Assembly (NCBI RefSeq): GCF_030915485.1
Contig: NZ_CP133266.1
Span: 930,001 to 994,000 of the forward strand
Reading direction: 5' to 3'
DNA from: Neobacillus sp. PS3-40
GTDB lineage: Bacteria; Bacillota; Bacilli; Bacillales; Cytobacillaceae
DNA length: 64,000 nucleotides
Shown here: positions 1 through 64,000 of the stretch, piece after piece
Position numbering within the stretch: the stretch's first letter is position 1
Layout: the number at the start of each line of letters is the position of its first letter
Program-made: the position numbers and the translations under genes
Notes under the pieces: generated by a model
What the model saw: the letters and a program-made list of their open reading frames with translations, nothing else
The model's database searches: none
What the model was told of the DNA's origin: nothing

Positions 1-225
1 TCCCTCACCCCGTTTTTCAATAAATTTGGCAATTGGACTTTCATTAGAAGTAGGTTCGAGAAGCTCAATTTTTGTATCACCAACTTGCAAGAATGCAACC
101 TTTACCTTTTCACTTTCTACTTCTTCGATTGCCAACAGGGGGAGCTTTAATACTTCCGTATAAAACGGAAGCGCTTTCTCAAGAGATTGAACTGCCACAC
201 CAATGTGATCAACTTTTTTAACCAT
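1..225 (-). CDS. mce: Methylmalonyl-CoA epimerase, N-terminal part (gene runs off the left edge)
   Basis: The first 75 residues are visible, starting MVKKVDHIGVAVQSLEKAL, which is the opening beta strand and metal-binding His of a VOC/glyoxalase-fold epimerase. The family interconverts (R)- and (S)-methylmalonyl-CoA, linking propionyl-CoA carboxylase to the B12-dependent mutase encoded at 6.5-10.6 kb. The ATG has an AAAGGGG ribosome binding site upstream on the minus strand. In B. subtilis the equivalent gene is yqjC, followed by carboxylase genes; those would lie left of this window. The 3' end is missing only because the window stops. Confidence 0.88.
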   Translation of the reverse strand, partial: MVKKVDHIGVAVQSLEKALPFYTEVLKLPLLAIEEVESEKVKVAFLQVGDTKIELLEPTSNESPIAKFIEKRGEG

Positions 226-320
226 GTTTACCCCTTTGTTTTCAAAATTTGAATTTATTCGATAATTTAATAATTCGCTAAAAAATTCATAAATCCTTCC
301 TAATTTGATTAGTTGTTCCG

Positions 321-349
321 TTGTTTAAGTGGGCTTTTATATGTACAAT
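321..349 (+). promoter_or_regulatory. Putative sigma-A promoter of prli42
   Basis: TTGTTT at 321-326 and TACAAT at 344-349 are separated by 17 bp and lie 38 bp ahead of the prli42 start. Spacing is optimal; the -35 box departs from TTGACA at two positions. Confidence 0.45.
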
Positions 350-386
350 AAGGATAACAATGCTTCAATAAAGGGGGTAATTTATT

Positions 387-485
387 TTGGGTAATAAGAA
401 AAACAGAAAAATCGTAGTCTATTTAATGTTACTTGCGATGCTGGCTTCAACCCTCCTACTTGGAATAGCACAGTATCTATCATAA
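387..485 (+). CDS. prli42: Stressosome-associated miniprotein Prli42
   Basis: A 32-residue protein starting with TTG, preceded by AAGGGGG at 371-377. It has a basic N-terminus (MGNKKNRKIVVYLML) followed by one hydrophobic helix ending in QYLS. Size, the basic KKxRKIVVYLM start and the single membrane segment match Prli42, the Listeria miniprotein that anchors the stressosome to the membrane through RsbR. It stands alone on the plus strand between mce and yqjB, in its own promoter-to-terminator unit. Recognition is from memory of the family pattern. Confidence 0.85.
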   Translation: MGNKKNRKIVVYLMLLAMLASTLLLGIAQYLS

Positions 486-530
486 GCAACCAAGAAAACC
501 TTTCATATTATGAATTGATTATTAAATAAT

Positions 531-611
531 AAAGAAAACTCGCCGATTGACGAGCCCCTAAGGGCGATGATTGGGCGTAGTTGTCCTTATGCGCTAGCAG
601 AATTCATGGAT
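531..611 (+). repeat. Dispersed three-hairpin repeat, copy 1
   Basis: Starts AAAGAAAACTCGCCGATT, then CCCCTAAGGGCG, then TCCTTATGCGCTAGCAGAATT. The first two hairpins are present. The third, AT-rich hairpin is lost and the element runs straight into the terminator at 613-646. Same orientation as the six other copies in the window. Confidence 0.8.
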
Positions 612-612
612 A

Positions 613-646
613 AAGGGGCTGTTCGAATGAACAGCCCCTTCTTTTT
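613..646 (+). terminator. Rho-independent terminator after prli42
   Basis: Arms AAGGGGCTGTTC and GAACAGCCCCTT form a perfect 12-bp stem with a GAAT loop, followed by CTTTTTT. It serves the plus-strand prli42 and probably also ends the convergent yqjB transcript. Confidence 0.85.
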
Positions 647-689
647 TATTTGGTTATTTTAACTAACTATTATGATTTAACAAAGGCTT

Positions 690-1211
690 TTATTTAATTG
701 CCCCGGTTTCCATTGCGAGGCTTTGAAATGACTTTTTTGTCGTTAAAATTAATACCTTTGTTCCTAATGGAATCAGTGGATACAATGATTTAATGACTTC
801 ATTTTGAGCTCTTATGCAGCCTTTAGTTACATATTTCCCGATAGAAGCTGGCTGATTGGTGCCATGGATCCCAAATGTTCGTCCATCTGTTCCCAACGCG
901 TCAAAACCAATCCATCTAGCTCCAAGCGGATTTGAAAGATTTCCTCCAGGGATATTTTTCTTCCGATAATATGGGTCTTTTGCTTTTACCGTTATTGTAA
1001 AAAGGCCTTCTGGAGTTAATTCTTGTGATTTGCCTGTACCAACACTAATAATCGTTTGAACTCGGTTATCTTCAATGAAAGCTAATTCGTTTGTCTTTTT
1101 ATTGACAATAACGAAAGGATCACCTGGCCCAGGATTATGGCCTAAGGGCCACAAAGGTGAGAGAAAAAAAACAATAAGGAGCGGTGAAAAAATTTTAATC
1201 AACACATCCAC
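690..1211 (-). CDS. yqjB: L,D-transpeptidase, YkuD family (YqjB-like)
   Basis: 173 residues with an N-terminal hydrophobic export/anchor segment (about 5-25) and a YkuD catalytic domain. The signature is the HGTNQPASIGKYVTKGCIR stretch, with catalytic Cys in GCIR and the conserved HG upstream. The family cross-links or modifies peptidoglycan through meso-diaminopimelate residues outside the membrane. No LysM domain is present, so it is a bare catalytic domain. It lies 14 bp downstream of yqjA and is probably cotranscribed with it. The symbol follows B. subtilis neighbourhood (yqjA-yqjB-mce) rather than a sequence search. Confidence 0.82.
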   Translation of the reverse strand: MDVLIKIFSPLLIVFFLSPLWPLGHNPGPGDPFVIVNKKTNELAFIEDNRVQTIISVGTGKSQELTPEGLFTITVKAKDPYYRKKNIPGGNLSNPLGARWIGFDALGTDGRTFGIHGTNQPASIGKYVTKGCIRAQNEVIKSLYPLIPLGTKVLILTTKKSFQSLAMETGAIK

Positions 1212-1225
1212 CTGCTTTTTTTTCT

Positions 1226-2221
1226 CTAGTTTGCTTCCATTTCCCTTACTCCATTCACGTCGGTAGACTTTTTTAATCCTTTAAATGAACTTTTCAGGAT
1301 AAGATATCTGTCCATTTCATTTACAAGTTGCAAAAGTGCAGCCCTTACTTCAAATTCTTCTCTTGTTTTAGGAAGCTCCATTTCTTCGAATTCTACTTTC
1401 ATTCTCCTTAATTTTTCGATATAAATATAAGCCGTATTTCCGGGATGGATGTTTTCTGATAATTCTTCAAGAAAATCTGAAATCATTTTTCCTTGCTCTA
1501 TCGTTTGTGTAATGGATGTCACAATCGGTAGAACTCGTTCGATAATTTCAAACTGTTTTTCCCTCATTTTAAAATAATGAAAGTATATATTTTCTTCTCT
1601 CAAAAGATGATTTTCGACATCTAGTAAAGCGATTGTTTTGGCTTCTTCAAAAAGACGGGCTGTTTCCGTAATTTCTTTCCCATCCCATTCACTTTCTCCT
1701 CTTCTTAAGTAATGGATCATTTCACAAAAAATCTGTTTAAAGTTCTGTTCAATCCTTTTCTGGTAAAACTCTAACTTCTTTTCAACACTTGGCATATAAA
1801 GATTAATTATAAGTGCAACTCCAATTCCTATGACAATAACGCCTAATTCATTGAGAAAAAGACCAGTTGAAATATGGTGGGCAATATAAATATGTAGAAT
1901 GATAACGCTGCTTGTCACAACTCCTTCTTTTGCTTTCAGCATAACAATGGTGGGAATAAAGAAAAATAACATTAGCCCAATAATAATGGGATGGTAGGCT
2001 ATTCCTTCAAAAAATAATGCTGAAAAAGGCATAGCTAGAACACAAGCAACAAACCGGTGCCATGCAGTCCTTAATGATCTTCTTTTCGTCACTTGAATAC
2101 ATAAAATCGTTAAAATTCCTGCTGAAGCAAAATTATGGAGGCCCAATTTTTGTGCTATTAATATAGCAATAGACGTGCCAACAGCTGTCTTGATTGTGCG
2201 ATATCCAATTTGAAATTTCAT
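1226..2221 (-). CDS. yqjA: Aromatic acid exporter family membrane protein (YqjA-like)
   Basis: 331 residues. The N-terminal half has about four to five hydrophobic segments (near 10-150) in the pattern of the ArAE_1/FUSC-type half-transporter; the C-terminal half (about 155-331) is cytoplasmic and helical, matching the ArAE C-terminal domain. The family is linked to export of aromatic acids and similar anions, but its substrate is unknown. The ATG lies just below a TAGGAGAAAAT ribosome site. Upstream sits three-hairpin repeat copy 2, so the promoter must lie within or left of that element. Confidence 0.8.
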   Translation of the reverse strand: MKFQIGYRTIKTAVGTSIAILIAQKLGLHNFASAGILTILCIQVTKRRSLRTAWHRFVACVLAMPFSALFFEGIAYHPIIIGLMLFFFIPTIVMLKAKEGVVTSSVIILHIYIAHHISTGLFLNELGVIVIGIGVALIINLYMPSVEKKLEFYQKRIEQNFKQIFCEMIHYLRRGESEWDGKEITETARLFEEAKTIALLDVENHLLREENIYFHYFKMREKQFEIIERVLPIVTSITQTIEQGKMISDFLEELSENIHPGNTAYIYIEKLRRMKVEFEEMELPKTREEFEVRAALLQLVNEMDRYLILKSSFKGLKKSTDVNGVREMEAN

Positions 2222-2247
2222 AAAATTTTCTCCTAAAAGATAGTAAA

Positions 2248-2336
2248 AAAGAAAACTCGCCGATCGGCGATGACCGAGGCGTAGTTGCCCTTATGCGCTA
2301 GCAGAAATTTATGGATATAAATTCTGAATAGCTAAA
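2248..2336 (+). repeat. Dispersed three-hairpin repeat, copy 2
   Basis: AAAGAAAACTCGCCGAT start, shortened middle (CGATGACCGAGGCGTAGTTGC), intact CCCTTATGCGCTAGCAG and a full third hairpin AGAAATTTAT/ATAAATTCT. It ends at TAGCTAAAC, right beside the artR terminator. Confidence 0.85.
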
Positions 2337-2337
2337 C

Positions 2338-2370
2338 AAAAAAGATGATCAATTTGATCATCTTTTTCTT
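2338..2370 (-). terminator. Terminator of the artPQR operon
   Basis: AAAGATGATCA / TGATCATCTTT stem with an AATT loop. On the minus strand the stem is followed by a T tract (CTTTTTTGTTT). It lies 17 bp past the artR stop. Confidence 0.85.
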
Positions 2371-2386
2371 AGCTATCATATCCTTT

Positions 2387-3109
2387 TTACAGCATTTTTT
2401 GCAAGAAATCCTGTGCTCGCTTACTCTTAGGATTTGTGAAAAACTCATTTGGCGGAGCATCCTCTACAAGTGCACCATCATCGAGAAATAGAACTCGGTC
2501 GGCAACCTCGCGAGCAAAGCCCATTTCGTGGGTAACAATTGCCATGGTCATTCCTGTATGAGCAAGTGATTTCATAACTTCTAGCACTTCTTTTACCATT
2601 TCAGGGTCGAGGGCAGAGGTTGGTTCATCGAAAAGCATAACATCCGGTTCCATTGCTAGTGCCCTTGCGATGGCAACACGCTGTTTTTGGCCACCAGACA
2701 ATCTTGTCGGATATTCGTTTGCTTTTTCAGAAAGATCCACTTGTTTTAAAAGGGAATTGGCAATTTTTTCAGCCTCTCCCTTTGATAACCCTTTTACTTT
2801 CATTGGTGCATACGTAAGATTTTGCAAAACGGTCTTATGTGGAAACAAATGAAAGTGTTGAAAAACCATACCAACATTTTGACGCACTTTCATAATATTC
2901 GTTTTTTTATCGGTAACATCTTGATCCCCAATCCAAATTCGTCCACTAGTTGGTTTTTCAAGAAGGTTCATACAGCGGAGAAAGGTAGATTTCCCTGATC
3001 CTGATGGCCCGATAATTGCTACCACTTCTCCTTCTTTAATAGAAGTAGAGATCCCCTTTAAAACTTCAAGCTTACCAAAACTTTTATGCAAATCCTCTAC
3101 CTTAATCAC
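2387..3109 (-). CDS. artR: Amino-acid (arginine-type) ABC importer ATPase
   Basis: 240 residues with all ABC hallmarks: Walker [11 protein letters not shown]-loop FQHFHLFPH, signature LSGGQKQR, Walker B VMLFDEP and switch His (VTHEMGF). It powers the ArtQ permease. Its start overlaps the artQ end by 8 nt, implying translational coupling. High similarity in layout to the polar amino acid (GlnQ/HisP/ArtM) subgroup; arginine specificity is inferred from gene order next to yqjA as in B. subtilis artPQR. Confidence 0.88.
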
Positions 3110-3761
3110 TGCGTCTCATTCTCCTTTCAAGGGCTTTTCCTAAGAAGGTTAATGTCATAACCATTAGGTAATAAATGAAGCCTGCAATTAATAACGGTTC
3201 AAAAAAGGAGTAGTTTTCTGCACCAACTTGATAAGAACGGCGCATAATATCCATCACACCAATCGTAGTCACAATGGCTGATTCTTTTGTAAGGGTAATA
3301 AATTCATTCATTAAAGCAGGTAAAATATTCTTCAACGCTTGAGGAAGAATAATATCCCACATCATTTTCCCATAAGGGATACCGAGGGCCATGGATGCTT
3401 CCTTTTGCCCTTTATCTACAGCAAGAATACCTGCACGAATAATTTCAGAAACATATGCTCCAGAGTTAAGACCAAACGATAAAATAGCTGCGGTATATGG
3501 TTCAATCTGGTAACCTATTACCTGTGGTGAACCATAATAAATGAGCATTAATTGCAAGATAAGTGGTGTTCCACGAAAAATCGATGTATACACATCTGCA
3601 ATCCATAAAAGAATCTTAAACGAACTAATTTTAAATAATGATAAAATAATACCAAGTGCAAATCCCAAAATTCCTGCCATAAGGACAATTTTTAGCGTAA
3701 CGAGAATTCCTTCTAAAATATATGGCATGGAGGGAATGAATTGGGTAAAGTCTAAGTTCAT
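3102..3761 (-). CDS. artQ: Amino-acid ABC importer permease
   Basis: 219 residues, a HisM-type permease with about five membrane segments and the EAA loop ([23 protein letters not shown]) that contacts the ATPase. It starts with a short pre-helix typical of the His/Glu/Gln/Arg permease family. Only one permease gene is present, so the transporter should use a homodimer. Middle gene of artP-artQ-artR. Confidence 0.87.
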
Positions 3762-3843
3762 TCCGACACCAATCCTCTCTATAAAGATACAAACATAAAC
3801 GTTCAGAAGACAACTTTCTTCTGAACGTCCTTTTTATTTCATA

Positions 3844-4629
3844 TTATTTTTCCCCACCAAACCATTTAACAACTAATTTCTTCAATTCCCCATTATCTTT
3901 CATCTTTTTCAATTCTTTATTGAATTTTGCTGTTAGATCACTGTTTTTAGGGAATGCAATAGCTGAGCCGGCTTCATTAGGATTATCGCCGATTGTAAAG
4001 CCTGTTAAATCCTTTTCTTTCGTGAAATAACCCTTGGCAACTGTATCCTCAATAATTGCAGCATCGAAACGCCCTGCTTTAATTTCTTGGATGATATCAG
4101 GAATACGATTTCGATTTTCAATTTTAATCGGAGTTGTTTTATTTATATCATTTGCTTTACCTTCTTGAATGGATCCCAGCTGTACACCAACTGTTTTTCC
4201 TTTTAAATCATCAAGTTTAGTAATTCCACTGTCTTTTTTGGAAACAATCATGTGTTGGGCAGTATAATAAATATCACTAAAATCAACGTTTTTCTTTCGT
4301 TTTTCAGTTGGTGTCATCCCAGCGAGAACAAAGTCAACCTGACCTGATTTCAATGATTGAACCAAACCGCTAAAATCAATGTCTTTCACTTGAACCTTAT
4401 AGCCAAGTTTAGAAGCAAGTGCTTTCGCTAAATCAACATCAAAACCAATAATATCGTTACTCTTTTCTGTTTTAACATATTCGAATGGTGGATAGTCAGC
4501 AGACGTTCCCATTACTAATGTCTTTTTATCTTTGCTACCATTTGCATTGTTCTTGTTGCTTGTCCCACATGCAGCAAGAAGTCCAAGAAGCATCATCATT
4601 GCTAGAAATAACATAATTCCTTTTTTCAT
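3844..4629 (-). CDS. artP: Amino-acid (arginine-type) ABC importer binding lipoprotein
   Basis: 261 residues. A signal peptide ends in lipobox LLAACG, with Cys21 as the lipidated residue, then an Asn/Lys-rich linker and a type II solute-binding fold. Family motifs visible are the DYPPFEY ligand-binding start, IIGFDVDLAKAL and DAAIIEDTVAKGY. It captures the amino acid outside the membrane and delivers it to ArtQ. First gene of the operon; 82 bp separate it from artQ. Confidence 0.88.
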   Translation of the reverse strand: MKKGIMLFLAMMMLLGLLAACGTSNKNNANGSKDKKTLVMGTSADYPPFEYVKTEKSNDIIGFDVDLAKALASKLGYKVQVKDIDFSGLVQSLKSGQVDFVLAGMTPTEKRKKNVDFSDIYYTAQHMIVSKKDSGITKLDDLKGKTVGVQLGSIQEGKANDINKTTPIKIENRNRIPDIIQEIKAGRFDAAIIEDTVAKGYFTKEKDLTGFTIGDNPNEAGSAIAFPKNSDLTAKFNKELKKMKDNGELKKLVVKWFGGEK

Positions 4630-4840
4630 ACTATTCTTCCCCCTATGTTTTTACTGAAAATTAATATTTAAAGTGGTACCTTTTTTACTATTCCCTAATT
4701 TTCAAGTAAGAATGTATTAATAATTATTCACAGTAATGAATTTTAACACAAATTTATTTTTATGCAATAATATTTTTGAAAATTAGTTTAGAATAATTTT
4801 TTTATCAACAATATTATTCAACAAAGCCATTTTTTTATGT

Positions 4841-4878
4841 AAAAAAGGCTGATCCTATAACGGATCAGCCCTTTTTAC
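4841..4878 (-). terminator. Terminator downstream of brxB
   Basis: GGGCTGATCC / GGATCAGCC stem with a short loop and T/A tracts on both sides. It can end brxB and insulate the artP promoter region. Confidence 0.85.
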
Positions 4879-4884
4879 TTCTAT

Positions 4885-5322
4885 TTACATCTCTTCACAA
4901 AATTGGTCGAAAGTTTGCTGAAGTTTTGCAACAACTGTAGCAGGGTCAAAGCCCTCAATTTGATGTCTTTCAATCATGGTGCAAATTTTCCCATCCTTTA
5001 ACAAGGCAAAGGAAGGGGAGGATGGTGGGTAATCAGTGAAATAGTTTCTAGCTACTTCTGTTGCTTCCTTATCTTGCCCTGCAAAAACAGTGACAAGATG
5101 GTCAGGACGTTTGTCATAGTGCAAGGCATGGGTAGCTGCTGGGCGTGCTACTCCACCCGCACAACCGCATACAGAATTAATCATGACTAATGTTGTTCCT
5201 TTTTTTTCTAAGGCCGCAGTTACTTCCTCAGGGGTCTTTAATTCTTCATAACCAGCTGACACGATTTCATGACGCGCTTTATTGACAATATCATTCATAA
5301 AAAAGTTATAATCCATACTCAT
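4885..5322 (-). CDS. brxB: Bacilliredoxin BrxB (YqiW)
   Basis: 145 residues starting [13 protein letters not shown]; the ATG at 5322 has AGGAGG 8 nt upstream, so the longer frame to 5358 is not used. The catalytic motif CGC ([13 protein letters not shown]) is intact. Bacilliredoxins remove bacillithiol from mixed disulfides on oxidised proteins. It is a monocistronic gene between meaB and artP with its own terminator. Confidence 0.9.
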
Positions 5323-5416
5323 TAAATTGCTCCTCCTATACTTTAGGGATAGTATCATGATAACAGTAAAAACATATCTTTTTCAAATATAAACGAAATA
5401 TTTTCCTGTTCATTAG

Positions 5417-6532
5417 CTAATTTTGAAAAAAGTGTTTGAAAAGAACTTCAACCGCTGAAGCAACCGTTTTTTCTCCTGCCATCACTTCATTTTCTAATTT
5501 AGGAAGTTCATTTACAATTCCAGGATGATGAAAAAATTGAAAATGAAGTTGGTCTGTTATCATTGAGTAAAGCCATTCCCTTGATTGCGCTTTCCGCCTA
5601 TCATCAAAAACTCCTGATGCCTTCCCGTTCTTTTTGAAGGTGCAAATCGTCCCCCAAAGATCACTAATCCCTTCCATTGTAAGAGAAGAGCAACTATACG
5701 CTTTTGATTGCCAACCCTTTGTTGCGGGCTGTAAAAAGTGAAGGATGCGGTTATATTCACTTTTGGTTCTTAGCGCGTTCTCCTTATTTGTACCATCTGC
5801 TTTATGCACAATAATTGCATCCGCTAGTTCAATAATTCCTTTTTTCATTCCCTGCAATTCATCGCCTGCACCTGTTAAGACAAGGAGCATGAAAAAATCA
5901 ACCATGCCCCTAATAATCACTTCACTCTGGCCCACCCCAACCGTTTCAATCAAAATTACATTGTAACCAGCAGCCTCACATATTAGCATTGATTCCCTTG
6001 TTTTACGGTGAACTCCCCCAAGTTTTCCACCGGATGGAGAGGGTCGAATAAACGCAAGAGGGCTTTTAGCTAATTGTTCCATCCGCGTTTTATCGCCAAG
6101 AATACTACCACCAGTAATACTTGAGCTTGGATCGATCGCAAGTACTGCAACTCGGAGACCAAGAGCGCATAAATACATTCCAAAGGTTTCAATAAACGTG
6201 CTTTTTCCTGCTCCTGGGACTCCCGTAATCCCAATACGAATTGATTGCCCTGTATGTGGTAACAGTCTTTGAAGGAGAGACTGCGCTTTTTGAAAATGCT
6301 GTTCTGAGTTACTCTCAGTAAGTGTAATAGCACGGGCAAGAAAGCTCCTTTCTCCTGCTAGAACCCCTTCATATAATTCGTTAATTGTAGGTCCAGCTGT
6401 TATTCGTTTCTGAAACCGAATGTTTTTTACAAATGCTTGTGAGTTCTCTTGCGCCGTTCCCTTACGGATCACGCTTAAACAAAGATCAGGATTGTTCGGG
6501 TCACTCCATTCCGGTTTATTTTCCAAATCCAT
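5417..6532 (-). CDS. meaB: Methylmalonyl-CoA mutase-associated GTPase MeaB
   Basis: 371 residues, a G3E-family GTPase that protects and reloads the B12 cofactor of methylmalonyl-CoA mutase. Walker A is GVPGAGKST at roughly residue 104, with GGKLGGVHRKTRE and ETVGVGQSE (switch/Walker B) following. The G4 guanine-specificity motif reads HKADG instead of the usual NKADG. Its ATG shares one nucleotide with the mutB stop (TAATG), indicating coupled translation with its client enzyme. Confidence 0.92.
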   Translation of the reverse strand: MDLENKPEWSDPNNPDLCLSVIRKGTAQENSQAFVKNIRFQKRITAGPTINELYEGVLAGERSFLARAITLTESNSEQHFQKAQSLLQRLLPHTGQSIRIGITGVPGAGKSTFIETFGMYLCALGLRVAVLAIDPSSSITGGSILGDKTRMEQLAKSPLAFIRPSPSGGKLGGVHRKTRESMLICEAAGYNVILIETVGVGQSEVIIRGMVDFFMLLVLTGAGDELQGMKKGIIELADAIIVHKADGTNKENALRTKSEYNRILHFLQPATKGWQSKAYSCSSLTMEGISDLWGTICTFKKNGKASGVFDDRRKAQSREWLYSMITDQLHFQFFHHPGIVNELPKLENEVMAGEKTVASAVEVLFKHFFQN

Positions 6533-8721
6533 TACTGTCCCACTTCCTCATATCCTAGTTGCCGATAGATTTCTCTGATTACTTTTTGGGCAGCGACTGG
6601 AATAATAGTTCCCGGTCCAAAAATAGCCGTTGCACCGTTATTATATAGGTATGAATAATCCTGGGCAGGAATAACACCACCAACCACTACTAGAATATCT
6701 TCTCGCCCAAGTTTTTTTAATGATTCTACTAACTGTGGTAAAAGAGTTCTATGCCCAGCCGCGAGCGAGCTCATTCCTATCACATGAACATCATTTTCAA
6801 CAGCTTGTTGTGCTGTTTCTTCAGGCGTTTGGAATAAAGGTCCCATATCCACATCAAAGCCAAGGTCAGCAAATGCTGTGGCAATTACCTTTGCACCACG
6901 GTCATGGCCGTCCTGTCCCATTTTTGCAATAAGAATTCGTGGTCTTCTACCCTCATTCACCAAAAATTCATCCGTCATTTTTTGAACTTCTAAAATCTCT
7001 ACCTCATTGGAAAAAGCCTTACTATAAACACCGCTTATAGAACGGATAACTGCCTTATGCCTGTTCGCAACTTTTTCAATTGCATCAGACATTTCACCAA
7101 GAGTTGCTCTTACTCTAGCCGCTTGAACTGCTAACTCAAGTAAATTTTTCTCTCCAGTTTCGGCAGCTCTTGTTAAAGCCTGTAATGCCTCCTCCACCTT
7201 CAGATCATCACGACCCTCTTTTAACTTGTTTAACTTCTCAATCTGCTTTAAACGCACTGCTGTATTATCGATATCCAAAATATCAATCGGTTCTTCCTTT
7301 TCAAGACGGTAACGATTCACACCAATAATTATTTCTTTTCCAGAATCGATTTGTGCTTGTCTTCGTGCTGCAGCCTCTTCAATTCTCATTTTTGGCAACC
7401 CAGTTTCAATTGCTTTTGCCATTCCACCGAGACTCTCAATTTCTTCAATATGCTGCCAAGCTCTGTTAATAAGCTGATCAGTTAAAGCTTCAACATAATA
7501 AGAGCCAGCCCAAGGATCAATAACTTTTGTTATACTTGTTTCTTCCTGCAAAAATAATTGTGTATTCCGAGCAATTCTCGCAGAAAAGTCTGTTGGCAAT
7601 GCGATTGCTTCGTCTAGTGCATTTGTATGCAGGGATTGTGTATGCCCCATTACCGCCGCATGTGCTTCAATCAAAGTCCTGATGACATTATTAAAAGGAT
7701 CTTGCTCAGTTAGGCTCCAACCGGATGTCTGGGTATGGGTCCTTAACGCCATTGATTTGGAATTCCCCGGCTCAAACGATTTCATCATTTTTGCCCAAAT
7801 AAATCGCCCTGCACGCATTTTAGCTACTTCCATAAAATAATTCATCCCAACAGCCCAGAAAAATGACAACCTAGGGGCAAATGAATCAATCTCAATTCCA
7901 GCCTTAAGACCTGTCCGAACATATTCCAGTCCATCAGCAAGTGTATAAGCCAACTCAATATCTGCAGGAGCCCCTGCTTCTTGCATGTGGTAACCAGAAA
8001 TACTGATACTATTAAATTTCGGCATATACTTAGAAGTATATTCAAAAATATCAGCAATAATTTTCATGGACATCTCAGGCGGATAGATGTACGTGTTGCG
8101 CACCATGTATTCTTTTAAAATATCATTTTGAATCGTTCCAGAAAGCTTGTCCTGACTTACACCCTGCTCTTCTGCTGTTACAATAAAAAAGGCAAGAATC
8201 GGCAACACTGCACCGTTCATTGTCATCGATACGGACATTTGATCTAACGGAATTCCGTCAAAAAGTGTCTTCATATCAAGAATCGAGTCAATCGCAACAC
8301 CAGCTTTGCCAACATCACCAACTACTCGAGGGTGATCCGAATCATATCCCCTATGCGTTGCTAAATCAAAGGCCACAGATAATCCCTTTTGTCCCATTGC
8401 CAAATTCCTTCGATAAAAGGCGTTACTTTCCTCTGCTGTAGAAAACCCAGCATATTGTCTTACAGTCCATGGGCGATTGACATACATCGTTGGATATGGG
8501 CCCCTTGTATAGGGCGGTAGACCTGGCATATCATTTAGATGCTTACTATCCTCAAGGTCTTCCTTCGTATATAAGGGCTTTAATCTTATTTGCTCGTTTG
8601 TCTCGAATAATAACTCATCAATAGAAGTTTGAATTTCTGCTTCAGCTTTTTCCTTCCATTGTTCATTTGTCATAGAATCATTTTGGTCAAAAAGAGAGAT
8701 TTCTTGAAAATTAGGCTTCAT
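6532..8721 (-). CDS. mutB: Methylmalonyl-CoA mutase, large (catalytic) subunit
   Basis: 729 residues, also called scpA. The N-terminal TIM barrel carries the substrate-binding and catalytic region ([20 protein letters not shown]). The C-terminal cobalamin domain has the B12 lower-ligand motif DGHDRG near residue 605, then SSLAAGH and VVVGGVIP. It isomerises (R)-methylmalonyl-CoA to succinyl-CoA, feeding the TCA cycle. It overlaps mutA by 11 nt and meaB by 1 nt, forming a tight mutA-mutB-meaB unit. Confidence 0.95.
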
Positions 8722-10585
8722 ATAGTGTCAACTCCATTTCGGAAAGCATGGATTCAAGTGTTTCGCAACAATTACTCTTTACATGAATAAACGACTTAAT
8801 TCCTTCTGACACCCATTTGGATTGATCCTCTTCTTTAGGCAATCCAGCTAAATAAACTATACGATCAGGAAATTCAGCTTTTATTAATTGAAGGATTTCT
8901 AACCCTATATTTTCATATTCCTCATTGCTGCCACAAAGACAGAAATGTTTTGAATTACATTCCTTAACAAACTCTGTTACTGATTCTGTGGAAAAGATCG
9001 GGCCACTTTCTAGGCCATTTACTCCACCAGCAGCCAAGAATCCTCGAATAAAATCTGCCCTTGGTTTGTATTGTTTTAAATTTCCTAAGCAAATTAAACC
9101 GATAAATGGTCGTACACCATCATGCCGCTTAATTCTATCGGCCCTCATCCTTAAATCTTCATACGGTTGAGATAATCTTATTTGTGGAATTGTCTCTATT
9201 GTTATTTTTTCACTTAGATCATCTGAAGAAAATTGCCCGTTAATGGATTTTTCGCACTCTGGGATATTTTCAGTTAAATTAGCATATACATTTGTTCCAA
9301 CAATGCTTACTTTTCTTGTAGAAATATCATGATGTCGTTTTTTATTAACAGTGGATATCTCTTTTTGAAGCCAATTAGATTTTAGGGCTTCAAGCATCCC
9401 ACCATTTGCTTCAATTTTTTTAAAAAGTTCCCAGGATTTTTCTGCTAATTCTCTCGTTAATTCTTCGATATACCATGAACCCCCCGCAGGATCGATGACT
9501 TTTTGTAGGAGCACTTCTTCTTGTAAAATTAGTTGCGTGTTTTGTGCAATTCTCTCAGAAGAATAAGTTGATCCTGTCATTTGATCAAATGGTGTTACAT
9601 GTAAGTATTGAATACCACCAATTACTGCGGCAAACGCCTCGTTACCAGCACGAAGGAGATTCACATTCTGATCGGAAACAGATTTTGTAAAAATAGAAGT
9701 TTCTGCGGCAATCTTCATTCCACGATCTACCATTTTGGCACCATATACTTCCGTTATTTTATTCCAAATAATTCGTGCTGCACGTAGTTTTGCAATCTCC
9801 ATGAAAAAATTTGACCCAATTGAAAATTTGAAAATTATTTTTGATAATGCTACTTCTTGATCTATACCTTTTTCAAGTAGCTGTTGAAGATAAAGCACTC
9901 CAGTGGCAGCCGCAATTCCAAGCTCCTGAACAGCATTCGCCCCACCATTATGATATACAGATGTATTGACTAGGATGGTCTGTAGATTAGGAAGTTTTTC
10001 GGATGAATTTTTAATTATTTCGGACCATTCAGCAAAAAACTGTTCTTGGTTTTTTGGAATAAATCCCTCAACAACAAAAGTAGCTAGCGGATCTGAGGCG
10101 ATATAGCCTGTTACTTTTCTACTATCTTCTCTACTTAAATCTGTTATAGTCGATAGTGCCTCTGCAAACATACCATTTGCATCAATTGCAAATGGTATGT
10201 TTGCACTGATTTCTTTTATAAAACGTAACAATCTCGGCTCCGTTTCAACTAGAGACTTATTTAATTCAAACGAAAGGGCTGTCAGGCCCCGGTCAATAGC
10301 TGCCTCAAGCTTTTGAATTAATTCTAAAGGTGTTTTATACGAAATAGATTGAGCTATCTTCCATTTCTCGCCAATATAACCTAACGGATTCTTGCCCCTT
10401 CTAAAATCAGAACCCCCAGGATAATCCGAAGCAAGTTTTTCATCCACGCGGCAATAAAGCGGTTTCAATGTAATGTTTTCATATGTAGAGGTTTGTAACG
10501 ATTGAATTGACTTTCCTTTTAATGATTCTTCCGCTTTTTCTTTCCATTCAAATTCTGATCTTAGCGGAAATGATTGATTCCTCAT
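8711..10585 (-). CDS. mutA: Methylmalonyl-CoA mutase, small subunit
   Basis: 624 residues. It keeps the mutase barrel fold and a degenerate C-terminal cobalamin-like domain, but has no DxHxxG motif, as expected for the non-catalytic partner of the heterodimer. First gene of mutA-mutB-meaB. The 5' region contains a perfect palindrome at 10676-10707, suggesting a dedicated regulator. It is separated from the upstream bkdB gene by a terminator and repeat copy 3, so the mut genes are probably transcribed on their own. Confidence 0.92.
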
Positions 10586-10675
10586 AATTTCCCTCCCCTA
10601 TTTTTTTCAGGAATTATACTAAAATTCAAACATTTCTGTTCAATCTTATTTTAGGTTACAAAACCATATATATCT

Positions 10676-10707
10676 ACAATTTTTGTTTATATCTAAACAA
10701 AAATTGT
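10676..10707. promoter_or_regulatory. Perfect palindrome upstream of mutA, putative operator
   Basis: Arms ACAATTTTTGTTTA and TAAACAAAAATTGT (14 bp each, no mismatch) flank a TATC spacer, 91 bp ahead of mutA. AT-rich with no following T tract on the minus strand, so an operator for a dimeric repressor is more likely than a terminator. The regulator is not identifiable here. Confidence 0.5.
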
Positions 10708-10758
10708 CTAGTTTTCCCAAAATTCCGTATGCCTCCGACAGAAGGCAGATTTTTTTTA

Positions 10759-10854
10759 AAAGAAAACTTGCCGATAGTTTAGCCCCTAAGGGCAATGATT
10801 AGGCGTGTTGCCCTTATGCGCTAGCAGAATTTATGGCTATAAGTTCTGCTTAGC
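10759..10854 (+). repeat. Dispersed three-hairpin repeat, copy 3
   Basis: Near full length: AAAGAAAACTTGCCGAT, CCCCTAAGGGCAATGATTAGG, TTGCCCTTATGCGCTAGCAG and the AGAATTTAT...ATAAGTTCT hairpin, ending TTAGC next to the bkdB terminator. Confidence 0.85.
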
Positions 10855-10856
10855 AA

Positions 10857-10895
10857 AAAAATAGCCGCTGTCAGTTTAGACAGCGGTTATTTTTA
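10857..10895 (-). terminator. Terminator of the bkd operon
   Basis: ACCGCTGTC / GACAGCGGC stem with a TAAACT-type loop and A/T tracts on both sides. It lies immediately past the bkdB stop. Confidence 0.85.
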
Positions 10896-10896
10896 T

Positions 10897-12192
10897 TTAA
10901 TAAATCGAAGTTGTCGATTTTGATGTATTCTCAAGAATTTCTTTTATACGTTGTAAGAATCTACCGCAAACGAGTCCATCCAATACACGATGATCAAGTG
11001 ACATACAAAGATTGACCATATCACGAATCGCAATCATTCCATTGTCCATTACAACAGGACGTTTGACAATCGATTCTACTTGAAGGATTGCCGCCTGTGG
11101 ATAATTAATAATTCCCATCGATTGAACTGAACCGAATGAGCCAGTATTGTTTACAGTAAATGTTCCACCCTGCATATCATCTGATTTAAGTTTGCCAGTG
11201 CGAACCTTTACAGCAAGCTCAGAAATTTCACGGGCAATGCCTTTAATTGTTTTTTCATCAGCATTCTTAATTACTGGAACATAAAGAGCATCCTCTGTTG
11301 CGACAGCAATCGAAATATTAATATCCTTCTTTTGAATGATCTTTTCACCTGCCCACATGGAATTAACCTGTGGAAATTCTTTAAGAGCTTGGGCTACTGC
11401 TTTAACAAAGAAAGCAAAGAATGTTAAATTGAATCCTTCTTTTTTCTTAAATTCATTTTTCAAGGTGTTCCGGTATTCAACAAGATTGGTTGCATCTACT
11501 TCCATCATTGTCCAAGCATGTGGTGCTTCATGCTTGCTGCGAAGCATATTCGCTGCAATGGCTTTACGGATTCCAGTTACCGGTATTTCGATATCACCAG
11601 TCATAACTGGAATTGTAGGAGCTGCTACAACAGCTTGTTTTGGTACCATTACTTCCTGTACTGCCTCCTGCTTTACAGCTGGTTGCACCACTGCTTGTTT
11701 AGGTGCTTCTACTTTGCCGCTTGCAGTCGGAATATTTCCTGATTCAATTATTTTCAAAAGATCCTTTCTCGTAATCCGGCCACCTGTCCCCGTGCCTTGT
11801 ACTTGAGAAAGGTCAATACCATTTTCCTGTGAAATTTTTAAAACTGCCGGTGAGTAGCGAGCTTTGTTTCCTTGCTCGACTGGCGCAACTGCTACATCAT
11901 TAACTGCAGTATTCTTTATTTCTTCAGCTGCAGATTCCTCTACATTTGCCCCTTCAATCTCAATCGTACAAATGATTTCACCGATTGCAAATGTATCACC
12001 TTCTCCGGCAATAAGTTCTTTAATCACACCTGTAAATGAAGAAGGAACTTCAGCATTTACTTTATCTGTCATAACCTCAGCAAGTGGGTCATATTTATTT
12101 ACCTTGTCCCCTACTGAAACAAGCCATTTGCTAATCGTACCCTCTGTAACACTTTCCCCTAACTGAGGCATCTTAATTTGTTCAACTGCCAA
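10897..12192 (-). CDS. bkdB: Branched-chain 2-oxoacid dehydrogenase E2 (dihydrolipoyl acyltransferase)
   Basis: 431 residues in the classic E2 order: lipoyl domain (about 1-80, lipoyl Lys in EVMTDKVNAEVPS), Pro/Ala/Val-rich linker, peripheral subunit-binding domain (about 112-148, SPAVLKISQENGIDLSQVQG), second linker, and catalytic domain ending in SLDHRVLDGLVCGRF with the active-site His and Asp. It forms the core of the complex and makes isobutyryl-, 2-methylbutyryl- or isovaleryl-CoA. It follows bkdAB after an unusually long 178-bp gap. Confidence 0.93.
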   Translation of the reverse strand: MAVEQIKMPQLGESVTEGTISKWLVSVGDKVNKYDPLAEVMTDKVNAEVPSSFTGVIKELIAGEGDTFAIGEIICTIEIEGANVEESAAEEIKNTAVNDVAVAPVEQGNKARYSPAVLKISQENGIDLSQVQGTGTGGRITRKDLLKIIESGNIPTASGKVEAPKQAVVQPAVKQEAVQEVMVPKQAVVAAPTIPVMTGDIEIPVTGIRKAIAANMLRSKHEAPHAWTMMEVDATNLVEYRNTLKNEFKKKEGFNLTFFAFFVKAVAQALKEFPQVNSMWAGEKIIQKKDINISIAVATEDALYVPVIKNADEKTIKGIAREISELAVKVRTGKLKSDDMQGGTFTVNNTGSFGSVQSMGIINYPQAAILQVESIVKRPVVMDNGMIAIRDMVNLCMSLDHRVLDGLVCGRFLQRIKEILENTSKSTTSIY

Positions 12193-12254
12193 TGGTTAAA
12201 CCTCCTTATTTCATTTTCTAATCAAAATGTATCTGAAAATAGACGGAGCCTCGC

Positions 12255-12302
12255 ATAAGCAAATCAGTTTGCTTATCCAATAGAGGTGAAGATGAACTTC
12301 AC
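12255..12302. other. Two consecutive hairpins in the bkdAB-bkdB gap
   Basis: ATAAGCAAA / TTTGCTTAT (12255-12276) and GTGAAG / CTTCAC (12286-12302). Neither is followed by a T run on the minus strand, so they look like mRNA-processing or stability structures inside the bkd operon rather than terminators. The rest of the 178-bp gap shows no gene. Confidence 0.4.
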
Positions 12303-12370
12303 GCACACCGCCATATTATGTTGGCTTAGCTAATTAAAAAGACAATTCCATGGTGAATAGTGAGCAGTTT

Positions 12371-13354
12371 TTAAAATTCTGCAAGCTCACGCATTGCTTT
12401 TTCAACTTTTTCAGGATTAACCATAAAGAATTTCTCCATTGTAGGAGCATATGGCATTGCAGGAATATCAGGTCCTGCAAGTCGTTTAACAGGAGCATCC
12501 AAATCAAACAAACAGTTTTCCGCGATAATTGCGGCAACTTCACCCATGATACTACCTTCTTTTGTATCTTCTGTAACAAGTAAAACCTTACCTGTTTTCG
12601 AAGCAGCCTCAATAATAGCTTCTTTATCAAGTGGGTAGACTGTTCTAAGGTCGAGAATATGTGCAGATATTCCATCCTTAGCTAACTTTTCAGCTGCTTG
12701 AAGAGCAAAATGGACACATAAACCATATGTAATTACGGTTATGTCTTCTCCTACCCGTTTTACATCAGCTTTTCCAATTGGTAACGTATAATCTTCGGTT
12801 GGAACTTCTCCTTTAATTAAACGGTATGCACGCTTATGTTCAAAGAAAAGAACAGGGTCGTTATCACGAATCGCTGCTTTAAGAAGTCCTTTTACATCGT
12901 AAGGGGTTGAAGGCATTACAATCTTTAAGCCAGGCTGATTAGCAAATACAGCTTCAACTGATTGAGAATGATAGAGAGCTCCATGTACTCCGCCACCATA
13001 AGGTGCACGAATAACAATCGGACAGTTCCAATCATTATTGGAACGAAAGCGGATTTTAGCAGCTTCTGAAATAATTTGGTTTACCGCAGGCATAATGAAA
13101 TCTGCAAATTGCATTTCAGCAATAGGGCGCATTCCATACATGGCAGCCCCAATTCCTACACCTGCAATAGCTGATTCAGCAAGCGGAGCATCAAGAACAC
13201 GCGCTTCTCCAAACTGTTCATACAAACCATGAGTGGCCTTAAAAACTCCACCTTTTCGTCCAACATCTTCACCAAGTACAAAAACCTTTGGATCTCTTTC
13301 CATTTCCTCACGAATGGCCATTGTTACTGCGTCAATATAAGAAATTACTGGCAT
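12371..13354 (-). CDS. bkdAB: Branched-chain 2-oxoacid dehydrogenase E1 beta subunit
   Basis: 327 residues from the ATG at 13354 (MPVISYIDA); the ribosome site AGGGGGA lies just upstream and is itself within a longer in-frame extension, so the shorter start is preferred. Transketolase pyrimidine-binding and C-terminal domains are present (LGEDVGRKGGVFKAT near the start, FEHKRAYR mid). With BkdAA it decarboxylates branched-chain 2-oxoacids using thiamine diphosphate. It overlaps bkdAA by 10 nt. Confidence 0.93.
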   Translation of the reverse strand: MPVISYIDAVTMAIREEMERDPKVFVLGEDVGRKGGVFKATHGLYEQFGEARVLDAPLAESAIAGVGIGAAMYGMRPIAEMQFADFIMPAVNQIISEAAKIRFRSNNDWNCPIVIRAPYGGGVHGALYHSQSVEAVFANQPGLKIVMPSTPYDVKGLLKAAIRDNDPVLFFEHKRAYRLIKGEVPTEDYTLPIGKADVKRVGEDITVITYGLCVHFALQAAEKLAKDGISAHILDLRTVYPLDKEAIIEAASKTGKVLLVTEDTKEGSIMGEVAAIIAENCLFDLDAPVKRLAGPDIPAMPYAPTMEKFFMVNPEKVEKAMRELAEF

Positions 13355-14361
13355 GTTGTTTCCCCCTGACAATCCCCATATACATATTTCAGCGCATCTT
13401 CTGGTGCAGCATATGGAGCATTTTCAGCATAATCGGTTGCTTCATTTACCAGATTCATGATGCGATCATTCATTTCCTTTTCCAATTCGTCTGTCATAAC
13501 GCCTGTTTCTTTTAAATAGGCACTAAACGTGATAATTGGATCCTGTGCTTTTGCTGCTGCCACTTCTTCCCGTCCACGATAGGAACGATCATCATCATCT
13601 GATGAATGTGGTGTTAAGCGATAGCAAACTGTTTCAATTAATGTGGCACCTTCACCACGACGTCCTCGATCTGCTGCTTCCTTGACTACTTTATACACTT
13701 CCAATGGATCATTTCCATTGACGGTATAACCTGGCATCCCGTATCCAATTGCCCTGTCCGAAACCTTTTCACAACCAAGTTGTTTTTCCATAGGAATGGA
13801 AATAGCATACTTGTTGTTTTCGCACATGAAAATTACCGGAAGTTTATGAACACCTGCAAAGTTAGCCCCTTCATGAAAATCGCCCTGATTTGATGATCCT
13901 TCACCAAATGTAACAAATGTAACAAGATCATGTCCTTCCATTTTTCCTGCAAGTGCAATCCCTACAGCATGTGGTACTTGCGTTGTTACAGGAGAAGAAC
14001 CTGTTACAATGCGGTTTTTCTTCTGACCAAAGTGACCTGGCATTTGCCGTCCACCTGAATTGGGATCTTCTGCTTTTGCAAATCCGGAAAGCATGAGCTC
14101 TTTTGGTGTCATGCCAAATGTTAAAACAACACCCATATCTCGGTAGTATGGAAGTACATAATCTTTTTCTTTATCAAGTGCAAAAGCAGCCCCTACCTGT
14201 GCCGCTTCTTGCCCTTGACAAGAAATTACGAAGGGAATTTTCCCTGCACGATTTAATAACCACATCCGCTCATCAATACGGCGGGCCAAAAGCATTGTTT
14301 CATACATTTCCAATACTTTCTCATCTGTTAATCCTAATGCTTCATGACGCTTTTTAGTCAT
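13345..14361 (-). CDS. bkdAA: Branched-chain 2-oxoacid dehydrogenase E1 alpha subunit
   Basis: 338 residues. The thiamine diphosphate-binding motif begins GEGSSNQGDFHEGANFAG and ends in ENN. The phosphorylation-loop-like region HSSDDDD is also conserved. It pairs with BkdAB in the heterotetrameric E1. The gene is in the usual bkd order after lpdV. Confidence 0.93.
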   Translation of the reverse strand: MTKKRHEALGLTDEKVLEMYETMLLARRIDERMWLLNRAGKIPFVISCQGQEAAQVGAAFALDKEKDYVLPYYRDMGVVLTFGMTPKELMLSGFAKAEDPNSGGRQMPGHFGQKKNRIVTGSSPVTTQVPHAVGIALAGKMEGHDLVTFVTFGEGSSNQGDFHEGANFAGVHKLPVIFMCENNKYAISIPMEKQLGCEKVSDRAIGYGMPGYTVNGNDPLEVYKVVKEAADRGRRGEGATLIETVCYRLTPHSSDDDDRSYRGREEVAAAKAQDPIITFSAYLKETGVMTDELEKEMNDRIMNLVNEATDYAENAPYAAPEDALKYVYGDCQGETTCQ

Positions 14362-14394
14362 TTATTTCTTACCTCCCAATTGTTCGCTTTAAAC

Positions 14395-15816
14395 TTAAGA
14401 ATGTATTGCCTTTCCCTCAACTGCAAGTGCAGCTTCTCCAATTGCTTCTGACAATGTTGGATGTGGATGAATGGTATGAGCGATTTCCCAAGGTGTTGCA
14501 TCCAAAACCATAGCTAGTCCTGCTTCTGAAATCATGTCTGTCACATGTGGACCGATCATATGCACCCCAAGAATATCATCGGTTTCTTCGTTGGCAATAA
14601 TTTTAACAAAACCATCTGATTCTCCGAAAACTAATGCCTTTCCGATTGCCCGGAAAGAAAACTTCCCAACTTTTACTTTAAAGCCTCTTTCTTTCGCTTG
14701 ATCTTCGGTGATCCCGACACTTGATACCTCAGGGTTACTGTATATGCATTTAGAGACTAAGTTGTAATCCATTGGTTCCGGAGTTTGTCCAAAGATATGT
14801 TCAACTGCATTGATTCCTTCATGTGATGCAACATGTGCAAGCTGCAGGCCACCGATTACATCCCCAATTGCATAAATATGTGATTCTTTAGTTTGAAAGA
14901 ATTCATTTGTAACGATTGAACCTTTTTCTAATTGGATATCTGTATTTTCTATTCCAATTCCTTCAACATTTGCCTGACGGCCAACAGAAACAAGTAGCAT
15001 TTCTGCATTAAATGTTTTTTGAGCGCCTTTAATTTCTGCCGAAATAGTGACCCCTTCACCTTTTACAAGAGTTTCTGAAAGTACCTTTGCTCCTGTAATT
15101 AGTTTTACACCTTTTTTCTTCATTAAACGTTGCATTTCTTTTGAGATTTCCTTATCTTCTGTTGGAATAATACGATCAGCATACTCTATCACTGTTACAT
15201 CTACTCCAAAGTCAGAAAGCAGGGAAGCCCATTCAATACCAATAACTCCGCCACCAACAATAATGATTGAAGATGGTAAAGACTCTAATCCTAAGGCTTC
15301 ATCAGATGTAATGACATATTTCCCATCAATTTCAAGGCCTGGAAGTGTACGTGGTCTTGAACCAGTAGCTACGATAACGTTTTTCGGAATAAGCATCTCA
15401 TTTTCTGTACCGTTATTCATTTCAACAGAGATTGTGCCAGGCATTGGCGAAAAAATAGATGGTCCTAAAATTCGGCCGATTCCTTCATATACGTCAATTT
15501 TCCCTTGTTTCATTAAATGTTGTACTCCTTTATGAAGAGTATCAACAATTTTATTTTTGCGTTCTTGAACTTTTACAAAATTGACCGTTACATCACTAGT
15601 ATTGATTCCAAATTCTTCACTTCGCTTTGCTGTAGAATAAACTTCAGCACTTCGGAGTAGTGCCTTACTTGGAATACAACCTTTATGCAAGCATGTTCCA
15701 CCTAACTTTCCCTTCTCAACAATCGCCGTTTTCAAGCCAAGCTGAGAGGCTCGGATCGCAGCAACGTAACCGCCCGTTCCGCCGCCAAGAATAACTAAAT
15801 CATATTCTTCTGCCAT
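14395..15816 (-). CDS. lpdV: Dihydrolipoyl dehydrogenase (E3) of the branched-chain complex
   Basis: 473 residues. FAD-binding GGGTGGYVAAIRA at the N-terminus, redox disulfide in GGTCLHKGCIPSK, NAD-binding GGGVIGIEWA, FAD-contact AIGDVIGG and the C-terminal HPHPTLSE with the catalytic His. It reoxidises the E2 lipoyl arm. Located inside the bkd operon, which marks it as the dedicated LpdV rather than the pyruvate dehydrogenase copy. Confidence 0.93.
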   Translation of the reverse strand: MAEEYDLVILGGGTGGYVAAIRASQLGLKTAIVEKGKLGGTCLHKGCIPSKALLRSAEVYSTAKRSEEFGINTSDVTVNFVKVQERKNKIVDTLHKGVQHLMKQGKIDVYEGIGRILGPSIFSPMPGTISVEMNNGTENEMLIPKNVIVATGSRPRTLPGLEIDGKYVITSDEALGLESLPSSIIIVGGGVIGIEWASLLSDFGVDVTVIEYADRIIPTEDKEISKEMQRLMKKKGVKLITGAKVLSETLVKGEGVTISAEIKGAQKTFNAEMLLVSVGRQANVEGIGIENTDIQLEKGSIVTNEFFQTKESHIYAIGDVIGGLQLAHVASHEGINAVEHIFGQTPEPMDYNLVSKCIYSNPEVSSVGITEDQAKERGFKVKVGKFSFRAIGKALVFGESDGFVKIIANEETDDILGVHMIGPHVTDMISEAGLAMVLDATPWEIAHTIHPHPTLSEAIGEAALAVEGKAIHS

Positions 15817-15836
15817 AAATATTTCTCCCCCATACT

Positions 15837-16940
15837 TTAAATAATTGTAGTATCAGAATGTCCTGGATATATTTTAACCTCTTCTTCGTTTCTTAACACT
15901 CTTAATGCTCCTTCGGCAAGTGCTTGTAGCTCATTTTCACCAGGTTGGACAATTACATCTGCAATCCAATTAATCCTATCAGTGATTGATTTCACAAAAC
16001 TTTTGCCGTAAGCAAGACCACCGGTTAAAATAATGGCATCTACTTTTCCTGATAAAACAGTACTTGCTGAACCAATTTCTTTTGCGACTTGGTATGCCAT
16101 TGCCTCATATACCAATTCTGCCGCTTCATTCCCATTTTCAATCATTTTTTCAACCTGTATTGCATCATTCGTTCCAAGATACCCAACAAGACCACCTTGT
16201 CCGACTAGTTTCTTCATAATTTCTTCCCGATAAAACTCACCTGAATAGCAAAGTGTTATTAGATCACCTGCAGGAACTGTACCAGCACGTTCTGGACTAA
16301 AAGGCCCATCACCATGAAGACCATTATTGACATCTATTACTTTACCTTGTTTATGGACTCCTACTGTTATTCCCCCACCCATATGAGTCACGATCAAATT
16401 TAAATCCTTATAATTTTTCCCTAATTCTTTTGCTACCCTTCTAGCAACTGCTTTTTGGTTTAATGCATGGAATATGCTTTTTCTTTCAATTAAGGAAAAA
16501 CCAGAAATCCTTGCAATCGGATCGAGTTCATCAACGACAACTGGATCTACAATGAACGCCGGGATATTTAAACCTGAAGCAATTTCATACGCTATAATAC
16601 CTCCAAGGTTGGATGCGTGTTGCCCAGAAAATCCAGTTCTTAAATCCGTAAGCATCACATCATTTACACTATAGGTTCCGCCTTCGATTGGACGAAGTAA
16701 ACCACCTCGGCCACAAACTGCATCTAGCTTAGAAATATTTATTCCCTCTGTATCAAGTATTTCTAGTATGTTCTTTTTCCGATATTCATATTGATCAATG
16801 ATATTATCAAATGTATTGATCTTGTTTGCATCATGGCGAAGCGTTTTTTCTAATATAGATATTTCATTATCGTAAACCCCGATTTTGGTGGAAGTCGAAC
16901 CTGGGTTGATAATAAGGATCCGATATTCTTTCTCTTGCAA
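15837..16940 (-). CDS. buk: Butyrate kinase
   Basis: 367 residues from a TTG start at 16940, chosen because TCTGGAGG lies 8 nt upstream; a further upstream ATG at 16976 has no such site. Acetokinase-family motifs include [14 protein letters not shown] near the start and [11 protein letters not shown]. With Ptb it converts acyl-CoA to acyl-phosphate and then to free acid plus ATP, allowing substrate-level phosphorylation from branched-chain acyl-CoAs. Confidence 0.92.
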
Positions 16941-16989
16941 TGTATTGACCTCCAGAGGAAAAAATTTATGATGCATTTTAATGGCAAAG

Positions 16990-17012
16990 GCGCTGAATAA
17001 CCTATTCAGCGC
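16990..17012. other. Hairpin between bcd and buk
   Basis: Perfect arms GCGCTGAATA and TATTCAGCGC with an ACC loop. No T run follows on the minus strand, so full termination is unlikely; it may stabilise the upstream bcd message or act as a partial terminator. Confidence 0.5.
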
Positions 17013-17042
17013 TCTACCTTACATATACAAGTGTATTTAAGA

Positions 17043-18137
17043 TTAACGACGGCTTAAAATATGATGACCATTTTGTAAGAATTGACTACGTGAATTGCGC
17101 ATTTTTTCAATTCGCTCTTCGGCCATACGATCAGCAGCTACATAAGTTGGAATGCTATCGCGTTTTGAAATTTCAATAACCTTTTCAATAGTATTATAAA
17201 TTTGCTCTACTTTTTTCATAGCACGATCTTTATTATATCCATATAACTCATCTGCTACATTGATAACTCCACCAGCGTTGATTACATAGTCTGGTGCATA
17301 AACAATGCCCATCTGATGGATAAGATCACCGTGTGTAGTATCTTTTAATTGATTATTAGCTGATCCTGCAATTACTTTTGCTTTTAATTGAGGAATGGTC
17401 TCATCATTAATCGTTGCACCTAGTGCACATGGTGCATAAATGTCACATTCCACACCATAAATTTCATTAGGATCAACTGCTTTAGCACCGAAGGCTTCAA
17501 CTGCACGTTGCACAGCTTCTTTATTAATATCTGTAACAATCAATTTTGCCCCTTCGTTGTGCAGGTATTCGCAAAGCGTGTAGGCAACATTACCAACACC
17601 TTGGACCGCAACCACTTTACCTTCTAATGAGTCTGTGCCAAATGCTTCTTTTGCAGCAGCTTTCATACCAACGTAACAACCATATGCAGTTACAGGTGAA
17701 GGATTACCTGATGATCCAAATGCTGGGGAAATACCTGTTACAAAACTAGTTTCTTCATGAATTAAATCCATGTCTGCAACAGTTGTACCTACATCCTCTG
17801 CTGTGATATAGCGGCCATTTAGGCCTTGTACATAGCGTCCAAATGCACGGAAAAGTTCCTCACTCTTATCTTTACGAGGATCGCCAATGATAACGGTTTT
17901 ACCACCACCAAGGTTTAAGCCAGCTGCTGCATTCTTATATGTCATTCCTTTTGCTAAGCGAAGAGCATCTTCAATGGCAGCTTCCTCTGAAGCATATGTC
18001 CACATACGAGTTCCGCCTAGTGCAGGTCCTAATGTCGTGTCGTGAATTGCAATAATAGCCTTTAATCCTGATTGCTTATCTTGACAGAATACCACTTGCT
18101 CATAATCATATTTTTCTAAGTACTTGAAAATTTCCAT
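17043..18137 (-). CDS. bcd: Leucine (branched-chain amino acid) dehydrogenase
   Basis: 364 residues. The Glu/Leu/Phe/Val dehydrogenase signature [12 protein letters not shown] contains the catalytic Lys, and the NAD-binding Rossmann motif is [11 protein letters not shown]. It deaminates leucine, isoleucine and valine to the 2-oxoacids used by the BkdAA/AB/B/LpdV complex. Second gene of the operon, after ptb. Confidence 0.95.
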
Positions 18138-18164
18138 TTAAATTCCTCCTCTAAATTGAAAAAT

Positions 18165-19070
18165 CTATTTACTAACAGAGCATAATGCAAGCGCAAGAGA
18201 ATATAGTTTGCTTTCTGCTGTATCTGCTCTGGATGTTAATACAATCGGAGCTCTAGCCCCAGAAATAATAGCACCCACCTTTGCCTTCGCAAAGTAGACT
18301 AATGATTTATATAAAGCATTTCCAACCTCAATAGTCGGGACTAAAATAATATCAGCTTTTCCTGCTACTTCACTGTGAATTCCTTTGTGTTCAGCTGCAA
18401 AAGTTGAAATAGCATTATCTAATCCTAACGGACCATCAATGATACAGCCAGTAATTTGTCCCCGTTTATTCATCATTGTGAGTGTTGCAGCATCTATCGT
18501 GGTCTGCATGGACGGATTGATTACTTCGACTGCAGCAATTGGAGCAACTTTTGGTTTGTCAATTCCAATTGAATGAGCAATTGCAACGGCATTTTTTGTA
18601 ATTTGAACTTTTTGCACTAAATCTGGAGCAATATTCATTCCTGCATCTGTAATGATAATAAAATGATCAACACCAGGAATTTCAAAAACAGCAATGTGTG
18701 AAAGAACACTACCAGTTCTAAGCCCATAATCTTTATTTAAAACCGCTTTTAAGACCACATTTGTCGGGATATTTCCCTTCATTAAAACATCTGCATCTTT
18801 ATTTTTCACCGCTTTAACCGCAAGTTCAGCTGCCATTTCCTTTGAATCGACATGCACAATTTGCAGATAATCACTTTCATTATTTGTAGCGTTTTTTTCG
18901 TTTAAAATCTGTTGTATTCTTTCCTTATCACCGAATAAAATAAATTTAGCTAATTTACAGCTTACAGCTTCAGTAACAGCTTCGATAACTTCTGCATCCT
19001 CAGCTGCAGCTACAGCTACGGTTTTAAGGCCTTTTTGGGTTGCTCTGTCTATTAGTGCTTCAAGTAACAA
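18165..19070 (-). CDS. ptb: Phosphate butyryltransferase
   Basis: 301 residues of the PTA/PTB family (GNIPTNVVLKAVLNKDYGLR, DGPLGLDNAIS, VPTIEVGNALYKSL). It transfers acyl groups from CoA to phosphate for Buk. The TTG start at 19070 is the likely one; the ribosome site (AAAGGG) is rather far upstream. First gene of the bkd operon, 38 bp downstream of the predicted sigma-54 transcription start. Confidence 0.92.
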   Translation of the reverse strand: MLLEALIDRATQKGLKTVAVAAAEDAEVIEAVTEAVSCKLAKFILFGDKERIQQILNEKNATNNESDYLQIVHVDSKEMAAELAVKAVKNKDADVLMKGNIPTNVVLKAVLNKDYGLRTGSVLSHIAVFEIPGVDHFIIITDAGMNIAPDLVQKVQITKNAVAIAHSIGIDKPKVAPIAAVEVINPSMQTTIDAATLTMMNKRGQITGCIIDGPLGLDNAISTFAAEHKGIHSEVAGKADIILVPTIEVGNALYKSLVYFAKAKVGAIISGARAPIVLTSRADTAESKLYSLALALCSVSK

Positions 19071-19119
19071 CTTGTTTTCAACCCTTTCTATCTAATTATC
19101 AACTTCCAATAATATATAA

Positions 19120-19136
19120 TGCAATAATCGTGCCAA
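19120..19136 (-). promoter_or_regulatory. Sigma-54 (SigL) -24/-12 promoter of the bkd operon
   Basis: Minus strand reads TGGCACGATTATTGCAT, an essentially perfect match to TGGCAC-N5-TTGCA. It sits between bkdR and ptb and points at ptb. Confidence 0.9.
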
Positions 19137-19178
19137 CACGAAATCATTGTAAACGCTTTATTTGCTTCATAGTGAATG

Positions 19179-19211
19179 CGCAATAAATTGCACTATATGA
19201 AATTTATTGCG
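19179..19211. promoter_or_regulatory. Putative BkdR upstream activating sequence
   Basis: Inverted repeat CGCAATAAATT / AATTTATTGCG (11-bp arms, 11-bp spacer) 43-75 bp upstream of the -24 element and overlapping the bkdR stop codon. Position and symmetry fit an enhancer site for a sigma-54 activator; BkdR binding is inferred. Confidence 0.55.
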
Positions 19212-21276
19212 TGCTATTAATTTCAAGATTGAGTTTTTCAAGTTTATAATACAAATTCCTTACAGACAATCCAAGGGTTTTCGCTGTAAGTGTTTTATTA
19301 CCATTTAAGCGATTGAGAGTTTGTTGGATAATTTTCCCTTCAAATTGTTCAAGCATTTCTGATAAAGATTTTCCCTGTGGCTGTATTTCAATTCCTGACG
19401 GAGTTAATTCTCTATTGTTTTTTACATTTTTTAACTCCGGAAGGTGTTGAATGTCAATTGCGGTTTCATAGTAATTCATAAAAATAATAGCTCTGCCTAA
19501 AATATTTTCCAGTTCCCTTACATTTCCCGGCCAATCATATTCCATCAATTGAATCATAGCTGCTTCTGTGACACTTTCAACATTACGACCATAATCTCTA
19601 TTAATTTTTTGAATGAGCCTCTCACATAATATAGGAATTTCTTCTTTTCTATTTCTTAATGGAGGGATATGGATAGGCATCCGATTTAAACGATAATATA
19701 AGTCTTCCCTAAATGACCCATTTGCAATTCCCTTTTCAAGATTAACATTTGTTGCAGTAATAACTCTTACATTAATCGGCACAGGTTTTGTCCCGCCGAC
19801 ACGGAGAACTTCACGTTCCTGAAGTACTCGTAAAAATTTCGCTTGGGTATTTGCTGATAGTTCACCTATTTCATCGAGGAAAATACTTCCGTTATTAGCC
19901 TCTTCAAACAATCCAGTTTTCCCACCTCTTCGTGCACCGGAAAATGCTCCTTCTTCATATCCGAATAATTCACTTTCCAATAACGTTTCAGAAATGGCTG
20001 CACAATTGACTCGAATGAATTTATTGTATTTCCGATCGCTTTCATTATGTATTGCATGGGCAAATAATTCTTTACCAGTACCAGACTCACCTCGGAGTAA
20101 TACAGTAGCCGGTGTTTTTGCCCCCAACTTTGCTTGCTCAATCGCAAGTACCATTTCTTCAGACGTTCCAATAATATCAAGAAAGGTATATTTTGCTTCA
20201 AGTGTCCTAATTATTTGCCTGGCCCGATTTAATTCCCTACTTAACGATTTTATTTCTGACATGTCATGAATAACACCAACACTACCCTTTAATATTCCCT
20301 TAACTATGATCGGGGCAACATTAACGATTACTTCCCTTTCAATCGGACCTACTCTCATTGCTACTCCACGAACGGCTCTTCTTGTTTGAAGGACTTTCAT
20401 ATGCATACTTTCGCCTTCAGAGATGTCTGCAGTAGCTGGCTTTCCAATAACCTGTTCTTGGGTAAGCCCTGTAATCCGAGTATATGCAGGATTAATTAGG
20501 ATTCCTTGTCCACTCTCATTTACAACTGAAATGGCATCATCACTAGATTGAATGATTGCCTGTAGCATTGTTTGTATTTCCTTCATGTCTGTGATTTCTT
20601 CCGCAAGGTTTACTACTTCTGTTATATCTTTAAAAACAGCAAAAGCCCCAATTAGTGTTCCATTTTCCTCAATAATAGGAATACGAGTTGTAATAATTTT
20701 TCGCCCATTTTCCAATAACATTTCCTGGTTTGTCTCAATTCTTCTTGTTTCAAGAATATGGGGAAGGCGACTATCATTAATCACTTTTGAAACATGCTTG
20801 CCAACAGCTACCTCTTTTGTAACATCCATCATTTCTTCTGCTCTTCGGTTAAATAGAATGATCATTCCATTTTGATCTATAACAACCATTCCATCGTTTA
20901 TCGAATTAAAGATGAGGTCATGTTGATAAGATTCATTTTGATGCTTTTTGATTAGCTCTTCCTTTTCTTCCATAAGTCTCGAAATAAGGTATGCCACGCT
21001 TCCTGGAATCAACACAGTGTTTTTATTTTTTATATTTCGCAATTCTTGAAAGACTGAATCATCACCGGTTACTTCGATCACAATATCAATATTCTCTAAA
21101 AGGATAGGAAGCCAATTTGTGCTGGTTTTAATTCCTTCTTTTTGGGCTAGTAATATCCCAGGAGCATCGCGATGTCGGTCAATTACTGCTTCAACATTTA
21201 GCATATCTGTTTCTAATAAAATTTTTAAGATTGCTGTTCCGCCTTTTCCAGCTCCAACAATCATTACATTTTGCAT
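19204..21276 (-). CDS. bkdR: Sigma-54-dependent transcriptional activator BkdR
   Basis: 690 residues. Order: N-terminal Rossmann-like sensor ([10 protein letters not shown], about 1-90), two PAS-like domains (about 110-345), AAA+ domain (Walker A GESGTGKE near 397) and C-terminal Fis-type helix-turn-helix ([22 protein letters not shown]). The sigma-54 contact loop reads GAFSGA instead of GAFTGA, a conservative Thr to Ser change. It should activate the bkd operon in response to branched-chain amino acids or oxoacids. Divergent function but same strand, directly upstream of its target. Confidence 0.93.
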
Positions 21277-21401
21277 TTACTTGCCCCTCCATCTCCATCA
21301 ATCCTATTTTTTAGAAAATAATTTCATATGACCTATTTAGTAACATGCAAGTTTTTTCATTATTAATTTTTTATTTTTTATTTTATCTCTATTTACCCTC
21401 C

Positions 21402-21429
21402 TTGACAAATTTTATCTATATACTATTAT
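21402..21429 (+). promoter_or_regulatory. Putative sigma-A promoter of the DUF2627 gene
   Basis: Consensus TTGACA at 21402-21407 and TATTAT at 21424-21429, 16-bp spacer, about 50 bp ahead of the ATG. Confidence 0.55.
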
Positions 21430-21479
21430 TTTCGTGAGAGAGGTGTTTCTCGAATAATGTTCATTGGAAAGGATTTATT

Positions 21480-21719
21480 ATGAAACGTATTATTGCTTTA
21501 ATCATTTTATTAATTCCTGGATTTTTAGCAGCCCTCGGAATCAAATTAATGCGCGATATGACTTTTGGTATCCTTCAGTCACCGATTCCTTTCCTATGGC
21601 TGCAATTTCTAATCGGAATTTTCTTTTTTATTGGAGGCCTTGGTTTTGTTGCTGGGTTTATTTTGCACCATGATCGAAAAAAAAATAAAGTTCAATCAAA
21701 ATTTTCGGAAAAAAAATAA
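21480..21719 (+). CDS. yqzF: Small membrane protein, DUF2627 (YqzF-like)
   Basis: 79 residues with two predicted membrane helices (about 3-22 and 38-63) and a basic tail HHDRKKNK. Length, fold and position between bkdR and yqiK match B. subtilis YqzF. Function unknown. The GGAAAGGA ribosome site supports the start. Confidence 0.8.
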   Translation: MKRIIALIILLIPGFLAALGIKLMRDMTFGILQSPIPFLWLQFLIGIFFFIGGLGFVAGFILHHDRKKNKVQSKFSEKK

Positions 21720-21743
21720 GAGACCATTACAGTCTCTTTTCAA
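21718..21743. terminator. Bidirectional hairpin between yqzF and yqiK
   Basis: AGAGAC / GTCTCT stem followed by TTTT on the plus strand and preceded by an A-rich tract, so T-rich on the minus strand. It overlaps the stop codons of both convergent genes. Confidence 0.65.
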
Positions 21744-22455
21744 TTTTCGATTTAATTTTTAGTGCTTTAATAGGATCATCAGTAATGATAGCCGAACAAT
21801 TAATTTTAAAAAGGCGCTCCATGTCTTCAATTTTGTTTACTGTATATGGTCGCACTGATATCCCATATTGCATAGAAGTTTTTATCATTGCATCTGTCAA
21901 TGTAGCAACATTTGGATGAATCCCCTTAGAACAAATGGATTGAGCATAAATCCAGGGCATATAAAGGCCTTCTGAATATAATGGAGCAGTTTCAATTTCT
22001 GGTGCGAGTCGGTAGCTATAAACAATGCTATAATGATTGAAAGAAGATAAAATAATTCGATCAGATAATTGATAGGTACGAATAAGTTGAATAATTTTTT
22101 CTTCCATTCCTTTATATGGGATCTTCCCATTTTTTAGCTCAATATTACATATTAGATTATTTGATTTCATCCATTCAAAAACTTCAATTAATGATGGAAT
22201 AGGTTCCTTTTTTGCACCTATTTTATTTGCATTAAGATTTCGGATTTCTTTAAATGTAAAATCTTTTACAAATCCAGTACCACTTGTAGTTCGGTCCACT
22301 TTTTCATCATGGATTACTACTATCTCACCATCTTTTGTTAATTGAACATCAAGTTCAATCCCATCTGCTCCTACCTTTTCTGCTTCTAAGAATGAAGTCA
22401 TTGTATTTTCAGGAAAAGCTAAAGAATATCCGCGGTGCGCAAAAATTTGTGTCAT
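21727..22455 (-). CDS. yqiK: Glycerophosphodiester phosphodiesterase (YqiK-like)
   Basis: 242 residues, GDPD TIM barrel. Active-site pieces: AHRGYSLAFPENT (catalytic His and metal Glu), GIELDVQLTKDG and VVIHD (second catalytic His), then ELK. It hydrolyses glycerophosphodiesters to glycerol-3-phosphate. No signal peptide is visible, so it is cytoplasmic. Confidence 0.9.
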   Translation of the reverse strand: MTQIFAHRGYSLAFPENTMTSFLEAEKVGADGIELDVQLTKDGEIVVIHDEKVDRTTSGTGFVKDFTFKEIRNLNANKIGAKKEPIPSLIEVFEWMKSNNLICNIELKNGKIPYKGMEEKIIQLIRTYQLSDRIILSSFNHYSIVYSYRLAPEIETAPLYSEGLYMPWIYAQSICSKGIHPNVATLTDAMIKTSMQYGISVRPYTVNKIEDMERLFKINCSAIITDDPIKALKIKSKIEKRL

Positions 22456-22491
22456 TTTTTCACTTCCTATTAATTATTTGGAGGAATAATA

Positions 22492-22674
22492 ATGAAACCG
22501 TTACATATTTCAGCAGAAACAGCTAGTAAATTATCTGAAAAACTAAACATGCCAATTGAACATATCATGCATATGCCACAACCTATTCTTATTCAAAAAT
22601 TGCAAGAACTTGAGAAAAATGATAAAGAAAACTCGCCGATTGGAGAGCCTCTTAGGGCGATGACAGAGGCGTAG
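22492..22674 (+). CDS. yycC: YycC-family small protein with a repeat-derived C-terminus
   Basis: 60 residues beginning MKPLHISAETASKLSEKLN and MPIEHIMHMPQPIL, the conserved YycC-family body of unknown function. From about residue 43 (ENDKENSPIG region) the reading frame is supplied by three-hairpin repeat copy 4, so the last 15-17 residues are not native. The GGAGGAATAAT ribosome site is good. Followed by a terminator at 22816. Confidence 0.75.
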   Translation: MKPLHISAETASKLSEKLNMPIEHIMHMPQPILIQKLQELEKNDKENSPIGEPLRAMTEA

Positions 22675-22688
22675 TTGCACTTATGCGA
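22624..22688 (+). repeat. Dispersed three-hairpin repeat, copy 4 (truncated)
   Basis: AAAGAAAACTCGCCGATTGG, AGCCTCTTAGGGCGATGA, CAGAGGCGTAGTTGCACTTATGCG. The third hairpin is missing, although a TTAGCTAAAAAATA tail like that of other copies occurs at about 22758. It overlaps the 3' end of yycC. Confidence 0.75.
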
Positions 22689-22815
22689 TTTAAATCTTGA
22701 TTAATAATAAAGCGCTCGAAACATCCTTTAATGCATTAGCTAAGTTAAACTTTACTATTAGCTAAAAAATAATAACAATTTTACCTGTGTATAGATTTTT
22801 ATCCCTTTCTTTTTT

Positions 22816-22845
22816 AAGCAGCCCTTTAAAATGGCTGCTTTTTCA
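22816..22845 (+). terminator. Terminator after yycC
   Basis: AAGCAGCC / GGCTGCTT stem with a CTTTAAAAT loop, followed by TTTTTC. Confidence 0.85.
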
Positions 22846-22940
22846 ATTGGTTAAATAATAGGATTTAATATGTATTAGATATATGATTTGTATCATAGTT
22901 TTAAAATGAACGGGACTAATTGGTAAAAGGGGGGGAAGAT

Positions 22941-23552
22941 ATGAACTTCCAGGGTAGTTTTCCTAATGACTCTCATTTGAAAAATTCTCCATTTTCATTT
23001 AAAGCAGAACAAAATACCCTATCTTCCCCTCAATCCATAAAAGTTTTGGTTGAAATTGCAAATTCAATGTTTGAATTCGATATAAGTAAAAAAATTAAAA
23101 TGAACCCTAGAATTAACGAAGTACAGGATATTAACTGGTCAACATCACCAGTTGACTATCAGATAAATATTAATGCCAAAAAACTTTGGCTTTCTAGCAA
23201 TCTCATCGCGGAAATTATCTATACGAAGATTACCGATCCAAGGGTATATAGTCAAACGATTACGATTCCATGGAAAAAGACATGTAATTTAGAATATAAT
23301 TATCCGCCTATTGTTCCTCTAAGTAATAAAAAAAAACACTATGAATTTACACAACAACATCCTGACGATACTTCAAATGAACATTATGAACAAATAATTT
23401 ATAATAATGACAAGCCGGTTTTAGAAATCGTTTCAACTAAAATTGTTACATCAAAAGATATTATAACCAATAAGTTTTCGTATCTCTTTTTAAATATAAA
23501 CTGCGAAGTTTTTTTCCGTCTCTTTCAAAATCAAGTATTGCACATTAAATGA
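22941..23552 (+). CDS. Uncharacterised protein, possible spore-surface/SPOCS-like protein A
   Basis: 203 residues from ATG 22941, with an AAAAGGGGGGGAAG ribosome site; an earlier GTG-type start lies inside that site. No signal peptide or membrane segment. A central block (about residues 30-120) of alternating hydrophobic and polar residues suggests a beta-rich domain. It aligns by eye with the next gene (23796-24632): a KVxVE start, FDI..KI, EVQDI, a KLWLSSNLIAEIIY motif and an IPW strand recur in the same order. I do not recognise a named family with certainty; a spore coat or exosporium role is inferred from the fold pattern and the sporulation context. Confidence 0.6.
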   Translation: MNFQGSFPNDSHLKNSPFSFKAEQNTLSSPQSIKVLVEIANSMFEFDISKKIKMNPRINEVQDINWSTSPVDYQININAKKLWLSSNLIAEIIYTKITDPRVYSQTITIPWKKTCNLEYNYPPIVPLSNKKKHYEFTQQHPDDTSNEHYEQIIYNNDKPVLEIVSTKIVTSKDIITNKFSYLFLNINCEVFFRLFQNQVLHIK

Positions 23553-23558
23553 ATGTAG

Positions 23559-23593
23559 AAAAGATCCATAACCATTTTGGATCTTTTCTTTTT
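23559..23593 (+). terminator. Terminator after the 22941 gene
   Basis: AAAAGATCC / GGATCTTTT stem, loop ATAACCATTTT, then CTTTTTTT. Confidence 0.85.
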
Positions 23594-23635
23594 TTAGCAT
23601 TATATTAAGCTCCTTGTTGATATTGTCATTATGTT

Positions 23636-23665
23636 GATCGGAGTGGAAATCAACGGACAAGTTTA
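23636..23665 (+). repeat. Short remnant of the large Bacillaceae palindromic repeat
   Basis: GGAGTGGAAATCAACGGACA followed by AGTTTAACAGAG is the distal tail of the repeat found at 44883-46740 and 46967-47100. The body of the repeat is gone. Confidence 0.6.
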
Positions 23666-23735
23666 ACAGAGTTTTTTCAAATAAAATCTAAAGAAACTTA
23701 AAATAAAGGGCTTTTGAACTAAGGAGTTCGTCCAA

Positions 23736-23762
23736 ACGCAGCAGATTTATAGTCATATACTG
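23736..23762 (+). promoter_or_regulatory. Possible sigma-K-type promoter of the 23796 gene
   Basis: AC at 23736 and CATATACTG at 23754, 16 bp apart, resemble the sigma-K pattern AC-N16-CATANNNTA with one deviation. Weak on its own; consistent with late mother-cell expression. Confidence 0.3.
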
Positions 23763-23795
23763 GAAAGGAAATCAATATGAAAGGGAGAATATAGA

Positions 23796-24632
23796 ATGTC
23801 ATTCATTGGACCAAATCCGAATCAAAGAGATGGAAGTTGTTCACCTAAAAAAAGAATTGTTTCTTCATCAGTTCAACAGGAAGTTCCTAACACACCCAAA
23901 AAACCTCATGTAATCAATGCATTTCCTTTTATGAAAGTTCCAGTTGTTTTGGGAGAAACAACCGTTCAAATCGATCTCGACTCCACTATTGTATTCCCAG
24001 AACCAGTTTTAGAAATTAAACAAATTAAAAAGAACCTCAAAATAGTACAATGCCGTTTATTATTGCCAACTAATAAATTGTTCTTAAAAGGATTTATTCG
24101 AAAAAACATTCAATATGCAACACCTGTAGCAGGCGACCATGACTTTGTCACTTCCAATATTCACTCATTAACCATAGATGTCCCATTCCAAGTTGTCACT
24201 AGATTAGATTTCTTGGGCAGACCTGACTTTAAATCTAATCCACAAACAAGTGAATTCAAATTTTTTAATTCTGTACCACTACCACAGGGATTTCCTTCAA
24301 AGGAAAATTTACTTTCTGGAGATTTTTCAGAACATAACCAAATTAGTGAAGAAGTATTTAACGAACTTCCGTTTTGCGAATTACTTTCAAGTAAAATCAT
24401 TGAATATGATGAAGCATTAAATAGGAAAATGGGAAATGTCAGAGGAGACTCTGGACAAATGATTAATGCTCCTTTTGAAGAAGGAACTTTTACTGAAGTA
24501 GAAGAAAAAATGGTAATAGAAATCACATTGAAAGTACTTCAAAATCAACAAGTTCATATGAGGGCTCCTGAAATGAACACTAAGAAAGATGAACATGAAT
24601 ACAATTTTGACAATGATTGTTTTTTTAATTAA
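23796..24632 (+). CDS. Uncharacterised protein, possible spore-surface/SPOCS-like protein B
   Basis: 278 residues, start supported by AAAGGGAG. A low-complexity Pro/Ser/Lys N-terminus (1-45) leads into KVPVVLGETTVQIDLDSTI and a KLFLKGFIRKNIQYA motif of the kind seen in SPOCS/DUF3794-type spore proteins, then an acidic, Asn-rich tail ending EYNFDNDCFFN. It shares motif order with the 22941 gene, so the two look like divergent paralogues. No export signal. Function unknown; a spore-coat or exosporium role is inference. Confidence 0.6.
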   Translation: MSFIGPNPNQRDGSCSPKKRIVSSSVQQEVPNTPKKPHVINAFPFMKVPVVLGETTVQIDLDSTIVFPEPVLEIKQIKKNLKIVQCRLLLPTNKLFLKGFIRKNIQYATPVAGDHDFVTSNIHSLTIDVPFQVVTRLDFLGRPDFKSNPQTSEFKFFNSVPLPQGFPSKENLLSGDFSEHNQISEEVFNELPFCELLSSKIIEYDEALNRKMGNVRGDSGQMINAPFEEGTFTEVEEKMVIEITLKVLQNQQVHMRAPEMNTKKDEHEYNFDNDCFFN

Positions 24633-24649
24633 TTAGTTAAAATAACCCT

Positions 24650-24719
24650 GTGATTTTTGGCTCATTTTAGCTTTATGGAGTGTGAATCAGTTTTCATACA
24701 CAGATGAGCCAAAAATCAT
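24650..24719. repeat. Long nested inverted repeat after the 23796 gene
   Basis: Outer arms TGATTTTTGGCTCAT and ATGAGCCAAAAATCA match perfectly; an inner hairpin uses GTGTGAA / TTTCATACAC. It follows the stop by about 18 bp and may terminate the plus-strand transcript. Confidence 0.6.
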
Positions 24720-24727
24720 TTAACATA

Positions 24728-24760
24728 AAAACCCAATAAACAAATAATTTATTGGGTAAG
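24728..24760 (-). terminator. Terminator downstream of spo0A
   Basis: CCCAATAAA / TTTATTGGG stem. On the minus strand it is followed by TTTTTATG. Confidence 0.75.
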
Positions 24761-24842
24761 TGAGAATTATCTTATTAATATAAATAATTTCGAATAAGGA
24801 TAGAAAATTTAATGATCTATTGATTAATCTTTTGCTTCTATT

Positions 24843-25634
24843 TTAAGAAGCCCTGTGTTCAAGCCGAAGTTTATCGGCAACCATCGCAATAAATTCACTA
24901 TTTGTTGGCTTTGCTTTCGACATGCTTACCGTATAGCCGAATAGTGACGAAATCGAATCGATATTACCACGGCTCCATGCCACTTCAATTGCATGGCGGA
25001 TTGCACGTTCAACACGGCTTGCAGTTGTGTTGTATTTTTTTGCTATATCAGGATATAGCACTTTTGTAATTGAACCTAGTAATTCAATGTCATTATAGAC
25101 CATTGAAATGGCTTCCCGTAAATATAAATAACCTTTGATATGTGCAGGAACTCCAATTTCGTGGATAATGTTTGTAATACAAGCGTCAAGGTTCTTCGGT
25201 TTTTGGTCTATTTGTGGACGATAGCTTTGTGAAAAAGCTTTCCGCGTTACAGCACTACCTTTACTGCTTACTTGGCGGATATGGCTACAGAGGTCTTCCA
25301 TATCAAACGGTTTAAGAATAAAATAGGATGCTCCAAGATCTACAGCTTTTTTTGTCACATCTTCCTGTCCAAAAGCAGTCAGCATAATAACATTCGGAAG
25401 CGAAGGTTTATTTAATTCACGTAGTCTTTCAAGTACTGCTAAGCCATCAAGATGTGGCATTATAATATCTAATACAAGTACATCAGGATCAACTTCCTCT
25501 AGCATCTCCAAACATTCTTGACCATTATGAGCAATCCCGGCTATTTCCATATCATCCTGGGATGAAATATAATCTCCTAATAAACTGACAAGTTCTCTGT
25601 TATCATCTACGATACATACTTTTATTTTATTCAA
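24843..25634 (-). CDS. spo0A: Sporulation master response regulator Spo0A
   Basis: 263 residues. Receiver domain 1-125 with acidic pocket Asp10-Asp11, phosphoacceptor Asp56 ([13 protein letters not shown]), Thr (MLTAFG) and Lys (LKPFD). The C-terminal DNA-binding effector domain includes [18 protein letters not shown], the recognition helix region. Full length for the family. Upstream lie a sigma-H promoter and several 0A boxes, so autoregulation as in B. subtilis is expected. Confidence 0.97.
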
Positions 25635-25695
25635 CTTAAGTTTCCTCCTTAATTCCCTTTTCGATATAATCTCTATTTTCTATTCTAAATTACAA

Positions 25696-25722
25696 ATTCG
25701 ACAATGCAACAGAAATTCCTTT
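25696..25722 (-). promoter_or_regulatory. Sigma-H promoter of spo0A with an overlapping 0A box
   Basis: Minus strand AAAGGAATT, 11 bp, GTCGAAT matches the sigma-H pattern RNAGGAWWW-N11-12-RNNGAAT exactly. TTGTCGAA across the -10 is also a 0A box. It lies about 60 bp upstream of the start codon. Confidence 0.75.
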
Positions 25723-25785
25723 TAATTTTTTAATTTGTCTCAAATATATCACAAAATCCTTAATTTACTTCTATTTTCTCCTTCT

Positions 25786-25833
25786 TTCGACGAAATTCGC
25801 CGTATTCTATATTTTTGATTAGAATTTGTCGAA
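25786..25833. promoter_or_regulatory. Further 0A boxes upstream of spo0A
   Basis: TCGTCGAA on the minus strand at 25786-25793 and TGTCGAA on the plus strand at 25827-25833 match the 0A box (TGTCGAA) in whole or with one change. Confidence 0.5.
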
Positions 25834-25847
25834 AAATCTTTATTCAA

Positions 25848-25889
25848 AGCAAACAAAATAGGCGAATATCGCCCATTTTGTTTGCTAAA
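25848..25889 (-). terminator. Terminator of spoIVB
   Basis: Arms AGCAAACAAAATAGGCG and CGCCCATTTTGTTTGCT (one mismatch). The T-rich distal arm gives the U tract on the minus strand. Confidence 0.75.
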
Positions 25890-25913
25890 GAGCTTTAAAC
25901 ACCCGCACTTTTT

Positions 25914-27212
25914 TTAGCTTGCTTTCTCTTTTGGCTTATCGTAAATATCTATCCCTGCTTCATCTAACATCCATTCAATATGAACTCCATAACCGGATGT
26001 TGGATCGTTAACAAAAACATGCGTCACAGCACCAATTAACTTTCCATTTTGAATAATTGGACTACCACTCATGCCCTGAACAATTCCACCCGTTTTTTGT
26101 AGTAGTTTTGGATCGGTAACCTTTATAACCATACCTTTGGTTGCCGGGAATTTTTGTGGTATCGTACTAACGATTTCTATATCGAACGCCTCAACCTTAT
26201 CACTATCAACAACTGTCAATATTTTTGCGGGTCCTTCCTTAACTTGGCTTGACAGTGCAATTGGTAGTGGCTTATCCATCAATCCATTCTTAAGATCTAT
26301 TTTTAATTTACCAAAGATCCCAAATGGGCTATTTTTTTGGATATTTCCAACAATTTCATGATCTGACGAAAAACGAGCAAGTTTCTCTCCAGGATCCCCG
26401 TTGCTTCCTTTCTCTATAGAAGTAACCGTGGAACGAACAATTTGCCCATCTTCTACAACAATTGGCATTTTAGTATCCATATCAGAAATAACATGCCCAA
26501 GAGCACCATACTTTTTGGACTCTGGATGTACAAATGTCATCGTTCCAATTCCTGCTGCAGAATCCCTTATATATAGACCAAGCTTATAAACATCTTCTCC
26601 TTTGTCCTTCAAGGGAGTAAGTTTAGTCATAATTTTACCACTTTCACGGCTAATCTTTATTCTTAATGCTTCTTTATTTTGTCCTGCAGTTTGAACAAAC
26701 GGCGCTACATCAGACATTTCTTCAATTTTCGTATCATTAATTTCAGTAATAATATCACCAATTTTTATCCCTGCAATTTGACCAGGAGATTTTTTTCCTT
26801 CCTTTGTATCGACCAAGTGATGTCCAACAACCAATACTCCTACTGTGTTTAATTTTACGCCAATTGATTGTCCGCCTGGAATCACTTTAAAATCCTTAAG
26901 AACATGTACATCGACCTTTTTTACCGGTATCCCGGCATATTCCAACAGCATTTCATTTTGGCCTTGTTTTTTTGCTGCTAATGAAACAGAATGTTGTTCT
27001 TGTTTTAAAGAAACACTTTTATTGTGATATAGTAATGAGGCTGAAACCGGAACAGCCTTTTGTAATGTATAATCTTGTCCATTAAAAATGGTGACAGACT
27101 TGGGAATAGCAAGGTATTCTTGTAAGGGTTGAAAAAAAATTAAGCTAGTTAATGAAACAAGGAGAATTCCACCAATTATTTTTCTTAACATTTCTAACTT
27201 CAAAATTTTCAC
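25914..27212 (-). CDS. spoIVB: SpoIVB serine peptidase
   Basis: 432 residues: N-terminal membrane anchor (about 8-30), PDZ domain (about 110-190, VGVLVVGHH and GDIITEIND) and an S55 peptidase domain with LGHVISD (catalytic His) and GMSGSPIIQ (catalytic Ser near 382). Secreted from the forespore, it cleaves SpoIVFA to trigger pro-sigma-K processing. Upstream of spo0A as in B. subtilis. Confidence 0.95.
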
Positions 27213-27297
27213 TCTCCTCGCTTCTACTCCAACATTGAAATGGCTACATATATAATTTTGCCTCGATAGCAGTCATTTATAACAACTATAAAATATA

Positions 27298-27325
27298 AAA
27301 AGCTACCCGGAATGGATAGCTTTTC
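27298..27325 (-). terminator. Terminator of recN
   Basis: AAAAGCTA / TAGCTTTT stem with a CCCGGAATGGA loop; the minus strand continues TTTTTATATTTT. Confidence 0.8.
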
Positions 27326-27350
27326 AAGTTTTTAAATTTTTTTAGTTCAA

Positions 27351-29075
27351 TTATGCCTCTGTCTTTGCCTTAAAGGGCTTGCTAATCGACGATTTTTCTT
27401 TATTTTCTTTGGCTAGCTGCAGTAATTCTTCCGCATGTTTTTTGGTTAAATCAGTGATTTCAACACCTGAAATCATTCTTCCAATTTCCCCGATTTTTTC
27501 TATTTCTGTTAATGAGGTTACAGAAGCTTTTGTCCTCCCACCTTTTGTTACTTTGGATATTAGCAGATGTGTATCTCCCATTGCTGCAACCTGAGGTAAA
27601 TGAGAAATACAAAGCACCTGTGAATTGGTTGCAACCTTATAAATTTTTTCAGCAATCGCCTGCGCAACCCTACCGCTAACACCCGTATCTACCTCGTCAA
27701 AAATAATGGATGTTACTCCCTGATGTTTTGAGAAAATACTTTTTAATGCAAGCATGATTCTCGATAATTCACCACCAGAAGCTATTTTTGAAAGTGGCTT
27801 TAAAGGCTCGCCTGGATTTGTTGAAATATAAAATTCCACTTTATCATTGCCGTTTTTAGTAAAATGCCCAATAGGCTCAAAGCTAATTTGAAACACTGTT
27901 TTTGCCATATACAGTTCCTTTAATTCATTGTGAATCAGCTTTGTTAGTTTTTCAGCCCATTTTTTTCGAACATCAGTTAATTGCCTTGCTTCCAGATTTA
28001 AATCTTTTCTTAAAGATGACAATTCTTTTTCAAATTGATCTATATGTGTTTCTTTATTTTGTAATGTTTCAATTTCCTCTTCAATTTTTGCAGCATATTC
28101 TACTATTTCCGCAATAGTATGGCCATATTTTCGTTTTAATTGATTGATTTCGGTTAATCTTTCCTCAATTTCATTTAACCGATGCGGGTCATTTTCAAGA
28201 AGGTCCAAATCATTTCTCAATAACCTTGTCGCATCCTCTAGCATATAGAAGCTATTTGAAACCACCTCAAAAACGTCTTTGTATGCTGAATCTAGAGCTG
28301 CTGCATCCTCTAGATTTCCCATAACTAGGCTTATCCAGTCCAACCCTTTTTGCTCTCCTTGAAGACCACGATAACTCGATTGGATAGCTTCAAAAATTCT
28401 TTCGAAATTACTTAGTTTTCGCTTTTCTTCAATAAGCTCCTCATCTTCATTTAATTTTAAATTTGCAGTTTGAATTTCTTCAAATTGAAACTGAATTAAA
28501 TCGAGGCGATGCGCTGTCTGTTGATCATTTTCCGTTAAATGTTTAAGCTTATGTAAGGTTTGTTCATAACGATGGAAGATTGTTTGATATTCCTGTAACG
28601 ATGACGCAATTTCATTAATACCAAATTGATCTAACATTGATAAATGATGCGTCTCATCCATTAATTCCTGATGTTCATGTTGACCATGAATATCCATAAG
28701 TGTAGAGCCAATTTCACGAAGTGTTGAAATTGTAACAAGCTTTCCATTTATCCGACAAACACTTTTACCTATTCTGGAAATGTCTCGTCTTATTACAACC
28801 ATTCCATCCTCAATTTCTATCCCAAATTCCAAGGCTTTTGAGAAACATGGATGATGGATATCATCTAATTGAAATAGCCCTTCAATCTCAGCTTTCTCCT
28901 CACCATGACGGACAAATTCTGCTGAACCTCTCCCACCTACTAGTAAATGGATTGCATCAATAATAATCGATTTTCCGGCCCCAGTCTCACCTGACAGGAC
29001 AGTTAGGCCCTTTTCAAATGAGATTATAAGTGCTTCAATAATCGCAAAGTTTTTTATGGATAGTTCACTTAACAA
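27351..29075 (-). CDS. recN: DNA repair protein RecN
   Basis: 574 residues, SMC-like ATPase. N-terminal Walker A GETGAGKS with the start IKNFAIIEAL, long coiled coils (about 160-365), and C-terminal signature ASGGELSRIMLALK and Walker B IIFDEVDTGVSG. It acts early at double-strand breaks. Located downstream of ahrC (16 bp), the normal Bacillus order. Confidence 0.96.
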   Translation of the reverse strand: MLSELSIKNFAIIEALIISFEKGLTVLSGETGAGKSIIIDAIHLLVGGRGSAEFVRHGEEKAEIEGLFQLDDIHHPCFSKALEFGIEIEDGMVVIRRDISRIGKSVCRINGKLVTISTLREIGSTLMDIHGQHEHQELMDETHHLSMLDQFGINEIASSLQEYQTIFHRYEQTLHKLKHLTENDQQTAHRLDLIQFQFEEIQTANLKLNEDEELIEEKRKLSNFERIFEAIQSSYRGLQGEQKGLDWISLVMGNLEDAAALDSAYKDVFEVVSNSFYMLEDATRLLRNDLDLLENDPHRLNEIEERLTEINQLKRKYGHTIAEIVEYAAKIEEEIETLQNKETHIDQFEKELSSLRKDLNLEARQLTDVRKKWAEKLTKLIHNELKELYMAKTVFQISFEPIGHFTKNGNDKVEFYISTNPGEPLKPLSKIASGGELSRIMLALKSIFSKHQGVTSIIFDEVDTGVSGRVAQAIAEKIYKVATNSQVLCISHLPQVAAMGDTHLLISKVTKGGRTKASVTSLTEIEKIGEIGRMISGVEITDLTKKHAEELLQLAKENKEKSSISKPFKAKTEA

Positions 29076-29091
29076 GATTCATTCCCCCAGG

Positions 29092-29541
29092 TTAAAGCAT
29101 TTCAAGAAAACGATTTGAAATAACTTCCGTATCTTCTGGTTTTCTACAAATAATTAAGATGGTATCATCCCCACAAATCGTCCCTAAAATTTCATCCCAA
29201 TCCAAGTTATCAATCAATGCTCCAATCGCCATTGCATTTCCAGGCAAGCATTTTATGACCAACAGATGCCCAGCTGAATCAACCCTGACAAAAGCATCTA
29301 TTAATGCTCTTTTTAGTTTCTGTAAAGGATTGAATCTTTGATCAGCTGGAAGGCTGTACTTGTATCGCCCATCCATTAAAGGAACTTTGACAAGATGTAA
29401 CTCCTTAATATCACGTGATACAGTCGCTTGTGTTACATTAAAACCCGCATTTTTCAGCTCGTCAACAAGATCGTCCTGCGTTTCAATATCATTACTCGCT
29501 ATTATGTCTCTAATTTTTATATGTCGTTGCCCTTTATTCAT
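29092..29541 (-). CDS. ahrC: Arginine repressor AhrC/ArgR
   Basis: 149 residues from ATG 29541 ([14 protein letters not shown]), with GAGGTG upstream; an upstream in-frame extension to 29655 is not family-like. Winged helix in the N-terminal half ([18 protein letters not shown]) and C-terminal arginine-binding hexamer domain ([14 protein letters not shown]). It represses arginine synthesis and activates catabolism; it could also control the artPQR importer. Confidence 0.95.
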
Positions 29542-29671
29542 TACTTTCACCTCATAAGTGTTCAAAAAACATATGTATGCAAATGAACTACATGTCGCTT
29601 CTACCCTAATGTTAGCTGATTTTGTCGTTCTTGTACATTTATTATTATGTTTCATTATTATTAAAATTGCA

Positions 29672-29700
29672 AAAGGATAAGCATGTCTGCTTATCCTTCT
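29672..29700 (-). terminator. Terminator overlapping the tlyA stop
   Basis: AAGGATAAGCA / TGCTTATCCTT perfect stem with a TGTC-type loop, then TTTTGCAATTTT on the minus strand. The stop codon lies inside the upstream arm. Confidence 0.8.
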
Positions 29701-30533
29701 GAATTATGGTTATTTTTTAATTCCCTATGGGATTCTTCTACGATCGATTCAGGGCTATAGCTAAGTTGATTTTCTCCGATTTCACGATCACCCTCCCAGC
29801 GGAGGTGTAGAAGGAACTCAATGTTTCCATCACCACCAGTTATTGGCGAATAAGAAAGATCCTTAACAAGATATCCTTGATTTACAGAAAGGTTAATAAT
29901 TTTTATGATGACTTCAAGATGAATTTTTTTATCACGTATAATTCCTTTTTTCCCAACTTGTTCTCGACCCGCCTCGAATTGTGGCTTAACAAGTGCTACT
30001 ATATCACTGCCTACAACTAATAAAGTTTTAAGCACAGGGAGAATTAAAGATAAGGAAATAAAGGAAACATCGATTGTTGCAAAATTTGGCATTTCGCCCG
30101 AGAGGTCTTTTATGGTCACATAACGGAAATTTGTTCTTTCCATTACGACCACTCGCTCGTCTTGACGTAGCTTCCATGCTAGCTGATTATACCCAACATC
30201 TAATGCATAGGACATTTTTGCACCGTTTTGCAAAGAACAATCAGTAAATCCACCAGTCGATGCCCCAATATCTAAGTGTACTTTATCTTTAACATCAAGA
30301 TTAAATACTTTTAGAGCTTTTTCAAGTTTCAAGCCCCCTCGGCTAACGTAAGGAAGGACATTTCCCTTGATGGTAAGCGGAATTTCTTCACTTACCTTTT
30401 CACCCGGTTTATCAAGTCTTTGCTCATTGGTATAAACAAGACCCGCCATAACTGCCCGTTTTGCTTTTTCTCGCGTTTCAATTAATCCTCTTTCAACAAG
30501 TAAAACATCTACACGTTCTTTTCTCATTTTCAT
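29691..30533 (-). CDS. yqxC: TlyA-family rRNA methyltransferase (YqxC)
   Basis: 280 residues: N-terminal S4 RNA-binding domain ([13 protein letters not shown]...[13 protein letters not shown]) and FtsJ-like methyltransferase domain with SAM-binding [12 protein letters not shown] and DVSFISL. The family 2'-O-methylates cytidines in 16S/23S rRNA and is sometimes annotated as a hemolysin. Lies 3 bp after dxs and is cotranscribed. Confidence 0.9.
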
Positions 30534-30536
30534 AAT

Positions 30537-32429
30537 TTAAGCCCTTTGCTGTTTTTTACATGCAAGTATCATTAATCGTTTTACAACTTCATTTGTTGTT
30601 AAACCTATTTCTTCAAGTAGTAAATCTACATCACCGTGTTCAATAAACTGGTCTGGGATACCCATCCGATCAATTATATTCTGGTAAAACCCATTACTAT
30701 GAGCAAATTCGAGGACGGCACTACCAAAACCGCCCTGCAAGACGGCTTCTTCAATTGTCAAAATAGGAATATTGTCTTGTAATACTTTTGTTAGCATTGT
30801 TTCATCTAACGGTTTTATAAACCTAGCATTAATTATCTTCACTGAAATCCCTTGTTTTTCCAAAAGATTCGCAGCTTCCATTGCCATTGGAATGGTCGTG
30901 CCAAAAGTCAAAATCGCTGCGTCTCTACCTTCTTTTAAGACTTCCCATGTTCCAATCGAAATGTTCCGAAATTTTTCATCCATCGGTACTCCAATACCAT
31001 TCCCGCGCGGAAATCGCATTGCAATCGGACCATCCTCGTAATTTAACGCTGTGTAAACCATATGTTGCCCTTCATTTTCATCCTTTGGCATCATCAAAAC
31101 AAGATTTGGAATATGCCTTAAAAAAGCTATATCAAAGACGCCTTGATGTGTCTCACCATCTGCACCAACCAAACCGGCCCGGTCAATTCCAATAAACACA
31201 TTTAAATTTTGACGGCAAATATCATGAACCACCTGGTCATATGCCCTTTGCAGAAAAGTTGAATAGATAGCCAAAAATGGCTTCATATTTTGTGTTGCGA
31301 GGCCAGCAGCCATTGTTGCCGCATGCTGTTCTGCGATACCAACATCATACATTCTTTCAGGAAATTCACTTGCGAACCCTTCAAGTTTAGAACCAACTGG
31401 CATTGCAGGTGTTATTGCAACAATTCTATCATCTTGTCGCGCAAGTTTCCTTACCGTTTCGCTAACAAGACTACTCCATGCAGGCGGTGCAATTGCTGGT
31501 TTGACAAAAACACCCGTGTCCATTTTATATGGACCTGTTCCATGCCATGTACCTGTTTTATCACTTTCTGCTGGACGATACCCTTTTCCTTTTTTCGTAA
31601 TGACATGAAGAAGGACGGGACCCTCCGTTTTCTTTGCATAGCTCAATTGTTCAAAAAGAGCCTCAAAATTGTGACCATCCACAGGACCTAAATAAGTAAA
31701 TCCTAATTCTTCAAAAAACACACCTGATACAAGCAAATATTTCAAACTATCCTTTATTCTTTCCGCTGTAGCAGCTACTACTCCTCCAACAGCTGGAATC
31801 TTCTTCAATAAAACTTCAAGCTCATCTTTTGCCCATTGGTATTTCCCAGCAGTTCTAAGCCTTCCAAGAACATTGTGAAGGGCACCAACATTGGGTGCAA
31901 TTGACATTTCATTATCATTTAAAACAACAATCATATCTTTTTTTTCATGACCAATATGATTCAAAGCCTCCAAAGCCATTCCACCTGTTAAAGCGCCATC
32001 ACCAATAATAGGCACAATGAAAGAACTTTCCTTTTTTAAATCCCTAGCAATTGCCATTCCCATCGCTGCAGATAAGGAAGTGGAGCTATGACCTGTTTCC
32101 CATACATCATGCTCGCTTTCCGTGCGTTTAGGAAACCCGCATAACCCTTTAAATTGACGTAAGGTATCAAATTCACTGGCTCTGCCCGTTAAAATTTTAT
32201 GGACATAGGATTGATGCCCTACATCCCAGATAAATTTATCCCGAGGACTATCAAAACATTTATGCAACGCAATGGTCAATTCAACTATTCCTAAATTTGG
32301 TCCAATATGGCCTCCGGTAACAGATAGCTTTTCAATTAAAAATTGGCGAATTTCTTTACTTACGTTCTCCAATTCCTTATTTGTCAGCCCTTTTAAAAAA
32401 GAAGGATTTTTTATTGATAACAGATCCAT
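30537..32429 (-). CDS. dxs: 1-deoxy-D-xylulose-5-phosphate synthase
   Basis: 630 residues from the ATG at 32429 ([14 protein letters not shown]), the family-typical start; an ATG 21 nt upstream at 32450 is possible. Thiamine diphosphate motif [18 protein letters not shown], catalytic GHIGPNLG and transketolase C-terminal domain are intact. It makes DXP from pyruvate and glyceraldehyde-3-phosphate, the first step of the MEP isoprenoid pathway, next to ispA. Confidence 0.95.
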
Positions 32430-32509
32430 TTTTGGACCACTCACTTTCATACTTTTTCTCTCTAAATTCCCATGGAGAAATCTCCTATAATTGTAAATTC
32501 ATTTAGTCT

Positions 32510-32605
32510 AAAGAAAACTCGTCGATTGGCGAGCCCCTAAGGGAATTATTACGCGCAGTTGCCCTTATGCACTAGCAGAAGTATGGATATAAATTCTGCT
32601 TAGCT
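32510..32605 (+). repeat. Dispersed three-hairpin repeat, copy 5
   Basis: AAAGAAAACTCGTCGATTGG with hairpin 1 at 32518-32533 (CTCGTC/GGCGAG, one wobble), middle CCCCTAAGGG...TTGCCCTTATGCACTAGCAG and a shortened third hairpin, ending TTAGCT. Lies between dxs and ispA, next to a hairpin-forming A-rich stretch. Confidence 0.85.
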
Positions 32606-32706
32606 AAAAAATAGCCGCTAACACAAACGTGATAACGGCAGTCCTAACGTTTTCTTCATTAAACACCATTATATCATAATTAAGTAATTGCCTCAAATAC
32701 CCATTT

Positions 32707-33600
32707 TTAATGATCCCTAGCTGCAACCAAATCAGTGATTTCACTTAAAATATTTGTGTTTAAGTTTGTCAGTTTTAAGTATCGTTTAGCCTCTAAAATA
32801 TGATTTTGAAGCGCATCCTTTGCACCATCCATTGTTAGAAGAAGTGGATATGTACTTTTATGGTTGATGGTATCACTTCCCACAGGTTTTCCGATGATCT
32901 CTTCATTACCTTCTAGATCGAGAATATCATCACGAATCTGGAAAGCAAGTCCAAGATGATGTGCAAAAGCCATTAAATTTGTTAATTCGGGCTCATTTGC
33001 CTCTGCTAAGAGTGCTCCAGCTTTGACATAATATCCTAAAATTTTACCTGTTTTGTGAATATGTATGTATTCTAATTCCTCTAGCGTCAAGTGCTTACCC
33101 TCACCAATCATATCGGCGACCTGTCCGCCAACCATGCCCTCAGTCCCGGCTGCTTTTGCCATTTCAATAACTAATTTAAGCTTAGTTTCAGGCGAGGCAA
33201 ATTCATTTGGAGTAATCCCAACTACCTCAAAGCTGTACGTGAGAAGTGCATCCCCGGCCAAGACAGCAACGGCCTCACCAAACACTTTATGATTAGTGGG
33301 CTTACCCCTTCTTAGATCATCATCATCCATGCAAGGCAAGTCATCGTGAATTAATGAATAAGTATGAATCATTTCAATCGCACAGGCAGCAAGGAGACCA
33401 CGCTTCGGATCAATCCCAAAAGCTACCATTGTTGCAAATAATAAGAGCGGACGAATTCGTTTTCCACCTGCTTCAAGCGAATATTGCATAGCTTCCTTAA
33501 TAATGGGAGGCGCATCAGACTTGTTCACCAAATTCCGAAGTTCTGCTTCTACTAGTTGCTTATACTCTTTTGAAAATGAATCAAGAAACCTGGTTTCCAA
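32707..33600 (-). CDS. ispA: Farnesyl diphosphate synthase / geranyltranstransferase
   Basis: 297 residues, trans-isoprenyl diphosphate synthase. First aspartate-rich motif DDLPCMDDDDLRRGK and second motif DDILDLEGN are present; GGKRIRP binds diphosphate. It condenses IPP with DMAPP and GPP. The order xseA-xseB-ispA-dxs is conserved in Bacillus. Confidence 0.94.
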   Translation of the reverse strand: METRFLDSFSKEYKQLVEAELRNLVNKSDAPPIIKEAMQYSLEAGGKRIRPLLLFATMVAFGIDPKRGLLAACAIEMIHTYSLIHDDLPCMDDDDLRRGKPTNHKVFGEAVAVLAGDALLTYSFEVVGITPNEFASPETKLKLVIEMAKAAGTEGMVGGQVADMIGEGKHLTLEELEYIHIHKTGKILGYYVKAGALLAEANEPELTNLMAFAHHLGLAFQIRDDILDLEGNEEIIGKPVGSDTINHKSTYPLLLTMDGAKDALQNHILEAKRYLKLTNLNTNILSEITDLVAARDH

Positions 33601-33603
33601 AAT

Positions 33604-33837
33604 CTATTCCTCCTCAGCAATTGAAAAACTCTCCGTACGACCATCCTCTGTAATAATTTGCGCTAATTGTGCTTCGACATTTTTTAATTTATCATGGCAA
33701 AGCTTAGAAAGTTCCATACCATCTTTATAAATAGCGATCGCTTCTTCAAGTGGGACGTCACCCTCCTCAAGACGTTCAACAATTTTTTCCAGTTGACTCA
33801 TCGCATCTTCAAAGGATAATTGTTTTTCTTCTGCCAT
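33604..33837 (-). CDS. xseB: Exodeoxyribonuclease VII small subunit
   Basis: 77 residues from ATG 33837 ([20 protein letters not shown]), with GGAGGG upstream; the GTG 9 nt earlier is less likely. Two-helix XseB fold ([20 protein letters not shown]). It binds XseA to form the single-strand-specific exonuclease. Starts 1 nt after the xseA stop. Confidence 0.94.
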
Positions 33838-33838
33838 G

Positions 33839-35185
33839 CTATTCACCCTCCTTTATATCCTTTACCTTGCACATTAGAGTTCCATCAGTTAAATTAATTT
33901 GAATTGAATCATTTTCTTTTACTTGTCTTGTACTTTTAAGAAGTTTGTTCGCTTTAGTATAAACTAAGCTATAACCCCGCTCCATAATTTTCAAAGGGCT
34001 CAAAGCATGCAATGTGGAATTTATTTTGTCATGTTCAGATTGTTTTTTTTCTAAAATTTGCAGCATTGCCCGGTTGATTTGCTTTTGGGAACGTTCAAAT
34101 TGATCCTCTGACTTTTGTAGAAGATGGCTAGGATGGTTTCGGTACAAACGTTTCATAAGGTTTTCCTGTTCGTTCCCTTTTACTGTCGATAACCGCCAAG
34201 TGCCTCTAATAAGTCTCTCTGTTAATTTATCAGTTTGTTCAAGCTTCTGTTCATATAAACGTTCAGGATAACGAAATGCATAAGATTTTTTCAAACGGTC
34301 AAGATGCTGACTTTCGAATCGAAGTCTTTCTTTCATGGCACGGAGAAGTCTGGTTTGTCGTTGTAACACTCTTTCCATTAACTCATCAATATGTGGAACG
34401 GCAAGTTCTGCTGCCCCTGTAGGAGTGGGCGCTCTTAAGTCAGCCACAAAGTCAGCAATTGTAAAATCAGTTTCGTGTCCGACAGCAGAAATAATCGGAA
34501 TTTCCGAAGAAAATATTGCTTTAGCGACTATTTCTTCGTTAAATGCCCATAACTCCTCTATCGATCCTCCACCACGACCCACTATTAGAACATCAATATC
34601 ATTCATGTTATTGGCTTTTTCAATCGCATGAACAATGGAAGGCGCAGCCTGTTCACCTTGAACTAATGCTGGAAAGACAAGGACTTTAGCAATTGGAAAT
34701 CGTCTTTTTATCGTCGTTATAATATCCCTAATTGCAGCACCAGTTGGTGAGGTAATCACACCGACTGTTTTTGGGAACAACGGTATCGCTTTTTTATATT
34801 CCATGGCAAATAAGCCCTCAAGCTCGAGCCTCTTTTTTAATTGCTCATATGCTAGATACAAATCCCCAATTCCATCAGGGCGCATTTCTTTCGCATATAT
34901 TTGATATTGCCCACTCGGTTCATAGACAGAAATTTCTCCCCTTAAAATTACCTTCATACCATTTTCAGGCAAAAACTTCATTGTTCTAGAATGACTCGCA
35001 AACATTACTGCTAGAATACGCGCTTTTTCATCTTTTAAAGTAAAATACATATGTCCGCTAGAATGCTGCTTAAAATTTGAAATCTCCCCTTTTACAAAAA
35101 TATCTTGTAAATGGGGGTCAACATCAAATTTTCTTTTTATGTATTTTGTCAAAGCATGAACGGTTAAATATTTTTGTTCAAGCAT
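33839..35185 (-). CDS. xseA: Exodeoxyribonuclease VII large subunit
   Basis: 448 residues: N-terminal OB fold ([22 protein letters not shown]), catalytic region with [14 protein letters not shown] and [23 protein letters not shown] pattern, and C-terminal coiled coil. Degrades single-stranded DNA in both directions. Ends immediately before xseB. Confidence 0.95.
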
Positions 35186-35234
35186 AACATACTCCTTTTT
35201 GAATCCTGTTTCCGTATCTTTTAGACCAATAAGA

Positions 35235-35627
35235 TTATGAAAGCTGTTGTTTCACCTTTGAAAGTAAACCATTAATAAATTTGCTTGATTGATCATCACC
35301 ATAAATTTTAGCAATTTCAATTGCCTCGTCTAATACCACGTTCTCCGGTACCTCATCATTCAAAAATTTTAATTCATAAATGGCTAATCGCAGCAAATTT
35401 CGATCAACTGTTGCAAGACGCTCCAATGACCATTTTTCAAGGTTTTTCTTAATTAGTTGGTCAATTTCACTTTTTTCCTTCACAACACCCAAAACAAGCT
35501 TTGTTAAATAATCATCATTTGCTTCTCCTTCTAAAACATGTTCCATAGCAGAAGATGGAGTGACATCACTGACATCAATTTGAAAAAGGGCTTGCAATGC
35601 TTTTTCTCTTGCTGTTCTTCTTTTCAT
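35235..35627 (-). CDS. nusB: Transcription antitermination factor NusB
   Basis: 130 residues from ATG 35627 ([18 protein letters not shown]), the family-typical start; a longer frame to 35678 is not conserved-looking. All-helical NusB fold with [19 protein letters not shown] and [28 protein letters not shown]. Binds boxA RNA in rRNA operons. Confidence 0.94.
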
Positions 35628-35784
35628 TATACCTTTAACTCCTTTATATCTCAGAATGAATTTTTGTCCAAATTGCAACAGGAAAAAAACTTATTAAGAT
35701 TTTTAACTTTACCATGATACTTGAGTACATAGAAAGATAATAGCATAACTAAGATTGATTCGCACTGTGCGTTACATTTTATTT

Positions 35785-35871
35785 AAAGAAACTCGCTGAT
35801 TGGTGACGTTGACAGAAGCGTAGTTTCCCTTTTACGGGAGCAGAATTTATGGATATAAATTCTGATTAGAT
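35785..35871 (+). repeat. Dispersed three-hairpin repeat, copy 6
   Basis: AAAGAAACTCGCTGATTGGTGA, shortened middle (TTGACAGAAGCGTAGTTTCCC) and a perfect third hairpin CAGAATTTA/TAAATTCTG. Changes in the first stem are partly wobble-compatible. It abuts the yqhY terminator. Confidence 0.8.
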
Positions 35872-35872
35872 A

Positions 35873-35905
35873 AAAAAACCAAAGGATAAAACATCCTCTG
35901 GCTTC
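35873..35905 (-). terminator. Terminator downstream of yqhY
   Basis: CCAGAGGAT / ATCCTTTGG stem on the minus strand followed by TTTTTTTA. Confidence 0.8.
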
Positions 35906-35908
35906 ATG

Positions 35909-36316
35909 TTAGATTTCCTGTTCAATTTCCGGTTCATTCTTCCCAGTTTCAAACTGTATACCAACAATATGAATATTAATTTCTTCTGTTTCTAATGCTG
36001 TCATATTTAGCAGTGTTTGCCTAATATTATCTTGAACTTTTTGAGCAACAGTTGGAATAGAAACACCAAACTTCATTACACAAAAAACATCTACCTTAAT
36101 TCCTAATTCTGAAAGCTCGACTTTTACGCCCTTACCATGATTTTTTTTCCCTAAGCGTTCCACAACACCAGTTGCAAAATTACCACGCATTTGTGCAACA
36201 CCATCTACTTCAGAAGCAGCAATGCCTGCAATAACTTCAATCACTTCAGGGGCTATTTCGACTTTCCCACGCCCACTGTTTTCTGGATTCATTTCTAAAA
36301 GACCATTATCTTCCAT
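35909..36316 (-). CDS. yqhY: Asp23/Gls24 family protein (YqhY)
   Basis: 135 residues with the Asp23 core (IEIAPEVIEVIAGIAASEVDGVAQMRG; GVKVELSELGIKVDVFCVMKFGVSIP). In Bacillus this gene lies with accB-accC and affects acetyl-CoA carboxylase activity; the same order is seen here, 24 bp after accC. Confidence 0.9.
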   Translation of the reverse strand: MEDNGLLEMNPENSGRGKVEIAPEVIEVIAGIAASEVDGVAQMRGNFATGVVERLGKKNHGKGVKVELSELGIKVDVFCVMKFGVSIPTVAQKVQDNIRQTLLNMTALETEEINIHIVGIQFETGKNEPEIEQEI

Positions 36317-36340
36317 TATTTACACCTCCAGAATTTACAA

Positions 36341-37693
36341 CTAAGATTTCATTACATCATACAATTCAAGGAACTTCGTATTAAATTGTCCTTCCACAAA
36401 TTGCTCATGTTCAAGAAGTTTTAAATGAAACGGAATGGTGGTATGAATTCCTTCAATCACAAATTCACTTAAAGCCCGTTTCATACGGGAAATAGCTTCT
36501 TCCCTACTGCTTCCGTATGTGATAACTTTCGCAATCATGGAATCGTAATAAGGTGGAATCGTATATCCAGGATATGCAGCTGAATCAATTCGAACACCTA
36601 ATCCTCCTGGTGGCAAATACATTTTGATTTTGCCTGGAGAAGGCATGAATTTCTTTTCAGGATTTTCAGCATTAATGCGGCATTCGATTGCCCAGCCAGT
36701 AAATGTTACGTCTTCTTGGGAATACAAGAGCATTTCACCTGAAGCAACTCTAATTTGTTCCTTAATTAGGTCTATTCCTGTAACCATCTCCGTTACTGGG
36801 TGCTCCACTTGAATTCTAGTATTCATTTCCATAAAGTAGAACTTGCGAGCACGGTAATCATATATAAATTCTACCGTACCAGCACCTGAATAATCAACTG
36901 CTTTTGCTGCTTTTACAGCCGCAATACCCATTTCTTCGCGCATATCTTCATCCAATGCTGGAGAAGGAGTTTCTTCTAACAGTTTCTGAAGTCTACGTTG
37001 GATTGAACAGTCTCGTTCACCTAAGTGAACTGTGTTACCATACGAATCTCCGAGTACTTGTATTTCTACATGTCGGAAATCTTCGATATATTTTTCAATA
37101 TAAACACCTGGGTTTCCAAAGGCAGTCATCGCTTCCTGCTGTGTAATATTGATCCCCTTAATTAGCTCTTGTTCATTTCTTGCTACACGAATTCCTTTTC
37201 CGCCACCACCAGCTGTTGCCTTAATAATGACTGGATAACCAAGTTCATTCGAGAGTTCCAATGCTTCTTCAACATCTTTAATGATTCCCGTCGAGCCTGG
37301 GACAATTGGTACCCCAGCCTCTCGCATTGTTTCTCTTGCGATATCTTTGGTGCCCATTCTTATAATGGCTTCCGGACTTGGACCTACAAATGTAATATTA
37401 CATTCGCGGCATAATTCCGCAAAATCAGCATTTTCTGCTAAGAAACCGTAACCTGGATGGATTGCATCACAACCGGTTAGAGTAGCTACACTAATAATAT
37501 TTGTAACATTTAAATAACTATCTTTGGATGAAGTAGGGCCAATACAATATGCTTCATCTGCAAGCTGAACATGTAGTGCCTCTCGGTCTGCTTCAGAAAA
37601 AACAGCCACAGACTCAATGCCCATTTCGCGACAAGCACGAATAACCCTAACAGCAATTTCACCCCTGTTTGCAATTAACAGTTTTCTTATCAT
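36341..37693 (-). CDS. accC: Acetyl-CoA carboxylase, biotin carboxylase subunit
   Basis: 450 residues. ATP-grasp biotin carboxylase with [14 protein letters not shown] (glycine-rich loop), [16 protein letters not shown] and the catalytic Glu/Arg set. It carboxylates the biotin on AccB. accB-accC spacing is 14 bp. Confidence 0.95.
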
Positions 37694-37707
37694 CCTGTTA
37701 TCGCCCC

Positions 37708-38211
37708 TTACTCAGACTTTACTAAAAATAATGGTTGCCCATATTCAACTAATTGGCCATTTTTAACTAATATCTCTACAATTTCGCCATTTACTTCTGA
37801 TTCAATTTCGTTAAATAACTTCATTGCTTCAACAATACATACAATCGAATCTTTGGATACCTTTGATCCTGCTTTCACATATGCATCTACATCTGGAGAT
37901 GGAGCAGAATAAAATGTTCCAACCATTGGTGAAGTAATTTTATGTAGATTCGCAGCTTCTGCATCATTTGTAGCCACTGATGCTGGTTCCTGAATAACTT
38001 CCTGTTTCAAAGCCACAGGTGCTGTCTCTGGTGTTGGTACACTAACTGTAATCGGTGCTGCAACTTTGGTTACTGGTTGAACAGGTGTTACGGCCGATTG
38101 AACATTCCTCTTCATTTGAATCTTAGAACCCTCATGTTCATAAAGAAATTCATCAATGCTAGACTGATCCACAAGTTTTATTAATTCTCTAATTTCTTGC
38201 ACTTTTAACAT
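37708..38211 (-). CDS. accB: Acetyl-CoA carboxylase biotin carrier protein
   Basis: 167 residues: N-terminal helical part, Pro/Ala/Val-rich linker (about 38-85) and biotinyl domain with the biotin Lys in [15 protein letters not shown]. Carries carboxybiotin between AccC and AccAD for malonyl-CoA synthesis. First gene of accB-accC-yqhY. The 309-bp region upstream holds its promoter and the spoIIIAH terminator; no other gene is seen there. Confidence 0.95.
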
Positions 38212-38403
38212 TTTATTACACCCCTTATACCACAGAATTGAGAGTAGCTACTATTACTATACGATAATACCTTATAAAAGTTCAATAATGTTATTTCAAC
38301 TCTTTTTGCAAGCACCTAAAAAACCAACACCCTACTTCTTTATTTACTTTGGTAAAAAAGTGATATGCATCTACCATTATTTTTTAATAAGATGTAATTA
38401 AAT

Positions 38404-38442
38404 CAAAAAAGAAAGCAAATTGTCAATGCTTTCTTTCTTTTA
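38404..38442 (-). terminator. Terminator of the spoIIIA operon
   Basis: AAAGAAAGCA / TGCTTTCTTT stem, loop AATTGTCAA; the minus strand continues TTTTTTGATTT. About 80 bp past the spoIIIAH stop. Confidence 0.75.
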
Positions 38443-38520
38443 AGAGTCCTTGCTAAATTATATTGTTGTTAAAACGATTGTCAAGCTTTGGCATCCGATT
38501 AGCAGTGCCTAAGCTTATTC

Positions 38521-39081
38521 TTATTTTGAAGGTTGGAATTCCACTGCAACGAAGTTTGTGTCAATTTCCTTTTTAACAAGTTGGATAATATCATTTGCAG
38601 CTGTTGCGGAATGTTTTTTCTTCGATTTTACTGTAATATTTACTTTACCAGCATCTGCTCTTACAAGTGCATCTTCATATCCCAAGGTTTTAATTAATGT
38701 TTCAAGTACTTCTTCCTTTTGTGCGGTTTCACTTAATTTTTGCATTTGATCATATGCCTCACTACGTTTGTCAGCAGGAAGATCTGTTGATGCAACTTGT
38801 GCTTGTAAATCTTCTTTCTGTTGACTACGTTGATCTTCTAATTGTAACCTTAGGGCATCAAACGTATCATCACTAACTTGGGAAACAATTGTTTTTCCAC
38901 TTTTATCAACTGTTTTTTTCGCAGCCTGTGCCTGTTTGCTATCTAATTGATCCTTTGCATTTTGCTGCACTGCTGTAATGTCATTTCCTTTTTGCTCTGG
39001 TGATGTAATATAATATACCGATAATACAACTACTAAACTTAACATTGTTAATAACCACACTGTTTGTTTTTTCAATAGCAT
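38521..39081 (-). CDS. spoIIIAH: Stage III sporulation protein AH
   Basis: 186 residues from ATG 39081 (MLLKKQTVWLLTML), with AAAGGGGG upstream. One N-terminal membrane helix, a Gln/Lys-rich coiled region (about 60-120) and a YscJ/FliF-like ring-building domain. It spans the mother-cell membrane and meets forespore SpoIIQ to form the feeding channel. Last gene of the operon. Confidence 0.9.
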   Translation of the reverse strand: MLLKKQTVWLLTMLSLVVVLSVYYITSPEQKGNDITAVQQNAKDQLDSKQAQAAKKTVDKSGKTIVSQVSDDTFDALRLQLEDQRSQQKEDLQAQVASTDLPADKRSEAYDQMQKLSETAQKEEVLETLIKTLGYEDALVRADAGKVNITVKSKKKHSATAANDIIQLVKKEIDTNFVAVEFQPSK

Positions 39082-39097
39082 TTTCAAAATCCCCCTT

Positions 39098-39742
39098 TTA
39101 TTTTTTAGGCATGACCGCAACTCGGTGGCTTGGTACGCCAAGCGCCCTCGTAACGGCTTCAACAATCCATTTTTTAATCTGTATGTTTTCTGCTCCACGT
39201 GCAATAATTAAAACTCCACGTATCTCTGGTTTCTTCGTTTCGACTACAATCGGAACTTCTTTATCACCATTGCGCAAGATAACTAGCTGTTCATCTACAG
39301 AGGAATCTTGGACATTCCGTTTTCCACCATCCCGATCTGTTTCATCTGTAATTTGATTTTTTGAGACCTTATTTTTTTCTAGTACTTTTTCCTCAGTAGA
39401 ATCAATATTTACAACTACCTTAACATCATCAACACCTAGCATCTCGTTAAGAGCCTCCTTTAGTTGGCTCTCATACTCTTGCTCATAATCTGAAATAGCT
39501 TTATTGCCAGAACTTTTTTTCAGACCAAATGCAGGGACATCCTGCGCCTTAGTTGTACTTATAGTTGGTATATCTGGAGTTGTAGTTTGCTTTTTAAAAA
39601 GGATATTGCCAGCAAGCATGAATGCTGCACCTATGCATATGACCAAGATCATATATTGATACTTGCTTACTTTCTTATCCGATGTATTTTCCTTTGACAG
39701 CCATTTTTTAAACCATGAAAACGGACCTTTGTTGTTATCCAT
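39098..39742 (-). CDS. spoIIIAG: Stage III sporulation protein AG
   Basis: 214 residues from ATG 39742 (MDNNKGPFSWFKKWLS). One membrane helix (about 28-46) and an extracytoplasmic ring domain with the LKEALNEMLGVDDVKVVVNID strand-helix pattern. Forms a large ring in the SpoIIIA-SpoIIQ channel. Overlaps spoIIIAF by 8 nt. Confidence 0.9.
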   Translation of the reverse strand: MDNNKGPFSWFKKWLSKENTSDKKVSKYQYMILVICIGAAFMLAGNILFKKQTTTPDIPTISTTKAQDVPAFGLKKSSGNKAISDYEQEYESQLKEALNEMLGVDDVKVVVNIDSTEEKVLEKNKVSKNQITDETDRDGGKRNVQDSSVDEQLVILRNGDKEVPIVVETKKPEIRGVLIIARGAENIQIKKWIVEAVTRALGVPSHRVAVMPKK

Positions 39743-40364
39743 TCGTCTTGTTCTGCCCCCCTTCAATCAAGATTTCAATTGTTTTTTTGTTGACATTCCA
39801 TTTTTGCGAAAGAAATGTGGCAATTTCTCCAGATTTTTTTGTATTTCTACTAGATGAAGGAGGTTTTTGGGTGTTAATTTCAATCGGTTTGACTACTTCG
39901 ACTGTCTCAATTTGGTTGCTTGGTTGTTTCAGAAGAACCGAAACCTTTTGCAGGTTTTCAGGGAATGTTTGATCACTCTTTTCATTGGTTGAAAGTTCAA
40001 TTTTAGCAATCTCCAATCCGTATTGTTTCATCAACTCCTCTTCTACACCCTTTTTAAGTTGGACAGCCATTTGTTCTACAATATATGCATGGTCTGAGGC
40101 TTGTATTTCTTTTTTTTTCATTTCTATCAAATTTTTCATATTTTTGTTTTCTGGTGATTCGAAGGTTGGAATTCCTGCAAATGTTGCTTCGAAGTCATTG
40201 GAAATTAATTTAAAGAGCGGCGTAAGAATAATAGCAATCAAGAGCAACCCTGTTACCATCTTCGTATATTTCTGCATGCTTGAATTGGGCAAAAGCATAT
40301 CAATTACTGTAGCCAAGAGAATAAATAGAATAATATTCGTTACCCACTCTATTAAATATGACAT
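39735..40364 (-). CDS. spoIIIAF: Stage III sporulation protein AF
   Basis: 209 residues from ATG 40364 (MSYLIEWVTNIILFILLATV), preceded by GGTGAGG at good spacing; upstream extension to 40502 overlaps spoIIIAE and is rejected. Two N-terminal membrane helices and a soluble ring-building-like domain. Confidence 0.9.
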   Translation of the reverse strand: MSYLIEWVTNIILFILLATVIDMLLPNSSMQKYTKMVTGLLLIAIILTPLFKLISNDFEATFAGIPTFESPENKNMKNLIEMKKKEIQASDHAYIVEQMAVQLKKGVEEELMKQYGLEIAKIELSTNEKSDQTFPENLQKVSVLLKQPSNQIETVEVVKPIEINTQKPPSSSRNTKKSGEIATFLSQKWNVNKKTIEILIEGGQNKTNG

Positions 40365-40375
40365 TTTGGCCTCAC

Positions 40376-41575
40376 CTACCTCATCATCATGGTTAAATTT
40401 CCTGCCGCAACAATCACTGTTATGCTTAAAAAGAACATAAGTGATACAATACCTAATGCCGCAAAGACATAGATGATACTCTTTGAAATAATATCCAGGC
40501 ATGCTATTATTGGTCCGCCACCCAATGGTTGTAAAATAGCTGCTGCAAACTTATATATAAAGGCAATCATTAATATTTTAATAGCTGGAAAGGCCACGAT
40601 AATTAGTAGAATGGCAACACCTGCGATTCCAACTGAATTTTTCAATAGAACTGATGCGCTGACAACAGTATCTGTGGCATCTGTAAATACCCTACCTATC
40701 ACTGGGATAAAGTTACCCGTAATAAATTTTGCGGTTTTGATCGTCACTCCGTCCGTTATAGCAGATGAAGCTCCCTGAACGGAAATAACACCCAGAAAAA
40801 TCGTTAAGAAAAGGCCCATAAGCCCGATACTCCAATTTCTAAGCAATTGGGCCAACTGGGTAACTTTATAATTCTCAGACATAGTGCTGACAATGCTTAA
40901 TAATGCTGCTAAGAAAAGAAGCGGTAACACCACATATTGAATAAGTAAGCCGCTCGTATTCATTAAAAATAAGATGACAGGATGAAAAAAGGCCGCCGAC
41001 ACAATCCCCCCAGAAGCTGCAACTAGTGCAAGCAATAGTGGGACAAGAGCAAGAACAAACGATATCATTGATCCGATCGCTTCATTCGTATAATTAATAG
41101 CAATATGAAAACTATTTAGTGCCAAAATTACTAGAACCATAAATACAATCGAATAGGCAATCTTGCTTATGGAGCTCTTTTCAAATGCATTTTGCATTGA
41201 TTGAAGAAACATGCTGAAAACAGTCAGCATAATTAACGTACCGAGAAGTTTGCCATTTGCTACAAATTCTTGAAAGGCAAATTTAAAAATTCCCTGACCC
41301 CATTCTTTAAGAGAGAATTTCTTCTCACTTTTAATAAAATCATACAGACTTCCTTTTTGACTCTCTGGAAGATACCCTCCATATTTACTAGAAATATTTT
41401 CCCAATATTGTTTTAACTCCGTTAAATTCATTGTTTTTAGCTGGGAATCTACCAATTCCTGTGGAGAAAGAGGTGTAGAAGTTTCCTTCGTATTTTGAGA
41501 AGCTTGGACACTTGGAATACTAAAAAAAAGGAAAATGAGAATAATAATAGGAACAAATCGCAACCTTTGCTTCAT
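40376..41575 (-). CDS. spoIIIAE: Stage III sporulation protein AE
   Basis: 399 residues: signal peptide (1-25), extracytoplasmic helical part, then about seven to eight membrane segments. Polytopic channel component of the SpoIIIA complex. Length matches the family. Confidence 0.93.
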   Translation of the reverse strand: MKQRLRFVPIIILIFLFFSIPSVQASQNTKETSTPLSPQELVDSQLKTMNLTELKQYWENISSKYGGYLPESQKGSLYDFIKSEKKFSLKEWGQGIFKFAFQEFVANGKLLGTLIMLTVFSMFLQSMQNAFEKSSISKIAYSIVFMVLVILALNSFHIAINYTNEAIGSMISFVLALVPLLLALVAASGGIVSAAFFHPVILFLMNTSGLLIQYVVLPLLFLAALLSIVSTMSENYKVTQLAQLLRNWSIGLMGLFLTIFLGVISVQGASSAITDGVTIKTAKFITGNFIPVIGRVFTDATDTVVSASVLLKNSVGIAGVAILLIIVAFPAIKILMIAFIYKFAAAILQPLGGGPIIACLDIISKSIIYVFAALGIVSLMFFLSITVIVAAGNLTMMMR

Positions 41576-41612
41576 GCTTTCACCTCGATTTATCAGTAGA
41601 AAATAGCTGGAA

Positions 41613-42002
41613 TTAACTAGGGATTAATTTAATAATGGTTTCAATCATAACAGTTAGAATCGGAATCGCCATTGCGAGGATAATGATTTTCCCAGCCAGC
41701 TCAATCTTTGATGAAATAGCTCCCTGCCCCGCATCCTTCGTTATTTGTGCAGCAAATTCAGCGATGTAGGCAATTCCGATAATTTTTAGAATGGTTTCAA
41801 CATACACCATATTGACTTTTGCATTGACTGCTAACTTTTCAAGCATAGTAATAATTTCATAAATCTTATCAACTAGAAAAAGAAAGATAGTACAACCAAC
41901 AAATATTACAAGCAAAAATGCAAAATTGGGTTTCTGTTCCTTCAGAATTAATGCCAGGAAGGTTGCAACTAGGGCTAGTCCAACTATTTTAACGATTTCA
42001 AT
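41613..42002 (-). CDS. spoIIIAD: Stage III sporulation protein AD, predicted ATT start
   Basis: 129 residues if translation starts at the ATT codon at 42002-42000. Frame upstream encodes the conserved start (EIVKIVGLALVATFLALILK, EQKPNFAF), but has no ATG, GTG or TTG before residue 31. AAAGGGGAG lies 7 nt ahead of that ATT. The first conventional start (TTG at 41915) would lose the first membrane helix. Three to four membrane segments, SpoIIIAC/AD family. Confidence 0.85.
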   Translation of the reverse strand: MEIVKIVGLALVATFLALILKEQKPNFAFLLVIFVGCTIFLFLVDKIYEIITMLEKLAVNAKVNMVYVETILKIIGIAYIAEFAAQITKDAGQGAISSKIELAGKIIILAMAIPILTVMIETIIKLIPS

Positions 42003-42042
42003 GGCAGAGCTCCCCTTTCTATTAAAATAACTATTGAACTAA

Positions 42043-42246
42043 TTATTGAAATAAAAATACTGATTTTATTTTTTGAAAGAGATCATCCACAATGGAGGCA
42101 ACTTGGAACAAAATATAGATGAATCCAAACAATGTTACCCATTGGGCATATTCTTTTTTCCCAACCTGATCAAGAATAGTGTGCAAAAATGCTACAACAA
42201 TTCCGACTCCGGCAATTTTAAAGATTATATCTACTCCCAAGCCCAT
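42043..42246 (-). CDS. spoIIIAC: Stage III sporulation protein AC
   Basis: 67 residues, two membrane helices (GVDIIFKIAGVGIVVAFLH and the WVTLFGFIYILFQVA region). Small channel component related to the N-terminal half of SpoIIIAD. Confidence 0.93.
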   Translation of the reverse strand: MGLGVDIIFKIAGVGIVVAFLHTILDQVGKKEYAQWVTLFGFIYILFQVASIVDDLFQKIKSVFLFQ

Positions 42247-42257
42247 TACTTTTCCCC

Positions 42258-42773
42258 CTAAAATAATAAAATGATCAATAATAATCCCGACAAGAACCCT
42301 AAGCTTTTCACCATTTTTTCATAAGTTGCTTGTTTATCAATTGCATCTGCCTCTTCCCTCTCTAAATGTGAAAGGGTAAGCATTATTTGTTTCTGTTGGG
42401 AATAGCGATCATGGCGCCCTAGAGTTTCTCCAAATTGTTTCATGACTTCAAATTCTCCCTGTTTTAGAGCTGTAAGTTTCCAAACTTCCTTTAAACTTGC
42501 TTCCCAGGCATCTTTTACAGTTGTTTCTGAATTGGTTAATTTATCTGCAAAAGTTTCAAACAGCCTTGATAAGGGTTTTGATAGCTGGTCAGATAATCGT
42601 CTAGAAGCCTCATGTAATGGAGTATGTCCATACATAATTTCTGCTTCTAGGGATTGTAGAGCAGATTTTAGCAATCTAAGCTGTTTTGGCCTTTCACTAT
42701 AATGCCTTGAAGCTTCAAACCCAGTCCAAGTGGTTGCAACAATAATGAAAACTGCACCAATCAACTTAATCAA
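42258..42773 (-). CDS. spoIIIAB: Stage III sporulation protein AB
   Basis: 171 residues with one helix at each end (1-17 and 150-170) and a soluble helical domain resembling type II secretion GspF. Placed between spoIIIAA and spoIIIAC; 1 bp after spoIIIAA. Confidence 0.93.
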   Translation of the reverse strand: MIKLIGAVFIIVATTWTGFEASRHYSERPKQLRLLKSALQSLEAEIMYGHTPLHEASRRLSDQLSKPLSRLFETFADKLTNSETTVKDAWEASLKEVWKLTALKQGEFEVMKQFGETLGRHDRYSQQKQIMLTLSHLEREEADAIDKQATYEKMVKSLGFLSGLLLIILLF

Positions 42774-42774
42774 G

Positions 42775-43698
42775 TTACGTCACTCTCACTTTTTGATTCA
42801 ATTCTTTTCCGTTTGCATCCAAGATATGTGTAATTGTCCCAGGCCCTTGTTTTCTACTAAGTACAACAAATCGTTGAAATATTTGTTGATCAAGAATTTG
42901 CTTTAATGAGGGACGCTTTTGTAAATCTTGAAGACTATTTCCATGGGCTGTCATGATGAGCTTAATTCCTGCGTGGATAGCTTCTATGATGGCATCAGCA
43001 TCTTCTTGCCTGCCAATTTCGTCGACAATAAGGACATCAGGGCTCATTGAACGAATCATCATCATCATCCCTTCAGCTTTTGGGCAAGCATCCAATACAT
43101 CTACACGGTGTCCAAAGGTCAATTGGGGAATTCCACTCACACATCCAGCAATTTCAGAACGCTCATCAACAATTCCTACCTTTTTGGCTTGAATGCCAGC
43201 TCCTATGTTTCCAGTCGAAATAATTCTTGCAATATCCCGTAGTAAAGTTGTTTTTCCTGTTTGAGGAGGCCCAATAATCATCGTGTGCAGCAATCCGCCC
43301 TTATAGATAGAGGGCATGATTGATTCCGCGATTCCGATCTTTTCATTTGCAATACGTATATTAAATGATGAAATATCCCGAATGGCTTTTACCCTTCCGT
43401 CCTCAAGGATGACTTTTCCTGCAAGGCCTATTCTATGTCCCCCTGAGACGGTGATATATCCACGTTTTAACTCTTCATCGAGGGTATAAATGGAGAAATG
43501 GCTTATTTTATTCATCAAATGAATCGCATCCTCAGATTGAATAATATAGGATAGGAATTTCGGAACCCCCTTTATCGTAATTTCAATTGGGCGATTAATT
43601 CGGATTCGTATTTCTTCCATTTCTTCTAACTGGAAAGGACGGATTTTGTTAATGATATCCGCTATATTTTTCGGTAAAAAATGCATGAACGATTCCAA
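42775..43698 (-). CDS. spoIIIAA: Stage III sporulation protein AA (ATPase)
   Basis: 307 residues, secretion-type ATPase with Walker A GPPQTGKTTLLRD and Walker B VLIVDEIG. The TTG start at 43698 has AGGAGG 7 nt ahead. It should energise the SpoIIIA channel. First gene of the eight-gene operon; in B. subtilis yqhV and efp lie just upstream, but here the 17-kb island intervenes and yqhV is not seen. Confidence 0.94.
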   Translation of the reverse strand: MESFMHFLPKNIADIINKIRPFQLEEMEEIRIRINRPIEITIKGVPKFLSYIIQSEDAIHLMNKISHFSIYTLDEELKRGYITVSGGHRIGLAGKVILEDGRVKAIRDISSFNIRIANEKIGIAESIMPSIYKGGLLHTMIIGPPQTGKTTLLRDIARIISTGNIGAGIQAKKVGIVDERSEIAGCVSGIPQLTFGHRVDVLDACPKAEGMMMMIRSMSPDVLIVDEIGRQEDADAIIEAIHAGIKLIMTAHGNSLQDLQKRPSLKQILDQQIFQRFVVLSRKQGPGTITHILDANGKELNQKVRVT

Positions 43699-43733
43699 GT
43701 CTCTTCCTCCTTGCGGCTTGTCTCATTATTTAA

Positions 43734-43761
43734 AATGTATGCCTCCCTGTTCACAATATGA
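43734..43761 (-). promoter_or_regulatory. Sigma-E promoter of the spoIIIA operon
   Basis: Minus strand TCATATT, 13 bp, CATACATT matches the sigma-E pattern KMATATT-N13-15-CATACAHT. About 36 bp upstream of the spoIIIAA start. Confidence 0.7.
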
Positions 43762-43897
43762 CTTTCAAATCATTCATTTCTTTCAAACTTTGTATCTAAT
43801 CCATATAAATTCACGTTGGATTTACAATTTGGGAGGAATTTTCTTATTAAAGAAACCGTACCTATAAATTAGGAGTTTTTAGAGAGGGGGAGGAAAC

Positions 43898-44560
43898 ATG
43901 TACTATCGTCAACAAGATAATCATTTATTTACGAAACCATTTTTACTTGAGGTGGTCGGTGATGGAGAGATTACTATTCCACCAAATTTAGCAACTATTA
44001 ATTTAGGAGTGGTGACTGAGGGGAAAGAGTTGATCCAGGCCGAACAGGAAAATGCTATTTCTATCACAAAAATAATCAACTCTCTTTTATCACTTGGGGT
44101 TCCCAAAAAGCTGATTCAAACATTTGATTACCGAATAGAGTCTGAATATGATTTTGACCAAGGAAAACAACTATTTCGAGGATACAAAGTTACACATCTA
44201 TTAAATGTAAAAATTGAAGATTTAAATTTAGTGGGGAAAATTGTAGATACCTCTGTTCAACAGGGGGCAAATTATGTGGCAAATGTTCAATTTACGGTAA
44301 AAAATAAAGAGGCTGTCTATCAACAGGCACTTTCAGCAGCCATCGATAATGCCCTCCACAAAGCACAAACGATAGCAGGTTCTTTAAAGGTGCATCTCTT
44401 CCCAACACCCATACAAGTGACAGAAAGTGTAGGAGAAGGTGCTAGACCCCTTATTAATCAGTCTGTAACATATGTAAAAGGAATAACCTCAACTCAATTC
44501 GAGCCTGGTGAGCTCATAGTAAAGGCAAGGGTAATAGCAAAATTCCATTACAACCCTTAA
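43898..44560 (+). CDS. SIMPL-domain (DUF541) protein
   Basis: 220 residues with the SIMPL/DUF541 pattern: GDGEITIPPNLATINLGVVTE at the start, QTFDYRIESEY, FRGYKVTHLLNVKI and an ITSTQFEPGELIVKARVIAKF end. No signal peptide, unlike many secreted members. Function unknown. GGGGGAGG supports the start. It is divergent to spoIIIAA and borders the island. Confidence 0.85.
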   Translation: MYYRQQDNHLFTKPFLLEVVGDGEITIPPNLATINLGVVTEGKELIQAEQENAISITKIINSLLSLGVPKKLIQTFDYRIESEYDFDQGKQLFRGYKVTHLLNVKIEDLNLVGKIVDTSVQQGANYVANVQFTVKNKEAVYQQALSAAIDNALHKAQTIAGSLKVHLFPTPIQVTESVGEGARPLINQSVTYVKGITSTQFEPGELIVKARVIAKFHYNP

Positions 44561-44700
44561 TGCGAAAGTGCCCTAAAAGCCACGACAAGAGCTGAAGAAG
44601 GCAATAATTATCAATATAAAAAAGCAAACCTTAAAAAAGGCAAGTAGTTCCGATTTTGTGGAGAAACATTTCAAATAGCCTAGAAATTAGCATATTAATT

Positions 44701-44730
44701 AACATACAACTTGGTATGCTGTTTTTTATT
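44701..44730 (+). terminator. Weak terminator-like hairpin after the SIMPL gene
   Basis: ACATAC / GTATG-type stem followed by TGTTTTTTATT. The rest of 44561-44882 shows no convincing gene. Confidence 0.4.
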
Positions 44731-44882
44731 GGTATAACACTATTTTTAGCTTAATTGGATCCAAAATAACATTAAAAATAGCTTACCAGCTTGACAATCA
44801 TCATTGTCATTGTCCGAATTAGGGTGTTATTTTGTTTTTATGCGCTTATGGTAGGCAAACCTTCATGTAACGTTCTTTGAAA

Positions 44883-44955
44883 CTTGTCTGTTGATTTCCG
44901 CTCCAGGTGCTCGCTTTCCGCGGGGCGGGCGGTGAGCCTCCTCGGCGCTTAAGCG
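44883..44955. repeat. Large Bacillaceae palindromic repeat, left half
   Basis: CTTTCCGCGGGGCGGGCGGTG and CCTCCTCGGCGCTTAAGCG are part of a G+C-rich repeat widespread in Bacillaceae. It is cut at the central palindrome by the IS; the other half resumes at 46651. Confidence 0.8.
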
Positions 44956-46650
44956 GAGGCCACTGAAAAAGTCCCATTTTTTTAGGCAGTTGAAAGTTTG
45001 AATTAATCAAACTTTCAACTGCCTATTTGTCTTATAATAATGATATTAAATGTATGTAGGTGATATCTAAATGATTTCCAATCAAGAATCTCTCAATTTC
45101 AGTCCATATTTAGCTATTTTTGATCTCGTAGTTCCAGAGGATAATATGCTTCGCCAAATCAATAAACTAGTTGACTTTTCATTTATTCTTGAAGAATTAA
45201 AAACGAAATATTGTCTTGATAACGGTCGGAATGCAGTGTCACCGATTCGTATGTTCAAATATCTATTGCTTAAATCAATTTATGATTTGTCAGATGTAGA
45301 TGTAGTAGAACGTTCAAAATATGATATGTCGTTTAAATATTTCCTCGATATGGCACCAGAAGATTCCGTAATTGACCCAAGTTCTTTAACAAAATTCCGT
45401 AAACTCCGTCTTCAAGATGTGGGTTTATTAGATATGCTCATTGGAAAGACCGTTGAGATTGCAATTAAAAAGGAAATTATTAAAAATAAAACCATTATTG
45501 TTGATGCTACACATACAAAAGCACGTTATAACCAAAAATCACCGAGAGAATTTTTGCAGGAGAAATCAAAAAATGTGCGAAAAGCCGTTTATCAGTTCGA
45601 TGAATCCATGAAAGAGAAATTCCCATCCAAAACAACTTCTAACGAAGTAACAGATGAATTAAATTATTGCCGTCAAATCATTTCTGTTGTCGAGTCAGAA
45701 CCAAAAATTGCGGCAACCCCAGCTGTAAAGGAAAAATTAAATGTACTAAAAGAAGTAGTGGAAGATTATACAGAACAACTGGCTTTTTCAACAGACCCAG
45801 ACGCACGTGTAGGACATAAAACAGCTGATTCTTCTTTTTTTGGCTACAAAACGCATATTGCAATGAGTGATGAACGAATTATTACAGCTGCAGTTGTGAC
45901 AACAGGTGAAAAAAGTGATGGAAAATATCTGCAGGAATTAATTAAAAAAGCCAAGCAACAGGAATGGAAATTAATACAATTATTGGGGATACTGCCTACT
46001 CTGAGAAAAATAATATTTGTTATACAAAAGAACATCAATTAACACTTGTTTCTAGACTGCATCCACTTATTACATATGGTAGAAGAACAAAAGAAGATGA
46101 ATTTAATTTTAATAAAGATGCAGGGATGTATGTTTGTAAAGCCGGGCATATGGCCATTCGAAAAAAATATGAAGAAAGAAAGAATCAAGATAAAAACCCT
46201 AGAATCAAGTACCTTTTTGATATTAAAAAATGTGCTGTTTGTCCTTTCCGTGAAGGATGTTATAAAGAAGGAGCGAAAAGTAAGTCCTATTCAGTAACCA
46301 TCAAATCAACGGAACATACAGGTCAAGAAGCGTTTCAAAATACGGAAGCTTTTAAAGACCTAGCGAAAACACGCTATAAAATTGAGGCGAAAAATAGTGA
46401 ACTTAAACATAGACACGGGTATGATGTGGCGTCATCTACGGGTCTATTTGGCATGGAAATACAAGGAGCTACAGCGATATTCGCAGTCAATCTCAAGAGG
46501 ATTATAAAGCTCCTCTCTGAGAAAAAATAAGATAGAATATAAAAGTAACCAAGAAAAAAGCAGTTAGTTATCCAAAATTTGGACAACTAGCTGCTTTTTT
46601 TATCCACATCCAATGAGAAAAATAAAAATTCGCCAGTTTTTCAGCAGCCT
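44956..46650 (+). mobile_element. IS1182-type insertion sequence, inactivated
   Basis: About 1695 bp. Ends are imperfect inverted repeats, GAGGCCACTGAAAAAG on the left and GAGGCTGCTGAAAAAC on the right (minus strand). Flanks share CGCTTAAGCG (44946-44955 and 46651-46660), a 9-10 bp duplication. A perfect 18-bp-arm hairpin at 44984-45024 and a terminator-like hairpin at 46557-46602 shield the transposase from outside transcription. Confidence 0.85.
45071..46530 (+). pseudogene. IS1182-family transposase, frameshifted
   Basis: Two overlapping frames (45071-46042 and about 45964-46530) together give a full transposase of roughly 485 residues. The first carries the DDE Asp of IVDATHTKARYN; the second begins with the continuation GMEINTIIGDTAYSEKNN, holding the second Asp, and ends with the Glu of KNSELKHRHG. 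Loss of one G near 45959 (CAGGGAATG to CAGGAATG) explains the shift. The C-terminal part has a Cys cluster CAVCPFREGC. Neither piece alone has all catalytic residues. Confidence 0.88.
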
Positions 46651-46740
46651 CGCTTAAGCGCCTGCGGGGTCTCACCTGTCCCGCTGCTCCCGCAGGAGTC
46701 GAGCACCTTACGCTCCAATCAACAGGGTGTCAAAAGCAAT
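46651..46740. repeat. Large Bacillaceae palindromic repeat, right half
   Basis: CGCTTAAGCGCCTGCGGGGT, CTCACCTGTCCCGCTGCTCC, CGCAGGAGTCGAGCACC and the CAATCAACAGGG tail. Continues the copy interrupted at 44955. Confidence 0.8.
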
Positions 46741-46770
46741 AGTGCGCTTTAACATAGTCAATGTAAAAAA

Positions 46771-46812
46771 GGCGACTTTAAATTCACATTGAATTATAGA
46801 GTCGTCTTTTTT
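46771..46812 (+). terminator. Terminator-like hairpin, plus strand
   Basis: GCGACTTTAAATTCA / TGAATTATAGAGTCGTC stem followed by TTTTTTAA. No plus-strand gene is seen immediately upstream except the IS. Confidence 0.5.
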
Positions 46813-46844
46813 AATACAGTTATATATCCTTATTGAAAAAAAGA

Positions 46845-46862
46845 AAGTTTTTCAGTGACCTC
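46845..46862. mobile_element. Solo IS1182-type end (remnant of a second insertion)
   Basis: Minus strand GAGGTCACTGAAAAACTTT differs from the IS left end by one base over the first 15 positions and is flanked by CGCTTA, like the target of the intact IS. The rest of that element is gone. Confidence 0.55.
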
Positions 46863-46966
46863 GCTTAAAACTTCTGGGCCTCCAACAATGTCATTAAAAT
46901 AGAGGTTTTTTGGAATCAAAGGTGGTCTTTGGTTGTTTTCAGATTTTTCTACTTTATCTACTTGAG

Positions 46967-47100
46967 TTGATTGGAGCGGAGGGCACTTGACTCCTGCGGG
47001 ATTAGAGGGAATGGGAGACCCCACAGGCGGTACGCCGAGGAGGCTCCCATCCCTCCCCGCGGAAAGCAAGTGCCCGGAGTGGAAATCAACGGGCAAAGTT
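46967..47100. repeat. Large Bacillaceae palindromic repeat, second copy
   Basis: TTGATTGGAGCGGAGGGCAC, CCCCACAGGCGGTACGCCGA and CCCCGCGGAAAGCAAGTGCC, then GGAGTGGAAATCAACGGGC. Its downstream flank (47112-47168) repeats the flank of the first copy (46718-46775). The long translations across this copy are not genes. The 967 bp from 46531 to 47497 otherwise holds only repeats and terminators. Confidence 0.8.
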
Positions 47101-47248
47101 ATGGTCTATATACAATCAACAGGGTGTTAAAAGTAATAATGAGCTTTAAAATAGTCAATATAAAAAGGGTAAAAACTTCATTATTTGAGGGAATGGTCGT
47201 TTATCAAGTTCATGAACGACTTAAATTAGTCGAGCTCCATATGAAAAA

Positions 47249-47277
47249 CTGGGCATAGCCCCGGTCATTTTTTTACT
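47249..47277 (+). terminator. Terminator-like hairpin, plus strand
   Basis: ACTGGG / CCCGGT-type stem (one G-U pair) followed by CATTTTTTTAC. Confidence 0.5.
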
Positions 47278-47440
47278 TAGTGAATATCCGCTAGTTTTAC
47301 TCAATGCCATCAACACCAATAAGAAGGACTTTTTAGTTCTCCCCAAATACCAAAAGCATTTTTCCATGTTAAATAATATGCTAATTCAGTTGTAATTTGG
47401 ACAGTTATTTACGTTTTTCTCCACGTTATCGGAACTATTT

Positions 47441-47485
47441 ATAAAAAAGGGAGCAAGCCCTTTTTAATGGGTTTGCTCCTTTTTC
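47441..47485 (-). terminator. Terminator of the ccm operon
   Basis: GGAGCAAACCC / GGGCTTGCTCC stem on the minus strand followed by CTTTTTT. It lies just past the ccmG stop. Confidence 0.85.
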
Positions 47486-47497
47486 TCAGTAATTAAT

Positions 47498-48007
47498 TTA
47501 TTTATCGTGTTTTTTTACCATATTATACAATTGCATTTCGGTAATTGGACCATTATAATGCTCTCTAATTATTCCTTTTTTATCAATAACAAATGTTTCA
47601 GGCTGGCCAGTCGTATTATACATTTTAGTTATTTTAGCATTATAATCGAATAAGTAGGTTGCATTTGAAGGAAATTTTTTAAGAAATTGTTTAACGTTAT
47701 CTTTCGTTTCGCCTTTGTTAAGCATGACTAAATTGTACTTATCTCCATAGTCCTTTTCAAAAGCTTGCAATTCTGGTGCTTCTTCTTTACATGGTTGACA
47801 CCAAGTAGCAAAAACATTGATTACAACCATTTTCCCAGTAAAATCAGAAAGCTTTGTTGTTGACCCATCCAAATTAGGCAACTCAAAATTATAGGCTTTA
47901 TCACCAACATCGGTATGTTTTCCGTGGCTTACAAGGCTGTAAGCAAAAAAAGTAAACATCCCAAACAAGAGAGCCAATATGAGAATCTTTCCACCTCGTT
48001 TGTTCAC
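47498..48007 (-). CDS. ccmG: Thiol-disulfide oxidoreductase, CcmG/ResA type
   Basis: 169 residues from a GTG at 48007 with GGGGGAG ahead. N-terminal signal anchor (about 7-26) and a TlpA/ResA-like thioredoxin fold with active site WCQPC (Cys71, Cys74) and the cis-Pro region TGQPETFVID. Outside the membrane it would reduce apocytochrome Cys residues before heme attachment. Last gene of the ccm operon, after a 30-bp perfect palindrome. Confidence 0.9.
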   Translation of the reverse strand: MNKRGGKILILALLFGMFTFFAYSLVSHGKHTDVGDKAYNFELPNLDGSTTKLSDFTGKMVVINVFATWCQPCKEEAPELQAFEKDYGDKYNLVMLNKGETKDNVKQFLKKFPSNATYLFDYNAKITKMYNTTGQPETFVIDKKGIIREHYNGPITEMQLYNMVKKHDK

Positions 48008-48060
48008 TTTATCTCCCCCTAACATCAGTGAATTTCAGTAAGTAGTCTGATGTTTTATAG

Positions 48061-48090
48061 AATAGGCCTGTTATTTATAACAGGCCTATT
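48061..48090. other. Perfect 30-bp palindrome between ccmD and ccmG
   Basis: Arms AATAGGCCTGTTAT and ATAACAGGCCTATT around TT. No T run follows on the minus strand, so it is more likely an RNA stem that separates ccmG expression or a protein-binding site than a terminator. Confidence 0.5.
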
Positions 48091-48097
48091 CATGGTT

Positions 48098-48223
48098 TTA
48101 TTTTTCGATCTGTTTTAAAAATTCGATTTCCTTTTTAAGATTGTTTTGCCGTTTTCCTAAAAGAAAAAGGTAACCAAAAATAATCAACCAAATAACTGAA
48201 TATGCTCCCCAAACAAATGCCAT
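48098..48223 (-). CDS. ccmD: CcmD-like small membrane protein
   Basis: 41 residues: MAFVWGAYSVIWLIIFGYLF, one membrane helix, then a basic amphipathic tail (LLGKRQNNLKKEIEFLKQIEK region). CcmD proteins are short single-helix partners of CcmC and the CcmABCD heme-release complex, and the position right after ccmC is the standard one. GGAGGAGATT precedes the ATG. Short enough to be easily missed. Confidence 0.85.
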   Translation of the reverse strand: MAFVWGAYSVIWLIIFGYLFLLGKRQNNLKKEIEFLKQIEK

Positions 48224-48235
48224 AATAATCTCCTC

Positions 48236-48997
48236 CTATTTTTCTAATTCTTCTCTTAATTTTTCCTTGTATTGATTTACTTTTATTTTCATATTTTCAA
48301 ATGCTACTCCTCTGTTAAGGAGATACGCATAAAGGATTGTTAAAGCAGCAATTGAGACTAACAAGGCTACTAGCATGTTATCTTCAATCCCGCCACCTTT
48401 TTGCGAAACACCATTTCCAAAAACAATTGGGTGAAATTTGGTTTGCCACCAACGGATTGCAAAGAAAACAATTGGAACATCTGTAAAACCAATAATTCCA
48501 AATACGGCACAAAGTCTTGCACGTTTATCCCATACACCATCCATTTGGCGAATCATGATATACGCCATATAGATAAACCAAAGAATTAAGGTGGTTGTTA
48601 AGCGAGGCTCCCATGCCCACCATGTATTCCAAGCAGATTTTGCCCAGATAGGTCCAGTTGTTAAAACCAAAGTGGTAAAAACTAGACCAATTTCTGCTGA
48701 CACATAGGCATATGTGTCAAAAATTCTTTTTCTTTTAACTAGATATAAAATACTAAAAATAAAAGTTACAAAAAAAGCTAAAAATGCGGTTGATGCAGAA
48801 CCTACATGGAAATAAAAGATTTTTTGCACGATACCCATGGTTTTTTCAATGTGCGCATACATAAATATTAAATAAATGGCGGCCAAAATGGATATGACCG
48901 TTCCTCCAAATAAAATTTTTGGAAGAATTGGGCTCTTTACATCTGTCGACTCTGACACATGAATTGCCGATTTCTCTCGTTCGAGATTCATACTCAT
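48236..48997 (-). CDS. ccmC: Heme-handling protein CcmC
   Basis: 253 residues with six membrane helices. The periplasm-facing Trp-rich motif reads WNTWWAWEPRLTTTL (family WGTWWxWDxRLT), and the two heme-ligand His positions are in YFHVGSAS and KFHPI. CcmC loads heme onto CcmE. It has a 30-residue cytoplasmic N-terminus and a basic C-terminal tail longer than in proteobacteria. Lies 3 bp after ccmB. Confidence 0.92.
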   Translation of the reverse strand: MSMNLEREKSAIHVSESTDVKSPILPKILFGGTVISILAAIYLIFMYAHIEKTMGIVQKIFYFHVGSASTAFLAFFVTFIFSILYLVKRKRIFDTYAYVSAEIGLVFTTLVLTTGPIWAKSAWNTWWAWEPRLTTTLILWFIYMAYIMIRQMDGVWDKRARLCAVFGIIGFTDVPIVFFAIRWWQTKFHPIVFGNGVSQKGGGIEDNMLVALLVSIAALTILYAYLLNRGVAFENMKIKVNQYKEKLREELEK

Positions 48998-49000
48998 TTC

Positions 49001-49675
49001 CTAAACCTCCAGCACATATTCTATTAATAGAAAACATAGGACAAAAAAGATTACATCATAGGCTGATACCAGTTGGATCCATGCCATCGCACTCGACAAC
49101 TTTTCCATATTCGTCAAGATAATTCTAGTTGCTTGAACAACCCCAATTAAAATTGGGCTTGTTATTGGGAAAAGAAGCAATGGGAGGAGCATTTCACTAC
49201 TTTTTGAATTAGCCGCTAGCGCTGCCAAAAAAGTACCTATACTGATAAATCCAAAACTCCCTATAAACATTATTAAGATAAAATAAGGGATACTACCCAG
49301 AACTTGAAAATTAAATAATAAGAAAAGAAATGGGATTGACACCAGTTCCACCACAAGCATCATCGTGAAATTAGCTAAAAACTTCCCTAAAAAAACACTT
49401 GAAGCATCCATCGGTGCAATCAATAAACCTTGCATAGTATCATTTCGCTGTTCCGATATAAATGAGCGATTTAGCCCCAAGATTCCCGAGAACACGACTA
49501 TAACCCATATTACCCCTGGAATTACTGCCTTTGTGGTATTATTTGCTGGATCGAAAGCAAAACTAAAAACTAAGATCACCAATCCCGCAAAAATAATCAT
49601 TGTTGTAAGGACCTGCTTCGTCTTTAGTTCTGAATATAAATCTTTTTTCGCAAGTAGGAGGGCTGTTTTAATCAT
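49001..49675 (-). CDS. ccmB: Heme exporter membrane subunit CcmB
   Basis: 224 residues, six membrane helices, CcmB family (SELKTKQVLTTMIIFAGLV near the N-terminus, SEMLLPLLLFPITSPILIG near residue 165). Permease partner of the CcmA ATPase; together they release holo-CcmE from CcmC. ATG overlaps the ccmA stop (ATGA). Confidence 0.92.
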   Translation of the reverse strand: MIKTALLLAKKDLYSELKTKQVLTTMIIFAGLVILVFSFAFDPANNTTKAVIPGVIWVIVVFSGILGLNRSFISEQRNDTMQGLLIAPMDASSVFLGKFLANFTMMLVVELVSIPFLFLLFNFQVLGSIPYFILIMFIGSFGFISIGTFLAALAANSKSSEMLLPLLLFPITSPILIGVVQATRIILTNMEKLSSAMAWIQLVSAYDVIFFVLCFLLIEYVLEV

Positions 49676-50376
49676 GATACCCCCTCCACTTGATACTGAT
49701 ATTTTTCAGAAACAAAGTTCAAGGCTTTTTCCTCAAGTCTAAAGTCATCGACCTTCTTTCCATTTTTAATAATGATAATCCGATCACATATTTCAGCAGC
49801 CTGTTTAAAATCATGTGTAACCATTAGCGTTGTCGTTCCTTTCGCCTTCATGGAGAGGATAACATTGTTTAGAATGGAAATAGCCCCTTGATCTAAGCCT
49901 GTGTGCGGTTCGTCTAAAAGCAGTAATTCTGGTTCATGAACAATTGCTCTTGCAATAGCAATCCTTTGAATCATACCTCGTGAAAAATTTTTAACAGGTT
50001 CATTTAGAAAGAAGGAAAGACCTACTTCTTTCACCAACTCTATTGCTCTTTCTTCTGCCTTCGAAACACCATATAATTTTCCGTAAAATACAAGGTTTTC
50101 TAGTGGTGAATAGTTTTCATAAAGCAAACTGGAATGGGGTAAATATCCAAAGATTTTTTTGATATCTAGATGATTTTTTTTCAAATCCAGACCATTAATT
50201 TTTACGGAGCCAGATGTCGGCTTAATTAAAGTTGCTAACACTTTTAAAAGTGTGCTCTTTCCAGCCCCGTTTGGGCCAAGAATCGCAACTGTTTCCCCTT
50301 TTCTTATTGAAAGGTCAATGCCACGTAAGATTAATTTATTATCTGCTTGCTTAGTAAGTTTTTTTATCTCAATCAT
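49672..50376 (-). CDS. ccmA: ABC ATPase CcmA
   Basis: 234 residues from ATG 50376 (MIEIKKLTKQADNK), with GAGGG 7 nt ahead. Walker A GPNGAGKST, signature FSRGMIQR, Walker B LLLLDEP and switch His VTHDF. The signature RGM form is typical of CcmA-like exporters. Drives CcmB. Confidence 0.92.
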   Translation of the reverse strand: MIEIKKLTKQADNKLILRGIDLSIRKGETVAILGPNGAGKSTLLKVLATLIKPTSGSVKINGLDLKKNHLDIKKIFGYLPHSSLLYENYSPLENLVFYGKLYGVSKAEERAIELVKEVGLSFFLNEPVKNFSRGMIQRIAIARAIVHEPELLLLDEPHTGLDQGAISILNNVILSMKAKGTTTLMVTHDFKQAAEICDRIIIIKNGKKVDDFRLEEKALNFVSEKYQYQVEGVS

Positions 50377-50400
50377 GTGTAGTCCCTCACATTCCAACTA

Positions 50401-51393
50401 CTACTCTACAAATTTACGTAAATTTATTTTTACCTGAACGAGATGTTCTTTATAAGCTTCAAGCTTTTTATGATAATCTTCTTCGGAAATATTCCCACTA
50501 TTATGGGATTCTTCCAACTCTAAAATCTTATCCATAATTACTTTTTGCTTAGACATTAATAGTTTAAAAGCTTTTTCTTCCTTATCTGCCCCTACTCTAA
50601 GGTCCTCCAATTTTGCTTTCCTTCTAAAGTAAACATAGTAGGATATTCCAGCAATAATAATGGCAAGAATAACAATCAAAAAGATATGTGGATTAAAGTT
50701 ATGCAAGGGAGACTGTTCCCAAATTCTGATATGTCCAGGATTATGAAAAGCTGGTGCAGATCTTGTAACTGAATTTGCTTCTCCATTATTACTTTTTGAT
50801 TGTGCCTGTCCTGTTGAAGCTGATGGCGGCTGTTTGTCTTTATTGTAGACCATTGTAAAAGCCTTGTTTACTTGCATTCCTTCTACACTGTATTCCCAAT
50901 AATTTTTATTATCAAAATTGTAAAGTCCCTGATTTGAAGATTCTACACCATTAAACTCTGCACTACCCATCCCCTCTGGAATAAGTACCTGCATAATTTG
51001 CACAGGATAATCGAATGTTATCTTGATTTCTTTCCCTTTTGGAATTTTATAGCTGTATTGCAATCCAACACTTTGATTTGCAGGGATAGGGTTTATTGTG
51101 AAAAATCCATTATCAACCTTTTTGATAGGCATTTTACTATCTAGAAATTTAAAATCCGTTGCTTCACTGGGTAGCGTAACCTTTAAAACTCCTTCATTTC
51201 CGTCACCCTTAAATTCTTCAGTTGATTTATTTGTATAGTCTGCCATGACTGAGATATTGGTTGAACCATCCTCAGCTGGACTTACAACAATATAATTCAT
51301 ATCAATTGAAACTTTTGATGTGGATGCGGCAAATCCAGTCAACGGGATTAGCAAGATAAGTCCTAGGAAGAGGACTGTGATTTTTTTAATCAC
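50401..51393 (-). CDS. Uncharacterised anchored extracytoplasmic protein in the ccm operon
   Basis: 330 residues: signal peptide (1-22), beta-rich outside domain (about 25-185), Ser/Asn/Gln-rich linker, one membrane helix (about 240-262), and a cytoplasmic coiled-coil tail with a helical hairpin (SGNISEEDYHKKLEAYK). Same architecture as the 54774-55814 product. Not a named Ccm component. Overlaps ccmI-like by 4 nt and ends 24 bp before ccmA, so a role in heme or cytochrome maturation is inferred from position. Confidence 0.7.
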   Translation of the reverse strand: MIKKITVLFLGLILLIPLTGFAASTSKVSIDMNYIVVSPAEDGSTNISVMADYTNKSTEEFKGDGNEGVLKVTLPSEATDFKFLDSKMPIKKVDNGFFTINPIPANQSVGLQYSYKIPKGKEIKITFDYPVQIMQVLIPEGMGSAEFNGVESSNQGLYNFDNKNYWEYSVEGMQVNKAFTMVYNKDKQPPSASTGQAQSKSNNGEANSVTRSAPAFHNPGHIRIWEQSPLHNFNPHIFLIVILAIIIAGISYYVYFRRKAKLEDLRVGADKEEKAFKLLMSKQKVIMDKILELEESHNSGNISEEDYHKKLEAYKEHLVQVKINLRKFVE

Positions 51394-51764
51394 TTTCCTT
51401 CCCCCTTTTTCTTCTTATAGCTTTGCATCGTCGCTTCTATTTCTCGTTCCACTTCCAACATTAAATCTTTATCGACATGATTATCGACGAGAGATTCTTC
51501 TTCTTTCATAATGCTAGAAATTTGTGTTTCATATTGGCTTTTTAAATTTTTGTAATCAACGTGAGATATTTTATCCATCTTATACTCAAACTCAATCTCA
51601 TTGAGGGTTGTTAACAGCGATTCCTTGATCTGTGCCGAATCCTGCCCCGTAGTATTCAAACCCAAATATGCTTCCCATTTAAACAGGGGGGAGATAATAA
51701 GGAAAAGACATCCCAGTGCTAGAACAGCGGTAAATACCATTGAAATGATTGAAATATCCTGCAT
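51390..51764 (-). CDS. ccmI: CcmI-like cytochrome c maturation protein (N-terminal type)
   Basis: 124 residues: one or two hydrophobic stretches (6-28), then helices with KESLLTTLNEIEFEYKMDKI followed by SHVDYKNLKSQYE, matching the CcmI pattern LLxxLxELExDxxxGKLSxxDYxxLKxxYE. It lacks the TPR domain of proteobacterial CcmI, as in shorter Gram-positive and archaeal forms. The family helps present apocytochrome to the lyase CcmF/CcmH. Confidence 0.75.
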   Translation of the reverse strand: MQDISIISMVFTAVLALGCLFLIISPLFKWEAYLGLNTTGQDSAQIKESLLTTLNEIEFEYKMDKISHVDYKNLKSQYETQISSIMKEEESLVDNHVDKDLMLEVEREIEATMQSYKKKKGEGK

Positions 51765-51779
51765 TTTTTAGTTCACATC

Positions 51780-52298
51780 CTAAAGATACTTTTTTCGTTC
51801 CTCATCAATCATGGAAGAAAGAATTTCACTTTCTACTTCATTCTGTTCATTATCAAACTCATTCTCAACAGATTGTTCATCCGTTCCTTTTTTCTTTACC
51901 CATTTTCGTATGACGAAGTACAATGTCCCTGCTGCCCCAAAGAGAATTACAAACGGAAGGACCCATACTGTTAAACTAAATCCACTTTTCTCCGGTGCAG
52001 TTAAAATCTCTTCTCCATAAATATTGATATAGTATTTACGGATTTTATCCTTATCCCAGCCTTTATTCATCATGCCTACCAAGTCTTTTTTAAATTGTTT
52101 CGTGAGGTTACATGTATTTGGATCACATTCAAAATGATCCTGACCACAGCCACATGTGCAAGAGAACTGTGAGGCAACTGCTTTAAATTCAGCTGATTTA
52201 TAGTCAATTTGCTTTGCTGCTTCTACCCGTATAAATGAACCTTGGAAAATAAACAATAGTAAGAGAAGAGCTATGCCTGCTTTATTTTTCACAATCAA
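51780..52298 (-). CDS. ccmH: CcmH-like thiol protein with CxCGCG motif
   Basis: 172 residues: signal peptide (1-27), a three-helix-type outside domain with FSCTCGCGQDHFECDPNTC (Cys47, 49, 51, 58, 63), then KDLVGMMNKGWDKDKIRKYYINIYGEEIL and a C-terminal membrane helix (about 107-130). The latter part is the clear CcmH/CycL signature; the usual LRCxxCQ redox motif is replaced by the Cys-rich CxCGCG. Acts with CcmF and CcmI in heme ligation. Overlaps ccmF by 4 nt. Confidence 0.85.
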   Translation of the reverse strand: MIVKNKAGIALLLLLFIFQGSFIRVEAAKQIDYKSAEFKAVASQFSCTCGCGQDHFECDPNTCNLTKQFKKDLVGMMNKGWDKDKIRKYYINIYGEEILTAPEKSGFSLTVWVLPFVILFGAAGTLYFVIRKWVKKKGTDEQSVENEFDNEQNEVESEILSSMIDEERKKYL

Positions 52299-54280
52299 GC
52301 CACCTCTTTACGTACTCCAGTGTATCTCGGAGTAATGTTATGGTATTTTCCATTCCAAACGGCAAACAGTGCACCGAGAACAATCATGAAAGAACCTATC
52401 CATAACCAATCCATCATAGGGTTCACTTTTACGAGGAAAGTGGCCTTTCCATCATTTTCCCAAGCACTTAAAACAATGTACAAGTCCTCTTTCAAGGAAG
52501 AAATGATAGCAACCTCTGATGAAGGCTGACTCTCCGTATTAGCATAGAACACCTTTTTAGGTTCAAATGAGCCTAGCTTTTTACCATCTTTAAAGACTTC
52601 TACATCCGCAAAAACAACGTCATTTACACCCTCTTTTTTCTGGTCCAGACGTTCATAATTAATTCGATAGTCTTTAATTTCAATTGATTTTCCAAGGGCA
52701 ATTGTCTTCATTGTTTGCAAGTCATAGTTTTGAGAACCAATTATCCCCATTGTGATGCATGCAATTCCAAGATGAACAAGATATCCACCATACCGGCGAC
52801 GATTTTTAACCATCAACCGATAAAGGGCTACGAAAGGATTTTCGCCAGTCATCTTTCTTCTAGCTTTAACTCCTCTATAAAACTCTAAAAAGTGAGTTAC
52901 CAATAATAGAATAATAACTCCATAACCGATAACTGCCCAAGCTTTCTGAATGCCTAGAATAACCATTAAAATCATGCCAATAACAGCGAGCGAAGCCGGA
53001 ATTAAAAAGTTTTTCTTTAAATTCTTTACACTCGATTTTTGCCAGGCAAGCATTGGACAAACTGCCATTACAAACATCATACACAATAGAATTGGTGCTT
53101 CAACCGTGTTAAAGAATGGGATCCCAACTGTTACTTTTGTTCCCCTCACAGCCTCAGAAACTAATGGGAAAATGGTTCCCCAAAAAACGGCAAATGCTGC
53201 ACCAAGCAATAATAGATTGTTTACTAAGAAAGAACTTTCTTTTGAAATAAATGAATTGAATTCCCCTGCACTTCTTTTCAGCAAGTTATACCGACTCATT
53301 AATACATAAAGAGAGCCAATTACAGCTACCCCCATGAACACTAAGAAATATAAACCCAAATTTGAGTTTGAGAACGCATGTACAGATGTTAGAACACCGC
53401 TTCGGACTAAGAATGTACCAAAAAGAGTTAAAGCGTATGAAATAATAATTAAGCTGATATTCCAAACCTTTAGCATATTTTTCCGTTCCTGAATCATGAC
53501 TGAGTGCAAGAAGGCTGTTGCTGTTAGCCATGGCATAAAAGAAGCATTTTCAACCGGATCCCATGCCCAGTAGCCACCCCAACCAAGTTCTACGTAAGCC
53601 CATTGACCACCAAAAATATTTCCTAAGCTTAAAAACAACCATGCAATGATCGTCCAACGTCTCGTCATTTTAATCCAAAAATCGTCTACATTTTTCATGA
53701 TAAGAGCTGCTATTGAAAATGCAAACGGAACAGCAAGACCAACATACCCAAGGTACAGTGTAACTGGATGAATAATCATCCCTGGGTTTTGTAGCATTGG
53801 GTTTAGCCCTTTTCCTTCTGCGGGAACTATATCCATTAGAGCAAATGGTTTAGCTACAAATCCGAGAATAAGGAAAAAGAAAACTGTATTAGCCAATAGA
53901 ATGGACATAATATATGGAACCATAGGATTTCCCTTCATTTTTCTTGAGAAGGTGATCATGATCATATAGAGTGTTAAAAAGAATGTCCATAATAGTAATG
54001 AACCAGCGTTACCTGCCCATAATGCGGTTAGCTTATAGACGATTGGAAGCTCACTGCTTGTGTAATCAACGACATATTCATAATTAAAGTTTGAAGAACC
54101 TAATAGATAAAACAGCGCAAGCATTGCAAGCCCTGCACAGATAAAAACTGAAATGATTCCACCTTTGCCGCTATTAATAAACTTTTGATTTTTCGTGCTT
54201 ATTCCCAACGTCATGATGAGAAGGGAATAGACTGCCATAGCCAAGCCTATATATATGGTTGCATTTGCAAATAAGTACAT
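52295..54280 (-). CDS. ccmF: Cytochrome c heme lyase subunit CcmF
   Basis: 661 residues, about 14-15 membrane helices, with the hallmark WGGYWAWDPVENASFMPWL (WWD domain) near residue 235 and the extracytoplasmic C-terminal domain (about 490-635). CcmF takes heme from CcmE and joins it to CxxCH cysteines. Its presence, not ResB/ResC alone, defines System I. Confidence 0.95.
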   Translation of the reverse strand: MYLFANATIYIGLAMAVYSLLIMTLGISTKNQKFINSGKGGIISVFICAGLAMLALFYLLGSSNFNYEYVVDYTSSELPIVYKLTALWAGNAGSLLLWTFFLTLYMIMITFSRKMKGNPMVPYIMSILLANTVFFFLILGFVAKPFALMDIVPAEGKGLNPMLQNPGMIIHPVTLYLGYVGLAVPFAFSIAALIMKNVDDFWIKMTRRWTIIAWLFLSLGNIFGGQWAYVELGWGGYWAWDPVENASFMPWLTATAFLHSVMIQERKNMLKVWNISLIIISYALTLFGTFLVRSGVLTSVHAFSNSNLGLYFLVFMGVAVIGSLYVLMSRYNLLKRSAGEFNSFISKESSFLVNNLLLLGAAFAVFWGTIFPLVSEAVRGTKVTVGIPFFNTVEAPILLCMMFVMAVCPMLAWQKSSVKNLKKNFLIPASLAVIGMILMVILGIQKAWAVIGYGVIILLLVTHFLEFYRGVKARRKMTGENPFVALYRLMVKNRRRYGGYLVHLGIACITMGIIGSQNYDLQTMKTIALGKSIEIKDYRINYERLDQKKEGVNDVVFADVEVFKDGKKLGSFEPKKVFYANTESQPSSEVAIISSLKEDLYIVLSAWENDGKATFLVKVNPMMDWLWIGSFMIVLGALFAVWNGKYHNITPRYTGVRKEVA

Positions 54281-54306
54281 TTCGTCACCTTCTTAAATGT
54301 GGCATC

Positions 54307-54759
54307 TTATTTATCTTTTAGCTTTTTATCGAGTATTTCTGCATGTTTTTTTGGATCGTAATTTTTCATATCTTTACCTTCATACTTGGATGGACATCTT
54401 GTTTTAACAGATTCAGCCTTGAAATTATTGTTTCCTGTCGGAGAACCTTGCAGAATACAAATTACCCCTTCAGAGAAATTATCCGGTTTAACTCCGTCAT
54501 AGCTAACATGTAAAATATTCTGATGAGAATCTTTTAGATCAAACTTTAATTGAATTTTATCTGGATTCCACTTTATTGATTTTTCAACTAACAAGCCTTC
54601 AACCGTAACAAAGTCATCTTTGTGCTGGTCCTGTGTAGCTACAAGTTGCTTCATTGTTAATTCAATCCCACTTGATCCCGGCGTTGCTGCCATTAATAGG
54701 AAAACAATTGCACCCGCGATGATAAAACCACCCAATAAAATGATCGTGTTTTTCTTCAT
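54307..54759 (-). CDS. ccmE: Heme chaperone CcmE, Cys-type (CxxxY)
   Basis: 150 residues from ATG 54759. One N-terminal membrane helix (6-24) and an OB-fold. The C-terminal heme-binding motif is RCPSKYEG (Cys122, Tyr126), a CxxxY motif in place of the HxxxY (His) of proteobacterial CcmE. This variant is known from archaea and some delta-proteobacteria (System I*). It receives heme from CcmC and hands it to CcmF. Confidence 0.9.
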   Translation of the reverse strand: MKKNTIILLGGFIIAGAIVFLLMAATPGSSGIELTMKQLVATQDQHKDDFVTVEGLLVEKSIKWNPDKIQLKFDLKDSHQNILHVSYDGVKPDNFSEGVICILQGSPTGNNNFKAESVKTRCPSKYEGKDMKNYDPKKHAEILDKKLKDK

Positions 54760-54773
54760 ACCATTCACCCTCT

Positions 54774-55814
54774 TTAAATTAATTTTTTCATTTCTTCTTC
54801 ATAGGTTTCTTGATCAATCTTTCCGTTTAACAATTTCTTACGTAGTTCCTTTTTTTCTTCGGTATTGGCGAATTTACTTTCTTTTTTTACGGTTGGTTTC
54901 TTAGATTGGTTTTTATTCGATTTATTAGCATTGTTTGTGATCGTTTTTTGCGGTTTTTGATTACCCTTTAAGCCAAGGAAAACAAATACTCCAGCAATGA
55001 TGATAGCAAGCCCGATAATAGACGCGCCTCCAACTCCAATAATTGGGCGTTTGACATTCTTATTGTCGTTTGTACCTGTAGAAGTCGTTCCGTCATGGTT
55101 TGCATCTTTTGGTGGCTGTTGTTTGTTGATTACTGACATAGTTGAATCATTATTTACTTTCTGATAGGTGAAGGAATATTTAAGATTATTGCCCTTTTTA
55201 AGATCTTTGTATTGGTAATAATAAAGTTCTTCTCCATACTCGCTTTTAGAATTACTTTGAGCCTTTGGTTCGATAACAATATTTTTTGCATCCATTGGTG
55301 CAAAAAAAGTAACATTTAGTTGGTCGATGTCAGCTCCATTTGTTAGTTCATATTTAAAGCTTTTCTGATCTTTTACCTCAATAGAATTCACGTAATACTC
55401 AACTACGAAATTATAAGTCTCATCTTTTTTAATAGGCTTTACTGGTTTCCAAGATACAATCCCTTTTTCTTTATCTACGTCATAGGGACGTTCCACTTCA
55501 GCTTTGTTCACATCTGGAAATTCAGCTGTTAGATTGATTTGAAAGTTTTTCTCCTTTGTTGGAACAGGTATTTCAATTTTCCCATCATAGTCTTGACCGC
55601 TCTTGTTTGTAATCGTCCCATACTCAGCTACAAGTAATGAAGGTAGTTCTTTAGGCCAATCTTTTGGATAATCAAATTCAGGCATAACCCGAACATCCAT
55701 TTCCTTGTACGGAAATTTCTCTGTTTGAAAGGAAGTTTCAGCACTTGCCAATCCTATGACCAAGTTTGATAAAAAGGTTGTAATAACGAGTAAAGCTAAC
55801 AACTTCTTTAGCAT
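54774..55814 (-). CDS. Uncharacterised anchored extracytoplasmic protein, first gene of the ccm operon
   Basis: 346 residues: signal peptide (1-25), beta-rich outside domain (about 27-220), linker, one membrane helix (about 258-278), a Lys/Asn-rich stretch and a C-terminal SHOCT-like helical hairpin (EKKELRKKLLNGKIDQETYE). Same architecture as 50401-51393, suggesting paralogues. It lies 14 bp ahead of ccmE. Function unknown; scaffold or assembly role in cytochrome maturation inferred. Confidence 0.7.
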   Translation of the reverse strand: MLKKLLALLVITTFLSNLVIGLASAETSFQTEKFPYKEMDVRVMPEFDYPKDWPKELPSLLVAEYGTITNKSGQDYDGKIEIPVPTKEKNFQINLTAEFPDVNKAEVERPYDVDKEKGIVSWKPVKPIKKDETYNFVVEYYVNSIEVKDQKSFKYELTNGADIDQLNVTFFAPMDAKNIVIEPKAQSNSKSEYGEELYYYQYKDLKKGNNLKYSFTYQKVNNDSTMSVINKQQPPKDANHDGTTSTGTNDNKNVKRPIIGVGGASIIGLAIIIAGVFVFLGLKGNQKPQKTITNNANKSNKNQSKKPTVKKESKFANTEEKKELRKKLLNGKIDQETYEEEMKKLI

Positions 55815-56041
55815 AATAATCCTCCTTGAAATGGAAAACTTATCGAATAGTAAATACCATTTTCCACTATAGTCCTCTTTGAAATAAATATAATCGTAAA
55901 CTAACCTGTATAGATGATTTACTCTTGAACATTTTGTTAAAGGGGCTAAATCGTTACGTTTTTGTCAAAAAAACACCACAAATTGTTCACATTTGGTAAT
56001 AGTGTAGGTAGTTGGAATTAACAACGCGTATTTATCAGATA

Positions 56042-57328
56042 TTATTTCACTGCTGGAATATGTATTTCAATTTTAGTTCCTTCATAGTGGGCTGATTTTA
56101 TATAAAGATTTCCTTGAATACTGTCGATCCTATCCTTTAAAATAACAAGTCCATTTCCATGATATTTTCTTTTATAGTTCATAGAAGGGTCAAAGCCGAT
56201 TCCATCATCTTCGATTGAAAGCACCAGACTATTTTCTTTATGTATACAGTTCAACCAGACATTCTTTGCTTCAGAATGCTTTCGAATATTGTTAAATATT
56301 TCTTGAAAAACCCTTGTTAGTTGTACCATTTGTTCATCCGTCAGTTGGATCTTATCAAAGCTACTATGGTCTACAAAAACATGAATTCCATATGACATTT
56401 GAAAATCTTGCGTGTATTTCCATATCCATTCAGCAAGTGATTCTTTATAACCATTTATATCCCTAAGCTGATCTATCGCCTCCCTAAGTTCTACATAAGA
56501 ATCTTGAACCGCCTCACTAGCCACTTCAATTTCTTGCATGGCTTTTTCTAATTCATTATTTTTAATCATCTTTTTCAAGCGGTGCAATTGAATATTAATA
56601 AATCCAATACTTTGAGCAAGTCCATCATGTATTTCTCCTGAGATTCTCTTTCTTTCAATAATTGTTGCTTGATTTTCAATTTGTCGATATAAATTTTTAT
56701 TTTCTAAATAAATCGAAAGCATTCCTACAATTGCAGAAAATATTTTCTTTTTATCTTCTGTTAAAACATACTTTGATCTACTCCCAAACAACAAACCTCC
56801 TAATACCTTCTGGTTGTAGATTAATGGAACAGAGTAAATTGAAATTAATTTTTCAGTGTTAAGTAAAGTAAAATCCTGTGATTCAAAAGGGGTCTTTTCT
56901 AATTGGGAAAATTCCTCTACAAAAATGGGGCGTCCCCATTTGATTGTATGACTCATCACAGCACCGTGTTCCTCATAATTTTTTTCAGGATGTAAACTTC
57001 CAATTCCACTTGTACTATTCATTGCAGACTCACTAGAACGATACACGATAAATTCGGTTTCTGTAATGGACTTAATTTCTTCTAGAATTGAAATAGGAAT
57101 GCCTTTTTCCACCGTCATAGTTTGCAACTTTCCTTCAAGTCTATATAACTTTTCATTTTTTTCCTTTTGCATATTCGCTCTTCTATGTAACATGAATACT
57201 TTTAGTAATAAAGCAGTTTCGGCAAAAGCAATAAATACAGAAACGAAGATATTTTCAATGAATACGGTTAAGAAAATAATAATTAGGAGGATAGCAATAT
57301 AAATATTCCTTTTGGATATACTTTTCAT
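56042..57328 (-). CDS. Membrane sensor histidine kinase, GAF and HisKA_3 type
   Basis: 428 residues from ATG 57328, with AGGAGG 6 nt ahead. Two N-terminal membrane helices (about 8-50), a GAF-like domain (about 70-215), HisKA_3 phosphoacceptor in RKRISGEIHDGLAQSIGF (near residue 235) and HATPase (NNIRKHSEAKNV, EDDGIGFD). NarX/DegS-type class. Probably pairs with the LuxR-type regulator at 58784. It sits between the cytochrome gene and the ccm operon, so it likely controls them; signal unknown. Confidence 0.9.
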   Translation of the reverse strand: MKSISKRNIYIAILLIIIFLTVFIENIFVSVFIAFAETALLLKVFMLHRRANMQKEKNEKLYRLEGKLQTMTVEKGIPISILEEIKSITETEFIVYRSSESAMNSTSGIGSLHPEKNYEEHGAVMSHTIKWGRPIFVEEFSQLEKTPFESQDFTLLNTEKLISIYSVPLIYNQKVLGGLLFGSRSKYVLTEDKKKIFSAIVGMLSIYLENKNLYRQIENQATIIERKRISGEIHDGLAQSIGFINIQLHRLKKMIKNNELEKAMQEIEVASEAVQDSYVELREAIDQLRDINGYKESLAEWIWKYTQDFQMSYGIHVFVDHSSFDKIQLTDEQMVQLTRVFQEIFNNIRKHSEAKNVWLNCIHKENSLVLSIEDDGIGFDPSMNYKRKYHGNGLVILKDRIDSIQGNLYIKSAHYEGTKIEIHIPAVK

Positions 57329-57485
57329 ACTCTCCCTCCTCATAATTGCTATCTAATGATTACTATAAACTTTATCTATTTTTACCAGTTCCAATGAAAA
57401 TGAACTTTTTGTTAATTTTTGGTTTCAATCGTTAAATTGTTCATTAAATTACCTAAATTGTCTATTTTTATCAATTTTACTCTTT

Positions 57486-57527
57486 AAAATAAAAGCCCTG
57501 GATCCTTCAATGGATACAGGGCTTTTG
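57486..57527 (-). terminator. Terminator of the selenoprotein-cytochrome unit
   Basis: AAAAGCCCTG / CAGGGCTTTT stem, loop GATCCTTCAATGGATA, T-rich on both sides. Confidence 0.85.
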
Positions 57528-57530
57528 TCT

Positions 57531-58187
57531 TTACTTTTTTTGAAATGTACGGACATATGTAACAACATCTGTAATATCATCTTTTTTTAACTGACGTACA
57601 CCTTCTAGACCTTTTAAGGAGGGGCCCATACGGGTATCTTCACGTCCATAAGCAGTAGCATTCCAAATTTGTTGGTCTGTTGTATATTTTAAGAATTGTG
57701 GACTCGCAAGTGATGTTCCCATATTTAGTTTACCGGCACCTTGTTCACCATGGCAGCTGAGACAATACAAGTTATACAATTTATTACCATTTTCAAGATT
57801 ACCAGCAATGGTTTTGGGAGCAGTTAATTTTAAGTCCTCTGTTTGCCAATCCCTTATATATGCAACCATATTAGTTAAATCCTTTTCTGAAACCATTGAA
57901 CCAAAGCCTGGCATAGCCGTTCCTTCTCTTCCATATTTAACGCTGTTATATATGTCTTTGTCTGTAAAAGCACTTAAAAAATGTTGGTTGTTAAGTGCCG
58001 TGCCTGCTTTTGCTCCCTCACCTTTTCCAGTTTCACCGTGACAAGCAATACATTGTTGGTTATATACCTTTTCTCCAGCTGCTATAGCTTTTGGATCCTT
58101 GTTATCTTTTAAACTATTATTGCTATACACTACAATAATGCCAATTATTACGATAAGAAGATAACTGCCGATTAAAACTTTTTTCAT
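57531..58187 (-). CDS. Membrane-anchored diheme cytochrome c
   Basis: 218 residues: N-terminal anchor (about 4-21) and two class I cytochrome c domains with CIACH (Cys46, Cys49, His50) and CLSCH (Cys142, Cys145, His146). Axial Met candidates lie in TAMPGFG and RMGPSL. Acts outside the membrane as an electron carrier. Follows the PCYCGC lipoprotein by 11 bp in one unit. It is the most obvious client in this window for the neighbouring ccm system. Confidence 0.93.
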   Translation of the reverse strand: MKKVLIGSYLLIVIIGIIVVYSNNSLKDNKDPKAIAAGEKVYNQQCIACHGETGKGEGAKAGTALNNQHFLSAFTDKDIYNSVKYGREGTAMPGFGSMVSEKDLTNMVAYIRDWQTEDLKLTAPKTIAGNLENGNKLYNLYCLSCHGEQGAGKLNMGTSLASPQFLKYTTDQQIWNATAYGREDTRMGPSLKGLEGVRQLKKDDITDVVTYVRTFQKK

Positions 58188-58198
58188 GGGTCACCCCT

Positions 58199-58645
58199 TT
58201 ATTTTGGTTCAGGTGTTGGAGTTGGTTCCCCAGCGTCTTTATATTTTTCGGTAATCAAATGGTAAATTTCCTTTGGACTTTTCCCTTTTTGATGCATTTC
58301 TATCGCCTCCCGGGCGATATCGATACAGATGTCTCAGGATATACTCATTGAATCCCATTCTTCTACAGCCTTATCTGGGCCCATTTTGTCAATATAACAT
58401 TGAAGATTGCTAACATGTCCATCCTGGGTTCCACAACCACAGTAACATGGAACTTGTGCTATAACATCTGGGTATTTTGCAGCCATTAAATAGGTTTCCT
58501 TAACCTTATCAGATGAATTTAAGACATAATCAGGCAAAGGCTTGTGTTTTGAAGCCAATGTCAAATCCTCTTTCTTGGAACTACAGCCAGCAGCAATACC
58601 AGCAAAGAGGACTATTAGTAAGAAAAGTGAGGTTATTCGTTTCAT
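58199..58645 (-). CDS. PCYCGC-motif lipoprotein, predicted selenoprotein (UGA at codon 104)
   Basis: 148 residues if the in-frame TGA at 58334-58336 is read as selenocysteine. ATG 58645 has AAAGGGG ahead. Lipoprotein signal with lipobox IAAGC (Cys21). Then VPCYCGCG (Cys67, 69, 71) and Cys83, and after the TGA a 44-codon continuation DICIDIAREAIEMHQKGKS with a PTPTPEPK tail, matching the C-terminal half of PCYCGC proteins, where relatives have C-x-x-C; here it is U-x-x-C (Sec104, Cys107). A hairpin at 58301-58319 fits a bacterial SECIS. Without readthrough the protein would stop at 103 residues and lose its second half. Metal or redox function unknown. Confidence 0.85.
58301..58319 (-). promoter_or_regulatory. 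SECIS-like hairpin for UGA decoding
   Basis: In the mRNA, TATCGCC and GGCGATA form a perfect 7-bp stem with loop CGGGA. The stem begins 14 nt after the UGA and the loop is 22-26 nt from it, with a G in the first two loop positions, as in the bacterial SECIS model. These codons are unusually G+C-rich for the locus. Confidence 0.75.
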
Positions 58646-58783
58646 CCTTTCACCCCTTTCCATATAAAATTTATTATATTTATTTTAGCAAAGATCCATG
58701 GTTGATAAGGACAATAATTCTTACTATTTGGTGAAGTTTCTACGATGACGACTGTAATAAACTGATGCCTTTGTTTCCTTACA

Positions 58784-59452
58784 TTAAAGCTCCTGTAGCC
58801 ATCCTTCTTTTAAAGCAAAAGTTGCTGCTTGTACACGATTGCTCATTTGTAACTTCTCCATTATGTTTCGTAAATGGTTTTTCACCGTATTTTCAGAGAT
58901 AAAAAGGGCATGAGCAATTTCTCTATTTGTCATTCCTTTCATCACTTGCATTAAAATTTCCTTTTCCCGTTTTGTCAGAATATCCGTTTTTCTCCCTGTT
59001 TTCATTATTTGGGGTTCAATTTGGGGATGATCTGAAAAATAATTCAACACTTTCCCAACTATCGGTCCAGTAAGAATACTTTCTCCTCGATTCACCATAT
59101 GAATAAATGTTAATAGCTCATTAGGAAGCAGATTTTTTAGTAAATAACCTTTTGCACCTGATCGTAATGCCTCAAAAAGCTGTTCTTCTTTATCATTAAC
59201 GGTAAGCATTAAAACTTTTACCTTAGGCATTTCCTTAATGATCATTTTCATTGCTTGTAAGCCATCCATAACAGGCATATTTACATCCATTAAAATAACA
59301 TTAGGGCTGAACTGTTTCGCCATTTCATATGCTTCTTGACCGTTTTGTGCTTTTCCAACGATCTGAATGGACTCGTCATCCGAAAGAATACTTTCTATTC
59401 CACGAATAAACATATAATGGTCATCAGCTATTAATACTTTTATCTTATTCAT
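58784..59452 (-). CDS. Response regulator, NarL/LuxR type
   Basis: 222 residues. Receiver with phosphoacceptor Asp56 (VILMDVNMPVMDG) and C-terminal LuxR helix-turn-helix (LTKREKEILMQVMKGMTNREIAH, then SENTVKNH). Likely partner of the histidine kinase at 56042; the cytochrome and selenoprotein genes lie between them. Candidate regulator of the island. Confidence 0.92.
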   Translation of the reverse strand: MNKIKVLIADDHYMFIRGIESILSDDESIQIVGKAQNGQEAYEMAKQFSPNVILMDVNMPVMDGLQAMKMIIKEMPKVKVLMLTVNDKEEQLFEALRSGAKGYLLKNLLPNELLTFIHMVNRGESILTGPIVGKVLNYFSDHPQIEPQIMKTGRKTDILTKREKEILMQVMKGMTNREIAHALFISENTVKNHLRNIMEKLQMSNRVQAATFALKEGWLQEL

Positions 59453-59666
59453 TCTACATCCCTCAATTTTAAAGATGAAATGTTGTTGTGATGTGCAGTT
59501 TTTAATTTTTTTACAATTGTCTATTTAATCTTCTTCATTTTAGTATTGATAAATTAAACACACTAGTGATAAAGAATTAGTTACTAAATTGTTCAATATT
59601 CCAGAGTTTTTTTTTCACAAAAAATACATATATTCCTTTTTGGTTGGGAATAGTTTTAAAATCAAA

Positions 59667-59712
59667 AAGGCTGCTAAGAACCCTTCAATTACAGTTCCAG
59701 CAGCCCTTTTTT
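59667..59712 (-). terminator. Terminator downstream of the 59712 gene
   Basis: GGCTGCT / AGCAGCC stem with a long A/C-rich loop and T tracts; overlaps the stop codon region. Confidence 0.75.
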
Positions 59713-60218
59713 TACATATTCATCATATCATGCCCTGTAGAAGCACCAGATCCAATCGTTGGATCAACCATACCAAAGATCATTGCAACATGCGCTACTA
59801 CTAAAAACATGCCAACAAACACAGCATGGACCTTAAGTTTTTCCTCATCTGTTTTATTTCTATAGATAATTCCCAAATCAAGCAAAGCCATACCTAAAAG
59901 TGGGACAATTCCAAGTAAATAAAATGTTACGGCGACAACATCGATCCAGCCTTTCCATTCACTATGAATTGTTAACGGAATAAAGGCAGTTTTCATTAAA
60001 TAAACGAAAATACCCGTAAAATAAATCCCAGCAAATATACTAAATACTTTATTTACTTTTCGTAGTTTCCCACTTAACTGTCGTGTAAAGAGAATAGCTA
60101 ATTCAGTAATTGCAATTGTTTCTGCACAAATTACAGGAATAGCCATAAAGATAATTAGATTCCATGGCTGGTTATCTGCTAAAAGTCCCATATAATGCGT
60201 CATATTGCCCATATCCAT
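59712..60218 (-). CDS. Multi-pass membrane protein with conserved-looking His, unknown function
   Basis: 168 residues with about four to five membrane helices, His residues in LKVHAVFVGMFLVVAHVAMIFG and a His/Met-rich end (STGHDMMNM) and start (MDMGNMTHYM). His in helices suggests heme b or metal binding, and Met/His-rich ends resemble copper-handling proteins, but I do not recognise the family with certainty. First gene of the island on this strand, before the response regulator. Confidence 0.65.
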   Translation of the reverse strand: MDMGNMTHYMGLLADNQPWNLIIFMAIPVICAETIAITELAILFTRQLSGKLRKVNKVFSIFAGIYFTGIFVYLMKTAFIPLTIHSEWKGWIDVVAVTFYLLGIVPLLGMALLDLGIIYRNKTDEEKLKVHAVFVGMFLVVAHVAMIFGMVDPTIGSGASTGHDMMNM

Positions 60219-60307
60219 TATTAATCTCTCCTTTGTTTTTGAATGTACTTTAAAATTACTAAAAAAGTATGCAAAAACTTAGGAGAAACTATGGATAAAT
60301 TGGGAAT

Positions 60308-60402
60308 AAAGAATACACGCCGATTGGCTGCCCTTAAGAGCGATGATTAGGCGTAGTTGGTCTTATATACTAGCAGAATTTAAGGATATACATTCTGGTT
60401 AA
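60308..60402 (+). repeat. Dispersed three-hairpin repeat, copy 7
   Basis: AAAGAATACACGCCGATTGG, GCCCTTAAGAGCGATGATTAGG, CTTATATACTAGCAGAATT and a GAATTTAAGGATATACATTC third hairpin, ending GGTTAACC beside the efp terminator. Most diverged full-length copy; marks the right border of the island. Confidence 0.75.
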
Positions 60403-60403
60403 C

Positions 60404-60443
60404 CAAAAAAGCCTTAGCCCCGAATAAACGGGCTAAGGCTTTT
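60404..60443 (-). terminator. Terminator of efp
   Basis: GCCTTAGCCC / GGGCTAAGGC perfect stem, then TTTTTT on the minus strand. Confidence 0.88.
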
Positions 60444-60454
60444 AATATTACAGA

Positions 60455-61012
60455 TTATCCACGGGAAACATAAGAACTGTCAGTGGTATTGATGATTAAA
60501 TGGTCACCTTGATTAACAAAGAATGGGACTTGTACGACAAGACCTGTTTCTACCGTTGCTGGCTTCGTTCCACCTGAAGCTGTATCCCCTTTAATTCCTG
60601 GTTCAGTTTCTGTTACCTCAAGTAAAACCGTATTAGGTAATTCAACTCCAAGTGTTTCACCTTGATACATCATTATAGAAACTTCCATATTTTCTTTTAA
60701 AAACTTCAATTCATATTCGATGCTGTTTTCAGGAAGTTCAATTTGCTCATATGATTCGTTATCCATGAAAACGTGTTGGTCACCACTTGCATATAAATAT
60801 TGCATTCTGCGGTTATCAATTTGTGCTTTTGCCACTTTTTCACCGGCACGAAAAGTTTTTTCTTGAATGGCTCCCGTACGTAAGTTACGAAGCTTTGAGC
60901 GAACAAACGCAGCTCCTTTTCCAGGTTTTACGTGTTGGAAATCTAGGACGCGCCAAATGCTTCCATCTACTTCAATTGTTAGTCCTGTTTTAAAGTCGTT
61001 TACAGAAATCAT
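60455..61012 (-). CDS. efp: Elongation factor P
   Basis: 185 residues, three-domain EF-P (KOW-like start [35 protein letters not shown] split by residues, ending [14 protein letters not shown]). The tip residue region GKGAAF holds the Lys modified in Bacillus. Relieves ribosome stalling at proline runs. Normally followed closely by yqhV and spoIIIAA in B. subtilis. Confidence 0.96.
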
Positions 61013-61034
61013 GCGATAAATCCTCCTAATATAA

Positions 61035-62096
61035 TTACAAAATAATAAGTTCTTTTGTTGAATGAGTAAGTGCTTCGTTATGGTTAACTGTAATCATCGT
61101 ATCATCCTCAATTCGAACACCACCAAGACCTGGTACATAAATACCCGGTTCAACAGTGACGATCATTCCAGGTTCTAACACAATATCAGAACGAACAGAG
61201 AGCGCTGGACCTTCATGCACTTCAAGACCAATTCCATGACCTGTAGAATGTCCAAAATATTCTCCATAGCCTTTTTCTGTAATATAGTTTCTTGTTAATG
61301 CATCGGCTTCCTTACCTGTCATACCGGGCTTGACTCCATCCATTCCGAGTAATTGGGCATTAAGTACGATATCATAAATTTCTTTAAGTTTTGCTACTGG
61401 TTCACCAACCGCAACCGTTCTTGTGATATCAGAAACATAGCCATTATAATATGCCCCATAATCTAAGGTAACAAAATCCCCTTTTTCAATAACCTTGTCA
61501 CTAGCAACTCCATGTGGAAGAGCGGAGCGAAGTCCTGAAGCGACAATCGTATCAAAAGAAGATGAAGTTGCCCCAGCATTTCTCATAAAGAACTCTAATT
61601 CATTCGAGACATCAAGTTCCGTTTTTCCAGGACGAATGAATTCAATAATATGTTTAAAGGCAGCGTCAGCGATATCCGCTGCTACCTTTAATATCTTAAT
61701 CTCTGCATCGGTCTTAATCAAGCGTAACTTTTCAATTAAACCGGAAATTGGTATTAGTTCTGCTTCTAATACTTTTTCATACGATTTGACGGAGGAAAAA
61801 GTTAAGTAATCTTCTTCGAAACCGAGCTTTTGAATTCCTAATTTTTTAGCCTGTGTTGCCACTTCATCTGGGATAGATCCTGAATGCTTGATAATTTCAA
61901 AACCTTGACACTGTTTTGCTGCTTGCTCCATATAACGAAAATCCGTTATAAATTGTGCTTGATCCATACTAATTAGCACGGCTCCCGATGATCCTGTGAA
62001 GTTTGCAATGTATCGACGATTATAAGGGCTGGTAATAAGTAAACCATCAATTCCAGCTGTAGAAAAATTGGATCTCAACTTGTTTAGTTTTTCCAT
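61035..62096 (-). CDS. yqhT: Xaa-Pro peptidase (YqhT/PepP family)
   Basis: 353 residues: N-terminal creatinase domain and C-terminal M24 metallopeptidase with ligand residues in [29 protein letters not shown] and [18 protein letters not shown]. Removes N-terminal residues ahead of proline. 22 bp ahead of efp and cotranscribed. Confidence 0.93.
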
Positions 62097-62114
62097 TTTT
62101 GCTCTCTCCCCTTC

Positions 62115-62537
62115 TCAATCCATTAGGGCATAAAATGCGAGTTCATACCCTTTTATTCCTAAACCAACAATCTGTCCTTTAGTTTCTGGAGCCGTTACTG
62201 AAACATGCCGAAATGATTCTCTAGCGTGAATATTTGATATATGTACTTCGATGACAGGTGCCTGAATTGCTGCAATTGCATCACGGATTGCATAACTGTA
62301 ATGGGTGAAAGCTCCCGGATTAAAAATAACTCCATCGAATTCAAAAGCATCATGTAAGTTATCAATTAGTTCGCCTTCGTGATTTGATTGCCTACAAATT
62401 ACCTCTATTCCATGTGTTATACCAAGTTGGGTAATTTTGCACTCAATATTTTCTAAGGTGGTTGTACCATATATTTCTGGTTCTCTTTTCCCTAGCAGAT
62501 TTAAGTTTGGTCCGTTAAGCAACATTATTTTTCTCAT
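62115..62537 (-). CDS. aroQ: 3-dehydroquinate dehydratase, type II
   Basis: 140 residues. LLNGPNLNLLGKREPEIYG with the catalytic Tyr, CRQSNHEGELID and INPGAFTHYSYAIRDAI with conserved Asn, and VEVHISNIHARESFR with catalytic His. Third step of the shikimate pathway. Confidence 0.94.
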   Translation of the reverse strand: MRKIMLLNGPNLNLLGKREPEIYGTTTLENIECKITQLGITHGIEVICRQSNHEGELIDNLHDAFEFDGVIFNPGAFTHYSYAIRDAIAAIQAPVIEVHISNIHARESFRHVSVTAPETKGQIVGLGIKGYELAFYALMD

Positions 62538-62640
62538 ATTACCTCTCCCAGGTATTGAGTTTTCATTTTCTTTCTAATCCATTCTTGATAGGCTCATATA
62601 AATATTTTATCACATTACCTTATATCCGACTAATATAGTC

Positions 62641-63138
62641 TTATGTAATTGGTTCATTATCTTGGACAATTACATTTTGAAATTCATAACTGATGGAGTA
62701 GCCAATAAAAAGCCCATAAACAATATATATACAAGCTGATGTAATAATTGTATCTCTCGACAATTGTAAAAAAGGACTCATACCTGGAAATAGAGGATTC
62801 AAAACAAAGAATACTAACAAGAACAGAACAATTCCATAGCCCACTCCAGGCCAGATGCCTTTAAATTTTTTTAACGTTACATAATAAACAAAGGCAGCTC
62901 CTACAGAAAATATCCCTATAAAAATAATCGAAATTACCGTTCCCAACCAATCCTTTTTCCAATCACCAAGGGCCCATGGCTCTAAAATAATAGTAGGTCG
63001 AATCTCTGTTAAACTAAACAAATATGCTAAATATCCAATCATAGACCAAAAAACCCCCCCAAATAACCCAGTCCAAAAAACCATTGTTAAGGTGGACATA
63101 GGCTTAGGATATCTTCTTTCTTTTATTTCATTTTCCAT
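62641..63138 (-). CDS. yqhR: YqhR-family membrane protein
   Basis: 165 residues with about four membrane helices, cytoplasmic Arg/Lys N-terminus, no catalytic motif. Position between yqhQ and aroQ and size match B. subtilis YqhR, a conserved Bacillus protein of unknown function. Confidence 0.82.
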   Translation of the reverse strand: MENEIKERRYPKPMSTLTMVFWTGLFGGVFWSMIGYLAYLFSLTEIRPTIILEPWALGDWKKDWLGTVISIIFIGIFSVGAAFVYYVTLKKFKGIWPGVGYGIVLFLLVFFVLNPLFPGMSPFLQLSRDTIITSACIYIVYGLFIGYSISYEFQNVIVQDNEPIT

Positions 63139-63369
63139 ACAAATACCCCCATCTTCACATTTTGCAAAAAAATTCTAATTAGATAAGATTTTTACTATAT
63201 TATGTCCAATCAAATACATTCCATTGCATCAAAAAATAGTACATTAATATAAAATGTAAAAAATCTGTTCCTTTCTAGAGGTTTTTTCTTTTTTCGAGTA
63301 GAATAAAATAGAGTACATACAGTTTTTTTACTGGTGTGCAACTCTGTTATAGGTTGGTGTATAAATACA

Positions 63370-64000
63370 ATGTCTAATACTCAAAAGCCCGTGTACGGCG
63401 GCCAAGCGGTGGTTGAAGGTGTCATGTTTGGCGGAAAGCATCATTATGTTACCGCAGTTCGCAGAAAAGACCACTCAGTGGAATATTTTCATTTACCACG
63501 CAAAGCAAATCCTGCTTATTCATTTTATAAAAAAATTCCTTTGCTACGAGGAATTATTTCAATAATTGAAGCAAGTGCCAATGGCTCTAAACATCTAACC
63601 TTTTCCACTGAAAGATATGATGTTGATCCTAAAGATGACTCTGTTATCAACGAAAAGGAAGGTTCCAAACTCAGCATGTATTTAGGTGTTGCTGCAATTG
63701 GGGTGCTTTCTTTCCTGTTTGGAAAATTTATCTTTACATTGGTTCCAGTTTTCCTTGCCGTTTTAACAAAACCGATTTTCCCAACGGATATTGAACAAGT
63801 TTTAGTTGAAGGTTTTTTTAAACTCCTTCTCCTCCTTTCCTATATTTATTTTGTTTCACTAACGCCTTTAATTAAAAGGGTGTTCCAATATCATGGTGCG
63901 GAGCATAAAGTAATTAACACGTTTGAAGCCGGAAAAAAACTTACCATAGAAAATGTTCAGGCACATTCCCGACTTCACTATCGTTGTGGGAGCAGTTTTA
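63370..64000 (+). CDS. yqhQ: DUF1385 membrane protein YqhQ, 5' part (gene runs off the right edge)
   Basis: The first 210 residues are visible: MSNTQKPVYGGQAVVEGVMF, a conserved N-terminal region (RRKDHSVEYFH, KKIPLLRGI), two membrane helices, and YHGAEHKVINTFEAG with the conserved HGAEHK. DUF1385 family of unknown function. Divergent to yqhR. Truncated only by the window edge. Confidence 0.88.
   Translation, partial: MSNTQKPVYGGQAVVEGVMFGGKHHYVTAVRRKDHSVEYFHLPRKANPAYSFYKKIPLLRGIISIIEASANGSKHLTFSTERYDVDPKDDSVINEKEGSKLSMYLGVAAIGVLSFLFGKFIFTLVPVFLAVLTKPIFPTDIEQVLVEGFFKLLLLLSYIYFVSLTPLIKRVFQYHGAEHKVINTFEAGKKLTIENVQAHSRLHYRCGSSF

What the first reader, a model, noticed from the sequence alone, without database searches (positions are those of the whole stretch)
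58199..58645. Probable selenoprotein: PCYCGC lipoprotein with in-frame UGA and SECIS-like hairpin
Seen: the frame continues 44 codons past a TGA (58334-58336) with family-like sequence and a PTPTPEPK end; the TGA occupies the first Cys of a CxxC found in relatives (U-D-I-C); 14 nt later a perfect 7-bp stem with CGGGA loop starts. Known: bacterial SECIS elements lie about 16-37 nt (loop) after UGA with a G in the first two loop positions. Inference: Sec104-Cys107 forms a selenenylsulfide redox pair in a lipoprotein upstream of a cytochrome c. A frameshift or simple nonsense mutation is less likely because the downstream codons are intact.
Basis: partly seen in the sequence, partly recalled or inferred. 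Interest (0 to 1): 0.92.

Follow-up and report, generated by a model that had tools for sequence, protein, structure and literature searches.

The report
Selenocysteine lipoprotein beside cytochrome c genes
A small surface lipoprotein of a Bacillus-like bacterium very probably carries selenocysteine at a stop codon that is read through; its protein family was already listed as a selenoprotein, but this widespread Gram-positive branch next to cytochrome c assembly genes, with its conserved RNA signal, was not described in the papers searched.

Summary
It lies on the minus strand: the frame runs 58645 to 58199, with TGA at 58336-58334 and 44 further codons; a hairpin starts 14 nt after the TGA. 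Selenocysteine (Sec) is strongly supported. The genome has selA, selB, selD and tRNA-Sec, and other genes with in-frame UGA: selD and two formate dehydrogenase-like genes. Of 118 distinct sequences readable at this codon (the window's included), 95 have TGA, 23 a Cys codon, none anything else. The hairpin's five inner pairs form in 95 of 95 UGA genes and 0 of 23 Cys genes, with compensatory changes. One exception, genome G171, has a UGA form but no selA, selB or tRNA-Sec over threshold. The kind is catalogued: a 2026 review lists PF13798 as the UxxC selenoprotein OS_HP4, so this is a new member, a divergent Bacillaceae lipoprotein branch. Inferred, not shown: an extracytoplasmic Sec-Cys oxidoreductase, in this locus probably for cytochrome c maturation. 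Distant kinship with CcmH is suggestive only.

The parts
58199..58645 (-). PCYCGC (PF13798) selenolipoprotein gene, 148 codons plus TAA, Sec at residue 104
   Evidence: homologues with TGA or Cys codon at this place
58334..58336 (-). Sec UGA codon
   Evidence: TGA in 95, TGT/TGC in 23 of 118 distinct sequences readable there
58301..58319 (-). bSECIS hairpin: 7-bp stem, loop CGGGA
   Evidence: five inner pairs in 95 of 95 UGA genes and 0 of 23 Cys genes; covariation
58583..58645 (-). signal peptide and lipobox region up to Cys21 (read from the sequence; no signal-peptide program was run)
   Evidence: sequence; Cys21 nearly invariant
58433..58450 (-). PCYCGC motif, residues 66-71 (Cys67, Cys69, Cys71 invariant)
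57531..58187 (-). di-haem cytochrome c gene directly downstream
   Evidence: two Cytochrome_CBB3 stretches; this neighbour in 55 of 82 type-B loci with at least 900 nt after the codon
56042..57343 (-). sensor histidine kinase (weakly NarX/NarQ-like); not seen beside the gene in the relatives' loci
58784..59452 (-). NarL-like response regulator upstream; close copies upstream in 3 relatives' loci only (L018, L136, L142)
54774..55814 (-). conserved secreted or membrane protein without a family above cut-off (called X55)
54307..54768 (-). CcmE
   Evidence: PF03100
52295..54280 (-). CcmF
   Evidence: PF16327, PF01578
51780..52298 (-). CcmH with CTCGCGQD motif
   Evidence: PF03918; alignment A3
47498..48025 (-). 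ResA/CcmG-like thioredoxin-fold protein
   Evidence: AhpC-TSA/Redoxin/Thioredoxin matches

Best explanation
The gene encodes a selenoprotein. Ribosomes reach UGA104; SelB and tRNA-Sec (anticodon UCA) of the same cell, directed by the hairpin 14 nt downstream, insert selenocysteine instead of stopping, and translation runs 44 codons to UAA, beside the ribosome-binding site of the cytochrome c gene. The product is predicted to be a membrane-anchored lipoprotein facing outwards, with three invariant Cys (CxCxC), a His and a fourth Cys, followed by Sec104-x-x-Cys107 at the start of a helix. Inferred: Sec104 and Cys107 cycle between selenol/thiol and selenenylsulfide. Also inferred, about 45%: in this locus the protein keeps apocytochrome or haem-handling thiols reduced, with CcmH and the ResA/CcmG-like protein. 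Paralogues beside metal pumps suggest that the same chemistry serves metal-stressed thiols or metal handling elsewhere. Sec insertion has genomic and evolutionary support; the function is inference. The confidence given is for the selenoprotein claim.
For: Machinery: selB 352.9 bits, over cut-off; selA; selD 399.7 bits, itself with in-frame UGA in STKAGUGCK; tRNA-Sec 58.5 bits over gathering 47, ARAGORN anticodon tca. Other UGA genes: a formate dehydrogenase over cut-off (L144) and a second like it under cut-off (L146). Codon: TGA 95, TGT 16, TGC 7, one gap, of 119 distinct hits; Sec/Cys exchange needs at least 7 changes on the tree. Hairpin: five inner pairs 95/95 UGA versus 0/23 Cys; loop only CGGGA (61) or CGTGA (34); 26 doubly changed cells against 4.2 in shuffles, covariation score 0.217 against 0.102, 0 of 500 shuffles as high for either; present in two UGA forms outside the family. 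It meets the criteria of the bSECIS model quoted in PMC13188914 (section 5 read). Selection after the UGA: dN/dS 0.08-0.24 against nine sequences of eight loci. selA over cut-off in 91 of 92 genomes with a UGA form and 81 of 101 without, Fisher p 1.2e-5 (genomes counted by hand from the tables). Locus.
Against: Genome G171 has a UGA form with intact hairpin but no selA over cut-off (best E 7.5e-4), no selB over cut-off and no tRNA-Sec over gathering score (where 150 of 203 candidates were scored); its contig is not clearly foreign by composition. No protein-level or selenium evidence exists. Model R1 finds only this gene in the genome (others E 3.66 and 5.17; 150 of 1193 candidates scored), so the hairpin is no close copy of those of the other UGA genes. 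In one search the number of pairs with a change on both sides (3, against 1.9) is reached by 53 of 500 shuffles. Over 600 random pairs of UGA forms pN/pS after the UGA is 0.47, with synonymous sites near saturation. Function: 27 of 82 type-B loci lack the cytochrome c neighbour and none of the 20 type-A copies shows it in the DNA held, so a role limited to cytochrome c cannot hold for the whole family. Only 2 Sec/Cys changes are forced by starred branches.
Confidence: 0.95

Rival explanations
1. The UGA is a real stop: the gene makes a shorter protein (103 residues, or 109 from an upstream ATG) and the downstream frame is an untranslated remnant.
For: Table-11 ORF calling ends there. G171 carries a UGA form without detectable Sec machinery.
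Against: Sequence after the UGA is under selection; invariant C107, Y135, T142 and T144 lie after it; Cys replaces it in 23 of 118 sequences; the end stop is at 44 codons in 54 of 55 loci.
Confidence: 0.02
2. UGA is read through by another route (near-cognate Trp or other suppression, or programmed frameshift), without selenium.
For: No biochemical proof of selenium is available.
Against: The replacing residue is Cys in all 23 exchanges seen, never Trp; the hairpin is kept only with UGA; complete Sec pathway; the frame does not shift.
Confidence: 0.02
3. It is a selenoprotein, but the invariant Cys/His/Sec set mainly binds metal (Cu, Zn or similar), so that it acts as a metal chaperone or sensor rather than a thiol-disulfide reductase.
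For: Invariant C67, C69, C71, H77, C83, U/C104, C107; type-A paralogues with a heavy-metal P-type ATPase cluster nearby in 10 of 20 and an ArsR-type regulator cluster in 12 type-A hits (Pfam names from L071); type-B tandem copies near a DUF326 protein and a P-type ATPase.
Against: In the window the neighbours are haem and cytochrome c maturation genes; other copies adjoin DsbD-type membrane electron carriers and a ResA-like protein (L071, L080).
Confidence: 0.35

Closest known systems
CYCXC family (seleno)protein, OS_HP4 (NF041379; PF13798), UxxC
   Same: Same Pfam domain; Sec in UxxC; the NCBIfam profile matches P0001 from 45 to 136, across the Sec site.
   Different: P0001 scores 73.6 bits, under the curated cut-off of 90; here a Bacillaceae lipoprotein in a ccm locus. 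The founding paper (Zhang and Gladyshev 2007, PMC1976440, Olavius symbiont; title seen in the review's reference list) is not held, so the exact site there is inferred from the motif.
PCYCGC (lipo)proteins with Cys at the Sec place (types B-Cys and C-Cys here; AOT13_14730 of Parageobacillus)
   Same: Same domain, lipobox, CxCxC, CxxC at the Sec position (passage of PMC13068155).
   Different: Cys instead of Sec and no hairpin. Of 13 type-C copies 7 have a TatC-like neighbour (recognised from the sequence, no family call). RefSeq names plasmid relatives 'PCYCGC motif-containing (lipo)protein' or 'PCYCGC domain-containing protein'; their codon at the Sec place was not looked at.
CcmH (PF03918; PDB 2hl7, 2kw0)
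   Same: hhalign of the family alignment against local CcmH P 3.4e-5 and 1.3e-5; 0 of 150 column shuffles as high; Foldseek's top PDB match is 2hl7.
   Different: Foldseek E 0.69, rmsd 7.1; with Cys masked P 0.014; Pfam CcmH reached by 3 of 86 members, best E 0.036. Not a member by Pfam.
Bacterial SECIS (bSECIS) of formate dehydrogenase and SelD genes in the same genome
   Same: Short stem, small loop with an early G, close behind the UGA: GTTGCC-GGTCT-GGCAAC and GCC-GGTCT-GGC, and GGTCC-TGA-GGACC.
   Different: Loop CGGGA/CGTGA here; R1 does not find those. For L144 the minimum-energy fold prefers another pairing, so that hairpin is read from the sequence.

Membership tests
bacterial selenoprotein gene | In-frame UGA exchanging with Cys in homologues | tested here: met
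   95 TGA, 23 TGT/TGC, 0 other of 118 readable, one gap besides
bacterial selenoprotein gene | Sec machinery in the genome | tested here: met
   selA, selB, selD, tRNA-Sec over cut-offs; ARAGORN
bacterial selenoprotein gene | Selenium present in the protein | not testable with these tools
   needs 75Se labelling or mass spectrometry
bSECIS model (PMC13188914, section 5) | Loop 3-9 nt, upper stem 4-16 bp | tested here: met
   loop 5, stem 7 in the window; at least 5 inner pairs in 95 of 95
bSECIS model (PMC13188914, section 5) | G in first two loop positions, 16-37 nt from UGA to loop, MFE at most -7.5 | tested here: met
   CGGGA, 21 nt, -13.8 kcal/mol for the 51-nt stretch. Among the 95 one stretch folds at -5.9 (L143)
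PF13798 PCYCGC | Score over gathering cut-off 25 | tested here: met
   107.4 bits
NF041379 CYCXC family (seleno)protein | Score over curated cut-off 90 | tested here: not met
   73.6 bits
CcmH (PF03918) | Score over gathering cut-off 25 | tested here: not met
   PF03918 not among the matches of P0001 at E up to 10; best of 86 members E 0.036
CcmH (PF03918) | Distant common ancestry with the PCYCGC domain | tested here: inconclusive
   the CcmH model is too poor to help (pLDDT 58.5)

The most novel reading that the evidence does not exclude
PF13798 is a divergent CcmH-like thiol reductant family in which a CxxC has repeatedly exchanged with Sec-x-x-Cys; in Bacillaceae with a system-I (Ccm) locus it is a dedicated selenium-dependent lipoprotein reductant of cytochrome c maturation, which would be, as far as I know, the first selenoprotein of that pathway, with paralogues re-used at heavy-metal resistance loci.
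Probability: 0.3. Interest if true: 0.75.

Novelty: new member of a known kind. Interest (0 to 1): 0.55.

Why it matters
By my hand count 92 of 193 genomes of this family hold an in-frame UGA form, and ordinary stop-codon calling would drop its last third, including half of the Sec-Cys pair. Repeated Sec/Cys exchanges, with the RNA hairpin absent from every Cys form, are a natural experiment on what selenium buys. A selenoprotein tied to cytochrome c assembly in Gram-positive bacteria would give a Pfam family of unknown function a testable role.

Tried and rejected
Plus-strand reading of the interval: several stops. Sequencing error, pseudogene and plain stop: rejected by 95 UGA sequences, selection after the UGA and end position. 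Solved structures by sequence with the family profile: nothing meaningful, best E 0.22. CcmH structure model: too poor (pLDDT 58.5). Second structural aligner: not available.

Literature (one open-access library; word searches): selenoprotein with PCYCGC 0 papers; selenoproteins with Neobacillus 0; selenocysteine, selenoprotein, denitrification, Bacillus and nitrous oxide reductase together 0; PCYCGC alone 2; CYCXC with selenoprotein 1 review; SECIS, lipoprotein, cytochrome c, Bacillus and selenocysteine 1 unrelated review. Word look-ups in PMC2398784, PMC5029168 and PMC12013277 gave no passage on this family. Listings added the papers named here. So 'not described' rests on these searches only; most subscription papers, and PMC1976440, PMC12013261 and PMC9879109, are not held.

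Not resolved: G171, the one UGA form without Sec machinery over threshold. Composition of its contig was compared with four other stretches and did not settle whether it is mis-binned or recently acquired.

Rows dropped: identical copies (138 hits to 119 distinct); one fragment without the column (L073); rows under 100 residues were left out of the tree (117 rows); the SECIS alignment used 83 distinct 48-nt stretches of the 95. Not every match was fetched, so the 95/23 count covers the fetched loci only. The structure alignment used 86 diverse members.

Full report
WHAT WAS CLAIMED AND WHAT IS THERE. The finding places a lipoprotein with an in-frame UGA at 58199-58645. The frame is on the minus strand. 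It reads 148 residues with one TGA at residue 104 (58336-58334), a lipobox-like Cys21, a PCYCGC motif, and 44 further codons to TAA. Fourteen nt after the TGA starts a perfect 7-bp stem with loop CGGGA. Its fold energy is -13.8 kcal/mol over 51 nt, z -2.47, and 5 of 200 shuffles fold as well.

THE FRAME AFTER THE UGA IS PROTEIN. Pfam PF13798 scores 53.6 bits for the part before the TGA and 107.4 bits for the whole frame. Against nine sequences of eight related loci, dN/dS of the 44 codons is 0.08-0.24; over 600 random pairs of more distant UGA forms pN/pS is 0.47 with synonymous sites near saturation. In 55 loci where the cytochrome c gene follows (48 UGA, 7 Cys), the next in-frame stop is 44 codons downstream in 54 and 45 in one; it is TAA in 39 and TAG in 16, never TGA.

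THE CODON. From 13 named loci and fetched stretches of same-family genomes I collected 138 hits, 119 of them distinct, the window's own included. The codon at the Sec place is TGA in 95, TGT in 16, TGC in 7 and missing in one fragment. No other residue occurs. On a tree of 117 rows, Sec and Cys exchange at least 7 times (6-7 in bootstrap trees), though only 2 changes are forced by strongly supported branches. In the genome family (193 genomes searched) I counted by hand 92 with a UGA form; 91 of these have selA over cut-off, against 81 of the 101 others (Fisher p 1.2e-5).

THE HAIRPIN. In all 95 UGA genes the loop starts 21 nt after the UGA and the five inner pairs form; in 0 of 23 Cys genes do they. 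The loop is CGGGA in 61 and CGTGA in 34, which fits the published pattern of G followed by G or U (PMC13188914, section 5 read). Pair 4 is CG, AU, UA or UG through synonymous changes in both an Ile and an Ala codon; pair 1 is CG, or GC in three sequences where Glu has become Asp. Counted on 83 distinct stretches, 26 cells are changed on both sides against 4.2 in shuffles, and the covariation score is 0.217 against 0.102, with 0 of 500 shuffles as high for either; the number of pairs with a change on both sides (3 against 1.9) is reached by 53 of 500; sliding the partner lowers all measures. Pairs 6 and 7 are not general (68 and 57 of 95). Two UGA forms from other families of the phylum carry a like hairpin with other pairs; in that phylum sample 8 of 398 genomes had PF13798 at all.

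THE GENOME. It has selB (352.9 bits), selA (554.6 bits), tRNA-Sec (58.5 bits; ARAGORN anticodon tca) and selD (399.7 bits), which itself has UGA at the active-site motif. A formate dehydrogenase gene over its cut-off (L144) and a second, under the cut-off (L146), have UGA; both hold GCC-GGTCT-GGC behind it, though for L144 the minimum-energy fold prefers another pairing. So by sequence at least four genes of this genome use UGA as Sec. The covariance model R1 of the present hairpin finds only this gene (others E 3.66 and 5.17; 150 of 1193 candidates were scored).

THE EXCEPTION. Genome G171 carries a UGA form with an intact hairpin (L071) but no selA over cut-off (best E 7.5e-4), no selB over cut-off and no tRNA-Sec over threshold (150 of 203 candidates scored). 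A mis-binned contig or a recent transfer would explain it; composition did not decide. It is 1 of 92.

SURROUNDINGS. Downstream lie a di-haem cytochrome c, a sensor kinase, a conserved protein without family, CcmE, CcmF and CcmH, then CcmA (132.1 bits, just over cut-off), a CcmB-like gene (named from place and sequence only), a CcmC-like gene (under its NCBIfam cut-off) and a ResA/CcmG-like gene. The cytochrome c neighbour occurs in 55 of 82 type-B loci with enough DNA, 7 of them Cys forms, and CcmE in 45 hits; the sensor kinase was not seen there in the relatives, and a close response regulator upstream in three (L018, L136, L142). Passages of two reviews describe system II, not Ccm, for Bacillota such as B. 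subtilis (PMC9145763, PMC12285233). Copies elsewhere differ. Type A (20 sequences, motif GFGU) has a heavy-metal P-type ATPase cluster nearby in 10 of 20 and an ArsR-type cluster in 12 hits (Pfam names from L071). Tandem copies lie near a DUF326 protein and a P-type ATPase (L092). Others adjoin DsbD-type membrane carriers (L080, L071).

HOW IT PROBABLY WORKS. Shown by sequence: UGA recoding signals. Predicted: AlphaFold model with mean pLDDT 90.2; residues 105-119 form a helix, so Sec104 and Cys107 sit at its start. Invariant are Y52, C67, C69, C71, H77, C83, Sec/Cys104, C107, Y135, T142 and T144. Inferred: a Sec-Cys redox pair on a membrane-anchored domain that keeps extracytoplasmic thiols reduced, here for cytochrome c assembly. 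A metal-binding role is the main rival, and the two may combine.

RELATION TO CcmH. Profile comparison with the neighbouring CcmH (17 sequences) gives P 3.4e-5 and 1.3e-5; the score 35.8 is above all 150 column shuffles (best 26.1), the reversed alignment gives 14.8, and masking Cys drops it to 21.0, P 0.014. Foldseek ranks PDB 2hl7 (CcmH) first, but with E 0.69 and rmsd 7.1. Pfam CcmH is reached by 3 of 86 members at best E 0.036. I treat this as a lead.

KNOWN OR NEW. NCBIfam has a CYCXC family (seleno)protein, OS_HP4; this gene scores 73.6, under its cut-off of 90. A 2026 review (PMC13188914; sections 5 and two of three parts of section 7 read) lists CYCXC/PF13798 with UxxC, and an earlier one lists OS_HP4 with UxxC (PMC9312934, passage). 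The founding paper is not held. RefSeq names relatives on plasmids 'PCYCGC motif-containing (lipo)protein' or 'PCYCGC domain-containing protein' (codon not checked there). In the papers I could search, no Bacillaceae Sec form is described. Verdict: very probably a real selenoprotein, a new and widespread branch of a listed family.

Noticed in passing
window 47498-54768: A Ccm (system I) cytochrome c maturation locus in a Bacillus relative; the review passages seen describe system II for Bacillota.
   Followed up: partly
window 51780-52298: CcmH here carries CTCGCGQD followed by two more Cys, a pattern like that of PCYCGC proteins; these letters are invariant in 17 of 17 aligned copies.
   Followed up: partly
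window 54774-55814 and 50401-51393: Two secreted or membrane proteins without any family above cut-off lie among the ccm genes; the first is conserved in the selenoprotein locus of many relatives.
   Followed up: no
G000:C1:153221-154147 (L182): SelD of the same genome has an in-frame UGA at its active-site motif.
   Followed up: yes
G000:C1:623423-625444 and 2716371-2719184 (L144, L146): Two formate dehydrogenase-like genes with in-frame UGA (the second under the family cut-off, matched in pieces) and GCC-GGTCT-GGC behind it.
   Followed up: partly
L071 (G171:C28): UGA form with intact hairpin in a genome without selA, selB or tRNA-Sec over threshold.
   Followed up: partly
window 45071-46530: Two overlapping ORFs that together look like one transposase with a shifted frame (from the sequence only).
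   Followed up: no
L049, L055, L092, L098, L112: Tandem UGA copies about 640-740 nt apart; beside L092 lies a DUF326 protein.
   Followed up: partly
L072 (G030:C12): A decayed copy with TGA, TAG and TAA inside.
   Followed up: no
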